Shown in pieces: positions 1-64,000 of a DNA stretch of 64,000 nucleotides (its first letter is position 1; the number at the start of each line of letters is the position of its first letter). The DNA is from Dysgonamonadaceae bacterium (GTDB lineage Bacteria; Bacteroidota; Bacteroidia; Bacteroidales; Azobacteroidaceae): assembly GCA_031272075.1 (NCBI GenBank), contig JAISUK010000067.1:1-64000 (forward strand), given 5' to 3'. The notes under the pieces were generated by a model. The model was not told the DNA's origin and searched no databases. It saw nothing but the letters and a program-made list of their open reading frames with translations. Position numbers and translations under genes: made by a program.

Positions 1-13
1 CAAATCCCCAAAG

Positions 14-35
14 TTGTGTGCAAATTGTGTGCAAA
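14..35. repeat. Tandem 11-bp direct repeat
   Basis: Two perfect head-to-tail copies of TTGTGTGCAAA (14-24 and 25-35) lie just past the terminator of the tRNA gene, at the window edge. Direct repeats beside the 3' end of a tRNA are where integrative elements often sit. No integrase is visible here, so that link is inference only. Confidence 0.5.
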
Positions 36-40
36 TAAAA

Positions 41-74
41 ATCAAAAGAGGCTCGCAACTTCTTGCAAACCTCT
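41..74 (-). terminator. Rho-independent terminator of the tRNA gene
   Basis: Read on the minus strand, AGAGGTTTGCAA, loop GAAG and TTGCGAGCCTCT form a 12-bp stem with two G-U pairs, followed by TTTT. It begins 11 bases after the end of the tRNA gene, so it should end that transcript. Confidence 0.75.
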
Positions 75-85
75 CTGTTTCAAAG

Positions 86-159
86 TGGTCCCACTAGGGC
101 TTGAACCTAGGACTCCCTGATTATGAGTCAGGTGCTCTAACCAACTGAGCTATGGGACC
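86..159 (-). tRNA. tRNA-Met (anticodon CAU)
   Basis: The minus strand folds into a complete cloverleaf. The acceptor arm is GGTCCCA/TGGGACC with discriminator A, the D arm is GCTC/GAGC, the anticodon stem is CCTGA/TCAGG with loop CTCATAA, the variable loop has five bases, and the T arm is CTAGG/CCTAG with loop TTCAAGC. The anticodon is CAU. The 3' CCA is not encoded, so it must be added after transcription. A CAU anticodon is shared by elongator tRNA-Met and by tRNA-Ile2, whose C34 is modified to lysidine. I favour elongator Met but cannot exclude Ile2. It is not the initiator type, because the first pair is G-C. It has its own promoter and terminator. Confidence 0.93.
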
Positions 160-191
160 TGTTTTTGTAACATGTCTCATTTAAACAGGGA

Positions 192-221
192 CAAAGGTAA
201 AAAAAACTCTTGAGGATACAA
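192..221 (-). promoter_or_regulatory. Promoter of the tRNA gene
   Basis: On the minus strand a TTG (221-219) is followed after 19 bases by TACCTTTG (199-192). This matches the Bacteroidota consensus TTTG-N19-21-TAnnTTTG. The mature tRNA begins 32 bases downstream of the -7 box. Confidence 0.7.
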
Positions 222-244
222 GCGATACTCCAATATTTTTGTTT

Positions 245-252
245 TATCTTTG
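245..252 (+). promoter_or_regulatory. -7 box upstream of the GHL10 gene
   Basis: TATCTTTG fits TAnnTTTG and lies 20 bases before the ATG at 273. No clear -33 box is seen. Its position inside the longest ORF shows that the TTG start at 210 is not used. Confidence 0.5.
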
Positions 253-272
253 CATTCTTAAAATATTCTATT

Positions 273-1769
273 ATGAGACGTAAGTTACTATTATTTGCGA
301 TTTTGATTACGGTATCGCATCTTTTTGTTTTTTCTCAGATTACTCCTAAGCGGGAGTTTCGCGGCGCGTGGATGCATGTCATCCACCAGCGACAGTATCA
401 ATCCATGAATTCCGATTCCATGAAACGCTATTTATCGTCGGCGTTGGACGATCTTCAGTCGATGCATATCAATGCGGTTGTTTTTCAGGTACGGCCAACA
501 GCAGACGCCTTTTATGCTTCCCAATTGGAACCCTGGAGCAGATACTTAACAGGAACACAAGGAAAACCACTGGATGATGGATTTGATCCGATGGAATTTA
601 TGATTTCGGAATGTCACAACCGGAATATGGAATTTCATGCCTGGTTGAATCCGTACCGAGTGACGTCTTTAGAGACCGATACTTTACACGAATCGCATAT
701 CTACTACCGTCATCCGGAATGGTTTGTCAGTTATGGAAATAAGCTTTATTTTGATCCGGGACTTCCCGAATCGCGCGATTTCATTTGCGAAGTCGTTAAG
801 GATATTGTCGGTCGTTATGATGTGGATGCCATTCACATGGATGATTATTTCTACCCCTATCCGGTTGCAGGTGAGGCATTCCCGGATGACGATAGTTTCC
901 GTAAATATGCGCAGTCGCAAGGTTTTTCCGCAGAACAGCGTGACGATTGGCGTCGCAACAATGTGAACCTGTTGATCGAGCAGATCAAGCAAACAATTTT
1001 GTTGACAAAACCTTGGGTGCGCTTTGGAATCAGTCCTTTCGGAATCTACCGGAATAAAAAGAACACGCCTGATGGTTCGGGCAGCGATACCAACGGACTT
1101 CAGAACTACGATGATCTGTATGCCGACATCAAACTGTGGGTAGAAAAAGGATGGATAGATTACAACCTGCCGCAACTTTACTGGGAAATCGGGCATCCGC
1201 GTGCCGATTATGAAGTATTGATTAAATGGTGGAGCAGAAATAATTATGGAGCGCATTTGTATATCGGCCAGGCAGTTTCGAGTACGATGAGAGATTCGCA
1301 ATTGGCTGCCAAAATGGAATTGGAACGTACTTTGCCGGCGGTTTACGGTAATTGTTTCTGGCCTGCATACGAATTGTTGAAGAATACAAGAGGCGTTGCC
1401 GACAGCCTGCGTACCGATTATCAACAATATCCTGCGCTGATTCCTGCTTACTTGCATCTGCACCGAAAAGCGCCCAAAGATGTCAAATCGTTGAAAGCCG
1501 AATGGACACCGGAAGGCTATAAACTCCACTGGAAACGGAACGGAGATATCCGCGATCCGGAAAAAGCCCAGTATTTCGTGATTTACAAATTTGAGGACAA
1601 AGAAAAAGTCAATTTGGAAGATCCATCCAAAATCGTGAAAATCACCCGCGAAGAGGAATTATTGTTGCCCTACAGCGATGGGAAACGAAAAGTCAAATAT
1701 GTCGTCACCTCCGTCGACCGGTTTCATAACGAGACGAAAAAAGGAAAATCGAAGACGGTGAAACTCTGA
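273..1769 (+). CDS. GHL10 (DUF187) family glycoside hydrolase-like protein
   Basis: This protein of about 498 residues belongs to the YngK/GHL10 family of TIM-barrel, glycoside hydrolase-like proteins. Bacteroidota carry several; they are exported and thought to act on glycans or peptidoglycan-derived sugars, but the substrate here is unknown. It starts with a Sec signal (MRRKLLLFAILITVSHLFVF, then SQ). Family signatures are FRGAWMHVI near the mature N-terminus, HAWLNPYR, DAIHMDDYFYPYP, FGISPFGIYRNK and YNLPQLYWEIGH, which carry the conserved acidic and aromatic residues of the barrel. The C-terminal 100 residues look like a fibronectin-type beta domain. The track start (TTG at 210) was rejected because a -7 box lies inside it. 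It is a single gene, converging on the addA-like gene. Confidence 0.85.
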   Translation: MRRKLLLFAILITVSHLFVFSQITPKREFRGAWMHVIHQRQYQSMNSDSMKRYLSSALDDLQSMHINAVVFQVRPTADAFYASQLEPWSRYLTGTQGKPLDDGFDPMEFMISECHNRNMEFHAWLNPYRVTSLETDTLHESHIYYRHPEWFVSYGNKLYFDPGLPESRDFICEVVKDIVGRYDVDAIHMDDYFYPYPVAGEAFPDDDSFRKYAQSQGFSAEQRDDWRRNNVNLLIEQIKQTILLTKPWVRFGISPFGIYRNKKNTPDGSGSDTNGLQNYDDLYADIKLWVEKGWIDYNLPQLYWEIGHPRADYEVLIKWWSRNNYGAHLYIGQAVSSTMRDSQLAAKMELERTLPAVYGNCFWPAYELLKNTRGVADSLRTDYQQYPALIPAYLHLHRKAPKDVKSLKAEWTPEGYKLHWKRNGDIRDPEKAQYFVIYKFEDKEKVNLEDPSKIVKITREEELLLPYSDGKRKVKYVVTSVDRFHNETKKGKSKTVKL

Positions 1770-1789
1770 TTGCCGTCGTTTTCCGGGAA

Positions 1790-4700
1790 TTATACTGTCT
1801 GTATCCGGTCGATTTCCACATACCAGATGAAAGCGTTGATATCCGGGTAGTTCATTTTTTGCAGCAGGGCGATATAGCGTTTCATCTGTTCCAGGTGCGC
1901 CGGTTGAGGTTTGCCGAATTTGTAGTCGATGATTACTGTTTTATCCTCCGACAACAAGATCCGGTCGGGACGCAGGTGCGTCATTGTTCCGTTGAGCTCG
2001 GTCAGGATTGTACATTCGTTGTAGATTTTGTATTTGTCTGAAAACCAGTCTTCCACATGCGCATTTTGGATAGATTTCCTCACTTTCCGGATGTATTCCG
2101 CTTTTTCGGAAGGGAGGATCATGCCGTCGAATATCAGCAGGTTGACGGCCTGTTCGATATCGTTCATTGTCCGGATACGTGAAAACAAGGCATGCATGAT
2201 ATTCCCATACAAAGTATAATTGTCTTGGGAGTCCGAATCGTCCGACCAAACAAATTCGCGGGAATTATTTGACTGTTTGAAAATCGGTCTGTCCGGATCA
2301 AATGTCTCCGACACGAATCCGATATTGAGCGGTAGCGGTTTTTGTTTCAACAGATTGTCTGTTTGCTGTTCAACGAGGAGGTCTTTGGCCGCCAAAGCGC
2401 CCGTTGCATACGAACCGGAGTCGCATCCCTGATCTTTCACCCAGAGCGACAGGAGGTCGGCCACCGTTTTGATGTTCGCGCAAGATTCCAGATCTTTTTT
2501 TTCTTTCGCGAGAATCAATAAATGGTGTTCGGCGCGGGTAAACGCCACGTATAGCAGATTGAGATTATCCATCCAACTCAACAGGGTCTCTTTCATGTAT
2601 TCCGAAGAAAAAACCGTATCGGCCATTTTGGAAGTGTATTTCACCGGAAGCAGTTTCAAGTCGTAAAGATCCGCTTTCGGTCCGCACCAGACGATGGGAT
2701 TTTTTTTCGGAAAAAGTTCCCAGTCACAGAAAGGAAGCAGCACGGTATGAAACTGTAGTCCTTTCGATTTATGAATGGTGATTGCACGGATGCCATCGAT
2801 GGAAACCCCTGAGGGTGCGGGTTTGCGTTGCAATTCTTCATCCCAGTAACGTAAAAAAGAGTGGATATCGGAAGGCGATTCCCGCAGGTAATTCGTCAGA
2901 TTGTCATAAAACGAAAACATATAATTGCTTTGTCCGGGTATCTGCTTCAGATCAAAAAGCCGGTATAAATGCCCTGAAAGTTCCGATAACGGCAGTTGAA
3001 CCGATTGTTCTTCCGGAACGATGGAAGGATCCAATCCTTGCTCCTGCAAATAAAACGCTAGTCTGGCACGAAACAGGGCGGTCGAAGGATTTGACAATAC
3101 CCGCATCGCCTCGATGAGGATACGCAGGGCAGGAGAAGAACTCAATTGGAAGGCTTCATCTGAAACGATGGTGAGGTAATGGTCGGCGGCCAGTTCTACG
3201 TATGATTCCCGTTGCGATGCCAGGTATTCGGCTATCCGGATGATGATTTTATTTGTGCGGGTCAGGATACAGATTGAACCTGCCGGAATTCCTTTGCTGC
3301 GCAACTCTTGCAGTTGATCTAACAGCCGACTCAATACCAGGTCTTCATATTTTCCATCTTCCGATTTGTCGGGAAAAAAATCCACGGAGACATAGCCGCG
3401 GGTTGCAATTTTGGGCGATTGCTGGACGACCTCCGAGGGTTTGTAAGCGTACTCGAAAGGCGATTCTTCCTGAGTGCCGAACAAGATGGACTGTTTGAGG
3501 CTCAATTGTGATGCCGCAAAAGTAAAAAATTGGTTGTTGAAATCAATGATCTGTCGTTCACTGCGGAAATTTTTGTCCAAGGTGCACGGCGTGACCTGCA
3601 ATTCCTGCCCGATCCCGTTCAGGATGGTCCAGTCGCCGTTGCGCCACCTGTAGATCGACTGCTTTACGTCTCCCACAATCAAGCTAAACAGATTCCTTGA
3701 CAGGATCTCTGAAAGCAATGATTTGAAATTTTCCCATTGGATACGCGAAGTATCCTGAAATTCGTCTATCATGACGTGTCTGATTTCTGCGCCGATCTTT
3801 TCAAAAATGAACGGGGCGTCCGAATCATCGATCATGTAGTTGAGGAATCGGGCGGTATCCGACAGCATGAACCGGTTGTTTTCGCTATTCAGACGACTGA
3901 TGACACGCGTGATGTCCCAAATCAATCCCAATTGATGGAGATTTTCTGTGATCATCTTGGAATTGAGGAAAGTGCGTAAAGTCTGCAACGACTGATTGAG
4001 CAGCGGCAACCATTCGTTTGTGGCCAGTGCAATGATTTCCGCTTTCATATTGGTTTTTGACGCAGGCCATTTTTCCGGACTTTCACGACATGCTTCGATG
4101 GTCGCTTTGTTGGTATCGACGCTCTGTGGATCGTCTGATGCAAGGGCTTTAAAGAAATTGAGCACAGTGCCGTTTCTGTTGAAATCCGAATAATTCAGAC
4201 CAAGGTCGGTCAGTTGTTTCGACAGAGCGGCAAAGGTCGTTTTGAAAAAATGGCGGCATTGATTCTGGACGCGCGTATGCTGTTGCAACAGTTGCTTAAA
4301 CAAGTTGGGATTTTCGTCGATCTGCTGTTTCAGTTCCTGTTCGTGTTCCTGAAAAAATTCTTTGTAGATACACCGGCTGAAAGAGGTCAAGTCGCGATCA
4401 ATACGCCAGTTGCTTCCATCGTCTAATTTATTTTCTATATACGTCATCAGCCAGTTGAGCAACTGCGCGTCTTCATTTGCTTGTTCGATCAGTAAATCGA
4501 CTGCTTCAGATAAAACCTTATCTGTATCCATTTCCAGGTTGAAACGGGAACATTTTCCCAATTCCCTGGCCAGGTTTTTCAATACTTTCTGAAAGAAACT
4601 GTCGATGGTCGTGATATGCAACCGACTGTAATCATGGAAAATCGACTGCAATATCAGTGTTGATTTTTCCCGGATTTCCTCATTACTCATTGGCTTCCCT

Positions 4701-4954
4701 TCGTCTCGCAAGGCTTTGCTGAGCGAATCTCTGAAGGTTGCCGAATCGTCGCAGTCGAATGCCAATCCGTATAATTCCGAAAGAATCCGGTCTTTCATTT
4801 CGCCGGTCGCATCTTTAGTGAATGTCACGGCCAGGATATGGCGGTGCGTTTTTTCCGGATAATTGACCAGTAATTCGCGGATGTATTCCAGCGCCAGGGT
4901 ATACGTTTTCCCTGAACCGGCGGATGCTTTATATATTTTCAGATTGGACATCAT
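1790..4954 (-). CDS. addA: AddA/RecB-type helicase-nuclease (UvrD superfamily 1)
   Basis: This protein of about 1054 residues combines an SF1A helicase with a C-terminal RecB-type nuclease, the plan of AddA. The Walker A motif KASAGSGKT is at the N-terminus. The Walker B-like IDEFQDTS, the GDVKQSIYRWRNGD motif, LDKNFRSERQI, the motif V-type ITIHKSKGLQF and the motif VI-type LLYVAFTRAEHHLL follow in order. The nuclease motif RPDRILLSEDKTVIIDYKFG is near the C-terminus. With the AddB-like partner it should resect double-strand breaks for RecA loading. The start was set at 4954 because its ATG overlaps the TGA of the preceding addB-like gene (ATGA), a translational coupling signal. The longer start at 4966 is possible. 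It is the last gene of relA-addB-addA. Confidence 0.85.
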   Translation of the reverse strand: MMSNLKIYKASAGSGKTYTLALEYIRELLVNYPEKTHRHILAVTFTKDATGEMKDRILSELYGLAFDCDDSATFRDSLSKALRDEGKPMSNEEIREKSTLILQSIFHDYSRLHITTIDSFFQKVLKNLARELGKCSRFNLEMDTDKVLSEAVDLLIEQANEDAQLLNWLMTYIENKLDDGSNWRIDRDLTSFSRCIYKEFFQEHEQELKQQIDENPNLFKQLLQQHTRVQNQCRHFFKTTFAALSKQLTDLGLNYSDFNRNGTVLNFFKALASDDPQSVDTNKATIEACRESPEKWPASKTNMKAEIIALATNEWLPLLNQSLQTLRTFLNSKMITENLHQLGLIWDITRVISRLNSENNRFMLSDTARFLNYMIDDSDAPFIFEKIGAEIRHVMIDEFQDTSRIQWENFKSLLSEILSRNLFSLIVGDVKQSIYRWRNGDWTILNGIGQELQVTPCTLDKNFRSERQIIDFNNQFFTFAASQLSLKQSILFGTQEESPFEYAYKPSEVVQQSPKIATRGYVSVDFFPDKSEDGKYEDLVLSRLLDQLQELRSKGIPAGSICILTRTNKIIIRIAEYLASQRESYVELAADHYLTIVSDEAFQLSSSPALRILIEAMRVLSNPSTALFRARLAFYLQEQGLDPSIVPEEQSVQLPLSELSGHLYRLFDLKQIPGQSNYMFSFYDNLTNYLRESPSDIHSFLRYWDEELQRKPAPSGVSIDGIRAITIHKSKGLQFHTVLLPFCDWELFPKKNPIVWCGPKADLYDLKLLPVKYTSKMADTVFSSEYMKETLLSWMDNLNLLYVAFTRAEHHLLILAKEKKDLESCANIKTVADLLSLWVKDQGCDSGSYATGALAAKDLLVEQQTDNLLKQKPLPLNIGFVSETFDPDRPIFKQSNNSREFVWSDDSDSQDNYTLYGNIMHALFSRIRTMNDIEQAVNLLIFDGMILPSEKAEYIRKVRKSIQNAHVEDWFSDKYKIYNECTILTELNGTMTHLRPDRILLSEDKTVIIDYKFGKPQPAHLEQMKRYIALLQKMNYPDINAFIWYVEIDRIQTV

Positions 4955-7848
4955 GATCGACCGCATAAGTTTTTGAAATCACAATAGCTGCATTTAGCAG
5001 AAAAAGCTGTCTGAACAAACGGGATGTCCGGATTGAACAATTCCGCAATCTTGGGGATAAACGCTTCTTCAAAAGCCGTATTCAGTGTCCGGAAATCCGA
5101 GATCGGTTCTTTCTCGAAAGCGATCACCGGCGAATAGTCGTCTTTTCCGGCTTCCTGTAAATAAAACAATGCCGGAACAACCGGTAGATCGTATTTGCCC
5201 TCTTTGATGAGGACAGAGGCATATATGAAAGTTTGCAGGACATGCGCCGCTCGACTGTCTTTGGGTGCAACCAGATCGTCCATCGTCTTGAAAGTCTTAT
5301 GTTTACCGCTCGTTTTATAATCGATGATGTAGCATGTTCCGTCTTTTTCCTCAAATCGATCCACGATGCCGCTGATTTTCAGGGAAGCGTTCCATGCTTC
5401 CAGTTTGAAATTACCTAAAACACGGTGTTCCAACCCGCGGATAATGAACGGAGTCCGTTGTTTGTCAATCTCAATCAGTCGATGCAGCAAATGGCAGACC
5501 ACCTTGAAGTTGATCAATTGTTCGCCGTTGTATTGGCCCAAGTCTATTTGCCGATTTTTGAAATATGCAATCGTGAATGCTTGATTCACAATTCGTTCTG
5601 TCAAGTGTGGCCATTTCAGATAGGGATCCAAATCCGCTTCGCGAACCAAGAATGAATCCGCGTCGTGCTGTCCGTTGTTTCGTGCAATTTCGCGATATAG
5701 CAATTCCGCCGCCTTATGAAAGAGGGTGCCGAAGATGGCATTGTCCAGTTCGTCGGTCAATTCTTCCTCGGGCATTAATTCTTCGATGTACTGGAAATAA
5801 AATTGGAGCGGGCAGTCGATGAATTTGTTGATTGCAGATGGAGACAACCGTATGGAATCGGGATTTATCAACGAATCGTATTTCCCCCTGATTTTAGACA
5901 TGAGCGCGTCGTCTTTCCGGATTTCAATCGTTTTCGTTGGTAGCGGAATCAGTGGTGTTTGAATAGAGAAACGTTTGATATTCAATCGTTTGTCAATCAG
6001 CAATTGGAGAATAAATCGGCTCATTTCGGCTTTACCCAATTGTGTTTTGTCGGTAGAATATACCAAAGTCACTTTTTTTGCACGTTGAATCAACCGATAG
6101 AAATAATACGCATAGATCGAATCCTGATGTTCAAACGTACTCATTTCAAAATGTTTACGAAGGAATTGCGGGATAAAAGTATTGTCGTCGGAGGTGCCCG
6201 GCATAAAGCCTTCGTTGACGCTCAGCAACAGCAAGTGATCGAAATCAAGCGCACGGGTTTCCAACATGCCCATAATCTGTAAGCCTCTCACAGGTTCGCC
6301 GTGAAATGGGACCTGCGTCGATGCATTAATTTTTTTTAACAAACGGAAAAATGTCACTTTCTCAATGCGGAGTTCTCCGGAGGAGATCAATCCGTACAGG
6401 CGGTTCAACAACTGATAAGCCCTGAAGACGGATTCACGATACAACCCGCCGTAGATATCGTCTTCTTTTTCAGTGCCTTTCATCGCTTTTCCAAGGCGGC
6501 GGATGAGTGTCAGCAGGTAGTTGGCCAAATCTGTCACATCGCTCGTGTTTCGGAAGATTTCTTTATCAATCAGTGTTTCCTGCGAAGGGAAAAACAGATT
6601 GCTTTGCAACAGCTCTTTTTCTACCGATTTTGCTTCAGGGAGAATCAGTTGCGTATATGGATGTCGCAATACCGGCAGCACGTATTTATACCTGAATGCC
6701 TGCCGAGATGGCGATATCCCCTTGATTTGCAGCTCCAGAAGTGCGTACAGAAAACTGGTGACCGGCGTTTGCGCGATCGGAAATCCCATGGTAATATTGA
6801 CGTTCGCTACCTGCTTCGGGGGAATGCTGTGCATGACGACCGGCAGCAGCTGTTCGTTGCACAAAACGATGGCGGAATCCGGCTTTGTGAATGCCTGAGG
6901 ATGGCTGATAGCGTCCAGCCAGGGAGCGATAGCAGCCGATTGTCCGCTTTCGGAAGCCGAATGAATGATGGTGATTTCCTTTTCGGGCGAAAGCAGACAG
7001 TCGAACGGCGACTTGTCGATGGCCGAACCGAACTTCCGGAGGTTGTGTGCCAGGAAATTCCCGGCCTCGTTTCTCGCATTTCCTTTCTCGTCGAGATAAT
7101 AGAGATCGGTATCCCAATAGAATAACGATTTGTCTTTGAGTCGGCTGAAGAGTTGTTCTTCGCATTTGTTCAACACATTGAATCCGGCAAAGACGTAGCT
7201 GTCGTGCGAAAAAACATGCGAGTCATTTTCCAGTGCGCGACGCATCATCATTCCCGGATACGCGAGTTGTTCGTTTTCCAGTTGCGCCTGATAGGTTTGG
7301 TACACTTCTCCCAACATGTTCCAGATCGACCAGAATGCTGTCTGAAGCGAAGAATTTCCCTGGAAAGTCTGTCGAAAATAACGCGCCAATGCTTCCAATT
7401 GTGATTCATTCAGGTGGTTGAAATCGTCTTTCAGCGCGTCAAGATCTTGCAGATTGCTGAATAGCAAGCGTGTATTAACCAATTGCTTGTCGATGTCGTC
7501 AAAATCGCGAAGTAAAATTTCCCCGAAAGCATAAAATTCGTCCAGCGATTCTGCAACGGACGATTTGCCGACTTTGTCCTGATGTACCTGGATATAAGCC
7601 TTATACAATTCACAAACCAGTTTGATCGGATCGGCCGGACGCAGCGTTGTCATTTGCCGGAACAAGTCGTCTATAGCGTAATAGGTAGGCGCCCATACCG
7701 GTTCGTGGACATGCTCGTAGAGATAATTATTGAAGAACAGACGCATCCGACGATTTGGAAAAATCACCGCAACGTCGGCCAGATTTGTCCCGAATCGGGA
7801 AATCAGATCCTCTGCCACAATACTCAAAAACGACTTCAAATCAGCCAT
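4951..7848 (-). CDS. addB: AddB-like PD-(D/E)XK nuclease subunit
   Basis: This 965-residue protein is the likely partner of AddA. The N-terminal half resembles an inactivated SF1 helicase (no Walker A motif seen), as in AddB. The C-terminal third has a RecB-family nuclease: GTLFHKAAELLY, then ISGIVDRFEEKDG and YIIDYKTSGKHKTF, which supply the D and DYK residues. An iron-sulfur staple is implied by FIDCPLQFYFQY upstream and CSYCDFKNLC at the very C-terminus, the four-cysteine layout of AddB and related nucleases. It is coupled to addA by an ATGA overlap. A heptanucleotide repeat fills the 56 bases between the upstream relA-like stop and this start. Sequence divergence from Firmicute AddB makes the symbol provisional. 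Confidence 0.8.
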   Translation of the reverse strand: MADLKSFLSIVAEDLISRFGTNLADVAVIFPNRRMRLFFNNYLYEHVHEPVWAPTYYAIDDLFRQMTTLRPADPIKLVCELYKAYIQVHQDKVGKSSVAESLDEFYAFGEILLRDFDDIDKQLVNTRLLFSNLQDLDALKDDFNHLNESQLEALARYFRQTFQGNSSLQTAFWSIWNMLGEVYQTYQAQLENEQLAYPGMMMRRALENDSHVFSHDSYVFAGFNVLNKCEEQLFSRLKDKSLFYWDTDLYYLDEKGNARNEAGNFLAHNLRKFGSAIDKSPFDCLLSPEKEITIIHSASESGQSAAIAPWLDAISHPQAFTKPDSAIVLCNEQLLPVVMHSIPPKQVANVNITMGFPIAQTPVTSFLYALLELQIKGISPSRQAFRYKYVLPVLRHPYTQLILPEAKSVEKELLQSNLFFPSQETLIDKEIFRNTSDVTDLANYLLTLIRRLGKAMKGTEKEDDIYGGLYRESVFRAYQLLNRLYGLISSGELRIEKVTFFRLLKKINASTQVPFHGEPVRGLQIMGMLETRALDFDHLLLLSVNEGFMPGTSDDNTFIPQFLRKHFEMSTFEHQDSIYAYYFYRLIQRAKKVTLVYSTDKTQLGKAEMSRFILQLLIDKRLNIKRFSIQTPLIPLPTKTIEIRKDDALMSKIRGKYDSLINPDSIRLSPSAINKFIDCPLQFYFQYIEELMPEEELTDELDNAIFGTLFHKAAELLYREIARNNGQHDADSFLVREADLDPYLKWPHLTERIVNQAFTIAYFKNRQIDLGQYNGEQLINFKVVCHLLHRLIEIDKQRTPFIIRGLEHRVLGNFKLEAWNASLKISGIVDRFEEKDGTCYIIDYKTSGKHKTFKTMDDLVAPKDSRAAHVLQTFIYASVLIKEGKYDLPVVPALFYLQEAGKDDYSPVIAFEKEPISDFRTLNTAFEEAFIPKIAELFNPDIPFVQTAFSAKCSYCDFKNLCGRS

Positions 7849-7860
7849 AGCTCACCACTT

Positions 7861-7902
7861 CTAACTTCTAATTTCTAACTCCTAACTCCTAACTCCTAAC
7901 TC
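7861..7902. repeat. Heptanucleotide repeat array (CTAACTC)n
   Basis: Six tandem 7-mers lie between the relA-like stop and the addB start: two degenerate (CTAACTT, CTAATTT) then four perfect CTAACTC. On the coding strand they read GAGTTAG, giving repeated AGGAG-like purine tracts ending about 12 bases before the addB ATG. Such arrays are prone to slippage. Confidence 0.85.
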
Positions 7903-7904
7903 CC

Positions 7905-10106
7905 TCAGTACCTGCTAACTTGTTTTACTCCCTTCACAGCCTTGATTTTTTTTATCAACGAATCCATTGCGTTTGTATTGTTCAGCATTACCGTGATATT
8001 TCCCTGAAATAATCCGTCGACCGGATCAATATTGATGGAACGCAGTTCCATCCCGTTTTCTTTCGAGATGATGGAGGTGATGTTGGTGACAATGCCGATG
8101 TCGTCGCGCCCAACCACCCGCAACGTGACGGGGTAGTTTGAACCCGACTTGCCAGACCAGCGGGCGCTCACAACCCGATAGCCAAACCGATTGAACATGG
8201 CGGGGGCGTTCGGACAATTCGTCCGGTGGATTTTGATGCCTTGGGAGGAAACAAATCCGAAAATATCGTCGCCATAGATCGGATTACAACATTTTGACAA
8301 TTTATATTCTACGCCCGTCAGGTTCTGATCGATGGTCAATACATCCTCCTGATTGGCCAGTTCTTCGGCCGGAATAAACGCATGGTAGTTCTCCAGACTG
8401 CGTTCGGAATGTTCCTGTAGTTCGGTTTCTTTCTTTTCCAATTCCAGGTATTGATCAATGACCGTATTGACGTCCAATCGTTCGTTGGCGATGTCGGCAT
8501 AAAAATCCGTCACCGTTTTATATCCCTTTTTCTTGATCAGTCGCATCAGCCGTGCTTCGTCTTCGTCCAGCTTTCGATTTTTGAATCTTCTGTGTAACAG
8601 TTCTTTAGCGAACTCAACCTGCTTTGCTGACTGTTCTTTGAGCGACTGTTTGATCTTTATCCGGGCTTTGGAAGTGACGGCAAAATTCAGCCAATCTTGT
8701 TTCGGGGTCTGATTGGGGGATGTCTGAATGTCGACCTGATCTCCGCTTCGCAATTTGTGTTTAATCGTCACATTTTTGCCGTTTATCTTCGCGGAAACGC
8801 ATTTAGATCCCAGCTTAGAATGGATGGCGAAAGCAAAATCCAGTACAGTAGCATCTTTCGGTAATTTAAACAAATCTCCTTTGGGCGTAAATGCAAATAT
8901 TTCTTCGTCATAGAGATCCAACTTGAAATCGTGAATCAAGTCGGCAGGTGAAGAATCTTTGTTTTCCAACACTTCCCGGATGCCATTGAGCCAATCGTCC
9001 AAGCCATTTTCACTTTTGAGGCCTTTGTATTTCCAGTGTGCTGCCAGCCCTCTTTCAGCCACTTCATCCATCCGTTTCGAACGAATCTGCACTTCCACCC
9101 AGCGGCCTTGTGGCCCCAAGACCGTCGTGTGCAACGATTCATATCCATTGCTTTTGGGAATGGAGAGCCAGTCTTTTAGCCTGTTGGGATTGGGCTGGTA
9201 CATATCGGTGATCACAGAATAGACCTGCCAACATTCCGCTTTTTCTTTTTCCGGCGTAGTGTCCAGGATGACCCGGATAGCAAACAGATCATAGATGGAT
9301 TCAAACTCAATCTTTTGTTTCAGCAGTTTGTTGCGAATGGAATGAATAGATTTTGTCCGCCCCTTGATGTCGAAATGAAGCCCCATCTCCCGCAGCCGCT
9401 TTTCTACCGGTTCGATAAAAGCATTGATGTATTGGTCGCGCGACCGTTTGGTTTCATTGATTTTTCGGGCGATCATGTCGTACATTTCGCGGTCTTGAAT
9501 TTTTAACGAAATGTCTTCCAATTCCGATTTTATCTGATACAGTCCGAGTTTATGTGCAAGCGGAGCATACAGGTAAGATGCTTCTACGGCGATTTTCAGC
9601 CGGTGCTCTTCGTTGCTGATTTCTTTCGACATGCGCATCAGACACAGGCGGTCAGCAATCATGATCAGAATGACACGGACATCTTCGGCAAACGACACCA
9701 GCAGTTTGCGGAAGTTGTCGGTTTCGATTGCAGCATTTTTGGCATACAGTTCGTTGGTCTTGATCAGTCCTTTGATGATTCGCGCCACGTCTTGGCCGTA
9801 TGTCTTTTCTACGCTATTCAAATCCAGTTTCCCTTCCATCACGGGGTTGTAGAGCAACAAGGCGATCAGGGATACGTGTTTCAGTCCGATCTCCTCCGCT
9901 ACAATCAGTGCGGTATGAATATTCCGTAACCACAGATTGAATCCGTACATATCCCGCAAGGAAGCACCGGAACTGATGGTCTCGTAGATCGTCTTCCGGA
10001 CTTTCCGGATATCGTCTAAAGACAAGGCATCGCCAACCGATTGAAGCAACCGGCGATAGGCGATAATTAATTCCTTATGCTCGTGCAGTGAAAATAAATT
10101 TTCCAT
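7905..10106 (-). CDS. relA: RelA/SpoT family (p)ppGpp synthetase with degenerate hydrolase domain
   Basis: This 733-residue protein has the full long-RSH layout: HD-like domain, synthetase, TGS, and C-terminal regulatory domains ending in ACT. The synthetase looks active: GRTKSIHSIRNKL, FAIRVIL, SIPKSNGYESLHTTV and VEVQIRSKRMDEVAERGLAAHW. TGS is seen as IFAFTPKGDLFKLPKDATVLDFAF, and a zinc-finger-like CCNPIYGDDI follows. In the HD-like domain the usual HD pair is YN (residues 86-87), ED is ME, and RLHNMR has become RLCLMR, although D152 remains. I infer that it makes (p)ppGpp but does not hydrolyse it, as in RelA. A separate SpoT-type enzyme would then be needed elsewhere. It heads the operon with addB and addA. 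A TATTTTTG box at 10122-10115 would give an almost leaderless mRNA. Confidence 0.88.
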   Translation of the reverse strand: MENLFSLHEHKELIIAYRRLLQSVGDALSLDDIRKVRKTIYETISSGASLRDMYGFNLWLRNIHTALIVAEEIGLKHVSLIALLLYNPVMEGKLDLNSVEKTYGQDVARIIKGLIKTNELYAKNAAIETDNFRKLLVSFAEDVRVILIMIADRLCLMRMSKEISNEEHRLKIAVEASYLYAPLAHKLGLYQIKSELEDISLKIQDREMYDMIARKINETKRSRDQYINAFIEPVEKRLREMGLHFDIKGRTKSIHSIRNKLLKQKIEFESIYDLFAIRVILDTTPEKEKAECWQVYSVITDMYQPNPNRLKDWLSIPKSNGYESLHTTVLGPQGRWVEVQIRSKRMDEVAERGLAAHWKYKGLKSENGLDDWLNGIREVLENKDSSPADLIHDFKLDLYDEEIFAFTPKGDLFKLPKDATVLDFAFAIHSKLGSKCVSAKINGKNVTIKHKLRSGDQVDIQTSPNQTPKQDWLNFAVTSKARIKIKQSLKEQSAKQVEFAKELLHRRFKNRKLDEDEARLMRLIKKKGYKTVTDFYADIANERLDVNTVIDQYLELEKKETELQEHSERSLENYHAFIPAEELANQEDVLTIDQNLTGVEYKLSKCCNPIYGDDIFGFVSSQGIKIHRTNCPNAPAMFNRFGYRVVSARWSGKSGSNYPVTLRVVGRDDIGIVTNITSIISKENGMELRSINIDPVDGLFQGNITVMLNNTNAMDSLIKKIKAVKGVKQVSRY

Positions 10107-10131
10107 ATTCGATACAAAAATACAAACAATC

Positions 10132-10165
10132 TTGTTGTTTTTTTAATGTTGATTTCATAAATTTG
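10132..10165 (+). promoter_or_regulatory. Promoter of the DUF4301 gene
   Basis: A TTGTTG tract (10132-10137) is followed, 20 bases after its last TTG, by TAAATTTG (10158-10165). The ATG at 10191 is 25 bases beyond the -7 box. This is one of the best promoter matches in the window. Confidence 0.7.
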
Positions 10166-10190
10166 CGGTAAATGATAACTTTTTACCATT

Positions 10191-11714
10191 ATGACGATGT
10201 TTAGTTTATCCGATTTATCCGCTTTGGAACGCAAAGGAATTGCCGTTTCGCAGATTGAAGAACAGTTGGAACATTTTAAAAAAGGGTTTCCCTACCTCCC
10301 GATTGTTGCGTCAGCATCTGCTGCCAAAGGAGTGATGCATATCCCGCAAGAACAACAAGCGGAATACCTGGATGCCTGGGATGCTTACCGTAAGCAAGGC
10401 AAGCAGATCCTCAAGTTTGTTCCGGCTTCGGGAGCCGCCAGCAGGATGTTCAAAGACCTGTTTGAATTTCTGGATGCTTCCTACACGGTGCCGGCTACCG
10501 AGTTTGAGCAGACGTTTTTTAATCAAATTATGCAATTCGCTTTTTTTGACGCCTTGAATCAGGCTTGCATAAAAAATGAAAAAAAAGATGCACTTCAGTT
10601 GATTGCCGAAGGGAATTGCAAATTGGTAGTAAAGACCCTGTTGCAAAGCCATGGATTGAACTACGGTTCGTTGCCCAAAGGATTGATCCTGTTTCATCGA
10701 TATCCGGACGGTTCCCGTCAGGCGATGGAAGAGCACCTGGCAGAAGGGGCGCTGTATGCGGATGATGCGAGCGGTAATGTGAATCTCCATTTTACCGTCT
10801 CTCCCGAACATCGTCGTTTCTTCGAACAATTGGCCGAAAAAGCGATCCCCTGTTATGAAAAAAAGTTTAACAGGACGTATTCCATCACTTTCAGCGAGCA
10901 GAAGCCTTCGACCGACACCCTGGCTGTCGATGAAAATAACCTGCCGTTTCGTGAAGACGGGCGACTGCTGTTTCGTCCGGGCGGTCATGGCGCATTGATC
11001 GAAAACCTGAACGATCTGGATGCCGATGTCGTCTTTATCAAAAATATCGACAATGTGGTTCCGGATGGATTCAAAGGCATTACCGTGCAGTATAAAAAGT
11101 TGATAGCAGGCGTATTGGTACAGCTGCAGAAAAAAATCTTCGATTATATCCGCCTGATTGAATCGGGAAAATATTCGCATGATCAGTTGTTGGAAATGCT
11201 CTATTTCCTGCAAACGGAATTGTGCATCAAAAATCCCGAAACCAAAATGCTGGAAGATGTCGAATTGGTGCTTTACATCAAATCCAAATTAGACCGTCCG
11301 CTGCGTGTCTGTGGAATGGTGAAAAATGAAGGAGAACCGGGCGGAGGACCGTTCCTGGCAGTCAATCCCGACGGGACTATCTCTTTACAGATTCTCGAAA
11401 GTTCCCAGATCGACCTCAACGATCCCGAAAAAAAGCAATTGTTTCTCAGCAATGCCTATTTTAACCCGGTGGATCTGGTTTGCGCCATCAAAAATTACCG
11501 CGGCGAAAAATATGATCTGCCTGGCTATGTTGATAAAAATACAGGGTTCATTTCCCATAAATCGAAAAATGGGAAAAAACTCAAAGCGTTGGAATTGCCA
11601 GGATTATGGAATGGCGCAATGTCGGATTGGAACACGGTCTTCGTGGAAGTGCCCATCGAGACATTCAATCCGGTGAAGACCGTCAATGACTTATTGCGCC
11701 CTGAACACCAGTAA
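10191..11714 (+). CDS. DUF4301 family protein
   Basis: This 507-residue protein belongs to the DUF4301 family, widespread in Bacteroidota and of unknown biochemical function. There is no signal peptide or membrane segment, so it should be cytoplasmic. Recognisable conserved stretches include KFVPASGAASRMFK near residue 80, GLILFHRYPDGSR, FRPGGHGALIENLNDLDADVVFIKNIDNV in the middle, and RVCGMVKNEGEPGGGPF. The glycine-rich and NLNDLDAD stretches suggest a nucleotidyltransferase-like or sugar-phosphate-binding fold, but that is only an impression. It has its own promoter, divergent from the relA-like operon, and stands alone. I do not assign a function. Confidence 0.85.
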   Translation: MTMFSLSDLSALERKGIAVSQIEEQLEHFKKGFPYLPIVASASAAKGVMHIPQEQQAEYLDAWDAYRKQGKQILKFVPASGAASRMFKDLFEFLDASYTVPATEFEQTFFNQIMQFAFFDALNQACIKNEKKDALQLIAEGNCKLVVKTLLQSHGLNYGSLPKGLILFHRYPDGSRQAMEEHLAEGALYADDASGNVNLHFTVSPEHRRFFEQLAEKAIPCYEKKFNRTYSITFSEQKPSTDTLAVDENNLPFREDGRLLFRPGGHGALIENLNDLDADVVFIKNIDNVVPDGFKGITVQYKKLIAGVLVQLQKKIFDYIRLIESGKYSHDQLLEMLYFLQTELCIKNPETKMLEDVELVLYIKSKLDRPLRVCGMVKNEGEPGGGPFLAVNPDGTISLQILESSQIDLNDPEKKQLFLSNAYFNPVDLVCAIKNYRGEKYDLPGYVDKNTGFISHKSKNGKKLKALELPGLWNGAMSDWNTVFVEVPIETFNPVKTVNDLLRPEHQ

Positions 11715-11724
11715 AATTTGCCGC

Positions 11725-12288
11725 TTATTCCTGGTTGCCGCCGTAAACGTACAGATTTTTGGTCAACGCCGCCTGTTTGAAAGCAGTCACTCCGGCTTGA
11801 TTTAACGCGACGGTCATCGTTGTCCCGTCGGGCAGGAACATCAATGCTTGTTTGTCGTCTCCGATTTGTAGCAATGGAGTGGATTCTCCATTGATTTCCA
11901 TACTCCATACGCGGCTTTTGTGGTTGAAACGAAAATCAAAACTCGCTTCCGTTCCGTCCTTTTCGATATGGTAACCGTCTTTTTGAACAGTGACGGTGAA
12001 GTCGCCGTTCGCACTTTTGATGTGTCTGACATCTCCTTCCGCCAAAGGATTTTCGTCCGACCAAAATTCCAGAGAGTTGAGAACAACAAGGTCGGCAAGC
12101 ATCGCGATTTGATAGACCGGAACAATCCATAACGCAATAAAAATCAGTTCATTGATAAACTTGTCGTCAATCGTTCTATTCCAAGACAACAGCCTGTTGA
12201 ACAGACTGAAAGATCCCAGACACGAAGAAAAAAGCACACACGCACTCAACATGATTGTCGCCAAAGGGACAAAGAAAATTCGTTTCAT
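11725..12288 (-). CDS. DUF3332 lipoprotein
   Basis: This protein of about 187 residues resembles the DUF3332 family of Bacteroidota and Proteobacteria. The start was set at MKRIFFVPLATIML (12288), not at the ORF-track start. The shorter form begins with a lipoprotein signal ending in LFSSC, and a TACATTTG -7 box lies upstream at 12362-12355. A second hydrophobic stretch, LIFIALWIVPVYQIAMLADL, may span the membrane. The rest is a beta-rich domain (FTVTVQKDGYHIEKDG). Its function is unknown. It converges with the DUF4301 gene, leaving only 10 bases between stop codons. Confidence 0.75.
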   Translation of the reverse strand: MKRIFFVPLATIMLSACVLFSSCLGSFSLFNRLLSWNRTIDDKFINELIFIALWIVPVYQIAMLADLVVLNSLEFWSDENPLAEGDVRHIKSANGDFTVTVQKDGYHIEKDGTEASFDFRFNHKSRVWSMEINGESTPLLQIGDDKQALMFLPDGTTMTVALNQAGVTAFKQAALTKNLYVYGGNQE

Positions 12289-12354
12289 TTCAATAATTTG
12301 TTTAGTTTGTCGTTCGTTATCGGGTTTCGGGCTCGAATGCCGTATCCCGTCGGA

Positions 12355-12362
12355 CAAATGTA
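12355..12362 (-). promoter_or_regulatory. -7 box of the DUF3332 gene
   Basis: TACATTTG on the minus strand, 66 bases before the chosen start. No convincing -33 box. A divergent TATTTTTG (12406-12413) may serve the DUF4861 gene. Confidence 0.4.
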
Positions 12363-12471
12363 GAACATTTATCGGCAAATTAAAAATTTTATTTCAAAAT
12401 TGTTGTATTTTTGCACACTTGAGGCCATTATATCGACAGTTTAATACAATACAAACACAAATTATGAACTT

Positions 12472-13608
12472 ATGAAAATGCTTGGTTTATTGTTATTTAG
12501 TTTATTCATCATGGTGGGATGCAGCGGTGGAAAGGAATTGAAAATTTCAGTCATGAATCCCGCCCTCACTGATCGCCACAATGAAATGGTTACAGTTGCA
12601 TGGAATGCCGTTTCGGAAAAATTACAACTCACCGAAGGCGGCGCCATCATCGTCGTCGACAGCGCCGACAATCAGCTGCCTTATCAGATTCTTTACCAGG
12701 GAAATGAAACGCCTGTGTCGATCATTTTCCCTGTTACATTAAAACCCTGCGAAACGGCACATTATGCAATCAAGAAAGGTATGCCGGATTCTTTCGCTAT
12801 CCGTACCTTCGGACGATATGTCCCCGAACGCAAAGATGATTTTGCCTGGGAAAATGACCGGATCGCCTTTCGGATGTACGGGCCTGCATTGACTCCCGAA
12901 AATCCCAGCAACGGTGTGGATGTGATATTGAAACGCACAGAAGCATTGTTTCTTGACGGGATGTACGAAAACGATGCCAAGGGCATTTCTTATCATGTCG
13001 ACCACGGTTCGGGTTTGGATTGTTATAAAGTAGCGCATACGCTCGGTGGCGGCGGAATCGCCCCTTTCTTTCATGATACGCTGTGGATTGGCGGCGCATA
13101 TTCTTCTTATAAAGTGCTGGATACCGGTGCGCTTCGTACGAGCTTTGAGCTTGCTTACGATTCTGTTCCTTTTGGGAACAAACACATCACGCAAAAAATC
13201 ACCGTCACGCTCGATGCTTTCAGTCAGTTTAATCAAGCGACTGTGACTTACGATGGGGATTTCGAGTCGTTTGAACTGGCAGGCGGATTTTGGTTGCACA
13301 ATGAGATGGGAAATATTCGCTCAAGTCAAGATTTTGGCTATATCGCTTATGCTGAAAATGCTTCCGATTCCCCAATTCCCGTTGGCAGAACGTATATCGG
13401 GGTCATTTTCCCGCAAGGCATGAATAATATCATCCAACACGATGCGCATTTGCTCGGATTGGCCGATTATGTCAAAGGGAACACCTTTACTTATTATTTC
13501 GGAGCAGGATGGAGCAAATGGGGATTCGATTCGGATGAGGCCTGGTTTGACTATGTGGAGCGCTATACGTGGCACGTACATCAGCCTTTAATCCTCAATT
13601 ATCAATAA
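12472..13608 (+). CDS. DUF4861 family lipoprotein
   Basis: This 378-residue protein begins with a lipoprotein signal (LLFSLFIMVGCSGG). The body matches the DUF4861 family: FAWENDRIAFRMYGPAL, a KGISYHVDHGSGLDCYKV motif, GGGGIAPF, and a C-terminal YYFGAGWSKWG. DUF4861 proteins are common in polysaccharide utilisation loci of Bacteroidota, especially near pectin and uronic acid degradation, and probably act on or bind carbohydrates at the cell surface or in the periplasm. No such locus surrounds it here. Instead the stop is three bases before the proA start, so it may be cotranscribed with proA-argF'. Substrate and activity cannot be told from this window. Confidence 0.82.
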   Translation: MKMLGLLLFSLFIMVGCSGGKELKISVMNPALTDRHNEMVTVAWNAVSEKLQLTEGGAIIVVDSADNQLPYQILYQGNETPVSIIFPVTLKPCETAHYAIKKGMPDSFAIRTFGRYVPERKDDFAWENDRIAFRMYGPALTPENPSNGVDVILKRTEALFLDGMYENDAKGISYHVDHGSGLDCYKVAHTLGGGGIAPFFHDTLWIGGAYSSYKVLDTGALRTSFELAYDSVPFGNKHITQKITVTLDAFSQFNQATVTYDGDFESFELAGGFWLHNEMGNIRSSQDFGYIAYAENASDSPIPVGRTYIGVIFPQGMNNIIQHDAHLLGLADYVKGNTFTYYFGAGWSKWGFDSDEAWFDYVERYTWHVHQPLILNYQ

Positions 13609-13611
13609 TCG

Positions 13612-14856
13612 ATGCAGCAACTTTTCCTGGATACCCGACGGGCTGCGGCTACATTGCCGCGGGTTGACGATGAAACCGTCGGCCAAATATTGTGTGCTGT
13701 CGCTTCGCGAATCGAAGCACAGCAAGCGCTGATTCTCTCAGAAAATCAAAAAGACCTGGCGCTGATGGACAAGAAAGATCCGAAATACGACCGGGTTTTG
13801 CTTTCCGCTGCACGCATCGAAGCGATTGCTGCCGATATCCGAAATGTCGCAGGATTGCCTTCTCCCCTGGGTCGTGTGCTGAAACGCGATCTCAGACCCA
13901 ACGGCATGGAAATCACGAAAGTCAGTGTGCCGTTCGGCGTCATCGGCATCATTTATGAAGCGCGTCCCAATGTCAGTCCCGACGTGTTTTCCCTTTGCCT
14001 GAAATCAGGTAATGCCTGCATGCTGAAAGGCGGTTCAGATGCTGAATTTTCCAACCAGATACTGGTAAACACGATCCGTGATGTGCTTACTGCCCATGGA
14101 ATAGATCCCGCCGTTTGCACCTTGTTGCCGCCGGGTCGGGAATCGACGACCGCTTTGCTGAATGCCGACGGTTATGTGGATTTGATTATTCCCCGCGGAA
14201 GCCAGGGACTGATCCGGTATGTGCGCGACAATGCCCGTATTCCGGTCATCGAAACAGGCGCCGGAATTTGCCATACCTATTTCGATGAATTTGGAGATAA
14301 ATCCAAAGGCCGTGAGATTGTCAACAATGCCAAAACCCGCAGAGTCAGCGTCTGCAATGCGTTGGATTGTTTGATTATCCATGAAAAGCGATTGCCGGAT
14401 TTGCCGTTTTTGTGCAGCAAGTTGCAAGATTCACAGGTGATGATTTATGCCGACGATAAAGCCGCTGAAGCATTGCAGGGACATTATCCGCCGCAATGGT
14501 TGTCATTGGCCGACGAAGCCAGTTACGGCACAGAATTTCTGGATTATAAAATGAGCATCAAGACCGTCACTTGCATCGACGACGCGCTGGAACACATCGC
14601 TGCCTTTGGATCCAAACACAGCGAGTGTATCATTTCTGAAAATGACGAACGAATCCGATTGTTTCAGAAAACGGTGGATGCCGCATGCGTCTATGCCAAT
14701 GTCTCGACGGCTTTTACCGACGGCGCACAGTTCGGCTTGGGCGCGGAAATCGGCATCAGCACCCAGAAATTGCATGCCCGCGGCCCGATGGCTCTGGAAG
14801 CATTGACCTCTTATAAATGGATTATTAATGGAAACGGACAAATAAGAACCAATTGA
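13612..14856 (+). CDS. proA: Glutamate-5-semialdehyde dehydrogenase
   Basis: ProA (414 residues, usual length) reduces gamma-glutamyl phosphate to glutamate 5-semialdehyde with NADPH, the second step of proline synthesis in the cytoplasm. The aldehyde dehydrogenase fold is seen in [48 protein letters not shown] and [16 protein letters not shown], the last holding the catalytic cysteine. The C-terminal [31 protein letters not shown] and TSYKW motifs are diagnostic. It sits between the DUF4861 gene and argF' with three-base gaps on each side. ProB is not in the window. Pairing proline and arginine synthesis genes makes sense because both start from glutamate. Confidence 0.96.
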
Positions 14857-14859
14857 AGT

Positions 14860-15816
14860 ATGAAGACATTTCTTACAGCAAACGATTTAGGCAACCTGCA
14901 ATCGGCAGTACACGAAGCCCTGGAGTTGAAAAAAAATCGCTATGCGTATAAACAACTGGGAGAAAACAGAACCCTCCTGTTGGTATTCTTTAATTCCAGC
15001 CTGCGAACCAGGCTTAGTACACAAAAGGCGGCATTGAACCTGGGAATGAATGTGATTGTGCTGGACGTAAACCAGGGCGCCTGGAAACTGGAAACAGAGC
15101 GAGGCGTCGTCATGGACGGCGACAAGCCGGAACATATCCTGGAAGCGATTCCCGTGATGGGCTGTTATTGCGACCTGATCGGTGTGCGCTCGTTTGCACG
15201 GTTTGAAGACAAAGAAGCGGACTACAGTGAAAAACTGTTGAATCAGTTCATTCATTATTCCGGCAAGCCGGTATTCAGCATGGAGAGCGCAACAGCGCAT
15301 CCGCTCCAGGCTTTTGCCGACCTGATCACCATCGAAGAATATAAAACGAAGCCCCGCCCGAAAGTGGTATTGACCTGGGCACCACACCCGAACGTATTGC
15401 CGCAGGCTGTCCCCAATTCTTTTGCCGATTTCATGAATGAAGCGGAGGTGGAGTTTGTCATCACGCATCCCGAAGGCTATGAACTGAGCGAACGGTTTAC
15501 TCGCGGCGCAAGGGTAGAATACGACCAACGGAAAGCGTTTGAAGGCGCGGACTTCATCTATGCCAAAAACTGGTCGGCGTTTCGGGACCCGCATTATGGG
15601 AAAATCCTCAGTAAAGACCGCAACTGGACAGTCGACAGCGCGAAAATGGCCTTGACTGACAATGCTTATTTTATGCACTGTCTGCCGGTTCGTCGCAATA
15701 TGATCGTTACCGACGATGTGATAGAAAGTCCACGATCAATCGTTATTCAGGAAGCTGCCAACCGTGAGATCTCGGCAGAAACAGTGATTCGCAGGATGCT
15801 AAGCGCTCTGGGTTGA
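14860..15816 (+). CDS. argF': N-succinylornithine carbamoyltransferase
   Basis: This 318-residue transcarbamylase transfers a carbamoyl group to an N-acylated ornithine in arginine synthesis. The carbamoyl phosphate loop is FFNSSLRTRLSTQ (near residue 45), and later motifs are KVVLTWAPHP and HCLPVRRNMIVTDDV. In this branch a residue near position 90 sets the substrate: proline selects N-succinylornithine (Bacteroides fragilis enzyme) and glutamate selects N-acetylornithine (Xanthomonas enzyme). Here MDGDKPEH places proline exactly at residue 90 by direct count, so I predict the succinylated pathway. It follows proA by three bases. Its last 18 bases overlap the 3' end of lon on the other strand. 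Confidence 0.92.
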   Translation: MKTFLTANDLGNLQSAVHEALELKKNRYAYKQLGENRTLLLVFFNSSLRTRLSTQKAALNLGMNVIVLDVNQGAWKLETERGVVMDGDKPEHILEAIPVMGCYCDLIGVRSFARFEDKEADYSEKLLNQFIHYSGKPVFSMESATAHPLQAFADLITIEEYKTKPRPKVVLTWAPHPNVLPQAVPNSFADFMNEAEVEFVITHPEGYELSERFTRGARVEYDQRKAFEGADFIYAKNWSAFRDPHYGKILSKDRNWTVDSAKMALTDNAYFMHCLPVRRNMIVTDDVIESPRSIVIQEAANREISAETVIRRMLSALG

Positions 15817-18231
15817 GGTTGGAGACATGGTGAGTTCCAGCGGATCCCGGACTTGTTCTTTCAGCAGGGCAATGTCGAACACTTCACGGATGTCGTTCAC
15901 ATAGTGAAACGTGAGTCCTTTCAGATAGATCTCGTTGATCTCGTCGATATCTTTTCTGTTTTCTTCCGAAAGGATGATTTCCTTGATGCCTGCCCGTTTT
16001 GCTGCAAGGATCTTTTCTTTGATGCCGCCTACCGGCAGCACTTTCCCACGCAGGGTGATCTCGCCTGTCATGGCGATGTTGCTTTTTACTTTGCGTTGTG
16101 TGAAGGCAGAAACCAACGAGGTGGCCATCGTGATTCCCGCAGAAGGGCCGTCTTTCGGGATTGCCCCTTCTGGAACGTGGAGGTGCACATTCCAATGTTC
16201 AAACACGTCGCTGGGGATGCCCAGTTTGGAGGCATGCGATTTGATGTATTCCAAAGCGAGTACAGCCGATTCTTTCATCACATCTCCCAGGTTGCCCGTC
16301 AATGTGAGTTTGGTTTCTTTCCCTTTGCTCAAACTGGTTTCTACAAAAAGAATCTCGCCGCCGGCAGCTGTCCAGGCCAGTCCTGTCACCACACCGGCGT
16401 ATTCATTCCCTTGGTATTTGTCTTTCGTATATTCTACCGGGCCAAGAAATTCATACAGGTCGGCAATCTCCAGCGATTGATGGTATTCTTCCCCTCCGGC
16501 TATCTTTCGAGCGACGCGGCGCATGATTTTTGCCAGTTTCTTATTCAATTCCCGAACGCCCGATTCACGGGTATAGGATTCGATGATTGCCTCCATTGTC
16601 CGTTTGGGAATGTCGAACGCTTTGGAGGGAATGCCGTGGATCTCTTTTTGATTCGGCAACAGGTGCTTCCGGGCGATTTCCACCTTTTCTTCCATGATAT
16701 ATCCGCTGACGTCAATCAGTTCCATACGGTCGATCAAGGGCGGGGACACCGTATTCAGATTATTGGCGGTAGCGATGAAAAGGACTTTCGATAAGTCGTA
16801 ATCAATATCGACATAATTGTCGTGGAATGCGAAATTCTGTTCGGGATCCAATACCTCAAGCAAGGCGGCCGAAGGATCCCCCTTGTAGTCATGCCCGACT
16901 TTGTCGATTTCATCCAGGATGATCACCGGATTGGACGATCCCGCTTTCTGCAGACTGTGGATGATGCGTCCGGGCATTGCGCCGATGTAGGTGCGGCGGT
17001 GCCCCCTGATTTCCGCTTCGTCGTGCAATCCGCCCAGCGACAGCCGGACATATTTCCGGTTCAACGCTTCGGCAATGGATTTTCCCAGTGAAGTCTTTCC
17101 GACTCCCGGAGGGCCGTAAAGGCACAGGATCGGTGATTTCATGTCTCCTTTCAGTTTCAGCACGGCCAGGTGTTCCAAAATCCGTTCTTTCACCTTGTCC
17201 AATCCGAAATGATCCTTGTCCAGGATCTTTTTCGCGCGTTTCAGATTGAAGTTGTCCTGTGTATAGTTGTTCCAGGGCAATGAAAGCAGGTTTTGGATAT
17301 ACGACATCTGTACGGAATAGTCGGGCGAGTGGGGGTGAAGCCGTTCCAGTTTCTGCAACTCTTTGTCGAAAGTAGCGCGCACTTCCGCCGAGAAATTGGT
17401 TTTTTTGGCTTTTTCTTTGATTTCGGAAATTTCCAGATCGTGGATATTGCCTCCCAAAGCTTCTTGGATGTTTTTCATTTCCTGTTGCAGAAAATATTCG
17501 CGTTGCTGTTTGTCGATATCCACTTGTGTCTTTTTGCGGATCGATTCTTTGATTTCCAGTAATTGCACGTTGTGGTCGAGCAACGACAGCAGTTTGTTCA
17601 GCCGTTCTTTCACTTCGTCGCAGGCAATCACTTCCTGTTTTTGGACGGCGGAGGCTTCTACCGTCGAAAACGCGAGATTCACGATGTAGTTGTAGTCTTT
17701 CGATCGCTGAAGCGAGTCCATCACGAAATCAGGAAGCCCCATTTTGGAGGAAAGCATCTGCAAAGTCATGTCGCGGATGCTGTTCAACTGGGCTTTGTAT
17801 TCCTTGTCGGATTTCGGCGGCATGATGTCTTGCAATTCCATGACTTTCCCTTTCAAATAAGGGTCGTGTTTGGTAATTTTTTCCAGTCGCACACGCTTTA
17901 TTCCCAGCAGCACGATTGTCATGCTGTTTTCATTTTCCTGCATGATATTGACGATTCGGGCAACCACGCCCACGGGGTAAAGATCTTGGAGTTTCGGCTC
18001 GTCTTCGTTTGCGTCTTTTTGGCAGAAGACGCTCAAAAAGCCATCGTGCCGCTGTACGTCATGAATCAGTTTCAGGGATTTGGAACGACCGACATTCACC
18101 GGCGTAGGGATGTCCGGAAGAAACATCATACTCTTCAACGGAAGAATCGGCATTTCTTTTTCAAACTCTTCGGGGCCTATCGGTTTGTTTTCTATGATAA
18201 TTTCTACTTGAGATGAAATATTGTCACCCAT
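15799..18231 (-). CDS. lon: ATP-dependent protease Lon
   Basis: This 810-residue Lon degrades misfolded and regulatory proteins in the cytoplasm. The order is an N-terminal substrate-binding domain ([20 protein letters not shown]), a coiled-coil region, an AAA+ module with Walker [14 protein letters not shown] near residue 375 and Walker [12 protein letters not shown], and the protease domain. The catalytic serine lies in [12 protein letters not shown] (Ser697) and the lysine in [14 protein letters not shown] (Lys740), spaced as in E. coli Lon. The start MGDNISS gives the normal length. The gene converges on argF' with an 18-base overlap of coding ends. No heat-shock-type promoter was recognised in the A/T-rich upstream region. 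Confidence 0.97.
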
Positions 18232-18399
18232 TTAAGTGCTATTTTGTCAGTTAATAATTATTTTTTACTTTTATTAGACAGGTCAATTTTCATGCCAAGA
18301 AAGGAGTTTATTTTAGTTAAATTCTTCGTTAAATGAAAAATCAGCCCTGTTTTTTGTGTTATGTATAAATAAACTCACTACTTTTACACCTTGAAAATA

Positions 18400-18407
18400 T
18401 ACATTTG
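18400..18407 (+). promoter_or_regulatory. Possible -7 box for the beta-barrel gene
   Basis: TACATTTG fits TAnnTTTG. A transcript from here would carry the 93-bp element (18441-18533) as its leader. No -33 box at the right spacing is seen. The rest of the 296-base gap 18232-18527 is A/T-rich without another signal. Confidence 0.4.
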
Positions 18408-18440
18408 ATGTGTGTTCAAAATTTTAATTACTAACGTATG

Positions 18441-18533
18441 TAACGAGCATGATTTTCAAACATTCAAGTGGATGACTATAAAGACATGCGAGTTCCATAC
18501 GACTTTTTAAAAACAAATTATTGACGTATGAAA
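18441..18533 (+). repeat. Dispersed 93-bp intergenic element, copy A
   Basis: This stretch aligns without gaps to 55869-55961 read on the minus strand, with about 79 of 93 identical positions by hand. It starts TAACGAGCATGATTTTCAAA and ends TTATTGACGTATGAAA. CATACG (18496-18501) can pair with CGTATG (18525-18530), closing a stem of six pairs or more. That 3' arm contains the ATG (18528) of the following gene. A third ACGTATG at 18434-18440 could compete for CATACG. It could be a cis-acting RNA leader or the remnant of a small mobile repeat. Confidence 0.75.
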
Positions 18534-19109
18534 AGGGTTATTTCTATCGTAGCACTATGCTTCTTGCTTTGCATGGCTTCATTGCAAGCCCAGATCCGCT
18601 TCGGGATACGGGCAGGGGTGAATATTGCCAACATTTCCAATATTTCGGAAAGCACGCTCTCCCCGGATAATATCAACGGGTTTCAGGCTGGCGCCCTCTT
18701 GGAATGTTTCATCCTGAACAATCTCGGATTCGATGTGGCCGCCCTTTATTCACAACGGGGCATCAAGATCAACGAGATCCAAATCAACAAACATGTCGGT
18801 TATCTGGACATTCCGGCCAATCTGAAGATGAAACTGGATGTCTTTGAGAGTGTGAAACCCTACGTCGCGGCAGGCCCGTATATCAGTTTCAACCTGGCGT
18901 CGTCGAAGGTATCCGAACAGTGGAAAGCCAAGAGCTTCGGCGCAGGTGTCAATGTCGGTGCAGGCATTGAGCTGATCAATCACTTGCAGGTGGGACTCAA
19001 TTACGGCCTCAGCCTGACGGACGATTACAGCACCATCAAAGACACCGCCGTCAAAGACCTGAAAGCCAAGAGTAGGACCTGGTCGCTGGTCGCTACCTTT
19101 TTGTTCTGA
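18528..19109 (+). CDS. Outer membrane beta-barrel protein
   Basis: This 193-residue protein has a Sec signal (MKRVISIVALCFLLCMASLQ, then AQ) followed by alternating hydrophobic and polar strands typical of the PorT/OMP_b-brl_2 family: IRFGIRAGVNIANI, FQAGALLECFIL, YLDIPANLKMKLD, VKPYVAAGPYISFNL and a C-terminal TWSLVATFLF. The final aromatic residue is expected for barrel insertion by BamA. Its ligand is unknown. The start codon lies inside the 3' end of the 93-bp repeated element, so translation may be controlled by that element. terC starts four bases after its stop, suggesting cotranscription. Confidence 0.85.
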   Translation: MKRVISIVALCFLLCMASLQAQIRFGIRAGVNIANISNISESTLSPDNINGFQAGALLECFILNNLGFDVAALYSQRGIKINEIQINKHVGYLDIPANLKMKLDVFESVKPYVAAGPYISFNLASSKVSEQWKAKSFGAGVNVGAGIELINHLQVGLNYGLSLTDDYSTIKDTAVKDLKAKSRTWSLVATFLF

Positions 19110-19113
19110 TCAA

Positions 19114-19899
19114 ATGATACACAATCTGGTATTGAATCCCGATTCGTGGATGGCGTTTCTGACGCTGGTATTTCTGGAAGTGGTGTTGGGAATCGACAAC
19201 ATCATTTTCCTGACGATCATGGCCAATAAAGCGCCGAAAGCACAACAGGCGAAAGTACGCAATATCGGGCTGCTGCTGGCCATGCTGGGCCGCATCCTCC
19301 TGTTGTTCGGCGTATCGTTCCTGATTAAGTTGACAAAGCCATTGTACACATTCGACAGTGAATGGCTGTCGTTCATCGTCAACGGACAAAGTGTCATCAT
19401 CCTGCTGGGCGGTTTGTTCCTGCTGTATAAAAGCGTGAGCGAAATTCATCACAAACTGGAAGGGAGAGACGAACTGCGGGTCGTGAAATCCAACAAGCGG
19501 GGCATCGCAATGATTCTGACGCAGATCCTGTTGCTCGACCTGGTTTTTTCCATCGACAGTGTGTTGACAGCCATCGGAATGGTCAGTTTTAAGGAATTTG
19601 GCTATGGCGGCGCCATGGTGATCATGATTACCGCCATCGTGGTGACGGTAGGCATCATGCTGTTTTTCTCCGCGCCGGTCAGCAAGTTTGTCAACAATCA
19701 TCCGACGATACAGATGCTTGCGCTGTCGTTCCTGATTCTGATAGGAGTTACATTGCTGGTCGAAGCAGGCCACCTGGCGCACCTCACCGTGCTGGGCAAT
19801 CCCATCGGTGAGATCCCGAAAGGGTACATCTACTTTGCGATCCTGTTTTCGTTGGGAGTCGAGACACTCAACTTAAGGATTGCCAAGAAAAAGAAATGA
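19114..19899 (+). CDS. TerC family membrane protein
   Basis: This 261-residue integral membrane protein has about seven hydrophobic helices and the two hallmark acidic motifs of the TerC/Alx/YkoY family: VLGIDNIIFLTIM in the first helix and DLVFSIDSVLTAIGM in the middle. Members export manganese or help load metals on secreted enzymes, and some are linked to tellurite resistance. Which role applies here is not visible. A hydrophilic loop with SEIHHKLEGRDE separates the halves. It lies four bases after the beta-barrel gene. No yybP-ykoY manganese riboswitch was recognised upstream. Confidence 0.92.
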   Translation: MIHNLVLNPDSWMAFLTLVFLEVVLGIDNIIFLTIMANKAPKAQQAKVRNIGLLLAMLGRILLLFGVSFLIKLTKPLYTFDSEWLSFIVNGQSVIILLGGLFLLYKSVSEIHHKLEGRDELRVVKSNKRGIAMILTQILLLDLVFSIDSVLTAIGMVSFKEFGYGGAMVIMITAIVVTVGIMLFFSAPVSKFVNNHPTIQMLALSFLILIGVTLLVEAGHLAHLTVLGNPIGEIPKGYIYFAILFSLGVETLNLRIAKKKK

Positions 19900-19904
19900 C
19901 TCGG

Positions 19905-20294
19905 TTACTTTATTTTCGTAAAAACGATCGTATCGTCATCATTTTCGATAAACGTCATTTTATTTCCGTTGACCGTGCCGGTGGCAGTCGCCGTTTCGCC
20001 GTCATCGTAGGTGAGTGTGAGGGTCACTTTCGGCGCTTTGTAGGTGTAGGTGAAAGACTCAGAATCGGTTTCCTTTTCTTCTGTTCCGCCGTAAGTCCAG
20101 TAATATTCAGTGACAATCGTGCCTTTTCCGTTGGACTTAAAGTTAAGAGTCATCACAGTCGTCCCGTCATCTGTCGTAGTGTTCGACCACGAAGTGCCGG
20201 ATAATTCATCGTCGTCATCCTTGTCGCAACCGGTGAATCCAACAGTCAGTGTGATCGCCAATAGTGCGATCATCCAAAATTTTGCTCGTTTCAT
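19905..20294 (-). CDS. Small lipocalin-like lipoprotein
   Basis: This protein of about 129 residues begins with a lipoprotein signal (MIALLAITLTVGFTGC) followed by an acidic DKDDDDEL linker. The rest, SGTSWSNTTTDDGTTVMTLN to TGTVNGNKMTF, reads as a run of beta strands like the lipocalin-like or META-type small lipoproteins of Bacteroidota. The start was moved to MKRAKFWMI (20294) because the longer ORF-track start has no signal and includes promoter sequence. A TAACTTTG box lies at 20410-20403. The gene converges on terC with five bases between stops. No function can be assigned. Confidence 0.75.
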   Translation of the reverse strand: MKRAKFWMIALLAITLTVGFTGCDKDDDDELSGTSWSNTTTDDGTTVMTLNFKSNGKGTIVTEYYWTYGGTEEKETDSESFTYTYKAPKVTLTLTYDDGETATATGTVNGNKMTFIENDDDTIVFTKIK

Positions 20295-20402
20295 GCTTTT
20301 TTTGTTTGTTTTAATGGATATTTCATCTCTCGAAGAAATGGAATATCCGGATAATAGTGAATAAATATTACGATAAAAAGTTAAAAATTTTACTTTGTGG
20401 CG

Positions 20403-20431
20403 CAAAGTTAAGGTATTATTTATGATAACAA
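20403..20431 (-). promoter_or_regulatory. Promoter of the small lipoprotein gene
   Basis: TAACTTTG on the minus strand (20410-20403) with TTG at 20431-20429, 18 bases upstream, slightly short of the usual 19-21. The leader would be about 100 bases. Confidence 0.5.
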
Positions 20432-20457
20432 TGATTTTTGTATAAAAATTTTAACTT

Positions 20458-21681
20458 TCAGGAAAATATGAGCCTGAACAACTTATTTTCTTCCAGCACT
20501 TCGTTGGCTATCTCCAGCAAAAGGGACGCGGAGAGGTCGTCGATCATCCTGTAAACTTGCGGCAAGTCATTGTATTTATTCAAATGCAAAAACGATTTTG
20601 CAATGCTAAGAGCGACATTTTCGCGGTGTTCAGCCGAGATGCCGAGCTGTCCTTTCAGTTGTTTTTTTGCCGTCGATAGGCGGGCAGTGCTCAATTTTTC
20701 CGTTCTGAGTCTGCGTAGTTCTTTGTAAGTCAAGTCGATGCAACGGTCTTTCGATTGGTGGTCACATCCGAAGTAGATACTGATGACGCCGGTGTCGGAA
20801 TAGGCGGTGTAGCCGGATTCTACCGTATACACCAGGCCGTAGCGCTCGCGGAGCGTCAGGTTGAGGCGGCTGTTCATTCCGGGTCCGCCCAGCAGGTTGT
20901 TCAAGAGATACAGCCCGGTCTTTTTGTCATCACGCATATCGTAGGCTTTGGCGCCGATCATCACATGGGTTTGATGCAGCTTCTTGTTTATTTCCGATTG
21001 TCGCGTGCAATTCAGTTCGGGAATCAGGCGAGGTGCGCGAGCGACGGAGAGCGGGGGTGGTTCCGGCAGGTATTTGGACAGCATCGCGACCAGTTTTTTC
21101 AACGGTGTAGCGCCATAGCAGAAGAAGATCATGTTGTCGGGTTGGTAAAAATGATGAAAGAAGCGGACGCACTGTTCCCGATTGAAGGTTTTCAATGTCT
21201 TTTTCTCACCCAAGATGTGGTGTCCGAGTGCATGACCGTCGAAAATCAGGTTTTCAAAATCGTCAAATATCAACTCCGAAGGACTGTCCTTGTATAAATT
21301 GATTTCATCCAGCACCACTTCTTTCTCTTTTCTGATTTCATTTTCAGGGAATTGGGAAGCGCTGACGATGTCGGCCAGGAGTTCCACGGCGCGTTCCGTA
21401 TCGTTGTTCAACGAGACAGTGTAGATAAATGTCTCTTCTTTGGTGGTATAGGCATTGAGTTCTCCCCCCACATTTTCCATCCGGTTCAGGATATGGCAGG
21501 CCTTGCGTTTTTTCGTACCCTTATAAAGCAGGTGTTCCACCAGGTGAGTCAATCCATATTCTGCGGGCGCTTCGTCGCGCGCACCGGCATTGATGGCAAA
21601 TCCGCAATACGATACCGGATTGTTGGATGGAATATGGATCATTCTGAGGCCATTTGAAAAGGAATATACTTCCGCTTGCAT
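20458..21681 (-). CDS. M16 family zinc metallopeptidase
   Basis: This 407-residue peptidase of the insulinase/pitrilysin family carries the inverted zinc motif HLVEH at residues 46-50, with the downstream acidic ligand expected in NRMENVGGELNAYTTKEETFI. The second half holds the R/Y substrate-binding pair in LLGGPGMNSRLNLTLRERYGLVYTV. It has one N-terminal active lobe and one inactive lobe, the size of bacterial PqqL/YmxG-like enzymes. No signal peptide is seen, so it is probably cytoplasmic. A TAATTTTG box at 21714-21707 lies 25 bases upstream, divergent from the sugar isomerase gene. The substrate is unknown. Confidence 0.9.
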   Translation of the reverse strand: MQAEVYSFSNGLRMIHIPSNNPVSYCGFAINAGARDEAPAEYGLTHLVEHLLYKGTKKRKACHILNRMENVGGELNAYTTKEETFIYTVSLNNDTERAVELLADIVSASQFPENEIRKEKEVVLDEINLYKDSPSELIFDDFENLIFDGHALGHHILGEKKTLKTFNREQCVRFFHHFYQPDNMIFFCYGATPLKKLVAMLSKYLPEPPPLSVARAPRLIPELNCTRQSEINKKLHQTHVMIGAKAYDMRDDKKTGLYLLNNLLGGPGMNSRLNLTLRERYGLVYTVESGYTAYSDTGVISIYFGCDHQSKDRCIDLTYKELRRLRTEKLSTARLSTAKKQLKGQLGISAEHRENVALSIAKSFLHLNKYNDLPQVYRMIDDLSASLLLEIANEVLEENKLFRLIFS

Positions 21682-21706
21682 AGATTTTTTTAATTTTTCG
21701 AGCGTA

Positions 21707-21730
21707 CAAAATTATAAAAATATACCTTTG
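21707..21730. promoter_or_regulatory. Divergent -7 boxes (M16 peptidase / sugar isomerase)
   Basis: TAATTTTG reads leftward at 21714-21707 and TACCTTTG rightward at 21723-21730. The two promoters nearly abut, so binding at one may affect the other. No firm -33 boxes were found. Confidence 0.5.
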
Positions 21731-21778
21731 CACGAAATAGCCTTGATAAAATATCACAAGGAATAATGTGTAGATTGT

Positions 21779-22393
21779 ATGATTAATAGTCTGAAAGAGA
21801 TAGTAAAAAAAGAATCGGAAGCCATCCTGAATATCCCATTGACAGCCGATTACGATCGGGCTGTCGGGTTGATCATCGAACAGGTTCATCGGAAGAAAGG
21901 CAAATTGGTGACCAGCGGCATGGGGAAAGCCGGACAGATAGCGTCGAACATTGCGACCACATTCAGTTCCACGGGCACCAGTTCCTGTTTCCTGCATCCC
22001 AGCGAAGCGCAACACGGCGATTTGGGCATCTTGCGCGAAAACGACCTGATGTTGCTGATTTCCAATTCGGGCAAGACCCGCGAAATTGTCGAACTGGTTG
22101 ACTTGGCGCGCGGGCTGATCCCGACCATCCGTTTTATCGTGATCACCGGTAACGAAGACAGTCCGCTCGCCCGGCTGGCGGATGTATGCCTTCCGACCGG
22201 CAACCCGAAAGAAGTCTGCGTGTTGGGATTGACGCCGACTACTTCTACCACAGTGATGACGGTGATCGGAGATTTGTTGGTGGTGGAGACGATGAAGCGG
22301 ATTGATTTTACGATTGAAGATTATGCCAAGCGGCATCATGGCGGCTATCTGGGAGTGCTCTCCCGCCAACAATGCGGCAACCGATTAAAATAA
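21779..22393 (+). CDS. kdsD: Single-domain arabinose-5-phosphate isomerase (SIS family)
   Basis: This 204-residue protein is a lone SIS domain. Motifs VTSGMGKAGQIASNIATTF, FLHPSEAQHGDLGIL, LLISNSGKTREIVEL and TPTTSTTVMTVIGDLLVV match KdsD/KpsF/GutQ enzymes, which interconvert ribulose 5-phosphate and arabinose 5-phosphate for KDO and lipopolysaccharide core synthesis. Canonical KdsD has an additional tandem CBS pair (about 320 residues); it is absent here. A single-domain isomerase of this kind is known from Bacteroides fragilis. A PfkB-type kinase begins 14 bases after the stop, suggesting a joint role in sugar phosphate supply. The symbol is by family; activity on other ketose phosphates is possible. 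Confidence 0.82.
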   Translation: MINSLKEIVKKESEAILNIPLTADYDRAVGLIIEQVHRKKGKLVTSGMGKAGQIASNIATTFSSTGTSSCFLHPSEAQHGDLGILRENDLMLLISNSGKTREIVELVDLARGLIPTIRFIVITGNEDSPLARLADVCLPTGNPKEVCVLGLTPTTSTTVMTVIGDLLVVETMKRIDFTIEDYAKRHHGGYLGVLSRQQCGNRLK

Positions 22394-22407
22394 ATAATTG
22401 CAAAAAG

Positions 22408-23328
22408 ATGAGAAAAATTTTCGGTATCGGAGAAACGATCTGCGATATTATTTTCAAAGACAATCAGCCTTTCAGGGCTGTTCCGGGCGGATCTACGTTT
22501 AATTGCCTGATATCGCTGGGGAGATTAAATCTTCCGGTGTCGTTTATCAGCGAAATAGGAAAAGACAAGATCGGATCCTTCATCAAATCCTTCATGGAGG
22601 AGAATAACCTGTCGACGGAATACATTGATTTTTTTGAAGACGGCAATTCGCCCGTCGCGTTGGCATTCCTGGATAATGAGAAAAAGGTGGAATATACTTT
22701 CTACCGCAATTTCCCCGAATCACGCCTGAATATTGACTTCCCGACGACACAAAAAGAGGATCTGCTGGTTTTGAGTTCATATTATGCGGTGAATCCGGTA
22801 TTGCGGGAACGGTTTTTCGGCTTTTTGCAGCAAGCTGCCGAACGCGGGACGATCATTTACTACGATATCAATTTCAGAAAAGCCCATGCCCATGAACGCA
22901 TCAAGCTGATGTCGCTGTTTCTTGAGAATTTTGAACTTTCCGACATCATCCGTTGCTCCGACGAAGACTTGGAGACATTGTATCCGGGGAAATCCATCGA
23001 TTCAATCTACCGCGATCATATCTCGTTTTATTGCCGAAATGTCATTGTCACCCAAGGGCCGCAAAATGTTTTGCTGAAAACCGGTCGTTTCGATAAGCAA
23101 TACGAAATCAAACCGTTGCACCCGGTCAGCGCTATCGGCGCCGGTGATAGTTTCAATGCGGGATTGATCTACGGAATCATGAAATACAACTATACCAAAG
23201 AACAGCTCACCCGGCTGGAGGAGAAAGAATGGGACGGGCTAATTGCGCTGGCTATCCAATTTGCTTCCGAAGTCTGTATGTCGCTGGACAATTATATCTC
23301 CCCGGCGTTTGCGTCGTCGCTGTTGTAA
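22408..23328 (+). CDS. PfkB family carbohydrate kinase
   Basis: This protein of about 306 residues is a ribokinase-fold sugar kinase, probably a fructokinase. The N-terminus MRKIFGIGETICDIIF and the following VPGGSTFNCLISLGRL give the substrate-binding region. The catalytic base and anion hole sit in SAIGAGDSFNAGLIYGIM near residue 250. The sugar phosphorylated cannot be read from the sequence. The start was placed at the internal ATG 22408 because this aligns with PfkB family N-termini; the longer frame overlaps the isomerase gene. It is 14 bases downstream of the SIS isomerase gene and very likely cotranscribed with it. Confidence 0.87.
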   Translation: MRKIFGIGETICDIIFKDNQPFRAVPGGSTFNCLISLGRLNLPVSFISEIGKDKIGSFIKSFMEENNLSTEYIDFFEDGNSPVALAFLDNEKKVEYTFYRNFPESRLNIDFPTTQKEDLLVLSSYYAVNPVLRERFFGFLQQAAERGTIIYYDINFRKAHAHERIKLMSLFLENFELSDIIRCSDEDLETLYPGKSIDSIYRDHISFYCRNVIVTQGPQNVLLKTGRFDKQYEIKPLHPVSAIGAGDSFNAGLIYGIMKYNYTKEQLTRLEEKEWDGLIALAIQFASEVCMSLDNYISPAFASSLL

Positions 23329-23387
23329 GTAAACTATGCTCAGGAGAGGTCTTTTTTCCGAATCCGTATAATTTTATTCCCCGCCTT

Positions 23388-23786
23388 TCAACCGCATCCC
23401 AGCTTCGCCGTGATGTCGTCTGCAATTTTCTGAAATTCGTGCGGCTGCAGTGCCAGTTTCGGACCGCCGAAGTGTATGTCGGATTCTTTGTTGAGCGGGA
23501 TGAGGTGGATATGGGCATGGGGGATTTCCAGTCCGATGACAGCCACGCCGACCCGTTTACAGGGAATAGCGTCCTTGAGAGCGACGGCAATCCTTTTTGC
23601 AAAGACAATCATCTCGCCCAAAGTATCGTCTTCCAGGTCGAAAATATAGTCTTTTTCTGTTTTGGGGACGACCAGCGTGTGCCCTTTCGTCAAAGGATTG
23701 ATATCCAGGAAAGCAAAAAAATGTTCGTTTTCCGCGATTTTGTAACATGGGATTTCGCCCGTGATAATTCTGCTGAAGATGGTCAT
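23388..23786 (-). CDS. HIT family nucleotide-binding protein
   Basis: This 132-residue protein carries the histidine triad H90-A-H92-I-H94-L (PHAHIHLIP), the catalytic centre of the HIT/Hint superfamily, which hydrolyses nucleoside phosphoramidates or dinucleotides such as AMP-lysine adducts. The N-terminal SRIITGEIPCYKIAEN and LDINPLTKGHTLVVPK are typical of bacterial Hint-type proteins. It is cytoplasmic and of usual length. It lies 60 bases downstream of greA on the same strand, an arrangement I recall from other Bacteroidota, and may share its transcript. Confidence 0.93.
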   Translation of the reverse strand: MTIFSRIITGEIPCYKIAENEHFFAFLDINPLTKGHTLVVPKTEKDYIFDLEDDTLGEMIVFAKRIAVALKDAIPCKRVGVAVIGLEIPHAHIHLIPLNKESDIHFGGPKLALQPHEFQKIADDITAKLGCG

Positions 23787-23846
23787 AGCTATATATTTAT
23801 TAGGGTATTAAACCAAATGTTGTTTGAGAGGTCAGTAATGTAGAGA

Positions 23847-24317
23847 TTAGATTGAGATCTCCAGAATTTCGAAAGAAATAACGCCCGACGGCACTGTAAT
23901 TGCTACATTGTCGCCAACTTTCTTTCCCAGCAATCCTTTCCCGATAGGCGTATTGACGGCGATTTTCCCTTCTTTCAGGTTCGCTTCGTTTTCCGCCACG
24001 AGGGTATATTCCATTTGTTGGTTATTATTCAGATTCCTGATTTTCACCTTATTCAAGATTTGGACAATATCGGTAGAGATCTGACTTTCATTAATCAGAC
24101 GAGCGTTGGCTATCAGGCCTTTCAATTGGGCAATCTTTGATTCGAGAATGCCCTGGGCTTCTTTCGCAGCGTCGTATTCGGCGTTTTCCGACAGGTCTCC
24201 CTTATCGCGCGCTTCTGCTATTTGTCTCGATATTTCCGGACGTTTTACTGTTTCAAGATAACCGACTTCTTCAAGTAATTTTCTGTATCCATCTTCAGTC
24301 ATGTAACTTATTGCCAT
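23847..24317 (-). CDS. greA: Transcription elongation factor GreA
   Basis: GreA (156 residues) rescues backtracked RNA polymerase by stimulating cleavage of the nascent transcript. The N-terminal coiled coil carries the catalytic tip acidic residues in DLSENAEYDAAKE, and the C-terminal FKBP-like domain ends in TPIGKGLLGKKVGDNV and GVISFEILEI. The length is standard. Upstream, a TACCTTTG box at 24450-24443 precedes a strong hairpin (24382-24417), so the likely leader contains a terminator-like structure. In E. coli the greA leader also has such a hairpin, which causes premature termination and makes the GraL RNAs. Here this is only an analogy. A HIT gene follows. Confidence 0.95.
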   Translation of the reverse strand: MAISYMTEDGYRKLLEEVGYLETVKRPEISRQIAEARDKGDLSENAEYDAAKEAQGILESKIAQLKGLIANARLINESQISTDIVQILNKVKIRNLNNNQQMEYTLVAENEANLKEGKIAVNTPIGKGLLGKKVGDNVAITVPSGVISFEILEISI

Positions 24318-24381
24318 AATAGATTACTTTTTTATAACATTTTTCTTTTTATTGTTTGGAACTATACAATGCAAAGGCGAC

Positions 24382-24417
24382 AAAAAGAGTTCCGGTCTGG
24401 AGGCCGGAACTCTTTTT
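24382..24417 (-). terminator. Strong bidirectional terminator hairpin before greA
   Basis: AAAAAGAGTTCCGG (24382-24395) and CCGGAACTCTTTTT (24404-24417) form a perfect 14-bp inverted repeat with an 8-base loop, giving U-tracts on both strands. It ends transcripts from the thioredoxin-like gene (24495-25652). If the greA promoter is at 24443-24450, it also lies within the greA leader, 64 bases before the start codon. Confidence 0.85.
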
Positions 24418-24442
24418 GCCTTTCTGCGGTATAGATAACCTA

Positions 24443-24450
24443 CAAAGGTA
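24443..24450 (-). promoter_or_regulatory. Probable greA -7 box
   Basis: TACCTTTG on the minus strand, between the upstream gene stop and the hairpin. No -33 box at 19-21 bases is clear, so the call is tentative. A weaker CGCCTTTG lies downstream of the hairpin at about 24380-24373. Confidence 0.4.
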
Positions 24451-24494
24451 TATTTTTTTTACCAACTAAAAAAATAAGACCGGATTTTTTTCAA

Positions 24495-25652
24495 TTATTT
24501 CAGAAATTCGCCGACTTCTTTCTCCAAATTATTGGTTGATTCGAGGCGTTTCACGATCTCTCCTTCGCTGTTCATGACGAAGGTAGTAGGCAAGTTTTTG
24601 ACATTGTAACTGACGGCAACCTTGGAATAGACGGATGCCGGATCGTGCACGCAAATCCAGGGCAAATTTACGGCTGCGTTCTTCCAGAAATGTTCATCCG
24701 TATCCAACGAAATCTGATAAATCTCCAGCGGTTGGCGCTTGTGCTTTTCATAAAATTCCGCCAGTGCAATGTTGTGCACAGGCGATTCTTTCATTTGATA
24801 AGCAGTAAAATCGATCAACGTCACCTTCCCGCGACACGATTCCGAGAGCGAAACCTGCTGGTCTTTGATGTCAGGCAATTTGATCTCAAAATGTGCGACG
24901 GCATCCGTCACGGTATATTCGAGCGGTCGTTCTCCACGGATGGATTTCAAGGCGCGCAATGCCAGGTTGTACAGGTGCTTCGAGCGAATGGCGTTCGGGA
25001 AATACTGATTCCAGCTGGTAGCTACCGCGCCGAACACTTTATAATCTTCCTTGTTGAAAGGATCGAAAATCAGCATCCCGTTAATTTGTTGAAACAGTGC
25101 AAAATAGGCCGACATCGATTTTGGGTTGGCGTAGATATACGCTTTGGCCTTGTCCTTGTATTCATTGAGCGCCTGCGTGACCTGTTCCTGGTATTGGTCG
25201 ACCGTGATTTGCCCCTCGTTATACGAATTTTGGAGCTTGTTGTATTCGATGCTCGCTTTGAGTTGCAACAGCGTAAGTTCCTTTACATTAATACAATCGT
25301 CCGACCCGTCTATGGAATAATCCTGGGCGAAATTGCTGCCGTCGGCCTGTATGTTGACGGTTTCGGTGCTGTCGACGGGAATATTGATCAACTGACCGCC
25401 CAGCCGCAAGCGGTAGAAATCGGATTCTCCGCTGTTTTGATGTTTGAACCGGAAGTTTCCCGATTCTCCGAGTTTCAAGGAATCCATCAGTTGTATGTCG
25501 CCGATGCGGACATGTTCAAGAAAGAGGGTCTTGTCTTTTGCATTTTTCACATTCCCTTCGATGGTAAAAGTATCGTTTTTATTGCAGGAAATGAAAAAGC
25601 ACGATAAGACAAAAAAAATCGTTTTAAACTTTGCTGTTGATCTTTTAGTCAT
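24495..25652 (-). CDS. Thioredoxin-fold (TlpA-like) lipoprotein lacking the CxxC motif
   Basis: This 385-residue protein has a lipoprotein signal (FVLSCFFISCNKN), an N-terminal DUF4369-like beta domain (FTIEGNVKNAKDKTLFLEHV), a helical middle, and a C-terminal thioredoxin fold. This is the plan of the many TlpA/ResA-like lipoproteins of Bacteroidota. The fold is visible in GKVTLIDFTAYQM and VKNLPTTFVMNSEGEIV, where the cis-proline is kept. At the active site, where FWATWCxPC is expected, it reads FTAYQMKESP, with neither cysteine. It therefore cannot do thiol-disulfide exchange the usual way and may bind or sense instead. A TATCTTTG box at 25709-25702 precedes it. Confidence 0.85.
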   Translation of the reverse strand: MTKRSTAKFKTIFFVLSCFFISCNKNDTFTIEGNVKNAKDKTLFLEHVRIGDIQLMDSLKLGESGNFRFKHQNSGESDFYRLRLGGQLINIPVDSTETVNIQADGSNFAQDYSIDGSDDCINVKELTLLQLKASIEYNKLQNSYNEGQITVDQYQEQVTQALNEYKDKAKAYIYANPKSMSAYFALFQQINGMLIFDPFNKEDYKVFGAVATSWNQYFPNAIRSKHLYNLALRALKSIRGERPLEYTVTDAVAHFEIKLPDIKDQQVSLSESCRGKVTLIDFTAYQMKESPVHNIALAEFYEKHKRQPLEIYQISLDTDEHFWKNAAVNLPWICVHDPASVYSKVAVSYNVKNLPTTFVMNSEGEIVKRLESTNNLEKEVGEFLK

Positions 25653-25701
25653 ATAATATATTAGCTAAATTACTGTTTGATATATCAATTTCGATATCTC
25701 G

Positions 25702-25822
25702 CAAAGATACGACTTTTAACGCATATATACCCCATTTTTAATTGGAAATCGCTAAAAAAATACGGAAAAAGTATTTTTATTTGATCTACGCAATCTTAAC
25801 TGAAAGTTTTTCTTTACCTTTG
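25702..25822. promoter_or_regulatory. Divergent -7 boxes (thioredoxin-like lipoprotein / pnp)
   Basis: TATCTTTG reads leftward at 25709-25702 and TACCTTTG rightward at 25815-25822, the latter 41 bases before the pnp start. The 211-base gap between the genes is A/T-rich and shows no other signal. Confidence 0.5.
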
Positions 25823-25863
25823 CACGATTTTTATGTAGAAAAAGAAATTTAGAAAGATTATTT

Positions 25864-28065
25864 ATGATTGATCCTATTGTTAAAACAATTGATTTGGGTG
25901 ACGGAAGAACCATTACCCTTGAAACCGGAAAATTAGCCAAACAGGCAGATGGTTCCGTGGTTGTAAGAATGAACAATACAATGTTGCTGGCAGCTGTTTG
26001 TGCTGCAAAAGATGCAAATCCCGGTGTGGATTTTATGCCTTTACAAGTTGAATACAAAGAAAAATTTTCTGCATTCGGACGATTCCCCGGCGGATTCATG
26101 AAGCGGGAAGGACGTGCGTCCGATTATGAAATATTGACCTGCCGCCTGGTAGACCGTGCGCTTCGTCCGTTATTCCCGGACGATTTCCATGCGGAAGTGT
26201 TTGTAAATATCATCCTTTATTCTTCCGACGGTCAGGATATGCCGGATGCTCTTGCCGGATTAGCGGCTTCTGCTGCTTTAGCCGTTTCGGATATTCCTTT
26301 CAACGGCCCTATTTCCGAAGTTCGCGTGGCGAGAATTGATGGAGAGTTTGTGGTGAATCCGACGTTCAAACAGCTGGAAAACGCGGACATCGACATCATG
26401 GTCGGCGCTACCATCGACAACATCATGATGGTGGAAGGCGAGATGGACGAGGTTTCCGAAAGCGAAATGCTGGAAGCCATCAAAGTGGCTCACGAAGCCA
26501 TCAAACACCAATGCCGCGTGCAATTGGAACTCTCGGAATTGGTCGGCAAGACTGTGAAACGGGAATATTGTCATGAAACAAATGACGAAGAGTTACGCAA
26601 AGATGTGCGTGAGAAGTGTTACGATAAAGTTTACGCCATCGCTAAGTCAGGTTCCGGCAAACATGAACGTACCGAAGCTTTCGAAGCGGTGGTAGAAGAA
26701 TACAAATCCCAATTTACCGAAGAAGAACTGGAAGAAAAAGCCCCATTGATCGCGAAATACTACCACGATGTGGAAAAAGAAGCGATGCGGCGCTGTATTT
26801 TGGATGAAGGCATCCGGTTGGATGGCCGTCAAACGAACGAAATTCGCCCAATCTGGTCGGAAGTGGATTGCTTGCCCGGACCTCATGGCTCTTCCATTTT
26901 TACGCGCGGAGAAACACAGTCGTTATCCACAGTTACTTTGGGAACAAAACTGGATGAGAAAATCGTGGACGATGTGCTGTGCTCCGACAAAGAACGATTC
27001 ATGCTGCATTATAATTTTCCACCGTTTTCTACCGGCGAAGCCAAACCACAACGTGGCGTAGGTCGTCGTGAAATAGGTCATGGCAACCTGGCGCATCGCG
27101 CATTGAAGAATATGTTGCCGGAAAATTATCCGTACGTCATCCGGATCGTGTCGGATATTCTGGAATCGAACGGCTCTTCATCCATGGCGACTGTCTGTGC
27201 CGGAACATTGGCACTGATGGATGCCGGCGTACAGATCAAAAAACCCGTTTCAGGAATCGCAATGGGCCTGATCTCTGAAAATAAAGGAACGAATTATGCC
27301 GTACTCTCCGATATCCTGGGCGATGAAGACCACTTGGGCGACATGGATTTCAAAGTCACCGGCACGCGCGACGGGATCACCGCTACGCAGATGGATATCA
27401 AGGTCGACGGACTTTCGTACGAGATACTCGAAAAGGCCTTGGCGCAAGCCAAAGAAGGGCGTATGTATATTTTAGGCAAACTGCTAGAAACAATTTCCGA
27501 GCCGCGTCCGGACTTGAAGCCGCATGCTCCGCGCATCGAAGTGCTGATTATCCCGAAAGAATTTATCGGCGCTGTGATAGGCCCGGGTGGAAAAATCATT
27601 CAGGGAATGCAGGAAGAAACCGGCACAACGATTACCATTGAAGAAATTGACGGTTACGGACGGGTGGAAGTTTCAGCAAACAACAAAGATTCGATTGAGA
27701 TGGCAATGGCCAAGATCAAAGGAATCGTTGCCGTACCCGAAGTGGGTGAAGTCTACGAAGGAAAAGTTCGCTCCATCATGCCTTACGGATGTTTCGTAGA
27801 ATTTCTCCCCGGCAAAGACGGATTGCTGCATATCTCCGAGATTGATTGGAAACGGCTGGAGACGGTTGAAGAAATCGGAATCAAGGAAGGAGATATGATC
27901 GAAGTTAAATTGATTGATATCGATCCGAAATCAGGTAAATTCAAACTCTCCCGCAAGGTATTGTTGCCCCGCCCGGAACGTCAGGAAAAATCCGGTCAGC
28001 AGGGTGGCGGTCATCAAAGCCACCACCAAGGCCACCAGGATCGTCAGCATCGAGGAAATAGATAA
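25864..28065 (+). CDS. pnp: Polyribonucleotide nucleotidyltransferase (PNPase)
   Basis: This 733-residue protein is a phosphorolytic 3'-5' exoribonuclease of RNA turnover. It has two RNase PH domains: the first with [25 protein letters not shown], and the second with [34 protein letters not shown] and the catalytic acidic stretch [17 protein letters not shown]. Then come a KH domain ([20 protein letters not shown]) and an S1 domain ([20 protein letters not shown]). The tail is rich in histidine, glutamine and glycine ([12 protein letters not shown]). A tail of this kind varies among species and may contact RNA or partners. It is transcribed alone from its own promoter. The length is usual. 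Confidence 0.97.
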
Positions 28066-28153
28066 AAGATTTGCATTATATCGCGTCGCTGCGGTCCGTA
28101 TCCGACAACGAAAACCTCGGTCGATATGTCATTGAAACGCACCCTTCAATCCT

Positions 28154-28735
28154 TCAAGGGCATCCGCACGACGCCTTTTCCGGATCTAAATTCACCGGGA
28201 GGATTTGTAAGGTAGGTTTATAGTTTGTGTCGAAAATCAGCGTGTCTCGAATTTTCCCTCTGTAAAAAGTATTATCGGAAGGTACCAGGTGGTATTGAAT
28301 GGTTATTTTTTCTGCCAAGTCTTTGTAGTTCAGAGAGTCAACCTTACCGTAATACGCTGATTTGAGTGGGAGGATCAGGTTGAAATAAGAATCGTCGAAC
28401 GGCAAAATTCTGTTTTCGCCTGCGCCCGACTGATTGATGATGATTGTATCTTTCGGATATATACAGGAAAAAAAGAACGATTTTGTTTTGTATTGAAGGT
28501 TGACGCCGCCTTGGTTCGGCATAAAAACGGTATCGCGAGAATTATTTTTGACCCGAATCTGCATGTAGACTTTTATTTCATTCGCTGCGGAATCGTCGTA
28601 TTCGTACTGTACCATCCTCATGCTGATCAATTGGGCATTCGGATCGACCGGCTGATCGGATTTCGGCCGTGCGTAGCAACTGCTGAAGCAGGAAAAAAAC
28701 AGGCAGGCAATAAACAGGTAATGTTTGTTTTGCAT
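28154..28735 (-). CDS. Hypothetical lipoprotein
   Basis: This 193-residue protein has a lipoprotein signal (FIACLFFSCFSSC) with the acylated cysteine at about residue 20. The rest is a beta-rich domain (IKVYMQIRVKNNSRDTVFMP, IIINQSGAGENRILPFDDSY) ending in CGCP. I recognise no family. The sequence resembles small periplasmic or outer-membrane-anchored proteins of Bacteroidales. It begins 19 bases after the end of ackA on the same strand and is probably the last gene of the dehydrogenase-ackA transcript. The 88 bases between it and pnp, with convergent stops, contain only a weak CCCTT/AAGGG hairpin. Confidence 0.7.
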   Translation of the reverse strand: MQNKHYLFIACLFFSCFSSCYARPKSDQPVDPNAQLISMRMVQYEYDDSAANEIKVYMQIRVKNNSRDTVFMPNQGGVNLQYKTKSFFFSCIYPKDTIIINQSGAGENRILPFDDSYFNLILPLKSAYYGKVDSLNYKDLAEKITIQYHLVPSDNTFYRGKIRDTLIFDTNYKPTLQILPVNLDPEKASCGCP

Positions 28736-28754
28736 AGCGATAAATTCTTAGTGA

Positions 28755-29951
28755 TTAACTCAATATCTCCAATGTGTCCAACGCAATCATGTATTCTTCA
28801 TTTGTTGGAATCACCAACACTTTTACGCGCGATTCGGGGAGGCTGATGATTGCTTCTCGGCCTCTCAAGTCCTTGTTGAATGTATTATCGAGTTTTATTC
28901 CCATAAATTCCAATCCTTCACAGACTTCCTGACGAGTAGAAGCTTGGTTTTCGCCGACGCCTCCGGTAAAAACCAGCAGATCGAGACCTCCCAGCGCAGC
29001 GGCAAACGCGCCGACATATTTTTTGATTCTGTAGTTGTACATTTTCAGCGCCAGGATTGCCCGTTCGTTGCCTGCTTGTACGGCGGCTTCAATCTCGCGC
29101 ATATCCGAAGATACGCCCGAAACGCCGATCATTCCGCTGTATTTATTGACAATGGTCGAGATGGCCTGAAATCCGATATTTTCTTTTTCCATGATGTAAG
29201 TGAGTGCGCCGGCATCTACATCGCCGCTTCGGGTGCCCATCAACAATCCTTCTACGGGTGTCATTCCCATCGAGGTGTCGACGGATACCCCTTCTTTGAT
29301 CGCCGCAATCGAGGCGCCGTTGCCGATGTGCGCAGTCACAATCCGCTGTTGTTCGTAGGGAACGCCCAGAAATTCACACGCGCGCTTCGATACATACCGG
29401 TGGCTGGTGCCGTGAAATCCATAGCGGCGAATGGCGTATTTTTCGTAAAGTGAATACGGTAACCCGTACATATAGGCATGTTCCGGCATCGTTTGATGAA
29501 ATGCCGTATCAAAAACCCCTACTTGCGGAACGTCGGGCATGAGTTCTTTGACCGCATAAATGCCGTTCAGGTTCGGTGGATTGTGCAAAGGCGCCAATTC
29601 GATACATTCTTCCATCTTCTTGATCACATCGTCGGTGATCAACACACTGGAGTTGAATTTTTCGCCGCCATGCACCACGCGGTGTCCGACGGCATCGATC
29701 TCATTCAACGATTTGATACATCCGTATTTTTCACTGGTGATCACGCCCAAGATATATTCAATTCCGGCGCGATGTTCCAGAATTTCTCCTTCCAGAATCA
29801 CTTTTTTGCCGTCGGGGAGGGTCAACTTCAGAAAAGAACCCTTCAAGCCGATTTTTTCTATTCCTCCTTGCGCGATCTCAGAACCTTCGTGCATGTCGAA
29901 TAATTTATATTTGATGGAGGAGCTCCCGCAATTTAATACAAGTATCTTCAT
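28755..29951 (-). CDS. ackA: Acetate kinase
   Basis: AckA (about 398 residues) makes ATP and acetate from acetyl phosphate and ADP, the energy-yielding end of acetate fermentation. The ASKHA fold appears in MKILVLNCGSSSIKYKLF, GHRVVHGGEKF, FDTAFHQTMPEHAYMYGLPY, FHGTSHRYVSKRA, TAHIGNGASIAAIKEG and VFTGGVGENQASTRQ. The start was set at 29951, where the protein aligns with the family; the ORF-track start lies within the upstream dehydrogenase gene. It works with pta, found 1.2 kb upstream and separated by a dehydrogenase gene. Confidence 0.97.
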   Translation of the reverse strand: MKILVLNCGSSSIKYKLFDMHEGSEIAQGGIEKIGLKGSFLKLTLPDGKKVILEGEILEHRAGIEYILGVITSEKYGCIKSLNEIDAVGHRVVHGGEKFNSSVLITDDVIKKMEECIELAPLHNPPNLNGIYAVKELMPDVPQVGVFDTAFHQTMPEHAYMYGLPYSLYEKYAIRRYGFHGTSHRYVSKRACEFLGVPYEQQRIVTAHIGNGASIAAIKEGVSVDTSMGMTPVEGLLMGTRSGDVDAGALTYIMEKENIGFQAISTIVNKYSGMIGVSGVSSDMREIEAAVQAGNERAILALKMYNYRIKKYVGAFAAALGGLDLLVFTGGVGENQASTRQEVCEGLEFMGIKLDNTFNKDLRGREAIISLPESRVKVLVIPTNEEYMIALDTLEILS

Positions 29952-29968
29952 ATTTTTATTTTCCTGTT

Positions 29969-30934
29969 TCAATTTATACAATTCGTCGCGACGGGTTGCC
30001 CGTTTTCATAAACATAAAAGCCTTTTCCTGTGGCGACACCTGTCTGGTTGGTACGATACAGCCGCCACAATACCGGCGACGGTTTGTATTTTTTGTCTCC
30101 ATATTCATTGAACATGTCTTCCATGAGCGAAACCAATTTCTCAATCCCAATGATGTCGGCCATTCGGAAAATGCCGACGCGCATGCCGTAGACCACTTCA
30201 AACAACCGGTCGATGCTTTCCATCGCGGACACATTTTCCATCAACATCTGGCAAGCTTCGTTGAGCATCACCACCATCAGCCGCAGACTGACCAATCCGT
30301 TGCTTTCATGCACGTCGATCGTGTCGTATTTGATCAGTTTTGCAAAAAGCAAGACCTTGTTATATACCTCGTTGGAGGTATACATTCCTTTCACGATTTC
30401 CAGGATTTTGGCATCGGGATGAGCGACCGGAAAATGGAGGCTGATGCAACGTTCCTTGTATTGCAGTTCGGCGGCCAGTTCGCTGATGATGACGGTGGTG
30501 GCATTGGTGGCAATGATGGCGTCGGGCGACAGGACGCTTTCCAGCGTTTTAAACACATCCTTCCTCAATTGCGTACTGCGCGCTCCTTGATCGTCGTAAC
30601 GGACACATTCGATCACAAAATCGCAATCTTTGAGCGAAGCATAATTCAGTGATCCGTTGATCCGTCCCATGATCGTTTTTTTCTCTCCGGGAGTCAAACC
30701 CCAGCTTTCGATTTTTGTGTCCAGGTCCTGACTGATTTTTTCGAGTGCAAAATCGATTTTCTCTTGCGATATTTCGATAAACGTCACTTCCAATCCTGCT
30801 GAAGCGGTAAGCCTGACGATGTTTCTTCCGTCTTTTCCACATCCGACAACGCCGATTTTTGAGAACAACGATTTATTACGATCTTTCGTCGAAAGTCCGA
30901 AATTTTCAATAGGTTCGATGATTGGTTCAGACAT
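29969..30934 (-). CDS. Divergent 3-hydroxyacyl-CoA dehydrogenase family protein
   Basis: This 321-residue protein has the Rossmann domain (IGVVGCGKDGRNIVRL) and C-terminal helical domain of 3-hydroxyacyl-CoA dehydrogenases, which interconvert 3-hydroxyacyl- and 3-ketoacyl-CoA with NAD. The catalytic histidine seems kept (CISLHFPVAHPDAKILEIV). Other positions differ: the usual GAGxMG is GCGKDG, SNTSS is TNATT, and the PGFIVNR region with the conserved asparagine reads NGLVSLRLM. Activity or substrate may therefore differ from classic butyrate-pathway Hbd. It sits between pta and ackA, 17 bases from ackA, so a link to acyl-CoA or redox balance in fermentation is likely. Confidence 0.82.
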   Translation of the reverse strand: MSEPIIEPIENFGLSTKDRNKSLFSKIGVVGCGKDGRNIVRLTASAGLEVTFIEISQEKIDFALEKISQDLDTKIESWGLTPGEKKTIMGRINGSLNYASLKDCDFVIECVRYDDQGARSTQLRKDVFKTLESVLSPDAIIATNATTVIISELAAELQYKERCISLHFPVAHPDAKILEIVKGMYTSNEVYNKVLLFAKLIKYDTIDVHESNGLVSLRLMVVMLNEACQMLMENVSAMESIDRLFEVVYGMRVGIFRMADIIGIEKLVSLMEDMFNEYGDKKYKPSPVLWRLYRTNQTGVATGKGFYVYENGQPVATNCIN

Positions 30935-30989
30935 ATTTTCTTTTTTTTTATTTTACTTATAATTTAATTCTATAAAGATTTATTGATAA

Positions 30990-31020
30990 CCGTAAGATTT
31001 TAATATTCAAAACATTACGG
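30990..31020. promoter_or_regulatory. Imperfect dyad between pta and the dehydrogenase gene
   Basis: CCGTAA (30990-30995) pairs with TTACGG (31015-31020), with an inner TTTT/AAAA match after a 2-base bulge. It could be an operator or a weak terminator of pta. There is no strong U-tract. Confidence 0.35.
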
Positions 31021-31109
31021 TCGCGTCATTTTCGCTTATTTTTGTGTCGCATTAAAAAAAACGTGAATATGACAGGCATAAAGGTATTAAAAAATTTGCA
31101 AACCATCAC

Positions 31110-32126
31110 TCAATTTGCAGAATATCTCTTATTCATTGCCTGATTGGCGCAGATGGCGACCATCTTGTAAATATCGTCGACGGAACATCCTCTGGATAGG
31201 TCGTTTACGGGTGCGGCCATTCCTTGCAGAATAGGGCCGATGGCTTCAGCGCCGGCAAGTCTTTGCACTAATTTGTATGCGATATTGCCACATTCGAGGT
31301 TGGGAAATATCAATACATTTGCACTTCCTGCGACCGGACTTCCGGGGGCTTTGGAAGAAGCGACCGACGGGACAATGGCGGCGTCGGCCTGCAATTCGCC
31401 GTCGATTTGTAATCCCGGATCCGTTTCTTTGGCAATTCGGGTGGCTTCGATGACTTTGTCGCACAGTTCGTGTGTGGCGCTTCCTTTGGTAGAAAAACTC
31501 AACATGGCGATTTTGGGTTCTATTCCGGCGAGCGCGCGTGTGGTCTGCGCTGTGGCCAAAGCAATTCCGGCCAATTCTTGTGCGGTCGGGTTCGGCATGA
31601 CGGCGCAGTCGGCAAAAACGAGAAATCCGTCCTTGCCGTATTGTTTTTTATCGGTAAACATCAGGAAAGCGCCGGAAACGACTGAAATCCCGGGTGAGGT
31701 CTTGATAATCTGCAAAGCAGGACGCAACACATCGCCCGTCGTATTCTGAGCACCGGCAATTTCGCCGTCGGCGTCTCCGTTTTTGATCATCAAGCACCCC
31801 AGGTACAATGGGTTTTCTACCAATCCGGCCGCCTGTTCGGGCGTTAAACCTTTATTTTTCCGCAATTCGTAAAGCAAATCGGCATAGACTTGCTTTTTGG
31901 GATGATTGAGCGGATCGATGATCGTAGTGTTATCGATTTGCCGAAGGCCGTACTGTGAGGCCAACGATTTTATTTTGTCCGGATTTCCCAGTAGAATGAT
32001 GGAGGCGACTCCGTCTGATGCCAGGCGGTCGGCTGCCTTGAGTGTTCGTTCTTCTGTCCCTTCAGGGAGGACGATTCGTTGTTTGTTTGCTTTTGCCCGA
32101 AGGATGATTTCTTGTATTAAATCCAT
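31110..32126 (-). CDS. pta: Phosphate acetyltransferase
   Basis: This 338-residue Pta converts acetyl-CoA and phosphate to acetyl phosphate. It is the short form, without the N-terminal regulatory domains of E. coli Pta. Family signatures are RIVLPEGTEERTLKAADRL, GAQNTTGDVLRPALQIIKT, FADCAVMPNPTAQELAGIA, MLSFSTKGSATHE, VAGSANVLIFPNLECGNIAYKL and the C-terminal PVNDLSRGCSVDDI. A TACTTTTG box at 32178-32171 lies just after the upstream gene, so pta probably has its own promoter. Together with ackA it forms the acetate pathway. Confidence 0.96.
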   Translation of the reverse strand: MDLIQEIILRAKANKQRIVLPEGTEERTLKAADRLASDGVASIILLGNPDKIKSLASQYGLRQIDNTTIIDPLNHPKKQVYADLLYELRKNKGLTPEQAAGLVENPLYLGCLMIKNGDADGEIAGAQNTTGDVLRPALQIIKTSPGISVVSGAFLMFTDKKQYGKDGFLVFADCAVMPNPTAQELAGIALATAQTTRALAGIEPKIAMLSFSTKGSATHELCDKVIEATRIAKETDPGLQIDGELQADAAIVPSVASSKAPGSPVAGSANVLIFPNLECGNIAYKLVQRLAGAEAIGPILQGMAAPVNDLSRGCSVDDIYKMVAICANQAMNKRYSAN

Positions 32127-32170
32127 AATGAAAGCGATGATTTATGCTTGTTAGCGGTTATTATTTTGTG

Positions 32171-32178
32171 CAAAAGTA
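32171..32178 (-). promoter_or_regulatory. -7 box of pta
   Basis: TACTTTTG on the minus strand, 44 bases before the pta start and just past the stop of the ATP-grasp gene. No clear -33 box. Confidence 0.5.
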
Positions 32179-32194
32179 AGCAAAATATAATAAA

Positions 32195-33391
32195 TTACAC
32201 CCATATAGCGGCTAAATAACTGGAAAAAGGGGTTACCGGACAGAGAGAGAGGTATCCGGATATGATGCGGTTATGCTCAATGATCAACGGGAAATTGGAT
32301 TGCATTTCCTGATGCATTTTAGAAATCATGCCCGGATGTTTGGTAAATTCGATCTGAAAATGTCCTGACGCATCCTCGTTCAGGTAATCGCGGTATAAGG
32401 TATTTGCCAGCCATCCCATGCTGTAACGGAAATTGATTTCCACACAGGGATGAAGCCGAATCTGATTTTTTTCGCGATAAAGCATCATGTCTACGCAGAT
32501 GCAGCCTTTATAGACGGATGCGATGCGGCCTGAGAGAAACCGGATGATGCTTCGTTTGGCATTTTCGAGCAGTGACTCGTCGATGAGTTCGGTAAGAACC
32601 GATCGGATGCGGCTTTGCGAGCAGAGGACATTTCCCCGGTAATTCCCCTTGGTATTGGTCTGAAACAACGAATAGGCCTGGAAGGTGATCGTCCCGTTTT
32701 CGTCAGCATGAAACAGCATCGCAAAATCCGTTTCTTTGTGCAAGGCCTTTTCGAGTGAGACTTCATACTGTCTTTTCAACATGCCTTGCAAGATTTGTCG
32801 TGAAGCGCGATCCAAGATTCCGGCGCGAATCCACAACAATCCTCTCCCGGAAGAAGAATAGGGAGATTTGATCACAAAATCAGCAGGGGCGTTCTGTTGA
32901 AGTTCCATCTCGATTTCTTTGATGTCTTCAAAAAATGAAGGGATGATGTCGGGAGAAATATTCGGAACTTCCGAAATAATGGCTTGCAAACATTGCTGCG
33001 CAGTCCTGCGACTACACAACCGGCGGTATTCTCCGGAATAGGTCGGAATCTTCAAATGCAGGTCGTATCGTTCGTTGATCTTCTTGAAGAAATGAATGCT
33101 TTGCGGTGAATTGCCCCATAACGACACTTCCATGTTATATGTCATTCGGTTCCCTTCCAGAAATTCTTTTTCCGAAACAGAGGCAGGAAGTGAAGGAAAA
33201 TGTCCATAAACCAAAGATTTAAATGATTCGTCCAACGGCTCTTTGACCAATACGCAATCGTCGGGAGCGGAATACCATGCAGGCAGGAATCCCAAATCCA
33301 TTTGCATTTTCATCGGATTCACCGGCAAAGTGTAGTAAGGAGAATCATTCAAGACTGCCGTCTCGTGTCCCGGATTAAAATAGTGTAACAT
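32195..33391 (-). CDS. ATP-grasp-like protein of unknown substrate
   Basis: This protein of about 398 residues is conserved in Bacteroidales as far as I recall, but I know no named function. Two features suggest an ATP-grasp ligase. FVIKSPYSSSGRGLLWIR near residue 180 resembles the lysine plus glycine-rich ATP-binding loop. HPCVEINFRYSMG near residue 320 matches the metal-binding E-x-N-x-R signature. There is no signal peptide. The start was set at MLHYFNPGHE (33391), 15 bases after the stop of the agmatine deiminase gene. It is the last gene of a coupled set with agmatine deiminase and a DUF1573 protein, so it may use a product of agmatine or arginine metabolism. Confidence 0.6.
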   Translation of the reverse strand: MLHYFNPGHETAVLNDSPYYTLPVNPMKMQMDLGFLPAWYSAPDDCVLVKEPLDESFKSLVYGHFPSLPASVSEKEFLEGNRMTYNMEVSLWGNSPQSIHFFKKINERYDLHLKIPTYSGEYRRLCSRRTAQQCLQAIISEVPNISPDIIPSFFEDIKEIEMELQQNAPADFVIKSPYSSSGRGLLWIRAGILDRASRQILQGMLKRQYEVSLEKALHKETDFAMLFHADENGTITFQAYSLFQTNTKGNYRGNVLCSQSRIRSVLTELIDESLLENAKRSIIRFLSGRIASVYKGCICVDMMLYREKNQIRLHPCVEINFRYSMGWLANTLYRDYLNEDASGHFQIEFTKHPGMISKMHQEMQSNFPLIIEHNRIISGYLSLCPVTPFSSYLAAIWV

Positions 33392-33405
33392 TGCGCGTTG
33401 GGGAT

Positions 33406-34464
33406 TTAGAGAAACTTTTCCGGGAATTGCATGGTCACGCAATGCAGCGAACCGTGTTGCCGAATCAGCGGTAAGCAATCGATGCCGATGATCGAACGGT
33501 CGGGAAAGGCCTTCTGCAGCCGGTCGCGGGCAATCGCGTCTTTTGGGGACTGATAGAAAGGGAGTAATACGGCGTCATTGATTATCAGAAAATTGGCATA
33601 AGTTGCAGGTAAACGTTCTCCGTTGAAGACAACCGCATCTGCCATGGGCAACGGAATGAGGCGGTAGGGCTTCCCCTGCTGCGCAGTGAATTGCGACAAC
33701 TCTTTTTCCATCAGGGAAAAGTCTTCGTAATGGGCATCGTTTTTATCTTCGCAACTGACATACGCAATGGTGTCCGGATCACAAAAACGGGCAAGGGTGT
33801 CGATGTGTCCGTCGGTGTCGTCTCCTTGCAGCAATCCGTGATGGAGCCACAACACCCGTTTTGCCCCGAATATCAATTGCAGATAATCGGAAATTTCCGT
33901 CAGGTCGCGATAAGCGTTGCGGTTGGGCGACAGCAGGCATCGCGATGTTGTCAAGAGTGTGCCGCATCCGTCATTCTCAATGCTCCCACCTTCCAGGACG
34001 CAGTGCATCATGTTTTTATAACCTACTTCCGGACGAAAAGCGTTACGCTCGTAGAGATTTCGAGTGATCTGGTTGTCGTGATTTGCAGCGAATTTCAATC
34101 CCCAACCATTGAAAGCAAAGTCGTACAAATATGGTTTACCGTCGGCAATTACGGAAATAGCTCCGTGATCGCGCGCCCAGGTATCGTTTACAGGCATTTC
34201 TCTAAACACGACATTCGCAGGATCGAAAGGCGCCAGCGCCTCAGTGACATCACGCTTATTCCGGCAAACAACCAGCAATTTTTCCCGTTTGAGGATCTCG
34301 CGGGCGATGGCTACGTAGCAAGCCGTCACTGCTTCCAACTGGTCGTTCCAGTCGGTAGCGGCATCAGGCCATGTCAATAGTACTCCGCTCTGGCGTTGCC
34401 ATTCTGCGGGAAATATGATCTGCGGTTGATTTGCGTTCATTCTGCCGGAGGCAGGAATTATCAT
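33406..34464 (-). CDS. aguA: Agmatine deiminase (PAD family)
   Basis: This 352-residue guanidine-group deiminase converts agmatine to N-carbamoylputrescine and ammonia. It has the PAD-family layout: EMPVNDTWARDHG, FAFNGWGLKF, VLEGGSIENDGCGTLLTT, the DDTDGHIDTLARF acid/histidine motif, and the catalytic cysteine in GSLHCVTMQ (Cys342). N-carbamoylputrescine amidase (AguB), the usual next enzyme in polyamine synthesis, is absent from the window. The start ATG overlaps the TGA of the upstream DUF1573 gene (ATGA), so the two are translationally coupled. A later start at MNANQP is possible. Peptidyl-arginine activity is unlikely, as no export signal is seen. Confidence 0.92.
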   Translation of the reverse strand: MIIPASGRMNANQPQIIFPAEWQRQSGVLLTWPDAATDWNDQLEAVTACYVAIAREILKREKLLVVCRNKRDVTEALAPFDPANVVFREMPVNDTWARDHGAISVIADGKPYLYDFAFNGWGLKFAANHDNQITRNLYERNAFRPEVGYKNMMHCVLEGGSIENDGCGTLLTTSRCLLSPNRNAYRDLTEISDYLQLIFGAKRVLWLHHGLLQGDDTDGHIDTLARFCDPDTIAYVSCEDKNDAHYEDFSLMEKELSQFTAQQGKPYRLIPLPMADAVVFNGERLPATYANFLIINDAVLLPFYQSPKDAIARDRLQKAFPDRSIIGIDCLPLIRQHGSLHCVTMQFPEKFL

Positions 34465-34922
34465 TTGTCTTTTTCTACTGTTCCTTTGATACGAAGTTCC
34501 AACATGGCAGGCTTCCCGCTTGATTCGACCGTAATGGTTTTATCAAACGGCCCGATACGTCCGGGCGTATTGTATGTCGCTTTTACATAGCCGCTTTTTC
34601 CGGGGTTAATCGGCTCTTTCGTCCAGTCGGGCGTCGTGCAGCCGCAAGAAACATGCACTGTATAGATGATCAGGGGAGAATCGCTGTTGTTAGTAAGCTT
34701 GAAAATGGTACTGGCCGTTTGGTCGCTTTCTTTAATTTTGCCGAAATCATGAACCATTTTGTTGACGGTGATTGTACTTTTTTCCTGATCCTGAGCATTT
34801 AAGTTCAGTTTTTTCGTTTGCGGCACGACAGGGGCTTGCGCCGTAAGATTGAGGCTCGCAAAAAAGAATGTCGCGAGTAAAAATCGTGACAATGAGATAA
34901 ATCCGAAATTTTTCTTATCCAT
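34461..34922 (-). CDS. DUF1573 exported protein
   Basis: This protein of about 153 residues has a Sec signal (FLLATFFFASLNLTAQA) and a single DUF1573 domain, an immunoglobulin-like ASH/Hydin fold common in Bacteroidota exported proteins. Family features are VHDFGKIKESDQ, FKLTNNSDSPLIIYTVHVSCGCTTP and PGKSGYVKATYNT, with the typical SCGCTTP cysteine pair. Its role is unknown and is presumed periplasmic or surface. The start was set at MDKKNFGF (34922). It overlaps the agmatine deiminase gene by four bases, although the two products belong to different compartments. Confidence 0.88.
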   Translation of the reverse strand: MDKKNFGFISLSRFLLATFFFASLNLTAQAPVVPQTKKLNLNAQDQEKSTITVNKMVHDFGKIKESDQTASTIFKLTNNSDSPLIIYTVHVSCGCTTPDWTKEPINPGKSGYVKATYNTPGRIGPFDKTITVESSGKPAMLELRIKGTVEKDK

Positions 34923-34997
34923 CGCTATCATAGTTCTTATGTTGAAAAAAAATAAAAATTCGGGCGCAAGTTACGATTTTTTTAGATTCAAAAAAAT

Positions 34998-35015
34998 ATA
35001 CTACTTTTGTAGTAT
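34998..35015. promoter_or_regulatory. Perfect 18-bp palindrome on a -7 box
   Basis: ATACTAC-TTTT-GTAGTAT has perfect 7-base arms. The -7 box TACTTTTG (35002-35009) of the oxidoreductase gene at 35077 lies inside it. This is a good place for a dimeric repressor to bind and may also affect the leftward DUF1573 operon. Confidence 0.55.
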
Positions 35016-35076
35016 GCCGTCTGAATTGTAGAATTGGCCTAAAAAAGAATTATTTAGGAAATTATAACATTACTTA

Positions 35077-36345
35077 ATGAATGAACAACGACATATCGAG
35101 AGACGAACCTTCCTGAAAGCGGGCTTGCTTTCTGGGATTTCACTGACGATTATTCCACGGCGACTGCTTGGTGGGCCGGGATTTATCGCTCCGAGCGACG
35201 AGATTACCAAAGGGGTGGTTGGTGTCGGTTCGATGGGTTTTGCACATCTTTCCTATATCGGCAGAACGCTCGCGGTTTGCGATGTCGATTCCGTCCATTT
35301 GACCAATGCCCATTCCAGATGTCCAAGCGGAGCAAAGGCTTATCACGATTACCGTGAACTGTTGCTCGATTCCGGGATCGATGTCGTTCATATCGCTACG
35401 CCGCCCCATTGGCATGGCATCATGGCGGTGGATGCTGCGAAAGCGGGTAAAGATGTATGGTGCGAATGTCCGATGACGCGAACCGTCGGGGAGGGCATCC
35501 GCGTGAAAGAGGCCATGGCGCGTTACGGCGCTATTTTCCGGTTGAACACGGCTTGCCGCTACGAGGGATTGTTGTATGGAATGAATATTCCCGTAAAACC
35601 GATAAAGAAACTGGTAGAAAACGGATTGCTAGGCTGGCCTTTGAAAGTGACCATCAATGCCGCCACCGGGTTTGACTGGAAATCCTATTGGGTCGGAAAG
35701 ACAAATTTGAAGACCGAACCCGTGCCGGAAAACTTGAATTATGATTTATGGCTGGGGCCGGCGCCATATAAGCCTTACAATAGCCATCGCGTTCATAATA
35801 CTTTCCGCGGCTATTGGGATTACAGCGGCGGAGGAATTGGTGAGGTGGGACAACAATACCTCGATCCGGTTCAATATATACTGGGCAAAGATGAGGACAG
35901 TCCGGTACGGATCGATGTCGATGCGCCCCAGCAGCATTGGGATGCTTGCGGAAGCTGGAAGCGTGTGGAAATGACCTACGACGACGGCTGTAAAATCATC
36001 CTTGACGGCGAAAACAAGGATACTTCCGCCGCGTATATCGAAGGCCCGAATGGAAAATTGTTTCCTGGACTTCGCTCTAACATCCCGCAATTGGATCGTG
36101 TTTTGGCAGCATTCCCGGATCCTGAATCGCAATTCACCGATTTCCATCAGGCGGTGCGGAATCGTCGGTTGTTTGCTTTGAATGAACGGAACGGATTCCG
36201 TTCCTGTACCCTGGCAAATTTGGCGATCATTGCTGTTCGACTGGGACGTTCGCTGGATTTTGATCCGCTGAAATTGGAGTTTGTCAATGACGAGGCCGCC
36301 AATCATTTGCTGTCTCAACCAATGAGGGCTCCATGGACAATATAA
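35077..36345 (+). CDS. Secreted Gfo/Idh/MocA family oxidoreductase
   Basis: This 422-residue protein has a twin-arginine-type signal (ERRTFLKAGLLSGISLTIIP), a Rossmann domain (TKGVVGVGSMGFAHLSYI) and the C-terminal Gfo/Idh/MocA beta domain (YWDYSGGGIGEVGQQYLDPV). Family members oxidise or reduce sugar derivatives with tightly bound NAD. In most, an EKP motif supplies a lysine near the active site. Here the matching position reads CECPMTRT, with cysteine for the lysine. The HEAT/DUF1080 gene begins 12 bases after the stop. DUF1080 enzymes act on 3-keto sugars, which such oxidoreductases can make, so a glycoside 3-oxidation pathway is a reasonable inference. An 18-bp palindrome overlaps the promoter. 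Confidence 0.85.
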   Translation: MNEQRHIERRTFLKAGLLSGISLTIIPRRLLGGPGFIAPSDEITKGVVGVGSMGFAHLSYIGRTLAVCDVDSVHLTNAHSRCPSGAKAYHDYRELLLDSGIDVVHIATPPHWHGIMAVDAAKAGKDVWCECPMTRTVGEGIRVKEAMARYGAIFRLNTACRYEGLLYGMNIPVKPIKKLVENGLLGWPLKVTINAATGFDWKSYWVGKTNLKTEPVPENLNYDLWLGPAPYKPYNSHRVHNTFRGYWDYSGGGIGEVGQQYLDPVQYILGKDEDSPVRIDVDAPQQHWDACGSWKRVEMTYDDGCKIILDGENKDTSAAYIEGPNGKLFPGLRSNIPQLDRVLAAFPDPESQFTDFHQAVRNRRLFALNERNGFRSCTLANLAIIAVRLGRSLDFDPLKLEFVNDEAANHLLSQPMRAPWTI

Positions 36346-36357
36346 ATTGAGACGAGT

Positions 36358-38949
36358 ATGACTGCGAAACGCTTCTTTTATACATTCGTTGCATGCCTTG
36401 GGTTTTTCCTGTGCTTCGTATTGAAAGCGCAGGACAGGGATTCTTTGGAAACCCGCATACCTACGGCTGCCGACCTTTGCCGGTCGCTCGACACCCTGTC
36501 GCAAAAAGAGCAAAAGCGGGCTGTTTTGACTCAATTGCAATATCTCGCAGGCGAAGAATCGGTCGAAACCGTCAGCGCCTATTTGTCCGATCCGGAATTG
36601 TGCGACCCGGCGGTTCGTATCCTGAACCGCATCAATTCGGAAGCTGCCAATCAAGCCATGCTAAACGCATTGCCCAACGCCGACACGACCTGCCTGATTG
36701 CGTTGGTGCAAGGCCTCGGACAGAATAGATACAGCAAGGCGCTTCCCGCAATCTCAGCTTTGGCAGGAAGTGCAAACCCGATATTGCAAAAAGCAGTCTT
36801 GTTTGCAATGTCAGAAATTGCATTACCGGATTCGGAGAAAATCCTTGAAAGCGCAGCTGTGAAAGCCGGATACGGCTATGATCGCACCAATGCTGCCGAC
36901 GCCTATTTTAACTGGCTGGAAAATCTATATAATAAAGGTGAACAACGGTTGGTGGGAAAGAAAACCGGTTATCTGGTTAAAATCTTGAAAACGCCCCAAC
37001 AGACACCTGCTAAATGTTTCGCTTTGAGACTGTTTTCACTCGCCTCGGAAGAAAAAGCCGTTCCGGAAATCTTCAAGGCATTGGATGACAAGGACGAGCG
37101 GTACCGCGGCGCAGCATTGCTTTGCTTCGAAAACAGCCGGTCACCAAAAATCACGAAAGAACTACTGAAGAAGGTCAAGACGGCTGTGCCCGAAATGAAA
37201 GTCCAAATCATCCATTTCTTGGAACATACCAACGATTCAGCGCTCTTTTCCGCCCTGTTGGAATTGCTGACCGCCAAGGATGAGTCAGTGGTGGAGGCTG
37301 CCATTGAAGCGGCAGGAAAATCAGAAAAAACACAGGCGGTTGCTCCGATTATCAAGGCGATGAATCAAGTCAATACACCAGCAGTTGTAAAAACAGGAAA
37401 AGCCGCGTTGCTTTCGCTGGGATCCCAAACGGTGGTGAAAACATTCGCTGAAGCCGTCCCGAAATCAGTGCCTGAAGTGAAAATCGCTCTGCTGGAAATA
37501 CTTGCCGAAAAGAGAGCGTCCCCTTTCAGTGCGGTGGTCTTTGAATCTGCCCGAAATGATACGGGATTGGTGCGTAAAACGGCGTATACCGCACTGAAGA
37601 ATGTGGTGCGGGAAGCCGACATGGACACCTTGGCGGCTTGTTTGGAATTGTTGTCGGACACAAGTGAGATCAATGCCGTTCAGGATGCACTGTATGCAGC
37701 GATAAAAGTGGATAACAATCTCGACAGACAGCGCGACCGTTTGCTTGGCTTGATGGACGGGGTTGAGCGCAAGGAATTATTTTTCCGTCCATTGGCTTTT
37801 GTGGGCGCTCAAAGCATGCTGCCTGCGATCTGCGATTCGTTGAAGAGCAACGACCCTGCGATACGCAAAATGGCTGCCGATGCCTTAATCAACTGGAATG
37901 GACAGGAAGTGATACCGTTATTGTTCGCAATGGCCAAATCCGCAACGCCCGACACTACGCTTGATGAAATATTGATGAGTTGCGTCAATAAAATCAAGGA
38001 TTCGGACTTCAACAATGTGCAGAAATTATTGCTGTTCCGGAAAGCCAATGAGTTTGCCATGAAGTCCAAACAGCGGCGCGTCATCCTGGAATATATCGGA
38101 GAGACAGGCCTCTATACGGGATTGATGACGGTGGTAAAATATCTGGATGATTTAAGTCAAGAAGTACGACAGACGGCCTTGAACGTAGCCCTGTCTATGG
38201 TATTTGACCGGAACGAATACGGCGATAAAAAAATCAAAACACTGCTCGAAAAAGCAATCCGGGCAGCAACAGATCCGGAAATGAAATTTAGACAAAATAC
38301 GCTGTTGGAATTTTTTGATTCGTTGCCTGACGATCATGGATTCGTATCTTTGCTCAACGGGAAAGATTTGTCCGGATGGAAAGGTGCAGTGGAAAATCCG
38401 ATCGCACGCTCCAGGATGAACCCTTCCATGTTGGCTGAAAAGCAAAAGAAGGCCAATGATATCATGTATCATGAATGGAAAATTGAAAACGGATCGCTTG
38501 TTTATACCGGACTTGGCACCCATACGATCTGTTCCGAAAAACTCTACGGCGACTTTGAACTCTACATCGACTGGAAAATGACTCCTCGGAGTGAGGCGGG
38601 CATTTATTTGAGGGGATCGCCGCAGGTGAAGATACAAGGCGCTGCGTCTGCAACGGGAGAAACTGCCGTCGGCTCCGGGGGATTGTCGAATAACAAACAA
38701 TACCCGAATGTGCCGCTGGTTGTCGCTGATAATCCTTTGAATGAGTGGAATACGTTTTATATCCGTATGATTGGAGAAACGGTAACCGTTTATCTGAACG
38801 GACAATTGGTGACCGATCAAGTGGTCATGGAGAATTACTGGGACAGGAAACAGCCGATTTTTCCATTCGGACAGCTGGAATTACATGCCCGCGGTAACCG
38901 CGTGGAATATCGGGATATTTACATCAAAGAAATCCCTCGTACGGAATAA
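36358..38949 (+). CDS. HEAT-repeat protein with C-terminal DUF1080 domain
   Basis: This 863-residue exported protein has a Sec signal (FVACLGFFLCFVLKA), about 600 residues of helical HEAT-like repeats (ELLTAKDESVVEAAIEAAGK and ALLSLGSQTVVKTFAEAVPK are clear units), and a C-terminal DUF1080 domain. That domain is seen in FVSLLNGKDLSGWKGAVEN, YGDFELYIDWKMTPRSEAGI, YLRGSPQVKI and WNTFYIRMIGETVTVYLNG. DUF1080 is a concanavalin-like fold now known as a 3-keto-glycoside hydrolase or lyase domain. The repeats may hold a partner or a glycan. It follows the oxidoreductase gene by 12 bases, so the two are probably cotranscribed and may act on the same sugar in the periplasm. Confidence 0.88.
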   Translation: MTAKRFFYTFVACLGFFLCFVLKAQDRDSLETRIPTAADLCRSLDTLSQKEQKRAVLTQLQYLAGEESVETVSAYLSDPELCDPAVRILNRINSEAANQAMLNALPNADTTCLIALVQGLGQNRYSKALPAISALAGSANPILQKAVLFAMSEIALPDSEKILESAAVKAGYGYDRTNAADAYFNWLENLYNKGEQRLVGKKTGYLVKILKTPQQTPAKCFALRLFSLASEEKAVPEIFKALDDKDERYRGAALLCFENSRSPKITKELLKKVKTAVPEMKVQIIHFLEHTNDSALFSALLELLTAKDESVVEAAIEAAGKSEKTQAVAPIIKAMNQVNTPAVVKTGKAALLSLGSQTVVKTFAEAVPKSVPEVKIALLEILAEKRASPFSAVVFESARNDTGLVRKTAYTALKNVVREADMDTLAACLELLSDTSEINAVQDALYAAIKVDNNLDRQRDRLLGLMDGVERKELFFRPLAFVGAQSMLPAICDSLKSNDPAIRKMAADALINWNGQEVIPLLFAMAKSATPDTTLDEILMSCVNKIKDSDFNNVQKLLLFRKANEFAMKSKQRRVILEYIGETGLYTGLMTVVKYLDDLSQEVRQTALNVALSMVFDRNEYGDKKIKTLLEKAIRAATDPEMKFRQNTLLEFFDSLPDDHGFVSLLNGKDLSGWKGAVENPIARSRMNPSMLAEKQKKANDIMYHEWKIENGSLVYTGLGTHTICSEKLYGDFELYIDWKMTPRSEAGIYLRGSPQVKIQGAASATGETAVGSGGLSNNKQYPNVPLVVADNPLNEWNTFYIRMIGETVTVYLNGQLVTDQVVMENYWDRKQPIFPFGQLELHARGNRVEYRDIYIKEIPRTE

Positions 38950-38998
38950 GTGCCGTGCGAGAAAAAATAAATTTATTAATCATAAAAATTAAGTTATC

Positions 38999-39394
38999 AT
39001 GAAAAAGATTGCAACTAATTGTGTTTTAAGTGTATTGATGGTCTTGTTTTTCGCTTGCGGCGGAGAAAAGAAAAAGGTTGAAGCGCCTGTAACAAACGCT
39101 GCTACCGAAGAGTTGAAAAAAGACACCACGGCAGCGCAACCCGTTGACGCCGAAACAGCGCTGGCGGCATACGAAAAATATGTCACAGGCTTTGTCGATG
39201 TCATAAAAAAAATGAAAGCCGGCGATACGAAAGTAATTCCCGAATATTCCAATTATTCGCAGCAATTACAACAACAGTCGGCCGACATGGCGCGTTATCA
39301 GATTGATTTTTCGCCTGCGCAGCTCAAACGCTGGGAAAAGGCAAAAGCCAAATTGGAAGAGGCGCTCAAATCATTGGACACAAAAAAGAAATGA
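38999..39394 (+). CDS. Small hypothetical lipoprotein
   Basis: This 131-residue protein has a lipoprotein signal (MKKIATNCVLSVLMVLFFAC) and then a lysine-, glutamate- and alanine-rich helical domain (AALAAYEKYVTGFVDVIKKM, ERAKAKLEEALKS-like C-terminus). No family is recognised with confidence. It starts 49 bases after the DUF1080 gene and may belong to the same transcript or stand alone. After its stop, an 8-base near-repeat (GCGAATTGCGAATTA, 39404-39418) recalls the short repeats seen elsewhere between genes. Confidence 0.65.
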   Translation: MKKIATNCVLSVLMVLFFACGGEKKKVEAPVTNAATEELKKDTTAAQPVDAETALAAYEKYVTGFVDVIKKMKAGDTKVIPEYSNYSQQLQQQSADMARYQIDFSPAQLKRWEKAKAKLEEALKSLDTKKK

Positions 39395-39456
39395 TTGAGT
39401 AACTGCGAATTGCGAATTATGTTTCCACTTTCCGCTTCCATATTTCAACTTTTTAT

Positions 39457-39464
39457 TACTTTTG
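39457..39464 (+). promoter_or_regulatory. -7 box of the kinase-like gene
   Basis: TACTTTTG, 41 bases before the ATG at 39506. No clear -33 box. Confidence 0.5.
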
Positions 39465-39505
39465 TTGCCGATTAGCGAGATTGATAAATAAAACGAATCA
39501 CATCT

Positions 39506-41056
39506 ATGAAGGTATTTTTATTATTTGTTGTAATGACTTTGAGTCTGAATGTCGGACTGATGGGGCAAACTACAAAAGCGGCGCCGGACTCGTTGCGAGA
39601 GCTGGCTCAAAGAAAACTGAACGAAGAAAAATTTATTGAAGCCCGTTATTTTTTCAAGAGAGCGTATGAAGCTTTTGCTGCAAAAGAAGATTATCGGCAA
39701 GCGATTGAATGTGGGCTGGAAACAAATTTGCTCTTTGTGAGGGAAAATCTTTACAAGGAGGCTTTTGAACTCTGCTGGAGTATGGAGAATTTGGTCAAGG
39801 TAGCGGAAGAAAAGCAAAACGCCAAATTGCCCGAGCTCGAACTCCTTGTGTCGAAAGAGCGGTTTCGTATCTATATGAAAATCGGCAATTCTGACCGAGC
39901 CAGGGAATTTTTGACCACGATGGAGGGTATCAGCAATACAATGAATAATGATTCTATCAGTGAAGAAATCTTGTATGCAAAAGCGATCTACTATTATACA
40001 TTCGGCCCTACAGAACGCGGGACGGCTTGTTACAAAGAGCTTATCGGCAAATACCGGCAACAGGGCAATCTGGAAAAAGTGACCGAATGTTATCAAAATA
40101 TGGTGGCGCGAGCAGAAAAAATGAACAGCCTTCCGCTGGTGATCAATACCTATCAGCAGTATATTGCCTGGATTGATTCGGTAAAAATGCTTACCATTTC
40201 CGATGTGCTGAACGAAACAAATCAACAGCGCGAAGAAATTCACAAAGCATTGCAGGAAAACGAAAAGAAATTGCAGTCCAAACAGTATGTGATCATTGCG
40301 CTTTGTGTGTTGGCCGCGATCCTGGTTGCCGCTCTGATTGGCCTCGTTGTCGTTTTGTTGCGTTATATCCTGCTAACGAAAAAACAAAAAAAGAGCATCA
40401 AAGTGGTGAACGAATGTAGCCAGTTGAAATCGCAATTCATCCAGAATATCATGGCGCAGATGGATCCGGCATTAAATTCGTTGTCGCAGACAGCCGAAAC
40501 GGTGTCGGACAAAAAAGAACAACTGGTGCAAATGCAGCGCCAGATTGATGCCCTGAAGCGTTTCAGCAGTGATATCCAGGAATTTTCTTCGCTCGAAAGT
40601 TCATTGAACGAACAGTATGAACTGCAAGAACAGTATGTGAATACGTTCTGTGAAGAAATCATGCGGAAAGTGAAACCCTACGTCAATCCGGGTGTGGAAA
40701 CACAAGTGAATGCTTTCCGGTTGCAGGCGAAAATCAATGCCGAACAATTGGAGCGTGTGCTGATACATCTGTTGCGAAATGCGGCGGATTTTACCAAGCT
40801 GGGAAGAATTACGCTGGAATTTAAGCGCAAAGGCGCTCGCGTTCATCAATTCATTGTGACCGATACCGGACACGGCATCCCGGAAGAACAACGGGAAAAC
40901 CTCTTTAAGCCGTTCGTTGAGATTAAAGACTTGACCAAAGGCGACGGGATGGGGCTGCCGATTTGTTCATTGATCGTCGCTAAAATGAACGGTAACATTA
41001 TTTTGGATACTGCTTATACCAAAGGCAGCAGGTTTATTGTCGAATTGAGAACTTAA
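39506..41056 (+). CDS. Sensor histidine kinase-like protein without phospho-accepting histidine
   Basis: This 516-residue protein has a signal peptide, a periplasmic TPR-like helical sensor (about residues 25-230), one membrane helix (IIALCVLAAILVAALIGLVV, near residue 270) and a cytoplasmic kinase module. The ATPase domain is complete: N box HLLRNAADFTKLG, G1 DTGHGIPEEQRENLFKPF and G2 KGDGMGLPIC. The dimerisation helix, where other kinases have SHELRTPL, reads NIMAQMDPALNSL. There is no histidine anywhere in that region. It may therefore bind ATP but not autophosphorylate in the usual way. No response regulator is encoded nearby. Its architecture recalls the TPR-linked sensor kinases of Bacteroidota. 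Confidence 0.85.
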   Translation: MKVFLLFVVMTLSLNVGLMGQTTKAAPDSLRELAQRKLNEEKFIEARYFFKRAYEAFAAKEDYRQAIECGLETNLLFVRENLYKEAFELCWSMENLVKVAEEKQNAKLPELELLVSKERFRIYMKIGNSDRAREFLTTMEGISNTMNNDSISEEILYAKAIYYYTFGPTERGTACYKELIGKYRQQGNLEKVTECYQNMVARAEKMNSLPLVINTYQQYIAWIDSVKMLTISDVLNETNQQREEIHKALQENEKKLQSKQYVIIALCVLAAILVAALIGLVVVLLRYILLTKKQKKSIKVVNECSQLKSQFIQNIMAQMDPALNSLSQTAETVSDKKEQLVQMQRQIDALKRFSSDIQEFSSLESSLNEQYELQEQYVNTFCEEIMRKVKPYVNPGVETQVNAFRLQAKINAEQLERVLIHLLRNAADFTKLGRITLEFKRKGARVHQFIVTDTGHGIPEEQRENLFKPFVEIKDLTKGDGMGLPICSLIVAKMNGNIILDTAYTKGSRFIVELRT

Positions 41057-41092
41057 AATTTGAAAGTTGATCCTCGTAATAATTGAATAAAC

Positions 41093-41683
41093 ATGAAGAA
41101 AATTATTGTTTTAGTAAGTTTTGTGCTGGTGTGGGTCGGATGTGATGTGGCGAAGAATCTGGCAGGGACATACAGCCTGATGCAGTGCCAATACAAGTAC
41201 AATTCGATCTCCAATATCAACCTGTCGGGTGTCAGTGTGAAAAATGTCAACAGCCTGACAGCTGCGGATATCCTGTCGTTAACCGGGTTGATTAAAGCTT
41301 TTTCGGGCAGTACCATTCCCTTGCAGTTTACGCTGAATCTGGATGTGACAAATCCGAATTACCAGCCGGCAATCCTGAATACCCTGCAATATATTTTGGA
41401 AATCGACAACATTGAAATGACTACCGGAACGGTTGACTCCAAGATGCAGATAGCGACGGGACAAATTGCGCAGCTGCCGGTCAATATCGCTTTCGATCTG
41501 AAAAAAGCGATGAAGAACGAAACGCTGGATGCGGTTAAAACCATGGCGCTCAATTTTGTGGGATTGGGAGACAGAGCAACGAATGTTACGATCAAACTGA
41601 AGCCATCACTGGATATAGGCGGGCAGCAATTGGTGAGCCCGATTTATATTCCGGTGACGTTCTCCTACGGGAAAACGAATTAG
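41093..41683 (+). CDS. LEA14-like lipoprotein
   Basis: This 196-residue protein has a lipoprotein signal (FVLVWVGCDVA) and one domain like LEA type 2/WHy beta-sandwiches: IPLQFTLNLDVTNPNYQPAILNTL and LPVNIAFDLKKAM. Such domains are found in small envelope lipoproteins of Bacteroidota, with no defined activity. It begins 36 bases after the kinase-like gene and may be cotranscribed with it. It converges on metG with 10 bases between stops. Confidence 0.72.
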   Translation: MKKIIVLVSFVLVWVGCDVAKNLAGTYSLMQCQYKYNSISNINLSGVSVKNVNSLTAADILSLTGLIKAFSGSTIPLQFTLNLDVTNPNYQPAILNTLQYILEIDNIEMTTGTVDSKMQIATGQIAQLPVNIAFDLKKAMKNETLDAVKTMALNFVGLGDRATNVTIKLKPSLDIGGQQLVSPIYIPVTFSYGKTN

Positions 41684-41693
41684 CGCGGTCGCT

Positions 41694-43394
41694 TTATTTC
41701 GTCTCGTTGAGTTCGTTTAATTTCTTTGTGTCGAATAATTTCCGGATCTGACATTCGATGGCTTCGTCCTCGATCTTTTCAAACAGCAATTCGGGAGCGT
41801 TGATGGCATGTCCTGTCGGCAACAGATCAATCTCTCCGAGTTGCGACCAGTTCAGGTGCGGTTGATTGAGGAGTCGTTTGATTTTAGCAGACGAAAACGG
41901 CAAGAACGGCTCGAAAGCGATCGCCAGATTCGCCACCATTTGCATGCTGAGGTACAACAGCGTTGAAGTCCGTGGCACATCCGACTTGATCAGTTTCCAA
42001 GGCTCGGTATCCGCCAGGTATTTATTCCCGATGCGCGCCAGGTTCATCGCTTCTTTCAGTGCTTCCCGGAAACGGAAAGTCTCCAGGTAGTTGTCAAACC
42101 GCATTTTGGTGTCGGAGATTTCTTTCAAGGTTTCCCGATCGTAGTCGATCAATTCGCCGCAAGGCGGGATTTTTCCTTCAAAATATTTGTGCGTCAGGAC
42201 AATGGCGCGATTGACGAAGTTGCCGAAAATGGCGACCAATTCGTTGTTGTTTCTGGCCTGGAAATCTTTCCAGGTGAAATCATTGTCTTTGGTTTCGGGT
42301 GCATTGGCCGTCAAGACGTAACGCAACACATCTTGTTTGCCCGGGAAGTCTTCCATGTATTCATGCAGCCAGACCGCCCAATTGCGGGAAGTGGAGATTT
42401 TATCGCCTTCGAGGTTCAGAAACTCATTGGCGGGCACATTTTCCGGCAAGATGAAAGAACCCTCGGCTTTCAGCATGACGGGAAAAACGATGCAATGGAA
42501 CACAATATTGTCTTTGCCGATGAAATGAATCATCCGGGTATCTTCTTTTTTCCACCATTTCTCCCAATCATTCGGGGAATATTCTATGGTATTGGAGATG
42601 TAGCCGATGGGTGCGTCGAACCAGACATACAGCACTTTGCCTTTCGCGTTGTCGAGCGGGACTGGCACGCCCCAATCCAGGTCGCGGCTGACTGCGCGCG
42701 GCTGCAAGCCCATGTCGAGCCACGATTTGCATTGTCCGTAGACATTGGGTTTCCATTCGCTGTGTTCTTCCAGGATCCATTGTCGGAGCCACGATTCGTA
42801 TTGGTCGAGCGGCAGGTACCAATGTTTGGTCTCTTTCATCACGGGGATGCTGCCGCTGATGGCCGATTTCGGATGGATCAACTCTGTAGGACTCAATGAG
42901 GTCCCGCAGGATTCACATTGGTCACCGTAGGCATGTTCGTTGCCGCAATGCGGACATTCGCCGGTGATATAACGGTCGGCCAAAAACTGTCGGGCTTCTT
43001 CGTCGTAGTATTGTTCGGTGACTTTTTCTATGAATTTGCCTTTGTCATACAGTTGTTTGAAAAAATCGGACGCCGTCTTGTAGTGAATGGCAGAAGTAGT
43101 ACGCGAATAGATGTCAAATGTGATTCCGAAATCTTCAAACGATTTTTTTATCAGGTAGTGAAAGGTATCGACAATTTCCTGCGGAGACACATTTTCTGCT
43201 TTAGCCTTCAATGCGATCGGCACACCGTGTTCGTCCGAACCGCCAATGAATAATACTTCCTCGCCTTTGAGACGGAGGTAGCGGGCGTAAATGTCGGCAG
43301 GGAGATACACTCCGGCCAGGTGTCCGATATGTACAGGCCCGTTTGCATAAGGCAAAGCAGATGTTATCAGCGTTCTTTTGAATTGTTTGTTCAT
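41694..43394 (-). CDS. metG: Methionyl-tRNA synthetase, form lacking the C-terminal tRNA-binding domain
   Basis: This 566-residue class I synthetase charges tRNA-Met. It has the HIGH motif in [10 protein letters not shown], a zinc-binding insert with [18 protein letters not shown], the KMSKS equivalent DKISTSRNW, and the alpha-helical anticodon domain. As I recall them, Bacteroides enzymes are about 680 residues because a Trbp111-like tRNA-binding domain follows. Here the protein stops at [13 protein letters not shown], where that domain would start. The next bases encode the convergent LEA14-like gene, so no remnant remains. Many functional MetRS enzymes lack this domain. A TATCTTTG box lies at 43436-43429. 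Confidence 0.95.
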
Positions 43395-43428
43395 ATTGCG
43401 GGTGATGTTGTTTTATGAAAATAATTTG

Positions 43429-43436
43429 CAAAGATA
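43429..43436 (-). promoter_or_regulatory. -7 box of metG
   Basis: TATCTTTG on the minus strand, 34 bases before the start codon. No clear -33 box. Confidence 0.5.
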
Positions 43437-43470
43437 CGATTATTCCGCGAAAATACCATCTCGGTTTTAT

Positions 43471-43501
43471 TTTGAGATGTTGAAAAAAACGATTAACTTC
43501 G
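43471..43501 (+). promoter_or_regulatory. Promoter of the PHP-domain gene
   Basis: TTTG (43471-43474), 19 bases, then TAACTTCG (43494-43501), one mismatch from TAnnTTTG. The first ATG is 23 bases downstream. Confidence 0.55.
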
Positions 43502-43524
43502 TCACGTCAATTACTTAATTAATC

Positions 43525-44748
43525 ATGAATCATTTTATGTCTGACAGAAGAGAATTTATTAAAAAATCGGTCTTGCTGGGTGCTACGACCATGATGGCGC
43601 CTGTAAGCGGATTGTTTGGAGAAGAGATGAACAGGGATCGAATCGTCGGTGAATCCGTTGGTGTGCGTCGCGCTGCCTCGAAAGGAGATACCTACACTGT
43701 GAACATGGGTTATGTAAGGGCAGCCCAACGTTCTCCCCGCCAGATTGTTGTGCCCGATGTGAACGGCTATAAGGTGTTGAAAGGCGACTTTCACATTCAC
43801 ACGTTGTTTTCGGACGGAGCTGTGATGCCTGTCGACCGGATGGTTGAGGCTGTCGACAACGGCCTGGACGCCATTGCCATTACCGACCATTTCGAGTATC
43901 GACCCTTCTTCAGCGCAGTGGGCAAATGGAAACTTGTTGATGCCACTGCCGACAACTTCAACCTGTGGTACGAAATCGCCAGGGAAGAAGCCGAAAAACG
44001 GAACCTGCTGCTGGTGCGCGGCGCTGAAGTTACCAAAAGTACGATGCCTCCCGGACACCTGAATGTGCTTTTTACTACCGACAACAATCCTGTGTACGCC
44101 GCAGTAAACGACTGGCGAAAGATGTTGCAGACAGCGCACGATCAGGGAGCGCTCATCCTGTGGAACCACCCCGGTTGGGAAGCGCCCAAAAGCGGAGGCA
44201 TCGAAAAAGGAGCGCCGCTGGTTTTTCACAAAGAACATGAAGAAATCGTGAAAAAAGGGATGCTTCAGGGAATTGAGATTTTCAATCATACCGAACATTA
44301 TCCCATCGTTTCCGACTGGTGCAATGACTATGATCTCGCTCCGTTTGCCAATAGCGATATCCATGCCTCGGAATTGTCGCTCTATGGTATTCAAAATCCG
44401 TTACGCCCAATCAATCTGGTGTTTGCGAAAGAACGTACCGTCGAAAGTCTTCGCGAAGCCATGTTTGCCAAACGCATGGTGGCCATGGCTGCCGATACCC
44501 TTTGGGGACGCGATTCATTGCTGACAGCATTGTTTAACAGTTCTGTCGAAATCAAAACGGTGACGCCCGGAACACTGTCGCTGCGCAACAAGAGTTCGCT
44601 TCCTGTGTCGGTGACATTGGGAGGGGTGGTGTTCGATCTGCCGAAAGACGTCGAACGGCAGGTCTACAAAGCGGAAAACGCGAAATCGCTGACCGTTGTC
44701 AATTGGATGGTCGGAATGAATAAAGCGTTGGAAGTGACGTTGAAATAG
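43525..44748 (+). CDS. PHP-domain phosphoesterase (Sb-PDE-like)
   Basis: This 407-residue exported protein has an N-terminal signal with a twin-arginine-like DRREFIKKSVLLGATTMM and a PHP metal-dependent phosphoesterase domain. Metal ligands are visible in KGDFHIHTLFSDGAVMP, DAIAITDHFEYRP, ILWNHPGWE and ANSDIHASE. It resembles the Sb-PDE family of bacterial phosphodiesterases with a trailing beta domain. The natural substrate is unknown. The ATG at 43525 or the one at 43537 (MSDRREF) could start it; the second fits the signal better. It is a single gene between metG and ribH, with its own promoter. Confidence 0.88.
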   Translation: MNHFMSDRREFIKKSVLLGATTMMAPVSGLFGEEMNRDRIVGESVGVRRAASKGDTYTVNMGYVRAAQRSPRQIVVPDVNGYKVLKGDFHIHTLFSDGAVMPVDRMVEAVDNGLDAIAITDHFEYRPFFSAVGKWKLVDATADNFNLWYEIAREEAEKRNLLLVRGAEVTKSTMPPGHLNVLFTTDNNPVYAAVNDWRKMLQTAHDQGALILWNHPGWEAPKSGGIEKGAPLVFHKEHEEIVKKGMLQGIEIFNHTEHYPIVSDWCNDYDLAPFANSDIHASELSLYGIQNPLRPINLVFAKERTVESLREAMFAKRMVAMAADTLWGRDSLLTALFNSSVEIKTVTPGTLSLRNKSSLPVSVTLGGVVFDLPKDVERQVYKAENAKSLTVVNWMVGMNKALEVTLK

Positions 44749-44777
44749 GATTATTTTGCAGCCATGACGGCAATGAT

Positions 44778-45269
44778 TCATTTGAACCTGCAGTCCAACT
44801 GAATCATTTTGATGGCGGTGATGGCTGCTTCATTTCCTTTATTTCCGTAGATGCCGCCTGCTCGGTCGATAGATTGCTTCATCGTGTCGTTTGTCAACAA
44901 TCCGAAAATAAATGGGATGTCGCCTTGCGCGTTCAAGAGGGCAAAGCCTTGTGTGACTCCGGAACAGACGTAGTCGAAATGCGGTGTTTCGCCCCGGATC
45001 ACACATCCCAAGCCGATGACGGCATGCGGCTGCACCGTTTTGGCGAGCAATTTTGCTCCGTAGATCAGTTCAAAACTGCCTGGCACATAGATTACAGTGA
45101 TATTTTCCGGCTGGGCGCCATGCTTGAGGAGTGTATTGCAAGCGCCTTCTTTCAGTTTTTCGGTGATTTCAATGTTCCATTCCGAAACGACGATGCCGAA
45201 GCGCATGCCTGAGATATCAGGTATTTCGTCCGGGTTGTATTCGGACAAATTGTGATAAGCTGTTGCCAT
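44778..45269 (-). CDS. ribH: 6,7-dimethyl-8-ribityllumazine synthase
   Basis: RibH (163 residues) condenses an aminouracil and dihydroxybutanone phosphate in riboflavin synthesis and forms large shells. Motifs are [46 protein letters not shown] and [12 protein letters not shown]. The C-terminal NKGNEAA motif follows. It is five bases downstream of the TPR membrane protein gene and probably cotranscribed with it. No FMN riboswitch was seen upstream. The other riboflavin genes are not in the window. Confidence 0.96.
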
Positions 45270-45274
45270 GCTGG

Positions 45275-45952
45275 TTATTGCATCGCGCGCACGCGATCGA
45301 TGTATTTATCAATGGTATTTCCTTCCTGAGAAGTGGGGAATTTTTCTTTGATGCGGGTATAGACGCCGAGCGCTTTGCCGTATTCTTGTTCGCTTTCGTA
45401 GGCCAGTCCGGCTTTTTTGAGATAGAGCGGCGACAATAAGGGGTTGTCCGCTTTGTTGGCTGCTTTGATGAAGCAGGAAATTCCTTCTTTGACTTTTCCC
45501 ATGTCGACCATGCAATCTCCGATGAGCGCGGTAATGGCGGGCGAAATCATCTTATCGCCGGCGCTGAATTTCTTCAGGTATTTTACAGCACTTTCAAGAT
45601 CGCCGGTTTTATAATAACAGATTCCTGCGTAAGCTTTTGCCAGATTGGCGGTTTTGGTAAAACCATATTGGTTGATAATCTCTTCAAATCCCAGATAATC
45701 AATGCTGTCGCCATACAAGGCGATGTCCCAGCGAGTTTGCGAGAAATAGTTTTCTCCTTTAAATATCATGTTTTCTGCTTCACGTTCTTTCGGAATCAGA
45801 TAAAAATAACGGATTCCCATTACCAATACGACCAACAGGATGATCGCACCGATTCCTGTAATGATTTGTTTCCGGTATGTTTCAATGAACTTTTCGGATC
45901 TTGATAAAATTTCACCTACATTTTGTTCTGCATTAGTAGCGCTTGTTGCCAT
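45275..45952 (-). CDS. TPR-containing membrane protein (YfgM-like)
   Basis: This 225-residue protein has a short cytoplasmic N-terminus, one membrane helix ([20 protein letters not shown], near residue 40) and a helical domain with TPR units such as [20 protein letters not shown] and [20 protein letters not shown]. This is the plan of YfgM-like ancillary proteins, which assist envelope protein folding, but function here is not shown. It begins after a TACTTTTG box (45991-45984), divergent from recF, and ribH follows after five bases. Confidence 0.83.
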
Positions 45953-45983
45953 TTGAAATATGTTTTTACGATTTTACGGAGTG

Positions 45984-46054
45984 CAAAAGTAAATCATTTC
46001 ATCAAATAAATAAAATTTTACTGCATCTTTTTTAATAAAAAAAACGTACATTTG
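45984..46054. promoter_or_regulatory. Divergent -7 boxes (TPR-ribH / recF)
   Basis: TACTTTTG reads leftward at 45991-45984 and TACATTTG rightward at 46047-46054. The ORF-track start of recF (TTG at 46052) lies inside the rightward box, so the real recF start is at 46106. Confidence 0.55.
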
Positions 46055-46105
46055 TATCTAAACCGGCAAAATTCGGTTGTATGGTTAAATAATTTTCAAG
46101 GATCA

Positions 46106-47212
46106 ATGATTATTGAAAAGATCTCAATTTTGAATTTTAAGAATATTGCGCAAGCAGATTTAAGGTTCTCTCCGAAAATCAATTGTTTGTTCGGAAACAA
46201 TGGTATGGGAAAAACAAACCTGCTCGATGCTTTGTATTATCTGTCGTTTTGCAGGAATCACACCAATCTTCCCGATTCGCAGCTGATAATGCACGGTCGG
46301 GATTTTGCGGTCTTGCAAGCCTGCTATCGTTTTGAAGATCAGACAGAAGATATCTATTGCGGCATTCGTTACCGGCAGCGGAAAATCCTCAAGCGGAACA
46401 AGAAAGAATACGAGCGGCTTTCCGAGCACATCGGGTTATTGCCCCTGGTGATGATTTCTCCTGCCGATTCGGACTTGATTCATGGGGGAAGCGAAGGTCG
46501 CAGGCGATTCATCGATGTCGTCATTTCGCAGTTCGATAAGGCCTATTTACAAGCGCTGATTAAGTATAACAAGGCATTGTTGCAACGCAATTCGCTGTTG
46601 AAAGATGCTTCGTTGCCAGATCAGTCACTGTTCGAGATCTGGGAAGAACAGTTGTCCACGCATGGGCAAATGATTCATCAGAAACGGAATGCCTTTGTCG
46701 CCGAGTTTTTGCCTATTTTCCGTCAGTTTCATCAGACAATTTGTCAGGAAGGAGATGCTGTCGGACTGCAATATGAATCGCAATTGAACCACAAGGAACT
46801 CCGCGGAATGTTGAGTGCCGAACGTCAGCGGGATCGTTTGTTGGGTTATACCTCCTGCGGAATCCACAAAGACGATTTTTATTTCATGCTGGATGATTAT
46901 CTGATCCGTAAAATCGGTTCACAGGGGCAAAACAAGACCTGTCTGATTGCGCTGAAACTGGCACAGTTTTATTTCCTGGTGAAGACAGGCGCTTCTGTCC
47001 CCATTTTGATATTGGACGATGTTTTCGACAAATTGGATAGCCGTCGTGTTGAGCAGATCGTCGGTTTGGTATCGCAATCGCAGTTCGGCCAGATATTTAT
47101 CACCGACACCAATCGCAAGTATCTGGATGAAATCATCACTGCGATGCACCACGATTATAAATTATTTCAGGTGGAAAACGGTCGGTTTGACGAAATAGAA
47201 AATAAAGCATGA
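46106..47212 (+). CDS. recF: DNA replication and repair protein RecF
   Basis: RecF (about 368 residues) helps load RecA at gapped DNA. This SMC-like ATPase has the N-terminal IEKISILNFKNIAQADL, Walker A INCLFGNNGMGKTNLLDALY, the signature-like GQNKTCLIALKLAQF and Walker B PILILDDVFDKLDSRR. The start MIIEKIS aligns with the family and follows the promoter; the longer ORF-track start does not. Its TGA overlaps the ATG of the next gene (ATGA at 47209-47212), so the DciA-like product is probably made in step with it. Confidence 0.95.
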   Translation: MIIEKISILNFKNIAQADLRFSPKINCLFGNNGMGKTNLLDALYYLSFCRNHTNLPDSQLIMHGRDFAVLQACYRFEDQTEDIYCGIRYRQRKILKRNKKEYERLSEHIGLLPLVMISPADSDLIHGGSEGRRRFIDVVISQFDKAYLQALIKYNKALLQRNSLLKDASLPDQSLFEIWEEQLSTHGQMIHQKRNAFVAEFLPIFRQFHQTICQEGDAVGLQYESQLNHKELRGMLSAERQRDRLLGYTSCGIHKDDFYFMLDDYLIRKIGSQGQNKTCLIALKLAQFYFLVKTGASVPILILDDVFDKLDSRRVEQIVGLVSQSQFGQIFITDTNRKYLDEIITAMHHDYKLFQVENGRFDEIENKA

Positions 47213-47505
47213 GACGAGAAAATACACAAACATTGAAAGAAGTGATTGCGCTTTTTCTGGAACAAAATCCGGCATTGAGCTGGAAACTGGCGGAGACGCG
47301 ACTGATGGGCGCCTGGAAAAATGTGTTGGGTCAGCCGATGAATCACTATACGACTAAACTGTTTATCCGCAACAAAGTGCTGTATGTCACTATTTCATCT
47401 TCTGTATTGAAGAATGAATTGATGATGTGTCGCGAAAAATTGATCATGCGTTTGAACGAAGAAGTCGGGAAGCAGGTGATCACCGACATTGTTTTTTCAG
47501 GATAG
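47209..47505 (+). CDS. DUF721 (DciA-like) protein
   Basis: This 98-residue protein has a DUF721 domain (LMGAWKNVLGQPMNHYTTKL, LYVTISSSVLKNELMM). In other bacteria DUF721 proteins such as DciA help load the replicative helicase. Bacteroidota DUF721 proteins are short and usually lie beside recF, as here. It is coupled to recF by a 4-base overlap and is cytoplasmic. The link to helicase loading is by family only. Confidence 0.85.
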   Translation: MRRENTQTLKEVIALFLEQNPALSWKLAETRLMGAWKNVLGQPMNHYTTKLFIRNKVLYVTISSSVLKNELMMCREKLIMRLNEEVGKQVITDIVFSG

Positions 47506-47573
47506 CTTGGGATAATATTAAAAATAAGAAATATTAATAAGAATTTTAATTTGGTTTATTTATTGATTAGTTT

Positions 47574-47987
47574 ATGGAAACAACAAAAGCTGTTTATTTG
47601 GGAAATCTGCGTACGGAAGCCGTACATTTACAATCGGGAGCGAAAATTACTACCGATGCTCCGGTAGACAATCAGGGGAAAGGAGAGGCGTTTTCTCCGA
47701 CGGATCTCTTCGCCGTTTCTTACGGTTGCTGTGCGTTGACGATTATGGGAATCGCCGCACAAACGCATGGGTTTAATATTGACGGCGCGGAAGTGAAAAC
47801 GACAAAAGTCATGGCCTCCAATCCGCGGCACATTGCGGAACTGATTGTTGAGTTTATCGTGCCTGACAATCATTTTACCGAAAAAGAACGTAAAATCATT
47901 GAGAAAGCCTCCATCGATTGTCCGGTTGCAAATACCGTTGCGTCTGTGGTGAAAATTACGAAGACAATCAGTTATAAGAGTTATTGA
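47574..47987 (+). CDS. OsmC family peroxide-reducing protein
   Basis: This 137-residue protein has the two conserved cysteines of the OsmC/Ohr superfamily: one in SYGCCALTIMG near residue 50 and the other in SIDCPVANTV near residue 120. Members reduce organic hydroperoxides or other oxidants using thiols. It seems closer to the YhfA-like OsmC branch than to Ohr. No -7 box is clear in the A/T-rich 68 bases upstream. The stop is three bases before the start of the GH127-like gene. Confidence 0.9.
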   Translation: METTKAVYLGNLRTEAVHLQSGAKITTDAPVDNQGKGEAFSPTDLFAVSYGCCALTIMGIAAQTHGFNIDGAEVKTTKVMASNPRHIAELIVEFIVPDNHFTEKERKIIEKASIDCPVANTVASVVKITKTISYKSY

Positions 47988-47995
47988 CGTATGAA
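47981..47995 (+). repeat. 15-mer TTATTGACGTATGAA at a start codon
   Basis: This exact 15-mer is also the 3' end of both 93-bp elements (18518-18532 and 55884-55870) and lies at the serine hydrolase start (55815-55801). Here its TGA ends the osmC gene and its ATG starts the next gene. The rest of the element is absent. Confidence 0.8.
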
Positions 47996-50111
47996 TTACT
48001 TAAGAATGACGGTATTAATTATCGGGATGATGATTGGTATCAGTGGCTGTATGGATAGATCGGTAAGAAAAATATCCAGGAATCTTCAACGGGAGGGAAT
48101 GGCGGTCGGTTTGAGATGGAGGACCCAAACGGGGGCGGAAGTGGCCTGTGTTTCACGTCCTCTCCCCGGATCGGGCAATAGCCATTATGTCGGAAATCGC
48201 GCCCCGTTGCAGCCTTCGCAGTTTATCAAATTGCCGGTAGGCGCCATCCAGCCGGGGGGGTGGATGAAGGAATACCTCCATCGCCAGCGCACCGGGCTGA
48301 CGGGTCAGCTGATGCACATCAGCAGTTGGCTGGAGAAAAACGACAATGCCTGGCTGAATCCGAAAGGACAAGGATCGTATGGCTGGGAAGAAGTGCCGTA
48401 TTGGTTGAAAGGCTACGGCGATTTGGCTTATTTGTTGAACGATCCGGAGATGATTGCGGAAGCGGAAATCTGGCTCAACGGCGTGCTGGGAAGTCAACGG
48501 CCTGATGGTTATTTCGGTCCATGGATCGAAAAGAACGGTAAACCGGATTTGTGGGGAAACATGATCATGCTTTGGTGTTTGCAGTCGTATTACGAGTTTT
48601 CGCACGATGAGCGCATTATCCCGTTTATGACAGCCTATTTCCGATGGCAGTTGTCGCTTCCCGAAGGCTTGTTTCTGAAAGATTACTGGGAAAATAGCCG
48701 CGGAGGAGATAATATGTACAGCGTCTATTGGCTCTACAATATTACCGGAGAATCGTGGTTGCTGGAACTGGCGGAAAAGATCCACCGGAATACGGCAAAC
48801 TGGCATCAAGATTCACGTTTGCCCAACTGGCACAATGTGAATATTGCACAAGGGTTTCGCGAACCGGCTACGTGGTGGATGCAAAGTAAGGATTCTGCCG
48901 ATTTGCAGGCGACATACAATGCTTTTTGGTTGGTTCGCCGGACGTTCGGGCAGGTTCCGGGCGGGATGTACGGGAGCGATGAAAACTGTCGTCTCGGATG
49001 TATCGATCCTCGACAAGGCGTAGAGACCTGCGGCATGGTGGAACAGATGTCGTCGGATGAAATGCTCCTGCGGTTTACGGGCGATCCTTTCTGGGCGGAT
49101 CATTGCGAAGAAGTGGCGTTCAATACGTATCCCGCCGCTACCATGCCCGACTTCAAGTCGTTGAGGTATATCACCTCGCCCAACATGGTCACTTCCAATG
49201 CCAACAACCACCATCCCGGCATCGACAATCGCGGCGCGTTTCTGATCATGAATCCTTTCAGCAGCCGTTGTTGTCAGCACAATCATACGCAAGGCTGGCC
49301 GTATTACGCGGAACACCTGTGGTTGGCCACCCCGGATAATGGTCTGGCGGCGGTGCTCTTCAGTGAAAGTTCCGTCAAGGCCAAAGTAGCCGATGGCGAG
49401 GAAGTGACGGTGACGGAAACGACCCATTATCCTTTTGAAGAGCAGATCCGCTTCCGGGTAAGTACCGCCACCGACGTGCGTTTCCCGCTTTATATCCGTA
49501 TTCCGGCCTGGTGCAGTAAAGCTAAAGTCACCCTCGACGGAAAAAAGGAGAATGTGACCCTGACGGCAGGAACCTACGTACGCATAGATAAAATATGGAA
49601 AGACGGCGATGAAATCACGGTCGACTTGCCGATGGAGATTGAGGTTCGTCAATGGGAAGTAAATCAGAAAAGCCTGAGTGTCAACTATGGACCGCTGACT
49701 TTCTCTTTGAAGATTGACGAAAACTACAAGGAAGTCAAGAGTGACGAATCGGCGCAAGGCGATTCCAAGTGGCAAGCCGGTGCGGATGCTGCGCAATGGC
49801 CTTCGTGGGAAATTTCTGCCGAAAGCAGCTGGAATTATGGATTGCAGTACGACCCGGATCAACTCAATCGGTCATTTACCGTAATAAAGAAATCCTGGCC
49901 GGACGATAATTTCCCGTTTACTACCGAAAGCGTGCCGGTAGAAATCAAAGCCAAGGGGCGACAGATCCCGTCATGGACAATCGACAAATATGATTTATGC
50001 GCCGTATTGCCGACCTATCCGGTGGTGACTGCATGCCCGACGGAAGAAATCACGTTGATACCGATGGGTGCCGCAAGGTTGCGAATCACAGCGTTTCCGC
50101 CGGTAGAATAA
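47991..50111 (+). CDS. GH127-like (DUF1680) lipoprotein
   Basis: This 706-residue protein has a lipoprotein signal (LIIGMMIGISGC) and an alpha/alpha-barrel like GH127/GH146 beta-L-arabinofuranosidases, which use a zinc-bound cysteine nucleophile. The catalytic glutamate and cysteines appear in GVETCGMVEQ and FSSRCCQHNHTQGWPY. Other family stretches are KLPVGAIQPGGWM, GYGDLAYLL and YIRIPAWCSKA. The substrate is inferred from the family and could be another plant or host sugar. It begins three bases after the osmC stop and carries the TTATTGACGTATGAA start motif. It probably faces the outer membrane or periplasm. Confidence 0.85.
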   Translation: MNYLRMTVLIIGMMIGISGCMDRSVRKISRNLQREGMAVGLRWRTQTGAEVACVSRPLPGSGNSHYVGNRAPLQPSQFIKLPVGAIQPGGWMKEYLHRQRTGLTGQLMHISSWLEKNDNAWLNPKGQGSYGWEEVPYWLKGYGDLAYLLNDPEMIAEAEIWLNGVLGSQRPDGYFGPWIEKNGKPDLWGNMIMLWCLQSYYEFSHDERIIPFMTAYFRWQLSLPEGLFLKDYWENSRGGDNMYSVYWLYNITGESWLLELAEKIHRNTANWHQDSRLPNWHNVNIAQGFREPATWWMQSKDSADLQATYNAFWLVRRTFGQVPGGMYGSDENCRLGCIDPRQGVETCGMVEQMSSDEMLLRFTGDPFWADHCEEVAFNTYPAATMPDFKSLRYITSPNMVTSNANNHHPGIDNRGAFLIMNPFSSRCCQHNHTQGWPYYAEHLWLATPDNGLAAVLFSESSVKAKVADGEEVTVTETTHYPFEEQIRFRVSTATDVRFPLYIRIPAWCSKAKVTLDGKKENVTLTAGTYVRIDKIWKDGDEITVDLPMEIEVRQWEVNQKSLSVNYGPLTFSLKIDENYKEVKSDESAQGDSKWQAGADAAQWPSWEISAESSWNYGLQYDPDQLNRSFTVIKKSWPDDNFPFTTESVPVEIKAKGRQIPSWTIDKYDLCAVLPTYPVVTACPTEEITLIPMGAARLRITAFPPVE

Positions 50112-50130
50112 TGAAATCTTGTGGTGAATA

Positions 50131-50162
50131 TTTGTTAATTCAGCAATATTCGATTACTTTTG
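50131..50162 (+). promoter_or_regulatory. Promoter of the fumarate reductase operon
   Basis: TTTG (50131-50134), 20 bases, then TACTTTTG (50155-50162). This is the best consensus match in the window. The first gene starts 47 bases downstream. Confidence 0.75.
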
Positions 50163-50209
50163 TGACTGGAAATCAAAATAATATACAATAAATTATAAAA
50201 TAAAGTCTT

Positions 50210-50893
50210 ATGTATTGGCTATTTAACTCTTCAATTGGCAGGAAAGTCGTCATGAGTATTTCGGGAATCTTTCTCGTGCTGTTTCTGCTATTTCACATGT
50301 CGATGAACCTGACACTCGTTTTTTCGCCGGATGGCTATAATCTGATTTGCTCGTTTTTAGGAGCCAATTGGTATGCGCTTGTCGGGACGATGGCGTTAGC
50401 CGCCGGTTTTTTCATCCATATCCTGTATGCCTCCTGGCTGACGCTACAGAACAGGCGTGCGCGCGGAAGCGACAAATACGCTTCATCCAATAAAACGAAA
50501 ACGGAATGGGCGGCAAAGAACATGTATATTCTGGGCGCCATCATTGTGCTTTTTTTGCTGCTTCACATGTATCAGTTTTGGTATAGGATGCAGTTTGCCG
50601 AATTGGCTAATCCTGCGGAAGTCGTCCACGACGGGGCGGCATTGGTGATCGATTTGTTATCCAATCCGCTTTACTGCATTTGCTACTTGTTGTGGTTCGT
50701 TGCAATCTGGTTTCATCTGACCCATGGCGTATGGAGCGTCTTTCAATCGCTGGGTTTGAACAATGCAACGTGGTATCCCCGTGTGAAAGTTATTTCAAAT
50801 ATCGTTGCGACTATCGTCATGATTGGATTTGCAGTCGTCCCGATCTATTTCACAATGCATAAACTCTTATGCGGCGGCTGTTGCGGAATCTGA
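50210..50893 (+). CDS. frdC: Succinate dehydrogenase/fumarate reductase cytochrome b subunit
   Basis: This 227-residue membrane subunit anchors the enzyme and passes electrons between menaquinone and the iron-sulfur subunit. Five hydrophobic helices are seen, with haem-ligand candidate histidines in LFHMSMNL, FIHILYASW, LLHMYQFW and WFHLTHGVWS. This matches the di-haem, single-subunit type-B enzymes. It is the first gene of the C-A-B operon and follows the promoter at 50131-50162. In anaerobic Bacteroidales the enzyme mainly reduces fumarate to succinate. Confidence 0.93.
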   Translation: MYWLFNSSIGRKVVMSISGIFLVLFLLFHMSMNLTLVFSPDGYNLICSFLGANWYALVGTMALAAGFFIHILYASWLTLQNRRARGSDKYASSNKTKTEWAAKNMYILGAIIVLFLLLHMYQFWYRMQFAELANPAEVVHDGAALVIDLLSNPLYCICYLLWFVAIWFHLTHGVWSVFQSLGLNNATWYPRVKVISNIVATIVMIGFAVVPIYFTMHKLLCGGCCGI

Positions 50894-50927
50894 ATTTCAG
50901 TTACAACTTAATTAAAATTAATCAGTT

Positions 50928-52871
<1,944 letters not shown>

Positions 52872-52876
52872 AAGTC

Positions 52877-53632
52877 ATGGAAAAAGTAATAAATATACAG
52901 TTGAAGATCTGGAGACAAAAAGGACCCAAAGCGAAAGGCGCTTTTGAAACTTATCGTTTGGAAGGCATTTCGGGAGATACTTCATTTTTGGAAATGTTGG
53001 ATATCCTGAATGAAAAATTGATCAATGAAGGGAAGGATCCGATTGTTTTCGATCATGATTGCCGTGAAGGGATTTGCGGGATGTGTTCACTCTATATTAA
53101 CGGACATCCACATGGGCCGGATGAAGATATTACGACCTGCCAATTGCATATGCGCAAATTCAAAGACGGCGAAACCATTGTCGTCGAACCTTGGCGTTCG
53201 GCCGGATTCCCGGTGATTCGTGATCTGATGGTAGACCGTTCGGCCTTTGATAAGATCATTCAGGCCGGAGGCTATATTTCCGTCAATACCGGCGGTGTGC
53301 CGGATGCGAATGCCATTCCGATTCCGAAACAGAAAGCCGATGAAGCGATGGATGCTGCTTCCTGCATCGGTTGCGGTGCTTGTGTGGCGGCATGTAAGAA
53401 CGGTTCGGCGATGCTTTTTGTCTCTGCGAAAGTCAGTCAATTGGCATTGCTGCCCCAAGGTCGCGCCGAAGCTGCCCGCAGGGCGAAAGCGATGGTGGCG
53501 AAGATGGATGAGCTGGGATTCGGAAACTGTACGAATACCATGGCCTGCGAACAGGAATGTCCTAAGAGTGTTTCCATCAGCAATATCGCCCGAATGAACA
53601 GGGAATTTATTGCGGCAAAATTCAGCGATTAA
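52877..53632 (+). CDS. frdB: Fumarate reductase/succinate dehydrogenase iron-sulfur subunit
   Basis: This 251-residue subunit carries three iron-sulfur clusters in order: [2Fe-2S] with [19 protein letters not shown] and the later CQLHM, [4Fe-4S] with [14 protein letters not shown], and [3Fe-4S] with [14 protein letters not shown]. It links the flavin to the cytochrome b subunit at the inner face of the membrane. It is the last gene of the operon, five bases after frdA. The phosphopantetheinyl transferase gene converges on it with only four bases between stops, and no terminator is visible there. Confidence 0.97.
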
Positions 53633-53636
53633 TTCG

Positions 53637-54278
53637 TCATATCGGACGCTTTTCAGTAAAAACGACGACGTAATCTGTTGTGGCGATGTAATTCATCCTG
53701 AAAGATTGTCGCTGTTCGGTAAGGGTCTCATGCGCCTCGAAAAAAGATAATCGGTTCATTACGGGTTCAAACGGCGCGACGTGCAGATGTGCCCGGAAAT
53801 CGATGCCGGTTTCGTCCATGGTCTTGAACATACATTCTTTGGCAGACCAATGGAGCAACAAATGAATTGTTTCATTGTCTGTCGACAGGTGCTGACTTTC
53901 GGCTTCGCTCATAAAACGCGCACTGATCTGATGCACCCGCGGCGAGACCGATTCTATATCAATGCCGACAGGAAATTGTTTACCGAGAATGACTGCGGCA
54001 TGGTTGCGGCTATGGCTGATACCGATGTGGTAGGACGAGTCAGTCAGGTGGGGTTTTCCGGCAGGCGTATAGGCGATCGCTTTTTCTTCACCCAGGAGTT
54101 CTTTCAAGAGCAACCGCACCGAAAGCCATTCTCGCTTTCGCTGTTCCGATTTCATTTTTTGCAACGTCGGCAGATACAGCGTTTTGTTCTCAAGCAGATC
54201 CAGCATCGCTACGGAGGATCCGCGAATCTCGCGAATCCCCCATATCAACGTATCTGAAACCGATTCTGCAAAAATCAT
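53637..54278 (-). CDS. 4'-phosphopantetheinyl transferase superfamily protein
   Basis: This 213-residue Sfp/Gsp-type enzyme is predicted to attach 4'-phosphopantetheine from CoA to a serine on carrier proteins. The signature metal and catalytic motifs are FPVGIDIESVSPR and HWSAKECMFKTMDE (W-x-x-KE). TPAGKPHL and YHIGISHSRNHAAVILG precede them. It is longer than AcpS and so of the two-half type used with secondary metabolism or fatty-acid carrier proteins. Its target is unknown; no carrier protein gene is near. It follows the serine hydrolase gene by 15 bases on the same strand. Confidence 0.88.
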   Translation of the reverse strand: MIFAESVSDTLIWGIREIRGSSVAMLDLLENKTLYLPTLQKMKSEQRKREWLSVRLLLKELLGEEKAIAYTPAGKPHLTDSSYHIGISHSRNHAAVILGKQFPVGIDIESVSPRVHQISARFMSEAESQHLSTDNETIHLLLHWSAKECMFKTMDETGIDFRAHLHVAPFEPVMNRLSFFEAHETLTEQRQSFRMNYIATTDYVVVFTEKRPI

Positions 54279-54293
54279 GAAAGACAGATGGGT

Positions 54294-55805
54294 TTATTGG
54301 CGTTTCACTCCTGCAAACGTCCATTCGTTGCCCAAGTTGCCGACACGCGTTTTCAGATGGAGCGAATCCCCTGTAAAATGACATTCGGCATATTCTGTGT
54401 GTGGTGTCTCAGCGTATTTTAAAGCCAACAACACGGTGGCGCTGTCCGAGATGCTGTAACTGCCGAAAACATTAAACGGAGGAAATTCCCTGAAAGCCCA
54501 AACGCTTGGAAGCAGATTCGGAGCAGGACGCTCGGTTTCGCCTGCAATCCATGTGCCGTTGCCGAATTTCAGATTATATTCGCCCCAATTGACAATGCAG
54601 GTGTCATTGTCGAAATTCAACGCAAACGTGCTTGTTTGGCCGCCAAAGTCCGTGATTGTATAAGTGCCTTCGGCAGATGCCGGAATAGTTGTCGTAGCTG
54701 CGAGCGGCGCTATTTTCAGCGAAGCCAGTTTTTGTTTCAGCGTCTCTGCTGCAACCTTGTTTTCCGGCAATGCTTCCGGGTGCATTGCAGGAAGCAAGAT
54801 ATCCCAAACATAATTGATTTCGCGTTGCATGTTGCCGACATTGGCTTGAATCGCGATCACGGCATCCCAATCGGGCATCACGATGATGTACTGTCCGTAT
54901 GCGCCGTCCGCACGGAAAGCATTGTTGCGACAACGCCAAATCTGATAGCAATAACCTTGTGCCCAGTCGTCAATTGACCGCTGTTCGTCGCTAATTTCAG
55001 GCTTCTGAAGTATTTTAGCGGAAGTAGCCTCTGCAATCCACGATGCAGGAAGAATTTGCTTGCCGTTCCATTGGCCTTTCTGTAAGTATAATTGTCCGAG
55101 TTTTGCCATGTCTTCGGTATGGATACGTAATCCCCATCCTCCGGTATTGACGCCTGTGGGCGAGAGTTCCCACTCTGCGCCTTCGATGGCGAGCGGTTCA
55201 AAAAGACGGGGTGTAAGATAATCCAATACGCGCTGTCCGGTAAGTTTTTGAATGATAGCCGAAAGCATATAGGTAGCCATCGAATTGTAACTGAACACCG
55301 TGCCGGGTTCGTATTTGACAGGGGTGGCGAGAAATGCCTGTTCCCAATTATCAACTTTCCGCGATGATTCGTATTCCTGACCGGTTGCCATCGAAAGCAG
55401 ATTCTTGACGGTCATTTGTTCAAGGTAGGGGCAAACGGTGTCGGGAAGCAAGTCAGGGAAAAAGGAGACGACCTTGTCGTCCACAGTCAGCAGGTTTTCC
55501 GCTACTGCAAAGCCGATTGCGGTAGAGGTAAACGTCTTGCTGGTAGAGTAGATTGTCTGTTTCAATTCCGGTTTGAACGGATCCCACCAGCCTTCGGCGA
55601 TTACTTTCCCGTGCCGCAGCAGGATGAAACTGTGAAATTCGTCGCCGCTGCTCTGTTCGAGCGCTTCAACAAATTTGAGGATACCTTCGGAAGAGACACC
55701 TTCCTTTTCGGGGATGCTGCGCGGCAGCGAACCGATTGCTTTGTCTTTGTTACAGGCGCCCAGCAACAGGGATAGAGAAAAAAGAATACAAATAAGATTT
55801 TTCAT
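54294..55805 (-). CDS. Serine hydrolase lipoprotein (class C beta-lactamase family)
   Basis: This 503-residue protein has a lipoprotein signal (CILFSLSLLLGAC) and a beta-lactamase-related domain: the SxxK motif in YSTSKTFTSTAIG and the YxN motif in FSYNSMATYML. The remaining 130 residues form a lipocalin-like beta domain (EGTYTITDFGGQTSTFAL). Members hydrolyse esters, D-amino-acid peptides or peptidoglycan fragments and rarely act as antibiotic resistance enzymes. The start codon lies in the 15-base repeat TTATTGACGTATGAA. Sixty-four bases upstream is the 93-bp element copy B. A TAAATTTG box is at 55843-55836. Confidence 0.87.
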   Translation of the reverse strand: MKNLICILFSLSLLLGACNKDKAIGSLPRSIPEKEGVSSEGILKFVEALEQSSGDEFHSFILLRHGKVIAEGWWDPFKPELKQTIYSTSKTFTSTAIGFAVAENLLTVDDKVVSFFPDLLPDTVCPYLEQMTVKNLLSMATGQEYESSRKVDNWEQAFLATPVKYEPGTVFSYNSMATYMLSAIIQKLTGQRVLDYLTPRLFEPLAIEGAEWELSPTGVNTGGWGLRIHTEDMAKLGQLYLQKGQWNGKQILPASWIAEATSAKILQKPEISDEQRSIDDWAQGYCYQIWRCRNNAFRADGAYGQYIIVMPDWDAVIAIQANVGNMQREINYVWDILLPAMHPEALPENKVAAETLKQKLASLKIAPLAATTTIPASAEGTYTITDFGGQTSTFALNFDNDTCIVNWGEYNLKFGNGTWIAGETERPAPNLLPSVWAFREFPPFNVFGSYSISDSATVLLALKYAETPHTEYAECHFTGDSLHLKTRVGNLGNEWTFAGVKRQ

Positions 55806-55815
55806 ACGTCAATAA
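55801..55815 (-). repeat. 15-mer TTATTGACGTATGAA at the serine hydrolase start
   Basis: An exact copy of the 15-base end of the 93-bp element, read on the minus strand, with the ATG in register as the start codon. The end of copy B lies 68 bases further upstream, and its CATACG could also pair with this CGTATG. Confidence 0.8.
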
Positions 55816-55835
55816 AATTAAGCAATTAATGACTG

Positions 55836-55843
55836 CAAATTTA
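55836..55843 (-). promoter_or_regulatory. -7 box before the serine hydrolase gene
   Basis: TAAATTTG on the minus strand, 30 bases before the start. No clear -33 box. If this is the only promoter, element B is upstream of the transcript. Confidence 0.4.
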
Positions 55844-55868
55844 GGAAAAAGTTGAAAGTTGAAAAATA

Positions 55869-55961
55869 TTTCATACGTCAATAAATTGTTTTAAAAAGTT
55901 CGTATGAAACTCGCATGTCATTATTTTCATTGGCTTGGATGTTTGAAAATAATGCTCGTTT
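55869..55961 (-). repeat. Dispersed 93-bp intergenic element, copy B
   Basis: Gapless match on the minus strand to 18441-18533, about 79 of 93 positions. The closing stem is stronger here: TTTCATACG pairs with CGTATGAAA over nine perfect pairs. The ATG in its 3' arm (55874) opens an 18-codon ORF ending before the serine hydrolase start. On the other strand the element overlaps the promoter of the nitroreductase gene. Confidence 0.75.
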
Positions 55962-55972
55962 CATTACATTTG
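55942..55972 (+). promoter_or_regulatory. Promoter of the nitroreductase-rhaB-rhaD genes
   Basis: TTTG (55942-55945), 19 bases, then TACATTTG (55965-55972). The ATG at 56001 is 28 bases downstream. The -33 box lies within element B. Confidence 0.7.
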
Positions 55973-56000
55973 CACCGAATATTCATAAAACTTTAAGCAG

Positions 56001-56804
56001 ATGACCATCATTGAAAGTATTCGGAAGCGTCGGTCGGTTCGCACCTACACCGGAGAACCGCTACGGGAAGCGCATGCGACCCGCGTCAAGCAGTTTATTA
56101 CCGACGTGCAGCCGCCATTCGGCGTCAATGCCCGTATCGAACTGATACAGCCCGACCTGGACGTTAAATCCGTGAAATTGGGCACCTACGGTTGGATCAA
56201 AGGCGCTGTCAATTACTTGGTGTTGATCTACGAAGAAGCGCCTTTTGCTGCAACGGCTGCCGCCTATTTCTTTGAACAGACGGTGCTGTTTTGCACAGGA
56301 TTGGGATTGGCAACCTGTTGGATTGGCGGCTCTTTCAACCGTGCCGATTTTAAGAAACAGCTCATCTTACAGCCGGGTGAAAAGCTGAAAATCGTGTCGC
56401 CGATAGGATATGAGCACGCACAAAAACGTTGGTTCCTGGAAAAAGTCGTGGTCAATGCCGAAAAAAAACATGCATCGCGCAAGCCGTTTGAAGCGCTCTT
56501 TTTCGATTGCGATTTCACTCATCCGTTGCACCAAGCCGATGCAGGCGATTTTGCTACGGTACTGGAGATGGTGCGTTTAGCGCCTTCGGCCAACAATTGG
56601 CAGGAGTGGCGGGTGGTGCGTGACGGAAATCGTTTTCATTTTTATCGGACTGCTTCGCTCTTTGCAGACATCGACATTGGTATTGCCCTCTGTCATTTTG
56701 AACTTACAGCCAATGAATTGGGTATTCATGGCCGGTTTGAACCGTTGAACGAGCATCCCGAAAACGACAAAGCGGCGTATGTCATTTCATGGATACAAAA
56801 TTGA
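56001..56804 (+). CDS. Nitroreductase family protein (TM1586-like)
   Basis: This 267-residue protein resembles the putative TM nitroreductase family, flavin-binding proteins related to NfsA. The N-terminal IIESIRKRRSVRTYTGEPL is the classic nitroreductase RRSVR start. FFEQTVLFCTGLGLATCWIGG and a second half-domain with VRLAPSANNWQEWRV follow. The reaction is unknown. Its end is close to, or overlaps, the rhamnulokinase gene, depending on which rhaB start is used. A shared transcript with rhaB-rhaD is likely, although a rhamnose role is not implied by the sequence. Confidence 0.82.
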   Translation: MTIIESIRKRRSVRTYTGEPLREAHATRVKQFITDVQPPFGVNARIELIQPDLDVKSVKLGTYGWIKGAVNYLVLIYEEAPFAATAAAYFFEQTVLFCTGLGLATCWIGGSFNRADFKKQLILQPGEKLKIVSPIGYEHAQKRWFLEKVVVNAEKKHASRKPFEALFFDCDFTHPLHQADAGDFATVLEMVRLAPSANNWQEWRVVRDGNRFHFYRTASLFADIDIGIALCHFELTANELGIHGRFEPLNEHPENDKAAYVISWIQN

Positions 56805-56824
56805 GTGATCTCAAAAAAAATACT

Positions 56825-58318
56825 ATGCAATCGAAAACCCATCATTTTTTCGCCTTTGATCTCGGTGCGACCAGCGGACGGTCTATCTTAGCCACCCTGC
56901 AGGAAGGTCGGTTGACTTTACAGGAACTGACCCGTTTCCCAAACAAATTTGTTCGGCTGGGGAATCGTTATTTTTGGAATATCTATACTTTGTTTGATGA
57001 ACTCAAGCAAGGATTGAAGCGCCTCTCGTCGTTGGGCGTCCAGCCTGATTCCATCGGGATCGACACTTGGGGCGTCGATTTTGTTTATGTTGCCCGCGAT
57101 GGTTCCTTTCTAGGACTCCCGCGCGCCTACCGTGATCCGTATACCAACGACATTCCGGAAGCATATTTTAACCTTGTCCCCAAAAAAGAGGTATACGACC
57201 TGACGGGCATACAGTTTATGAATTTCAACAGTCTGTTTCAACTCTTTGCTTCAAAAAAAGAATCTTCGTCGGCGTTGTTGGCTGCAGAAAATATCCTGTT
57301 TATGCCGGATGCTCTTGCTTACATGCTGACGGGTAGGCAGATCTGTGAATATACGATTGCTTCCACATCACAGTTATTGAATCCGCATACCGGAAAAATA
57401 GAATCGCGATTGCTCGAAGCAGCCGATATTCCTGCGTCCATCGTTTTGCCGCCAATAATGCCCGGTTCGGTCATTGGAACGGTGACTGCGAACATTCGAG
57501 AAGAATGTAAAATCGCCGATGTGCCAGTGATTGCGGTTGCCGGTCATGATACCGCCTCAGCCGTAGCGGCAGTTCCTGCCGAGAATGAGCGTTACGCTTA
57601 CCTGAGTTCCGGCACCTGGTCGTTGATGGGGATTGAGGTGAAGAAGCCCATCATCAATGAGGAAAGCTATCGACTGAATTTTACGAACGAGGGTGGGGTA
57701 GCGGGCACTACCCGTTTTCTGAAAAACATCACGGGCATGTGGCTGTTGGAACAATGCCGGAAGGAATGGGATCAGCAAGGGGCAGCCTATACTTATCCGG
57801 AAATTGTAGCGTTGTCAAATTCCGTTTCGGGTTTCCGATTTCTGATCGATCCCGACAGTCCCGATTTCGTCAATCCGGCAAGCATGACGGGAGCGATTGC
57901 GGCGTATTGTATTCATACCGGTCAAGGACAACCGCTTACGCATGCCGAATACGTCCGTTGCATCTTCGACAGCCTGGCATTGAAATACCGGCGGACGCTT
58001 GATTGCTTGCGACAAATGGCGCCTTTCCCGATCGAAAGATTGCATATTATCGGTGGGGGTTCGCAAAATCAATTGCTGAACAAATTTACGGCCGATGCCA
58101 TCGGGTTACCAGTCGTGGCAGGCCCTTCGGAAGCGACAGCGATCGGAAATGTCATGATGCAGGCGAAGGGACTGGGAGTCGTTGAGTCGTTAGATGAAAT
58201 GCGGCACATCATCCGCGATGCCGTCCCGCTGGAGGTGTTCCATCCGGAAAATACGGCGCAATGGGATGAGGCCTATCTGCGATTCAGGAATATTACGGAA
58301 AATAATCATAAAAGATAA
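56825..58318 (+). CDS. rhaB: Rhamnulokinase
   Basis: This FGGY-family kinase of about 497 residues phosphorylates L-rhamnulose at C1. The N-terminal phosphate loop is FFAFDLGATSGRSILATL, followed by SIGIDTWGVDFVYV, AVAGHDTASAVAAVP, YLSSGTWSLMGIE and the C-terminal IIGGGSQNQLLNKFTADAIG. The start was set at MQSKTHHFF (56825), which aligns with the family; the ORF-track start (56789) would overlap the nitroreductase gene by 16 bases. rhaD follows 18 bases later. Rhamnose isomerase (RhaA) and the AraC-type regulator are not in the window. Confidence 0.95.
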   Translation: MQSKTHHFFAFDLGATSGRSILATLQEGRLTLQELTRFPNKFVRLGNRYFWNIYTLFDELKQGLKRLSSLGVQPDSIGIDTWGVDFVYVARDGSFLGLPRAYRDPYTNDIPEAYFNLVPKKEVYDLTGIQFMNFNSLFQLFASKKESSSALLAAENILFMPDALAYMLTGRQICEYTIASTSQLLNPHTGKIESRLLEAADIPASIVLPPIMPGSVIGTVTANIREECKIADVPVIAVAGHDTASAVAAVPAENERYAYLSSGTWSLMGIEVKKPIINEESYRLNFTNEGGVAGTTRFLKNITGMWLLEQCRKEWDQQGAAYTYPEIVALSNSVSGFRFLIDPDSPDFVNPASMTGAIAAYCIHTGQGQPLTHAEYVRCIFDSLALKYRRTLDCLRQMAPFPIERLHIIGGGSQNQLLNKFTADAIGLPVVAGPSEATAIGNVMMQAKGLGVVESLDEMRHIIRDAVPLEVFHPENTAQWDEAYLRFRNITENNHKR

Positions 58319-58336
58319 AAACATAAGTTTGGATAA

Positions 58337-59149
58337 ATGATACAATCAATTTTAAATGAAAAGTCTCTCCTGGCCGATCGTATCTTGGAAGTGGCCGAAG
58401 TAGCCGGCTATCTTTGGCAAAAAGGATGGGCGGAGCGCAATGGCGGGAATATTACGATCAACCTGACAGAAGTGGTTACGGATAAAGTCAGATCGCTCAG
58501 TCCGCTCAGCGAACCGATTCCGATCGGACGCGAACTGTCTAACCTGAAAGATTGCTATTTCTATTGCAAAGGGACGAACAAAAGGATGCGCGACTTGGCA
58601 CGACGACCAATGGACCATGGGGCGGTGATCCGTGTTTTGGACGATTGCAGTTCTTATGTCATTGTTGCCGACAACCCGGTTCAACCGACCTCGGAGATCG
58701 TGCCGCATTTGTCCATACACAATTATTTGCTTGGAAAAGGATCAAGCTACCGCGCCGTCTTGCATACGCATCCGATCGACTTGGTAGCGATGACGCATAA
58801 TCCTGCATTTCTGGAGAAAGACAGGCTCACGTACCTGCTTTGGAGCATGATTCCCGAAACGAGGGCGTTTTGCCCGCGCGGGTTGGGGATTGCCCCGTAT
58901 GCCTTGCCGGGCTCGGTGGAATTGGCGGATAAGATCCTCAGTGAATTGGACGAATACGATGTAGTTATATGGGAAAAACATGGCGTCTGCGCTGTAGCGG
59001 AAAATATTCTGGAAGCGTTCGATATGGTGGATACGCTATCGAAATCCGCACAGATCTACCTCACAGCCAAATCGATGGGATTTGAGCCGGAAGGCATTTC
59101 CATGGAGAAGATGGATGAAATGCGGGAGGCATTCCACTTGCCGAAATAA
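58337..59149 (+). CDS. rhaD: Rhamnulose-1-phosphate aldolase
   Basis: This 270-residue class II aldolase cleaves L-rhamnulose 1-phosphate to dihydroxyacetone phosphate and L-lactaldehyde. Zinc ligand histidines appear in AVLHTHPIDLVAMTH and later in WEKHGVCAVAENILEAFD. WAERNGGNITINL, near the N-terminus, is the phosphate-binding loop. The length matches E. coli RhaD. It lies 18 bases after rhaB, and together they form the lower rhamnose pathway. A cstA-type gene converges on it with 15 bases between stops. Confidence 0.95.
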   Translation: MIQSILNEKSLLADRILEVAEVAGYLWQKGWAERNGGNITINLTEVVTDKVRSLSPLSEPIPIGRELSNLKDCYFYCKGTNKRMRDLARRPMDHGAVIRVLDDCSSYVIVADNPVQPTSEIVPHLSIHNYLLGKGSSYRAVLHTHPIDLVAMTHNPAFLEKDRLTYLLWSMIPETRAFCPRGLGIAPYALPGSVELADKILSELDEYDVVIWEKHGVCAVAENILEAFDMVDTLSKSAQIYLTAKSMGFEPEGISMEKMDEMREAFHLPK

Positions 59150-59164
59150 CCGGAGTCTTGTCTC

Positions 59165-60604
59165 TCACGCAGGGTTCTTCCGCTTCCATCGCAAGAACAG
59201 GAAGAAAACCACCAGTGTGATTCCGCCGCCAATGCTGTACGACAGTGTGTTGCCCAATCCGAAACCTTCCTTTTCTGCGATGAGGAGGAAAGTAGAACAG
59301 ACCATGGTCATGAAAAGCGCCGGAATCAGTGTGAGGAGATAATTCTTCTTCTCTTTCACCAGGTAGATGGTCACCGCCCAGAGCGTGAAAGTGGCAAGCG
59401 TCTGGTTTGCCCAAGCGAAATAACGCCAAATCAGGTCGAACCCTTCACTATCCTTCAGGCTGTAAAACAACACGCCAAAAGCGACCAAAAACAAAGGAAC
59501 GGCAATGATGAGCCGTTTCAGGATTGGCTTCTGGTCGAAATTCATAAAATCAGAGATGATCAGTCGCGCTGAGCGGAAAGCCGTGTCGCCCGATGTGATG
59601 GGAGCGGCAATCACGCCCAGTAACGCCAAGATAGCGCCGAAAGTTCCCAGCCATTCTTTGCTGATGGTATCGACCACGATGGCAGCATTGGTGCCGCCGA
59701 CAAAAATTTCTTTGCCCTGTTCGGTATTGAAGAAAAAATAACTGGCAGTAGCCGCCCAAATCAGGGCCACAATGCCTTCGGTGACCATCGCTCCGTAAAA
59801 GATGGGGCGCCCTTGCCGTTCGTTCGTCATTGTCCGAGCCATCAACGGCGATTGTGTTGCGTGAAATCCGGAAATGGCACCGCAAGCGATAGAAATAAAC
59901 ATCATCGGAAAAATGGGATTAGAGGCCGCCTGCGGGTGTTTATTGCCCCAGTCTTCCCAGATTTCCGGCAACGATACATGTTGGAAAAAGAATGAAAACA
60001 GGATGCTGATGGCCATGAATAACAGACAGAAGCCGAACAACGGATAAACCTTCCCGATCAGTTTATCGATCGGCAGTAAGGTGGCCAGAATATAGTAAGC
60101 GAGTATGACGATTATCCAGAAAGTCTCGTTCATTACCGATGGAGTCAGTTTGGCCAGTAGACCGGCGGGACCGATGACGAATACCACGCCGACCAGAATC
60201 ATCAGGACGACCATGAATACACGCATAAACTGTTTGATGTTATTACCCAGGTATTTCCCGTGTATTTCGGGAAGGCTCGCTCCACCCATTCGCAGCGAGA
60301 TCATTCCGGATAAATAGTCATGCACCGCACCGGCGAAAATAGTTCCGAACACAATCCAAAGAAAAGAGGAAGTGCCAAATTTGGCGCCCATGATCGCACC
60401 GAATATCGGACCGAGACCGGCGATGTTCAGGAATTGGATCATGAAAATCCGCCACGGTTTCAAAGGGACATAATCCACGCCATCGTATTTGGTAAGCGCA
60501 GGCGTTTTTCGCTGAGGGTCAATTCCAAACAGCTTCTCGATGATTTTTCCATACAGAAAGTAACCCGCAATCAGTACGGCGATCGAAATCAAAAATGTGA
60601 TCAT
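59165..60604 (-). CDS. CstA family transporter
   Basis: This 479-residue protein has many hydrophobic helices and the hallmarks of the carbon starvation protein A family: YFLYGKIIEKLFGID, GVDYVPLKPWRIFMIQFLNIAGLGPIFGAI (spanning a helix) and GAVHDYLSGMISLRMGGASLPEI. E. coli homologues carry pyruvate or peptides. Bacteroidota forms are shorter, as here. The substrate is not shown by the sequence. It has its own promoter (60631-60661), with a flanking 9-base inverted repeat, and converges on rhaD. Confidence 0.92.
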   Translation of the reverse strand: MITFLISIAVLIAGYFLYGKIIEKLFGIDPQRKTPALTKYDGVDYVPLKPWRIFMIQFLNIAGLGPIFGAIMGAKFGTSSFLWIVFGTIFAGAVHDYLSGMISLRMGGASLPEIHGKYLGNNIKQFMRVFMVVLMILVGVVFVIGPAGLLAKLTPSVMNETFWIIVILAYYILATLLPIDKLIGKVYPLFGFCLLFMAISILFSFFFQHVSLPEIWEDWGNKHPQAASNPIFPMMFISIACGAISGFHATQSPLMARTMTNERQGRPIFYGAMVTEGIVALIWAATASYFFFNTEQGKEIFVGGTNAAIVVDTISKEWLGTFGAILALLGVIAAPITSGDTAFRSARLIISDFMNFDQKPILKRLIIAVPLFLVAFGVLFYSLKDSEGFDLIWRYFAWANQTLATFTLWAVTIYLVKEKKNYLLTLIPALFMTMVCSTFLLIAEKEGFGLGNTLSYSIGGGITLVVFFLFLRWKRKNPA

Positions 60605-60680
60605 ACTTGAGGTGATTTTTAAATAATAAGCGAAGGTATGTCATTTTTATGAATATACCAAAAAATCAGCTTCAAGTATG
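60602..60680 (-). promoter_or_regulatory. cstA promoter flanked by an inverted repeat
   Basis: On the minus strand TTG (60661-60659), 20 bases, then TACCTTCG (60638-60631), one mismatch from consensus. CATACTTGA (60602-60610), which contains the start codon, and TCAAGTATG (60672-60680) form perfect 9-base arms around it. They could be operator half-sites. Confidence 0.5.
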
Positions 60681-60683
60681 TGT

Positions 60684-62075
60684 TTATTGCTCTGGAGTTC
60701 TTACATAAACGTCTGCCGGGCTACCTTCAAAACCGCTTATTGTACTCGTTATTTGTCCCGTCGAGATACCGATGTAATGCAAATGACCCTCTTCGCCTGC
60801 AAGCAGCGTCGCGGAATCGAGTATTTTCAACATGCTCACTCTGCTGTTGAGTGTCGCAACGGTTTCTATGCTTTGATTTACAGGATTATAGCGATGAATG
60901 GTGTTGCCGGAACTGATGTAGAATACTTCCTGGCCGGCAAGCAACGCCCATCGGCTGTCGGCCTGCAGGATGCCGCTATGGGTGAACGGACGAATGTATT
61001 GCGTGATCACCATCTGTCCTCCGGTAGAGAACTTCAGTTCATAATGCTCTCCGTTGTCGTTTTTGCCGAAGAGGAAAAAGCCGCTATTAGAGGCTGCGAG
61101 GTGAATAAGTTCCAGCCCGATATTCGTTGGATCGAAGACAGCTGGCGGGCCGGGCATCGCAGAAGCGTCGAAAAACATCCCCGCAGGTGGTATGAAGCAT
61201 ACGAGAGCACGGCGCTGTGCGTCGTAACTCCAGAAGAACGTGCCATCGGCGCCAACCGCCAGCGCGGGTGCAAGGGTGTAATTGCCCGGCACCGGCGACC
61301 CGAAGAAGCCATAAACCGGCGCGAGATAATAGGTGGAAAATGCGCCGACATAGAATTTGCCGTTGACGATGCCGCACATCGTAGCGTCGTCGCGGCGGAT
61401 GAACGGTCCCGTCGTCATTGCTCCTTCCGGCTCGGTGAAAAAGTTCTCGCGGAACGTGCGCAGTCGTTCAAGGTTGTCTACATCTATCTCTACGCCGGGG
61501 TTGTCCTCGTCATCGCAAAGCAGCCAGTAACCCAGATAGGGGTGGCCAAGCATGTTCTGATGTTGTGTAGCTACAATCTGTCGCGGATTGTGTGGCAGCG
61601 GTTCGCCGTTGACGATCTCGTAGAGGTTGTCTTGCACTGTTCCGTCCGGTTTCACAAAAGCGAGTTGTGCTTGTCCATCGACGGAAGTCAGTATAAATGT
61701 CCCCGCTGTGAATGCCGTATGTCCTTGAATACTAAACGGGTAAAAATATTTCATTCCGTTGGTTGCATCGCTGACCGTCAGACGACATGAATAGAGTTTG
61801 GCTTTCAGACCGAAATAGATGTCCAGCTTGTCGCCTGTATAGGTGTGTTCCGTCATCTCATCGAGGTCGACGATCGACCATTCAAACGAGAGGGCTTCAG
61901 GTTTGGAAAAGGCAATTGTTGGCTCTATCAACAGACGGTCGCCCACGTTGGCGTCGTAAACTTCGGCGAGTGTGATCACCGGTTCTTCCGGCGCCACATA
62001 GTCGTAGTTGCCGTCGTCTGTAATGCACGACCAGAATACTGTCAGCGCCAATATGCTATATATCTTCAGTTTCAT
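60684..62075 (-). CDS. PKD-like family lipoprotein
   Basis: This protein of about 463 residues begins with a lipoprotein signal (ILALTVFWSC, start at 62075) and a beta-sandwich like PKD domains (EPVITLAEVYDANVGDRLLI, SCRLTVSDATNGMKYFYPF). A seven-bladed, propeller-like remainder may follow (FYVGAFSTYYLAPVYGFFG, GDGTFFWSYDAQRR-type repeats). PKD-like lipoproteins commonly follow SusC/SusD and DUF4843 genes in Bacteroidota loci for unknown nutrients, as here. The ORF-track start at 62171 lies inside the upstream gene and was rejected. ACGTATGAA at its start recalls the 15-mer motif but only in nine bases. Confidence 0.82.
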   Translation of the reverse strand: MKLKIYSILALTVFWSCITDDGNYDYVAPEEPVITLAEVYDANVGDRLLIEPTIAFSKPEALSFEWSIVDLDEMTEHTYTGDKLDIYFGLKAKLYSCRLTVSDATNGMKYFYPFSIQGHTAFTAGTFILTSVDGQAQLAFVKPDGTVQDNLYEIVNGEPLPHNPRQIVATQHQNMLGHPYLGYWLLCDDEDNPGVEIDVDNLERLRTFRENFFTEPEGAMTTGPFIRRDDATMCGIVNGKFYVGAFSTYYLAPVYGFFGSPVPGNYTLAPALAVGADGTFFWSYDAQRRALVCFIPPAGMFFDASAMPGPPAVFDPTNIGLELIHLAASNSGFFLFGKNDNGEHYELKFSTGGQMVITQYIRPFTHSGILQADSRWALLAGQEVFYISSGNTIHRYNPVNQSIETVATLNSRVSMLKILDSATLLAGEEGHLHYIGISTGQITSTISGFEGSPADVYVRTPEQ

Positions 62076-62097
62076 ACGTAAAAAAATTTGTTTGTAA

Positions 62098-62913
62098 TTA
62101 AATAAAAATGAACGCGCCGTTCTCGTCTTTGAAATAATATTTTCCGCTTTCAGGCTCATATATAAGGTCATAGACCTTTTCAGGCGTCGCTTTGAGGTAG
62201 AAGAGATAGTTGTTATCCGCCTGTCGGTCTAAAGCGTAGTCGGTATGTTTCGTTACCCAGGTGAAAGGATCTGTCATAAAAGCTTTGTATTCGCTGATAT
62301 GGTAAAGCGCTTTCGGGGTAGAAAAGAAGTCCACCGAAGGGTTATGAAGCGACTTTGTGCCGGAAGAGACGAGGAAAAGGTAATGTTTCGTGCGAGAGTA
62401 GACGCCGAGTTCGCCCATCCAATAAATCCACCAGTCGGGCTGTTCGAGGCGGCTGGAGAAGGTTATTTTCGCCGTTGTGAGGTTTGGGAACGACACGCCG
62501 AGATCGTCCGACGCGAGTAGTCGCAATCCAATCGTAAGTGACTGTTCGGTAAGCAGTTCGTCTTTGTTGAAGAGTGTGACCGGCAGCATGAAGACACCCG
62601 AATCGGCGGGCAGTGCGTAGGAAGTCGACAGTGGTGCATAGTGCAGGCCGCTCTGCGCTGAGGTGGCGGTATCTACCACCTCAAGTCGCAGTGATCGATC
62701 GTGCGATACCCGCTCGCCGGAAAGCTTTACGGGCAATAGTAACGTTACTTCCGTTACATTGAGCGAAGTGTCGGCAAACGAAAAGATGAGACTGTTGTTG
62801 TCATTGACGTCGAAGTAAACATTGTCCTGCGGCGCGTGGTACGTGTCGATGACGTCTTCGCTGCACCCCGCTGCTAGGCAGGCAATAATGGAAAAGAATA
62901 TATATTTTCTCAT
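62098..62913 (-). CDS. DUF4843 lipoprotein
   Basis: This 271-residue protein has a lipoprotein signal (FFSIIACLAAGC) and the DUF4843 domain found next to SusD in many Bacteroidota loci. Typical stretches are DNVYFDVNDN near residue 30, LLLPVKLSGERVSHDRSLRLEVV-type strands, and WWIYWMGELGVYSRTKHYLF near residue 165. It is presumably a surface lipoprotein that helps the SusC/SusD pair capture a ligand. It is 11 bases downstream of the susD-like gene and 22 bases upstream of the PKD-like gene. Confidence 0.85.
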   Translation of the reverse strand: MRKYIFFSIIACLAAGCSEDVIDTYHAPQDNVYFDVNDNNSLIFSFADTSLNVTEVTLLLPVKLSGERVSHDRSLRLEVVDTATSAQSGLHYAPLSTSYALPADSGVFMLPVTLFNKDELLTEQSLTIGLRLLASDDLGVSFPNLTTAKITFSSRLEQPDWWIYWMGELGVYSRTKHYLFLVSSGTKSLHNPSVDFFSTPKALYHISEYKAFMTDPFTWVTKHTDYALDRQADNNYLFYLKATPEKVYDLIYEPESGKYYFKDENGAFIFI

Positions 62914-62924
62914 GATAATTGTTT

Positions 62925-64000
62925 TTAGCGATTTCCAAATTCTATTTCTGCATCGGGCAGCGGCACGGGGGCAATGACCGAAGGCAGGTAAGGCGCTCCG
63001 TTCTCGGCGACGATATTCCTTCCAAGGCGTTTGTAGGCATAGAACGACTGCCCTTCGGCGTAGGTCTCCTTGCGGTATTCGCGTAGCAGTTCGTCGACAA
63101 AGTTGCAGTCTTTGTCGAGCGCTACGCGAATGCCGCGATGTGTGCGCACTTCGTTGAGCAGCGTTGCCGCGGCAGCAGGGTCGGAATTATAAACCGCTTC
63201 AGCTGCAATGTAATACATTTCGCTCAGGCGAATGGCGGGGATGATCAGGTAGTGACGATTACCGACCTCTTCGCTGTTGCGTAAGTACTTGATTATCTGA
63301 CGGTCGTTTGAGGTCTGAAAGAACCAGCCCTTGAAGCGAATGTCGTCTGCACCCGCCAAAGCCGTTTCGTATATCGAAGCAGCGTGGTCGCCATGGATAA
63401 AATAGCCGGTTACGGTGTTCTCATAGCGTGCTTCCATGTCGGTAATGCGGTTCTCGGCATACCATCCGAAGATGATCTCGGTATACATCAGCCGGTCTCG
63501 TGTCTGCTCGGCGGCGAGAAAGTCGTCCACGTTCACCCATGGAAATTTCTGTGCCTCAATGACTTCGCGTGCCATGGCGTAGGCTTCCGACGTATTCCCG
63601 GTGTAGAGGTATGCGCGTGCGAGGGTGGCGCAGACGGCGTAGTAGTTCAGCCGATGCCGACGGTTCTGCAAGAAGAGGTTCGTGTTGCTCATTTCCGTCG
63701 AAACGGTCTCAGCATCGGTATTGTATCCGACAACGTAGTCGTCCGAAAGGATGGGATCGGCAGTGGCAAGCAGCGCACGTGCAGCTTTCAGGTCGTCGGT
63801 AACACGACCGACAACTTCTTGTACGGTTGAGAGTGCGGTAACCTTGTTGCTGTATGTCGTTACGTAGGGGATGGCTTCCGTAGAAGCGCCTGTAGCATAA
63901 GGAAGTGCGAAGTAACGCAACAGGTCGAAGTGGATGTATGCACGAAGTGCAAGCGCTTCACCCTTAACGAGTTCGTACATCCCTGCGTGAAAGACGTCTT
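62925..64000 (-). CDS. SusD/RagB family outer membrane lipoprotein (partial)
   Basis: This is the C-terminal part (at least 358 residues) of a SusD-like nutrient-binding lipoprotein. The reading frame stays open to the window end, so the ORF-track methionine at 63980 is not the start; codons DVFHAG precede it. Diagnostic stretches are KGEALALRAYIHFDLLRYFA, ARAYLYTGNTSEAYAMAREV, IPAIRLSEMYYIAAEAVYNS and LLREYRKETYAEGQSFYAYK. SusD proteins cover the SusC transporter and bind its ligand at the cell surface. The missing N-terminus and a susC gene should lie just to the right of the window. Confidence 0.93.
   Translation of the reverse strand, partial: DVFHAGMYELVKGEALALRAYIHFDLLRYFALPYATGASTEAIPYVTTYSNKVTALSTVQEVVGRVTDDLKAARALLATADPILSDDYVVGYNTDAETVSTEMSNTNLFLQNRRHRLNYYAVCATLARAYLYTGNTSEAYAMAREVIEAQKFPWVNVDDFLAAEQTRDRLMYTEIIFGWYAENRITDMEARYENTVTGYFIHGDHAASIYETALAGADDIRFKGWFFQTSNDRQIIKYLRNSEEVGNRHYLIIPAIRLSEMYYIAAEAVYNSDPAAAATLLNEVRTHRGIRVALDKDCNFVDELLREYRKETYAEGQSFYAYKRLGRNIVAENGAPYLPSVIAPVPLPDAEIEFGNR

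What the first reader, a model, noticed from the sequence alone, without database searches (positions are those of the whole stretch)
18441..18533. A 93-bp intergenic element, present twice, that folds over a start codon
18441-18533 and 55869-55961 (inverted) align without gaps at about 79 of 93 bases, counted by hand. Both precede genes for envelope proteins. Both keep CATACG near position 56 and CGTATG near position 85, which can pair. Copy B extends the stem to nine perfect pairs (TTTCATACG/CGTATGAAA), while copy A has one mismatch in the extension. In copy A the 3' arm contains the start codon of a beta-barrel gene, so the stem would hide it. A third ACGTATG at 18434 in copy A could pair with CATACG instead and free the start codon. 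This looks like either an RNA switch or thermosensor, or a small mobile repeat that brought a start codon.
Basis: partly seen in the sequence, partly recalled or inferred. Interest (0 to 1): 0.78.

Follow-up and report, generated by a model that had tools for sequence, protein, structure and literature searches.

The report
Mobile repeat that rebuilds start codons
The repeat is a roughly 90-base jumping DNA hairpin, present more than 100 times in this Bacteroidales genome, that inserts at gene start codons (ATGAA) and carries its own ATGAA at the far end, so the invaded gene keeps a working start.

Summary
In detail: the two copies match at exactly 79 of 93 bases. They belong to a high-copy family: 113-129 copies in this Dysgonomonadaceae MAG, 1-14 in same-genus genomes, mostly none in the family, and bursts in Paludibacter, Prolixibacteraceae and other Bacteroidales MAGs. 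It is a mobile element. Comparison of two related Paludibacter MAGs gives four empty-versus-filled sites (one exact at base level), and the insert is 5'-ACGAGC...CGTATGAA-3', placed directly after a target TGAA. The right end regenerates ATGAA, and in 142 of 171 copies that ATG opens an ORF of at least 60 codons. Invaded genes are functionally unrelated and include aroA and fabD homologues. The third ACGTATG is not conserved, and copy B and other intergenic copies cover no start codon, so a thermosensor or switch is unlikely. I favour a transposase-dependent element that moves like IS200/IS605-derived PATEs or REPs, recognised through its hairpins, with an internal CAT-guide pairing with the cleavage sequences. 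No transposase was found: Y1_Tnp is absent here and in three other copy-rich genomes. The enzyme is unknown.

The parts
18439..18442 (+). Copy A: target-equivalent tetramer, TGTA (other copies have TGAA), preceded by A; the pre-insertion start codon would be ATG 18438-18440
   Evidence: position equivalent to the TGAA that is left single in empty sites; alignment A3
18443..18532 (+). Copy A: the inserted element, ACGAGC...CGTATGAA
   Evidence: boundaries from the empty site L068/L356 transferred by alignment
18442..18494 (+). Copy A: hairpin 1, arms AAC 18442-18444 + GCATG 18447-18451 with CATGC 18485-18489 + GTT 18492-18494; tandem GA/GA internal loop; variable apical part
   Evidence: folds and pair counts: helix 1 99%, helix 2 93% of cells paired, few compensatory changes
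18496..18530 (+). Copy A: hairpin 2, CATACG 18496-18501 with CGTATG 18525-18530, AT-rich loop; the 3' arm holds start codon 18528-18530
   Evidence: covariation: AU/CG/GC/UA types, 14 double changes; 555/621 pairs against 475 +/- 5 in shuffles
18528..19109 (+). outer-membrane beta-barrel gene whose start codon is the right end of copy A
   Evidence: ORF, PF13568/PF13505
55960..55963 (-). Copy B: target TGAA, preceded by A
   Evidence: sequence; rule from empty sites
55870..55959 (-). Copy B: the inserted element, intergenic between two divergent genes; its own ATG opens only 18 codons
55872..55906 (-). Copy B: hairpin 2, CATACG 55906-55901 with CGTATG 55877-55872
   Evidence: sequence; RNA fold
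55800..55815 (-). solo tail TTATTGACGTATGAAA without hairpin, holding the real start codon of the 54294-55805 gene
   Evidence: solo tails listed
47981..47996 (+). solo tail at the start of a GH127 beta-L-arabinofuranosidase gene (47991-50111)

Best explanation
The repeat is a non-autonomous mobile DNA element of about 90 bp. Shown: it inserts directly 3' of the tetramer TGAA, almost always within ATGAA. Its own right end reads CGTATGAA, so insertion at a start codon leaves ATG-AA in place, and the gene now starts from the element's right end with the element as the new sequence just upstream. It forms two adjacent hairpins. Hairpin 1 is AAC-ga-GCATG/CATGC-ga-GTT with a variable top. Hairpin 2 is CATnnG/CnnATG, whose pairing is held by compensatory changes. 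Inferred: a transposase acting in trans recognises the folded single strand. The internal CAT-guide at the foot of hairpin 1 pairs with the right-end CnnATGAA, and more weakly with the target ATGAA, to set both cut sites, much as guide sequences do in IS200/IS605 elements. The element is selfish. Its spread is tolerated because start codons survive the insertion. The stem over the start codon is a by-product of that design, possibly with a mild effect on translation.
For: There are 113-129 copies here against 1-14 in same-genus genomes and 0-2 in the rest of the family. Other Bacteroidales genomes have 2-28 copies, with near-identical copies in CTSoil_027. Empty versus filled sites between clean1867 and clean407: L068/L356 is base-exact at an intergenic GTGAA; L065/L354 and L087/L352 are at start codons; L061/L317 is supported over a short upstream stretch. 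In L164 the element sits at the start codon of a Y1 transposase gene whose relatives lack it. The right ATG opens an ORF of at least 60 codons in 142/171 copies; under a stricter start test it is 132/166 against 24/252 for all ATGAA in the window. Bases upstream of the left ATGAA resemble native start contexts. The right base A is kept when the left base is not A. Hairpin 2 covaries. Invaded genes are unrelated: EPSP synthase, acyl transferase, P5C reductase, hexokinase, dCMP deaminase, TenA, SusD, MFS.
Against: No transposase was found. Y1_Tnp (PF01797) is absent from this genome (93% complete) and from G045, G050 and G054, all rich in copies. No long copy carrying a gene was seen among the left ends examined in six genomes. 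Hairpin 1 shows conservation but little covariation. No extended guide-target match upstream of ATGAA was seen (small control). The replication-strand test that ssDNA insertion predicts was uninformative, because GC skew followed gene direction. The excess of start-codon sites (83% against about 21-45% expected from non-coding TGAA/ATGAA sites) is not explained by target sequence alone.
Confidence: 0.75

Rival explanations
1. It is a cis-acting RNA element: hairpin 2 hides the start codon and opens with temperature or a ligand, giving a regulon of more than 100 genes.
For: Hairpin 2 contains the start codon and covaries. About 83% of copies precede ORFs in sense orientation. Gene-start copies keep the 6-bp stem slightly more often (121/142) than other copies (19/29, p = 0.018), although the latter include truncated copies.
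Against: Downstream genes share no function. Orthologues lack the element. Copies such as B and L068 are not at start codons. The competing third arm is not conserved. The predicted RNA fold of copy A does not form hairpin 2 and is no more stable than shuffles (z = -1.0). No Rfam family matches.
Confidence: 0.08
2. It is a REP-like element mobilised by a RAYT/IS200-type Y1 transposase that is present elsewhere in the clade or has been lost here.
For: Hairpins near both ends, no terminal inverted repeats, short length and a fixed tetramer at the junctions fit IS200/IS605 derivatives as described in PMC6006769 and PMC3119063. Y1_Tnp genes occur in 8 of 11 element-bearing genomes tested.
Against: Y1_Tnp is absent from four copy-rich genomes. 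The Y1 gene next to a copy (L164) belongs to a RAYT family flanked by its own, different REP (AACCTTATTACCTTATT) and looks like a target, not a partner. No canonical GTAG/GGAG foot is present.
Confidence: 0.3
3. It moves through an RNA-guided or RNA-templated route (a bridge-RNA-like recombinase or a reverse transcriptase) in which the hairpin RNA pairs with target and donor ends.
For: One guide segment pairs with the right junction and partly with the target. Start codons are over-represented beyond target frequency. Tail-only copies exist in this genome.
Against: No candidate enzyme was sought or found. The element is far shorter than known bridge RNAs (from memory). Tail-only copies have ragged left ends, which simple deletion of the hairpin also explains.
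Confidence: 0.12

Closest known systems
PATEs (palindrome-associated transposable elements) of Haloquadratum, derived from IS605-type elements (PMC3119063)
   Same: Too short to encode a transposase; no terminal inverted repeats; palindromes near the ends; no target duplication beyond a conserved terminal oligonucleotide that acts as targeting sequence; high copy; internal deletions; nested insertions into the palindromes (L346, L369).
   Different: No related transposon found in the host; target is ATGAA at start codons and the right end restores it; one internal guide appears to serve both ends.
REP/REPIN with RAYT (TnpA_REP) (PMC6006769, PMC8266576)
   Same: High-copy hairpins with an internal mismatch, thought to be mobilised in trans.
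   Different: No GTAG/GGAG foot, no linked RAYT, no REPIN-type inverted pairs seen; located at gene starts rather than between genes.
IS200/IS605 (IS608) guide-directed transposition (PMC6006769, PMC5934647)
   Same: Internal guide pairs with a tetramer at the junctions; insertion 3' of a fixed tetramer.
   Different: Guide lies at the 3' foot of hairpin 1 instead of the 5' foot; guide-right end pairing is a 6-bp covarying stem; no transposase gene.
Rickettsia palindromic elements (PMC10969869)
   Same: Small palindromic mobile repeats that insert into genes without destroying them.
   Different: RPEs insert in frame inside coding sequences; this one inserts at the start codon and is not translated into the protein.
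Correia and other MITEs (PMC10969869)
   Same: Small high-copy elements just upstream of genes.
   Different: Correia has terminal inverted repeats and carries promoters; this element has neither terminal inverted repeats nor a tested promoter.
TAACTGA direct repeats of Beggiatoaceae (PMC4679880)
   Same: Repeats immediately upstream of many start codons with no functional theme.
   Different: Tandem heptamers, no hairpin, no demonstrated insertion.

Membership tests
PATE / non-autonomous IS200-IS605-type element | short, no transposase gene, dispersed in many copies | tested here: met
   84-104 bp in most copies, >100 copies
PATE / non-autonomous IS200-IS605-type element | no terminal inverted repeats; palindromes near the termini | tested here: met
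   two abutting hairpins fill the element
PATE / non-autonomous IS200-IS605-type element | insertion at a fixed oligonucleotide without further target duplication | tested here: met
   single TGAA in the empty site, TGAA at both junctions when filled
PATE / non-autonomous IS200-IS605-type element | palindromes shared with an IS605-type element or Y1 transposase in the clade | tested here: not met
   Y1_Tnp absent from own genome, G045, G050, G054; Y1 loci elsewhere not flanked by the element except L164, which has its own REP. IS605-type elements lacking a recognisable TnpA were not searched
PATE / non-autonomous IS200-IS605-type element | single-strand (lagging-template) transposition | tested here: inconclusive
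   GC skew in sampled G054 contigs followed gene direction, not replication
REP (RAYT-associated) | GTAG/GGAG tetramer 5' to the hairpin foot | tested here: not met
   foot sequence is TGAAACGAG
REP (RAYT-associated) | linked RAYT gene | tested here: not met
RNA thermosensor / riboswitch | conserved regulatory structure in the leader of functionally related genes | tested here: not met
   unrelated genes; copies outside leaders; no Rfam match
RNA thermosensor / riboswitch | expression changes with temperature or ligand | not testable with these tools
   needs reporters
MITE (DDE transposon derivative) | terminal inverted repeats and target site duplication | tested here: not met
   no terminal inverted repeats; the only repeat at the junctions is the fixed TGAA

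The most novel reading that the evidence does not exclude
A new class of small mobile element that homes to start codons: a self-guided hairpin whose internal guide pairs with both its right end and the target ATGAA, moved by an enzyme that is not a recognisable Y1 transposase, with preference for start codons beyond sequence (for example through R-loops or mRNA).
Probability: 0.3. Interest if true: 0.82.

Novelty: new variant of a known kind. Interest (0 to 1): 0.62.

Why it matters
Small mobile repeats usually survive by landing between genes. This one lands on the start codon itself and replaces it, so it can colonise gene starts, including those of housekeeping genes, and gives the invaded genes a shared, structured sequence just upstream. 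That makes two questions testable: how a bacterium without Shine-Dalgarno initiation tolerates more than 100 imposed leaders, and which enzyme moves a roughly 90-base guided hairpin. It also warns against reading repeated hairpins over start codons as regulators when they may be selfish DNA.

Tried and rejected
Coding reading: A and B stay in register over 30 codons, and B reads as an open 28-codon leader, but A and most copies have in-frame stops (codon 5 is TGA in the commonest form), so I dropped it. Autonomous partner in L164 (element plus Y1 gene, with a nearby copy of the flanks that looked like an empty site): rejected after 22 relatives of that Y1 gene showed their own REP and no element. 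Integron attC: considered because the hairpin has AAC/GTT arms and a variable top; rejected because the junction is TGAA and not G/TT, and the R-box consensus does not fit (inspection). Carriage by phages or plasmids: no match in viral contigs (exact pattern), phages or plasmids (blastn with copy A). Larger versions with a gene inside: none among the left ends examined in six genomes. Replication-strand bias: uninformative. Extended target match upstream of ATGAA: not seen. First alignment A2 held two mis-specified rows and was discarded for A3. Orthologues of the copy-A gene were found in sister genomes, but I did not align their upstream regions, and the gene is only about 50% identical.

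Full report
1. The observation. The stem CATACG/CGTATG and the position of the ATG at 18528 in the 3' arm are as described. The gene downstream of copy A has an outer-membrane beta-barrel domain. Copy B is intergenic, between a beta-lactamase-fold gene, apparently a lipoprotein, and a nitroreductase. Its own ATG opens only 18 codons, and the neighbouring gene starts at a second TTATTGACGTATGAAA about 70 bp further on.

2. Not two copies but a family. A 19-base part of the element has 129 hits in the genome (3.02 Mb, at most 3 mismatches; reversed control 1). At a stricter setting it has 113. The three same-genus genomes have 4, 1 and 14, and of the other 44 family members only 7 have any, with one or two each. 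Exact matches occur in Paludibacter, Dysgonomonadaceae, Prolixibacteraceae and other Bacteroidales MAGs, and in one MAG labelled Chitinophaga, and whole-genome counts there range from 1 to 28. One of them, CTSoil_027, holds near-identical copies. Viral contigs, phages and plasmids hold none at the sensitivities used. This patchy, bursty distribution is that of mobile DNA. The family of the window's genome is inferred as Dysgonomonadaceae because a locus of a same-family genome (L103) carries the same sequence as record L067 of that family.

3. Anatomy. Across about 200 copies the element reads (A)TGAA | ACGAGCATG - variable 30-40 nt - CATGCGAGTTCCATACGA - AT-rich 20-25 nt - CnnATGAA. Most copies are 84-104 nt counted from the left TGAA. 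It folds into two adjacent hairpins: hairpin 1, AAC-ga-GCATG/CATGC-ga-GTT with a variable top, and hairpin 2, CATACG/CGTATG. On a 40-row alignment of divergent copies, hairpin 2 has 96% of cells paired and 14 double changes of types AU, CG, GC and UA. With the right end found by a rule that ignores the guide, 555 of 621 variable pairs are Watson-Crick against 475 +/- 5 in shuffles. Six perfect versions occur: ACG/CGT, ATG/CAT, CCG/CGG, GTG/CAC, TCG/CGA and CTG/CAG. Hairpin 1 is conserved but varies too little to test by covariation.

4. Proof of insertion. Two related Paludibacter MAGs (clean1867 with the copy, clean407 without) give empty sites. L068/L356...CGGCCTTG|TGAAAAATGC... is empty, and ...CGGCATTG|TGAA|ACGAGC...CGTATGAA|AATTGC... 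is filled. In L065/L354 and L087/L352 the same happens at the start codon of an orthologous gene, though upstream sequence has drifted. L061/L317 agrees over a short upstream stretch. Two insertions are shared by both species (L291/L349; L089/L092), and in one case different subfamilies occupy the same start codon. When the base before the left TGAA is not A, the right end still reads ATGAA, so the right-hand A belongs to the element.

5. Start codons. In 142 of 171 copies the right-hand ATG opens an ORF of at least 60 codons. With a stricter start test the figure is 132 of 166, against 24 of 252 for all ATGAA in the window. Non-coding TGAA or ATGAA sites in the window outnumber or equal ATGAA gene starts (54 and 17 against 14), so random insertion into harmless sites predicts about 21-45% at starts, not 83%. 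The excess is unexplained. Invaded genes include homologues of EPSP synthase, malonyl transferase, pyrroline-5-carboxylate reductase, hexokinase, dCMP deaminase, TenA, SusD and an MFS carrier, which is no regulon.

6. What moves it. Inference only. The absence of terminal inverted repeats, the hairpins, the fixed tetramer at both junctions and the internal sequence that pairs with the junctions resemble IS200/IS605 derivatives and PATEs (PMC3119063, PMC6006769; target choice by base pairing in IS608, PMC5934647). But Y1_Tnp is absent from this genome and from three other copy-rich ones. The one Y1 gene next to a copy belongs to a RAYT family with its own REP, so it is a victim rather than a partner. 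No gene-bearing version was seen among the left ends examined. I therefore describe it as working like a PATE and do not claim membership.

7. The RNA-switch reading. Against it are the unrelated genes, intergenic copies, element-free orthologues, the unconserved third arm (exact in 18 of 103 own copies and 2 of 101 others), the unremarkable RNA fold of copy A and no Rfam match. The one point in favour is that gene-start copies keep hairpin 2 slightly more often than the others (85% against 66%, p = 0.018), and that is confounded by truncated copies among the latter.

8. Tail-only copies. This genome also has TTATTGACGTATGAA at gene starts without the hairpin. There are 26 at ORFs of at least 60 codons in the fetched stretches, some of which were fetched for that reason. 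None were found in the stretches of other genomes, a smaller sample. They are best read as elements that lost their hairpin, but this was not shown.

Noticed in passing
window 47981-47996 (+), 55800-55815 (-); L033, L193, L201, L216, L236, L238, L240, L241: Solo TTATTGACGTATGAA tails at gene starts without the hairpin, frequent in this genome; probably remnants of elements that lost the hairpin, with ragged left ends.
   Followed up: partly
L346 (around 9480 on the minus strand) and L369 (around 1484): Two copies in Bacteroidales bin.18 are interrupted at the same place in the hairpin by another repeat (GAAGTTTTAAGTAGCGAGA...).
   Followed up: no
L242-L264 and L164: A Bacteroidales RAYT family (MKIEYNNL...) flanked by its own REP-like repeat AACCTTATTACCTTATT / AATAAGGTAATAAGGTT.
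   Followed up: partly
L061 second copy versus L317 around 2391-2540: Orthologous gene starts in two species occupied by different subfamilies of the element, so either independent insertion at one site or replacement.
   Followed up: partly
L013, L028, L043, L081 and own-genome C14:28580/28671, C21:20685/20776: Tandem copies with a period of about 90 bp sharing the TATGAAA between units, as expected if a new copy inserts at the ATGAA of an old one.
   Followed up: partly
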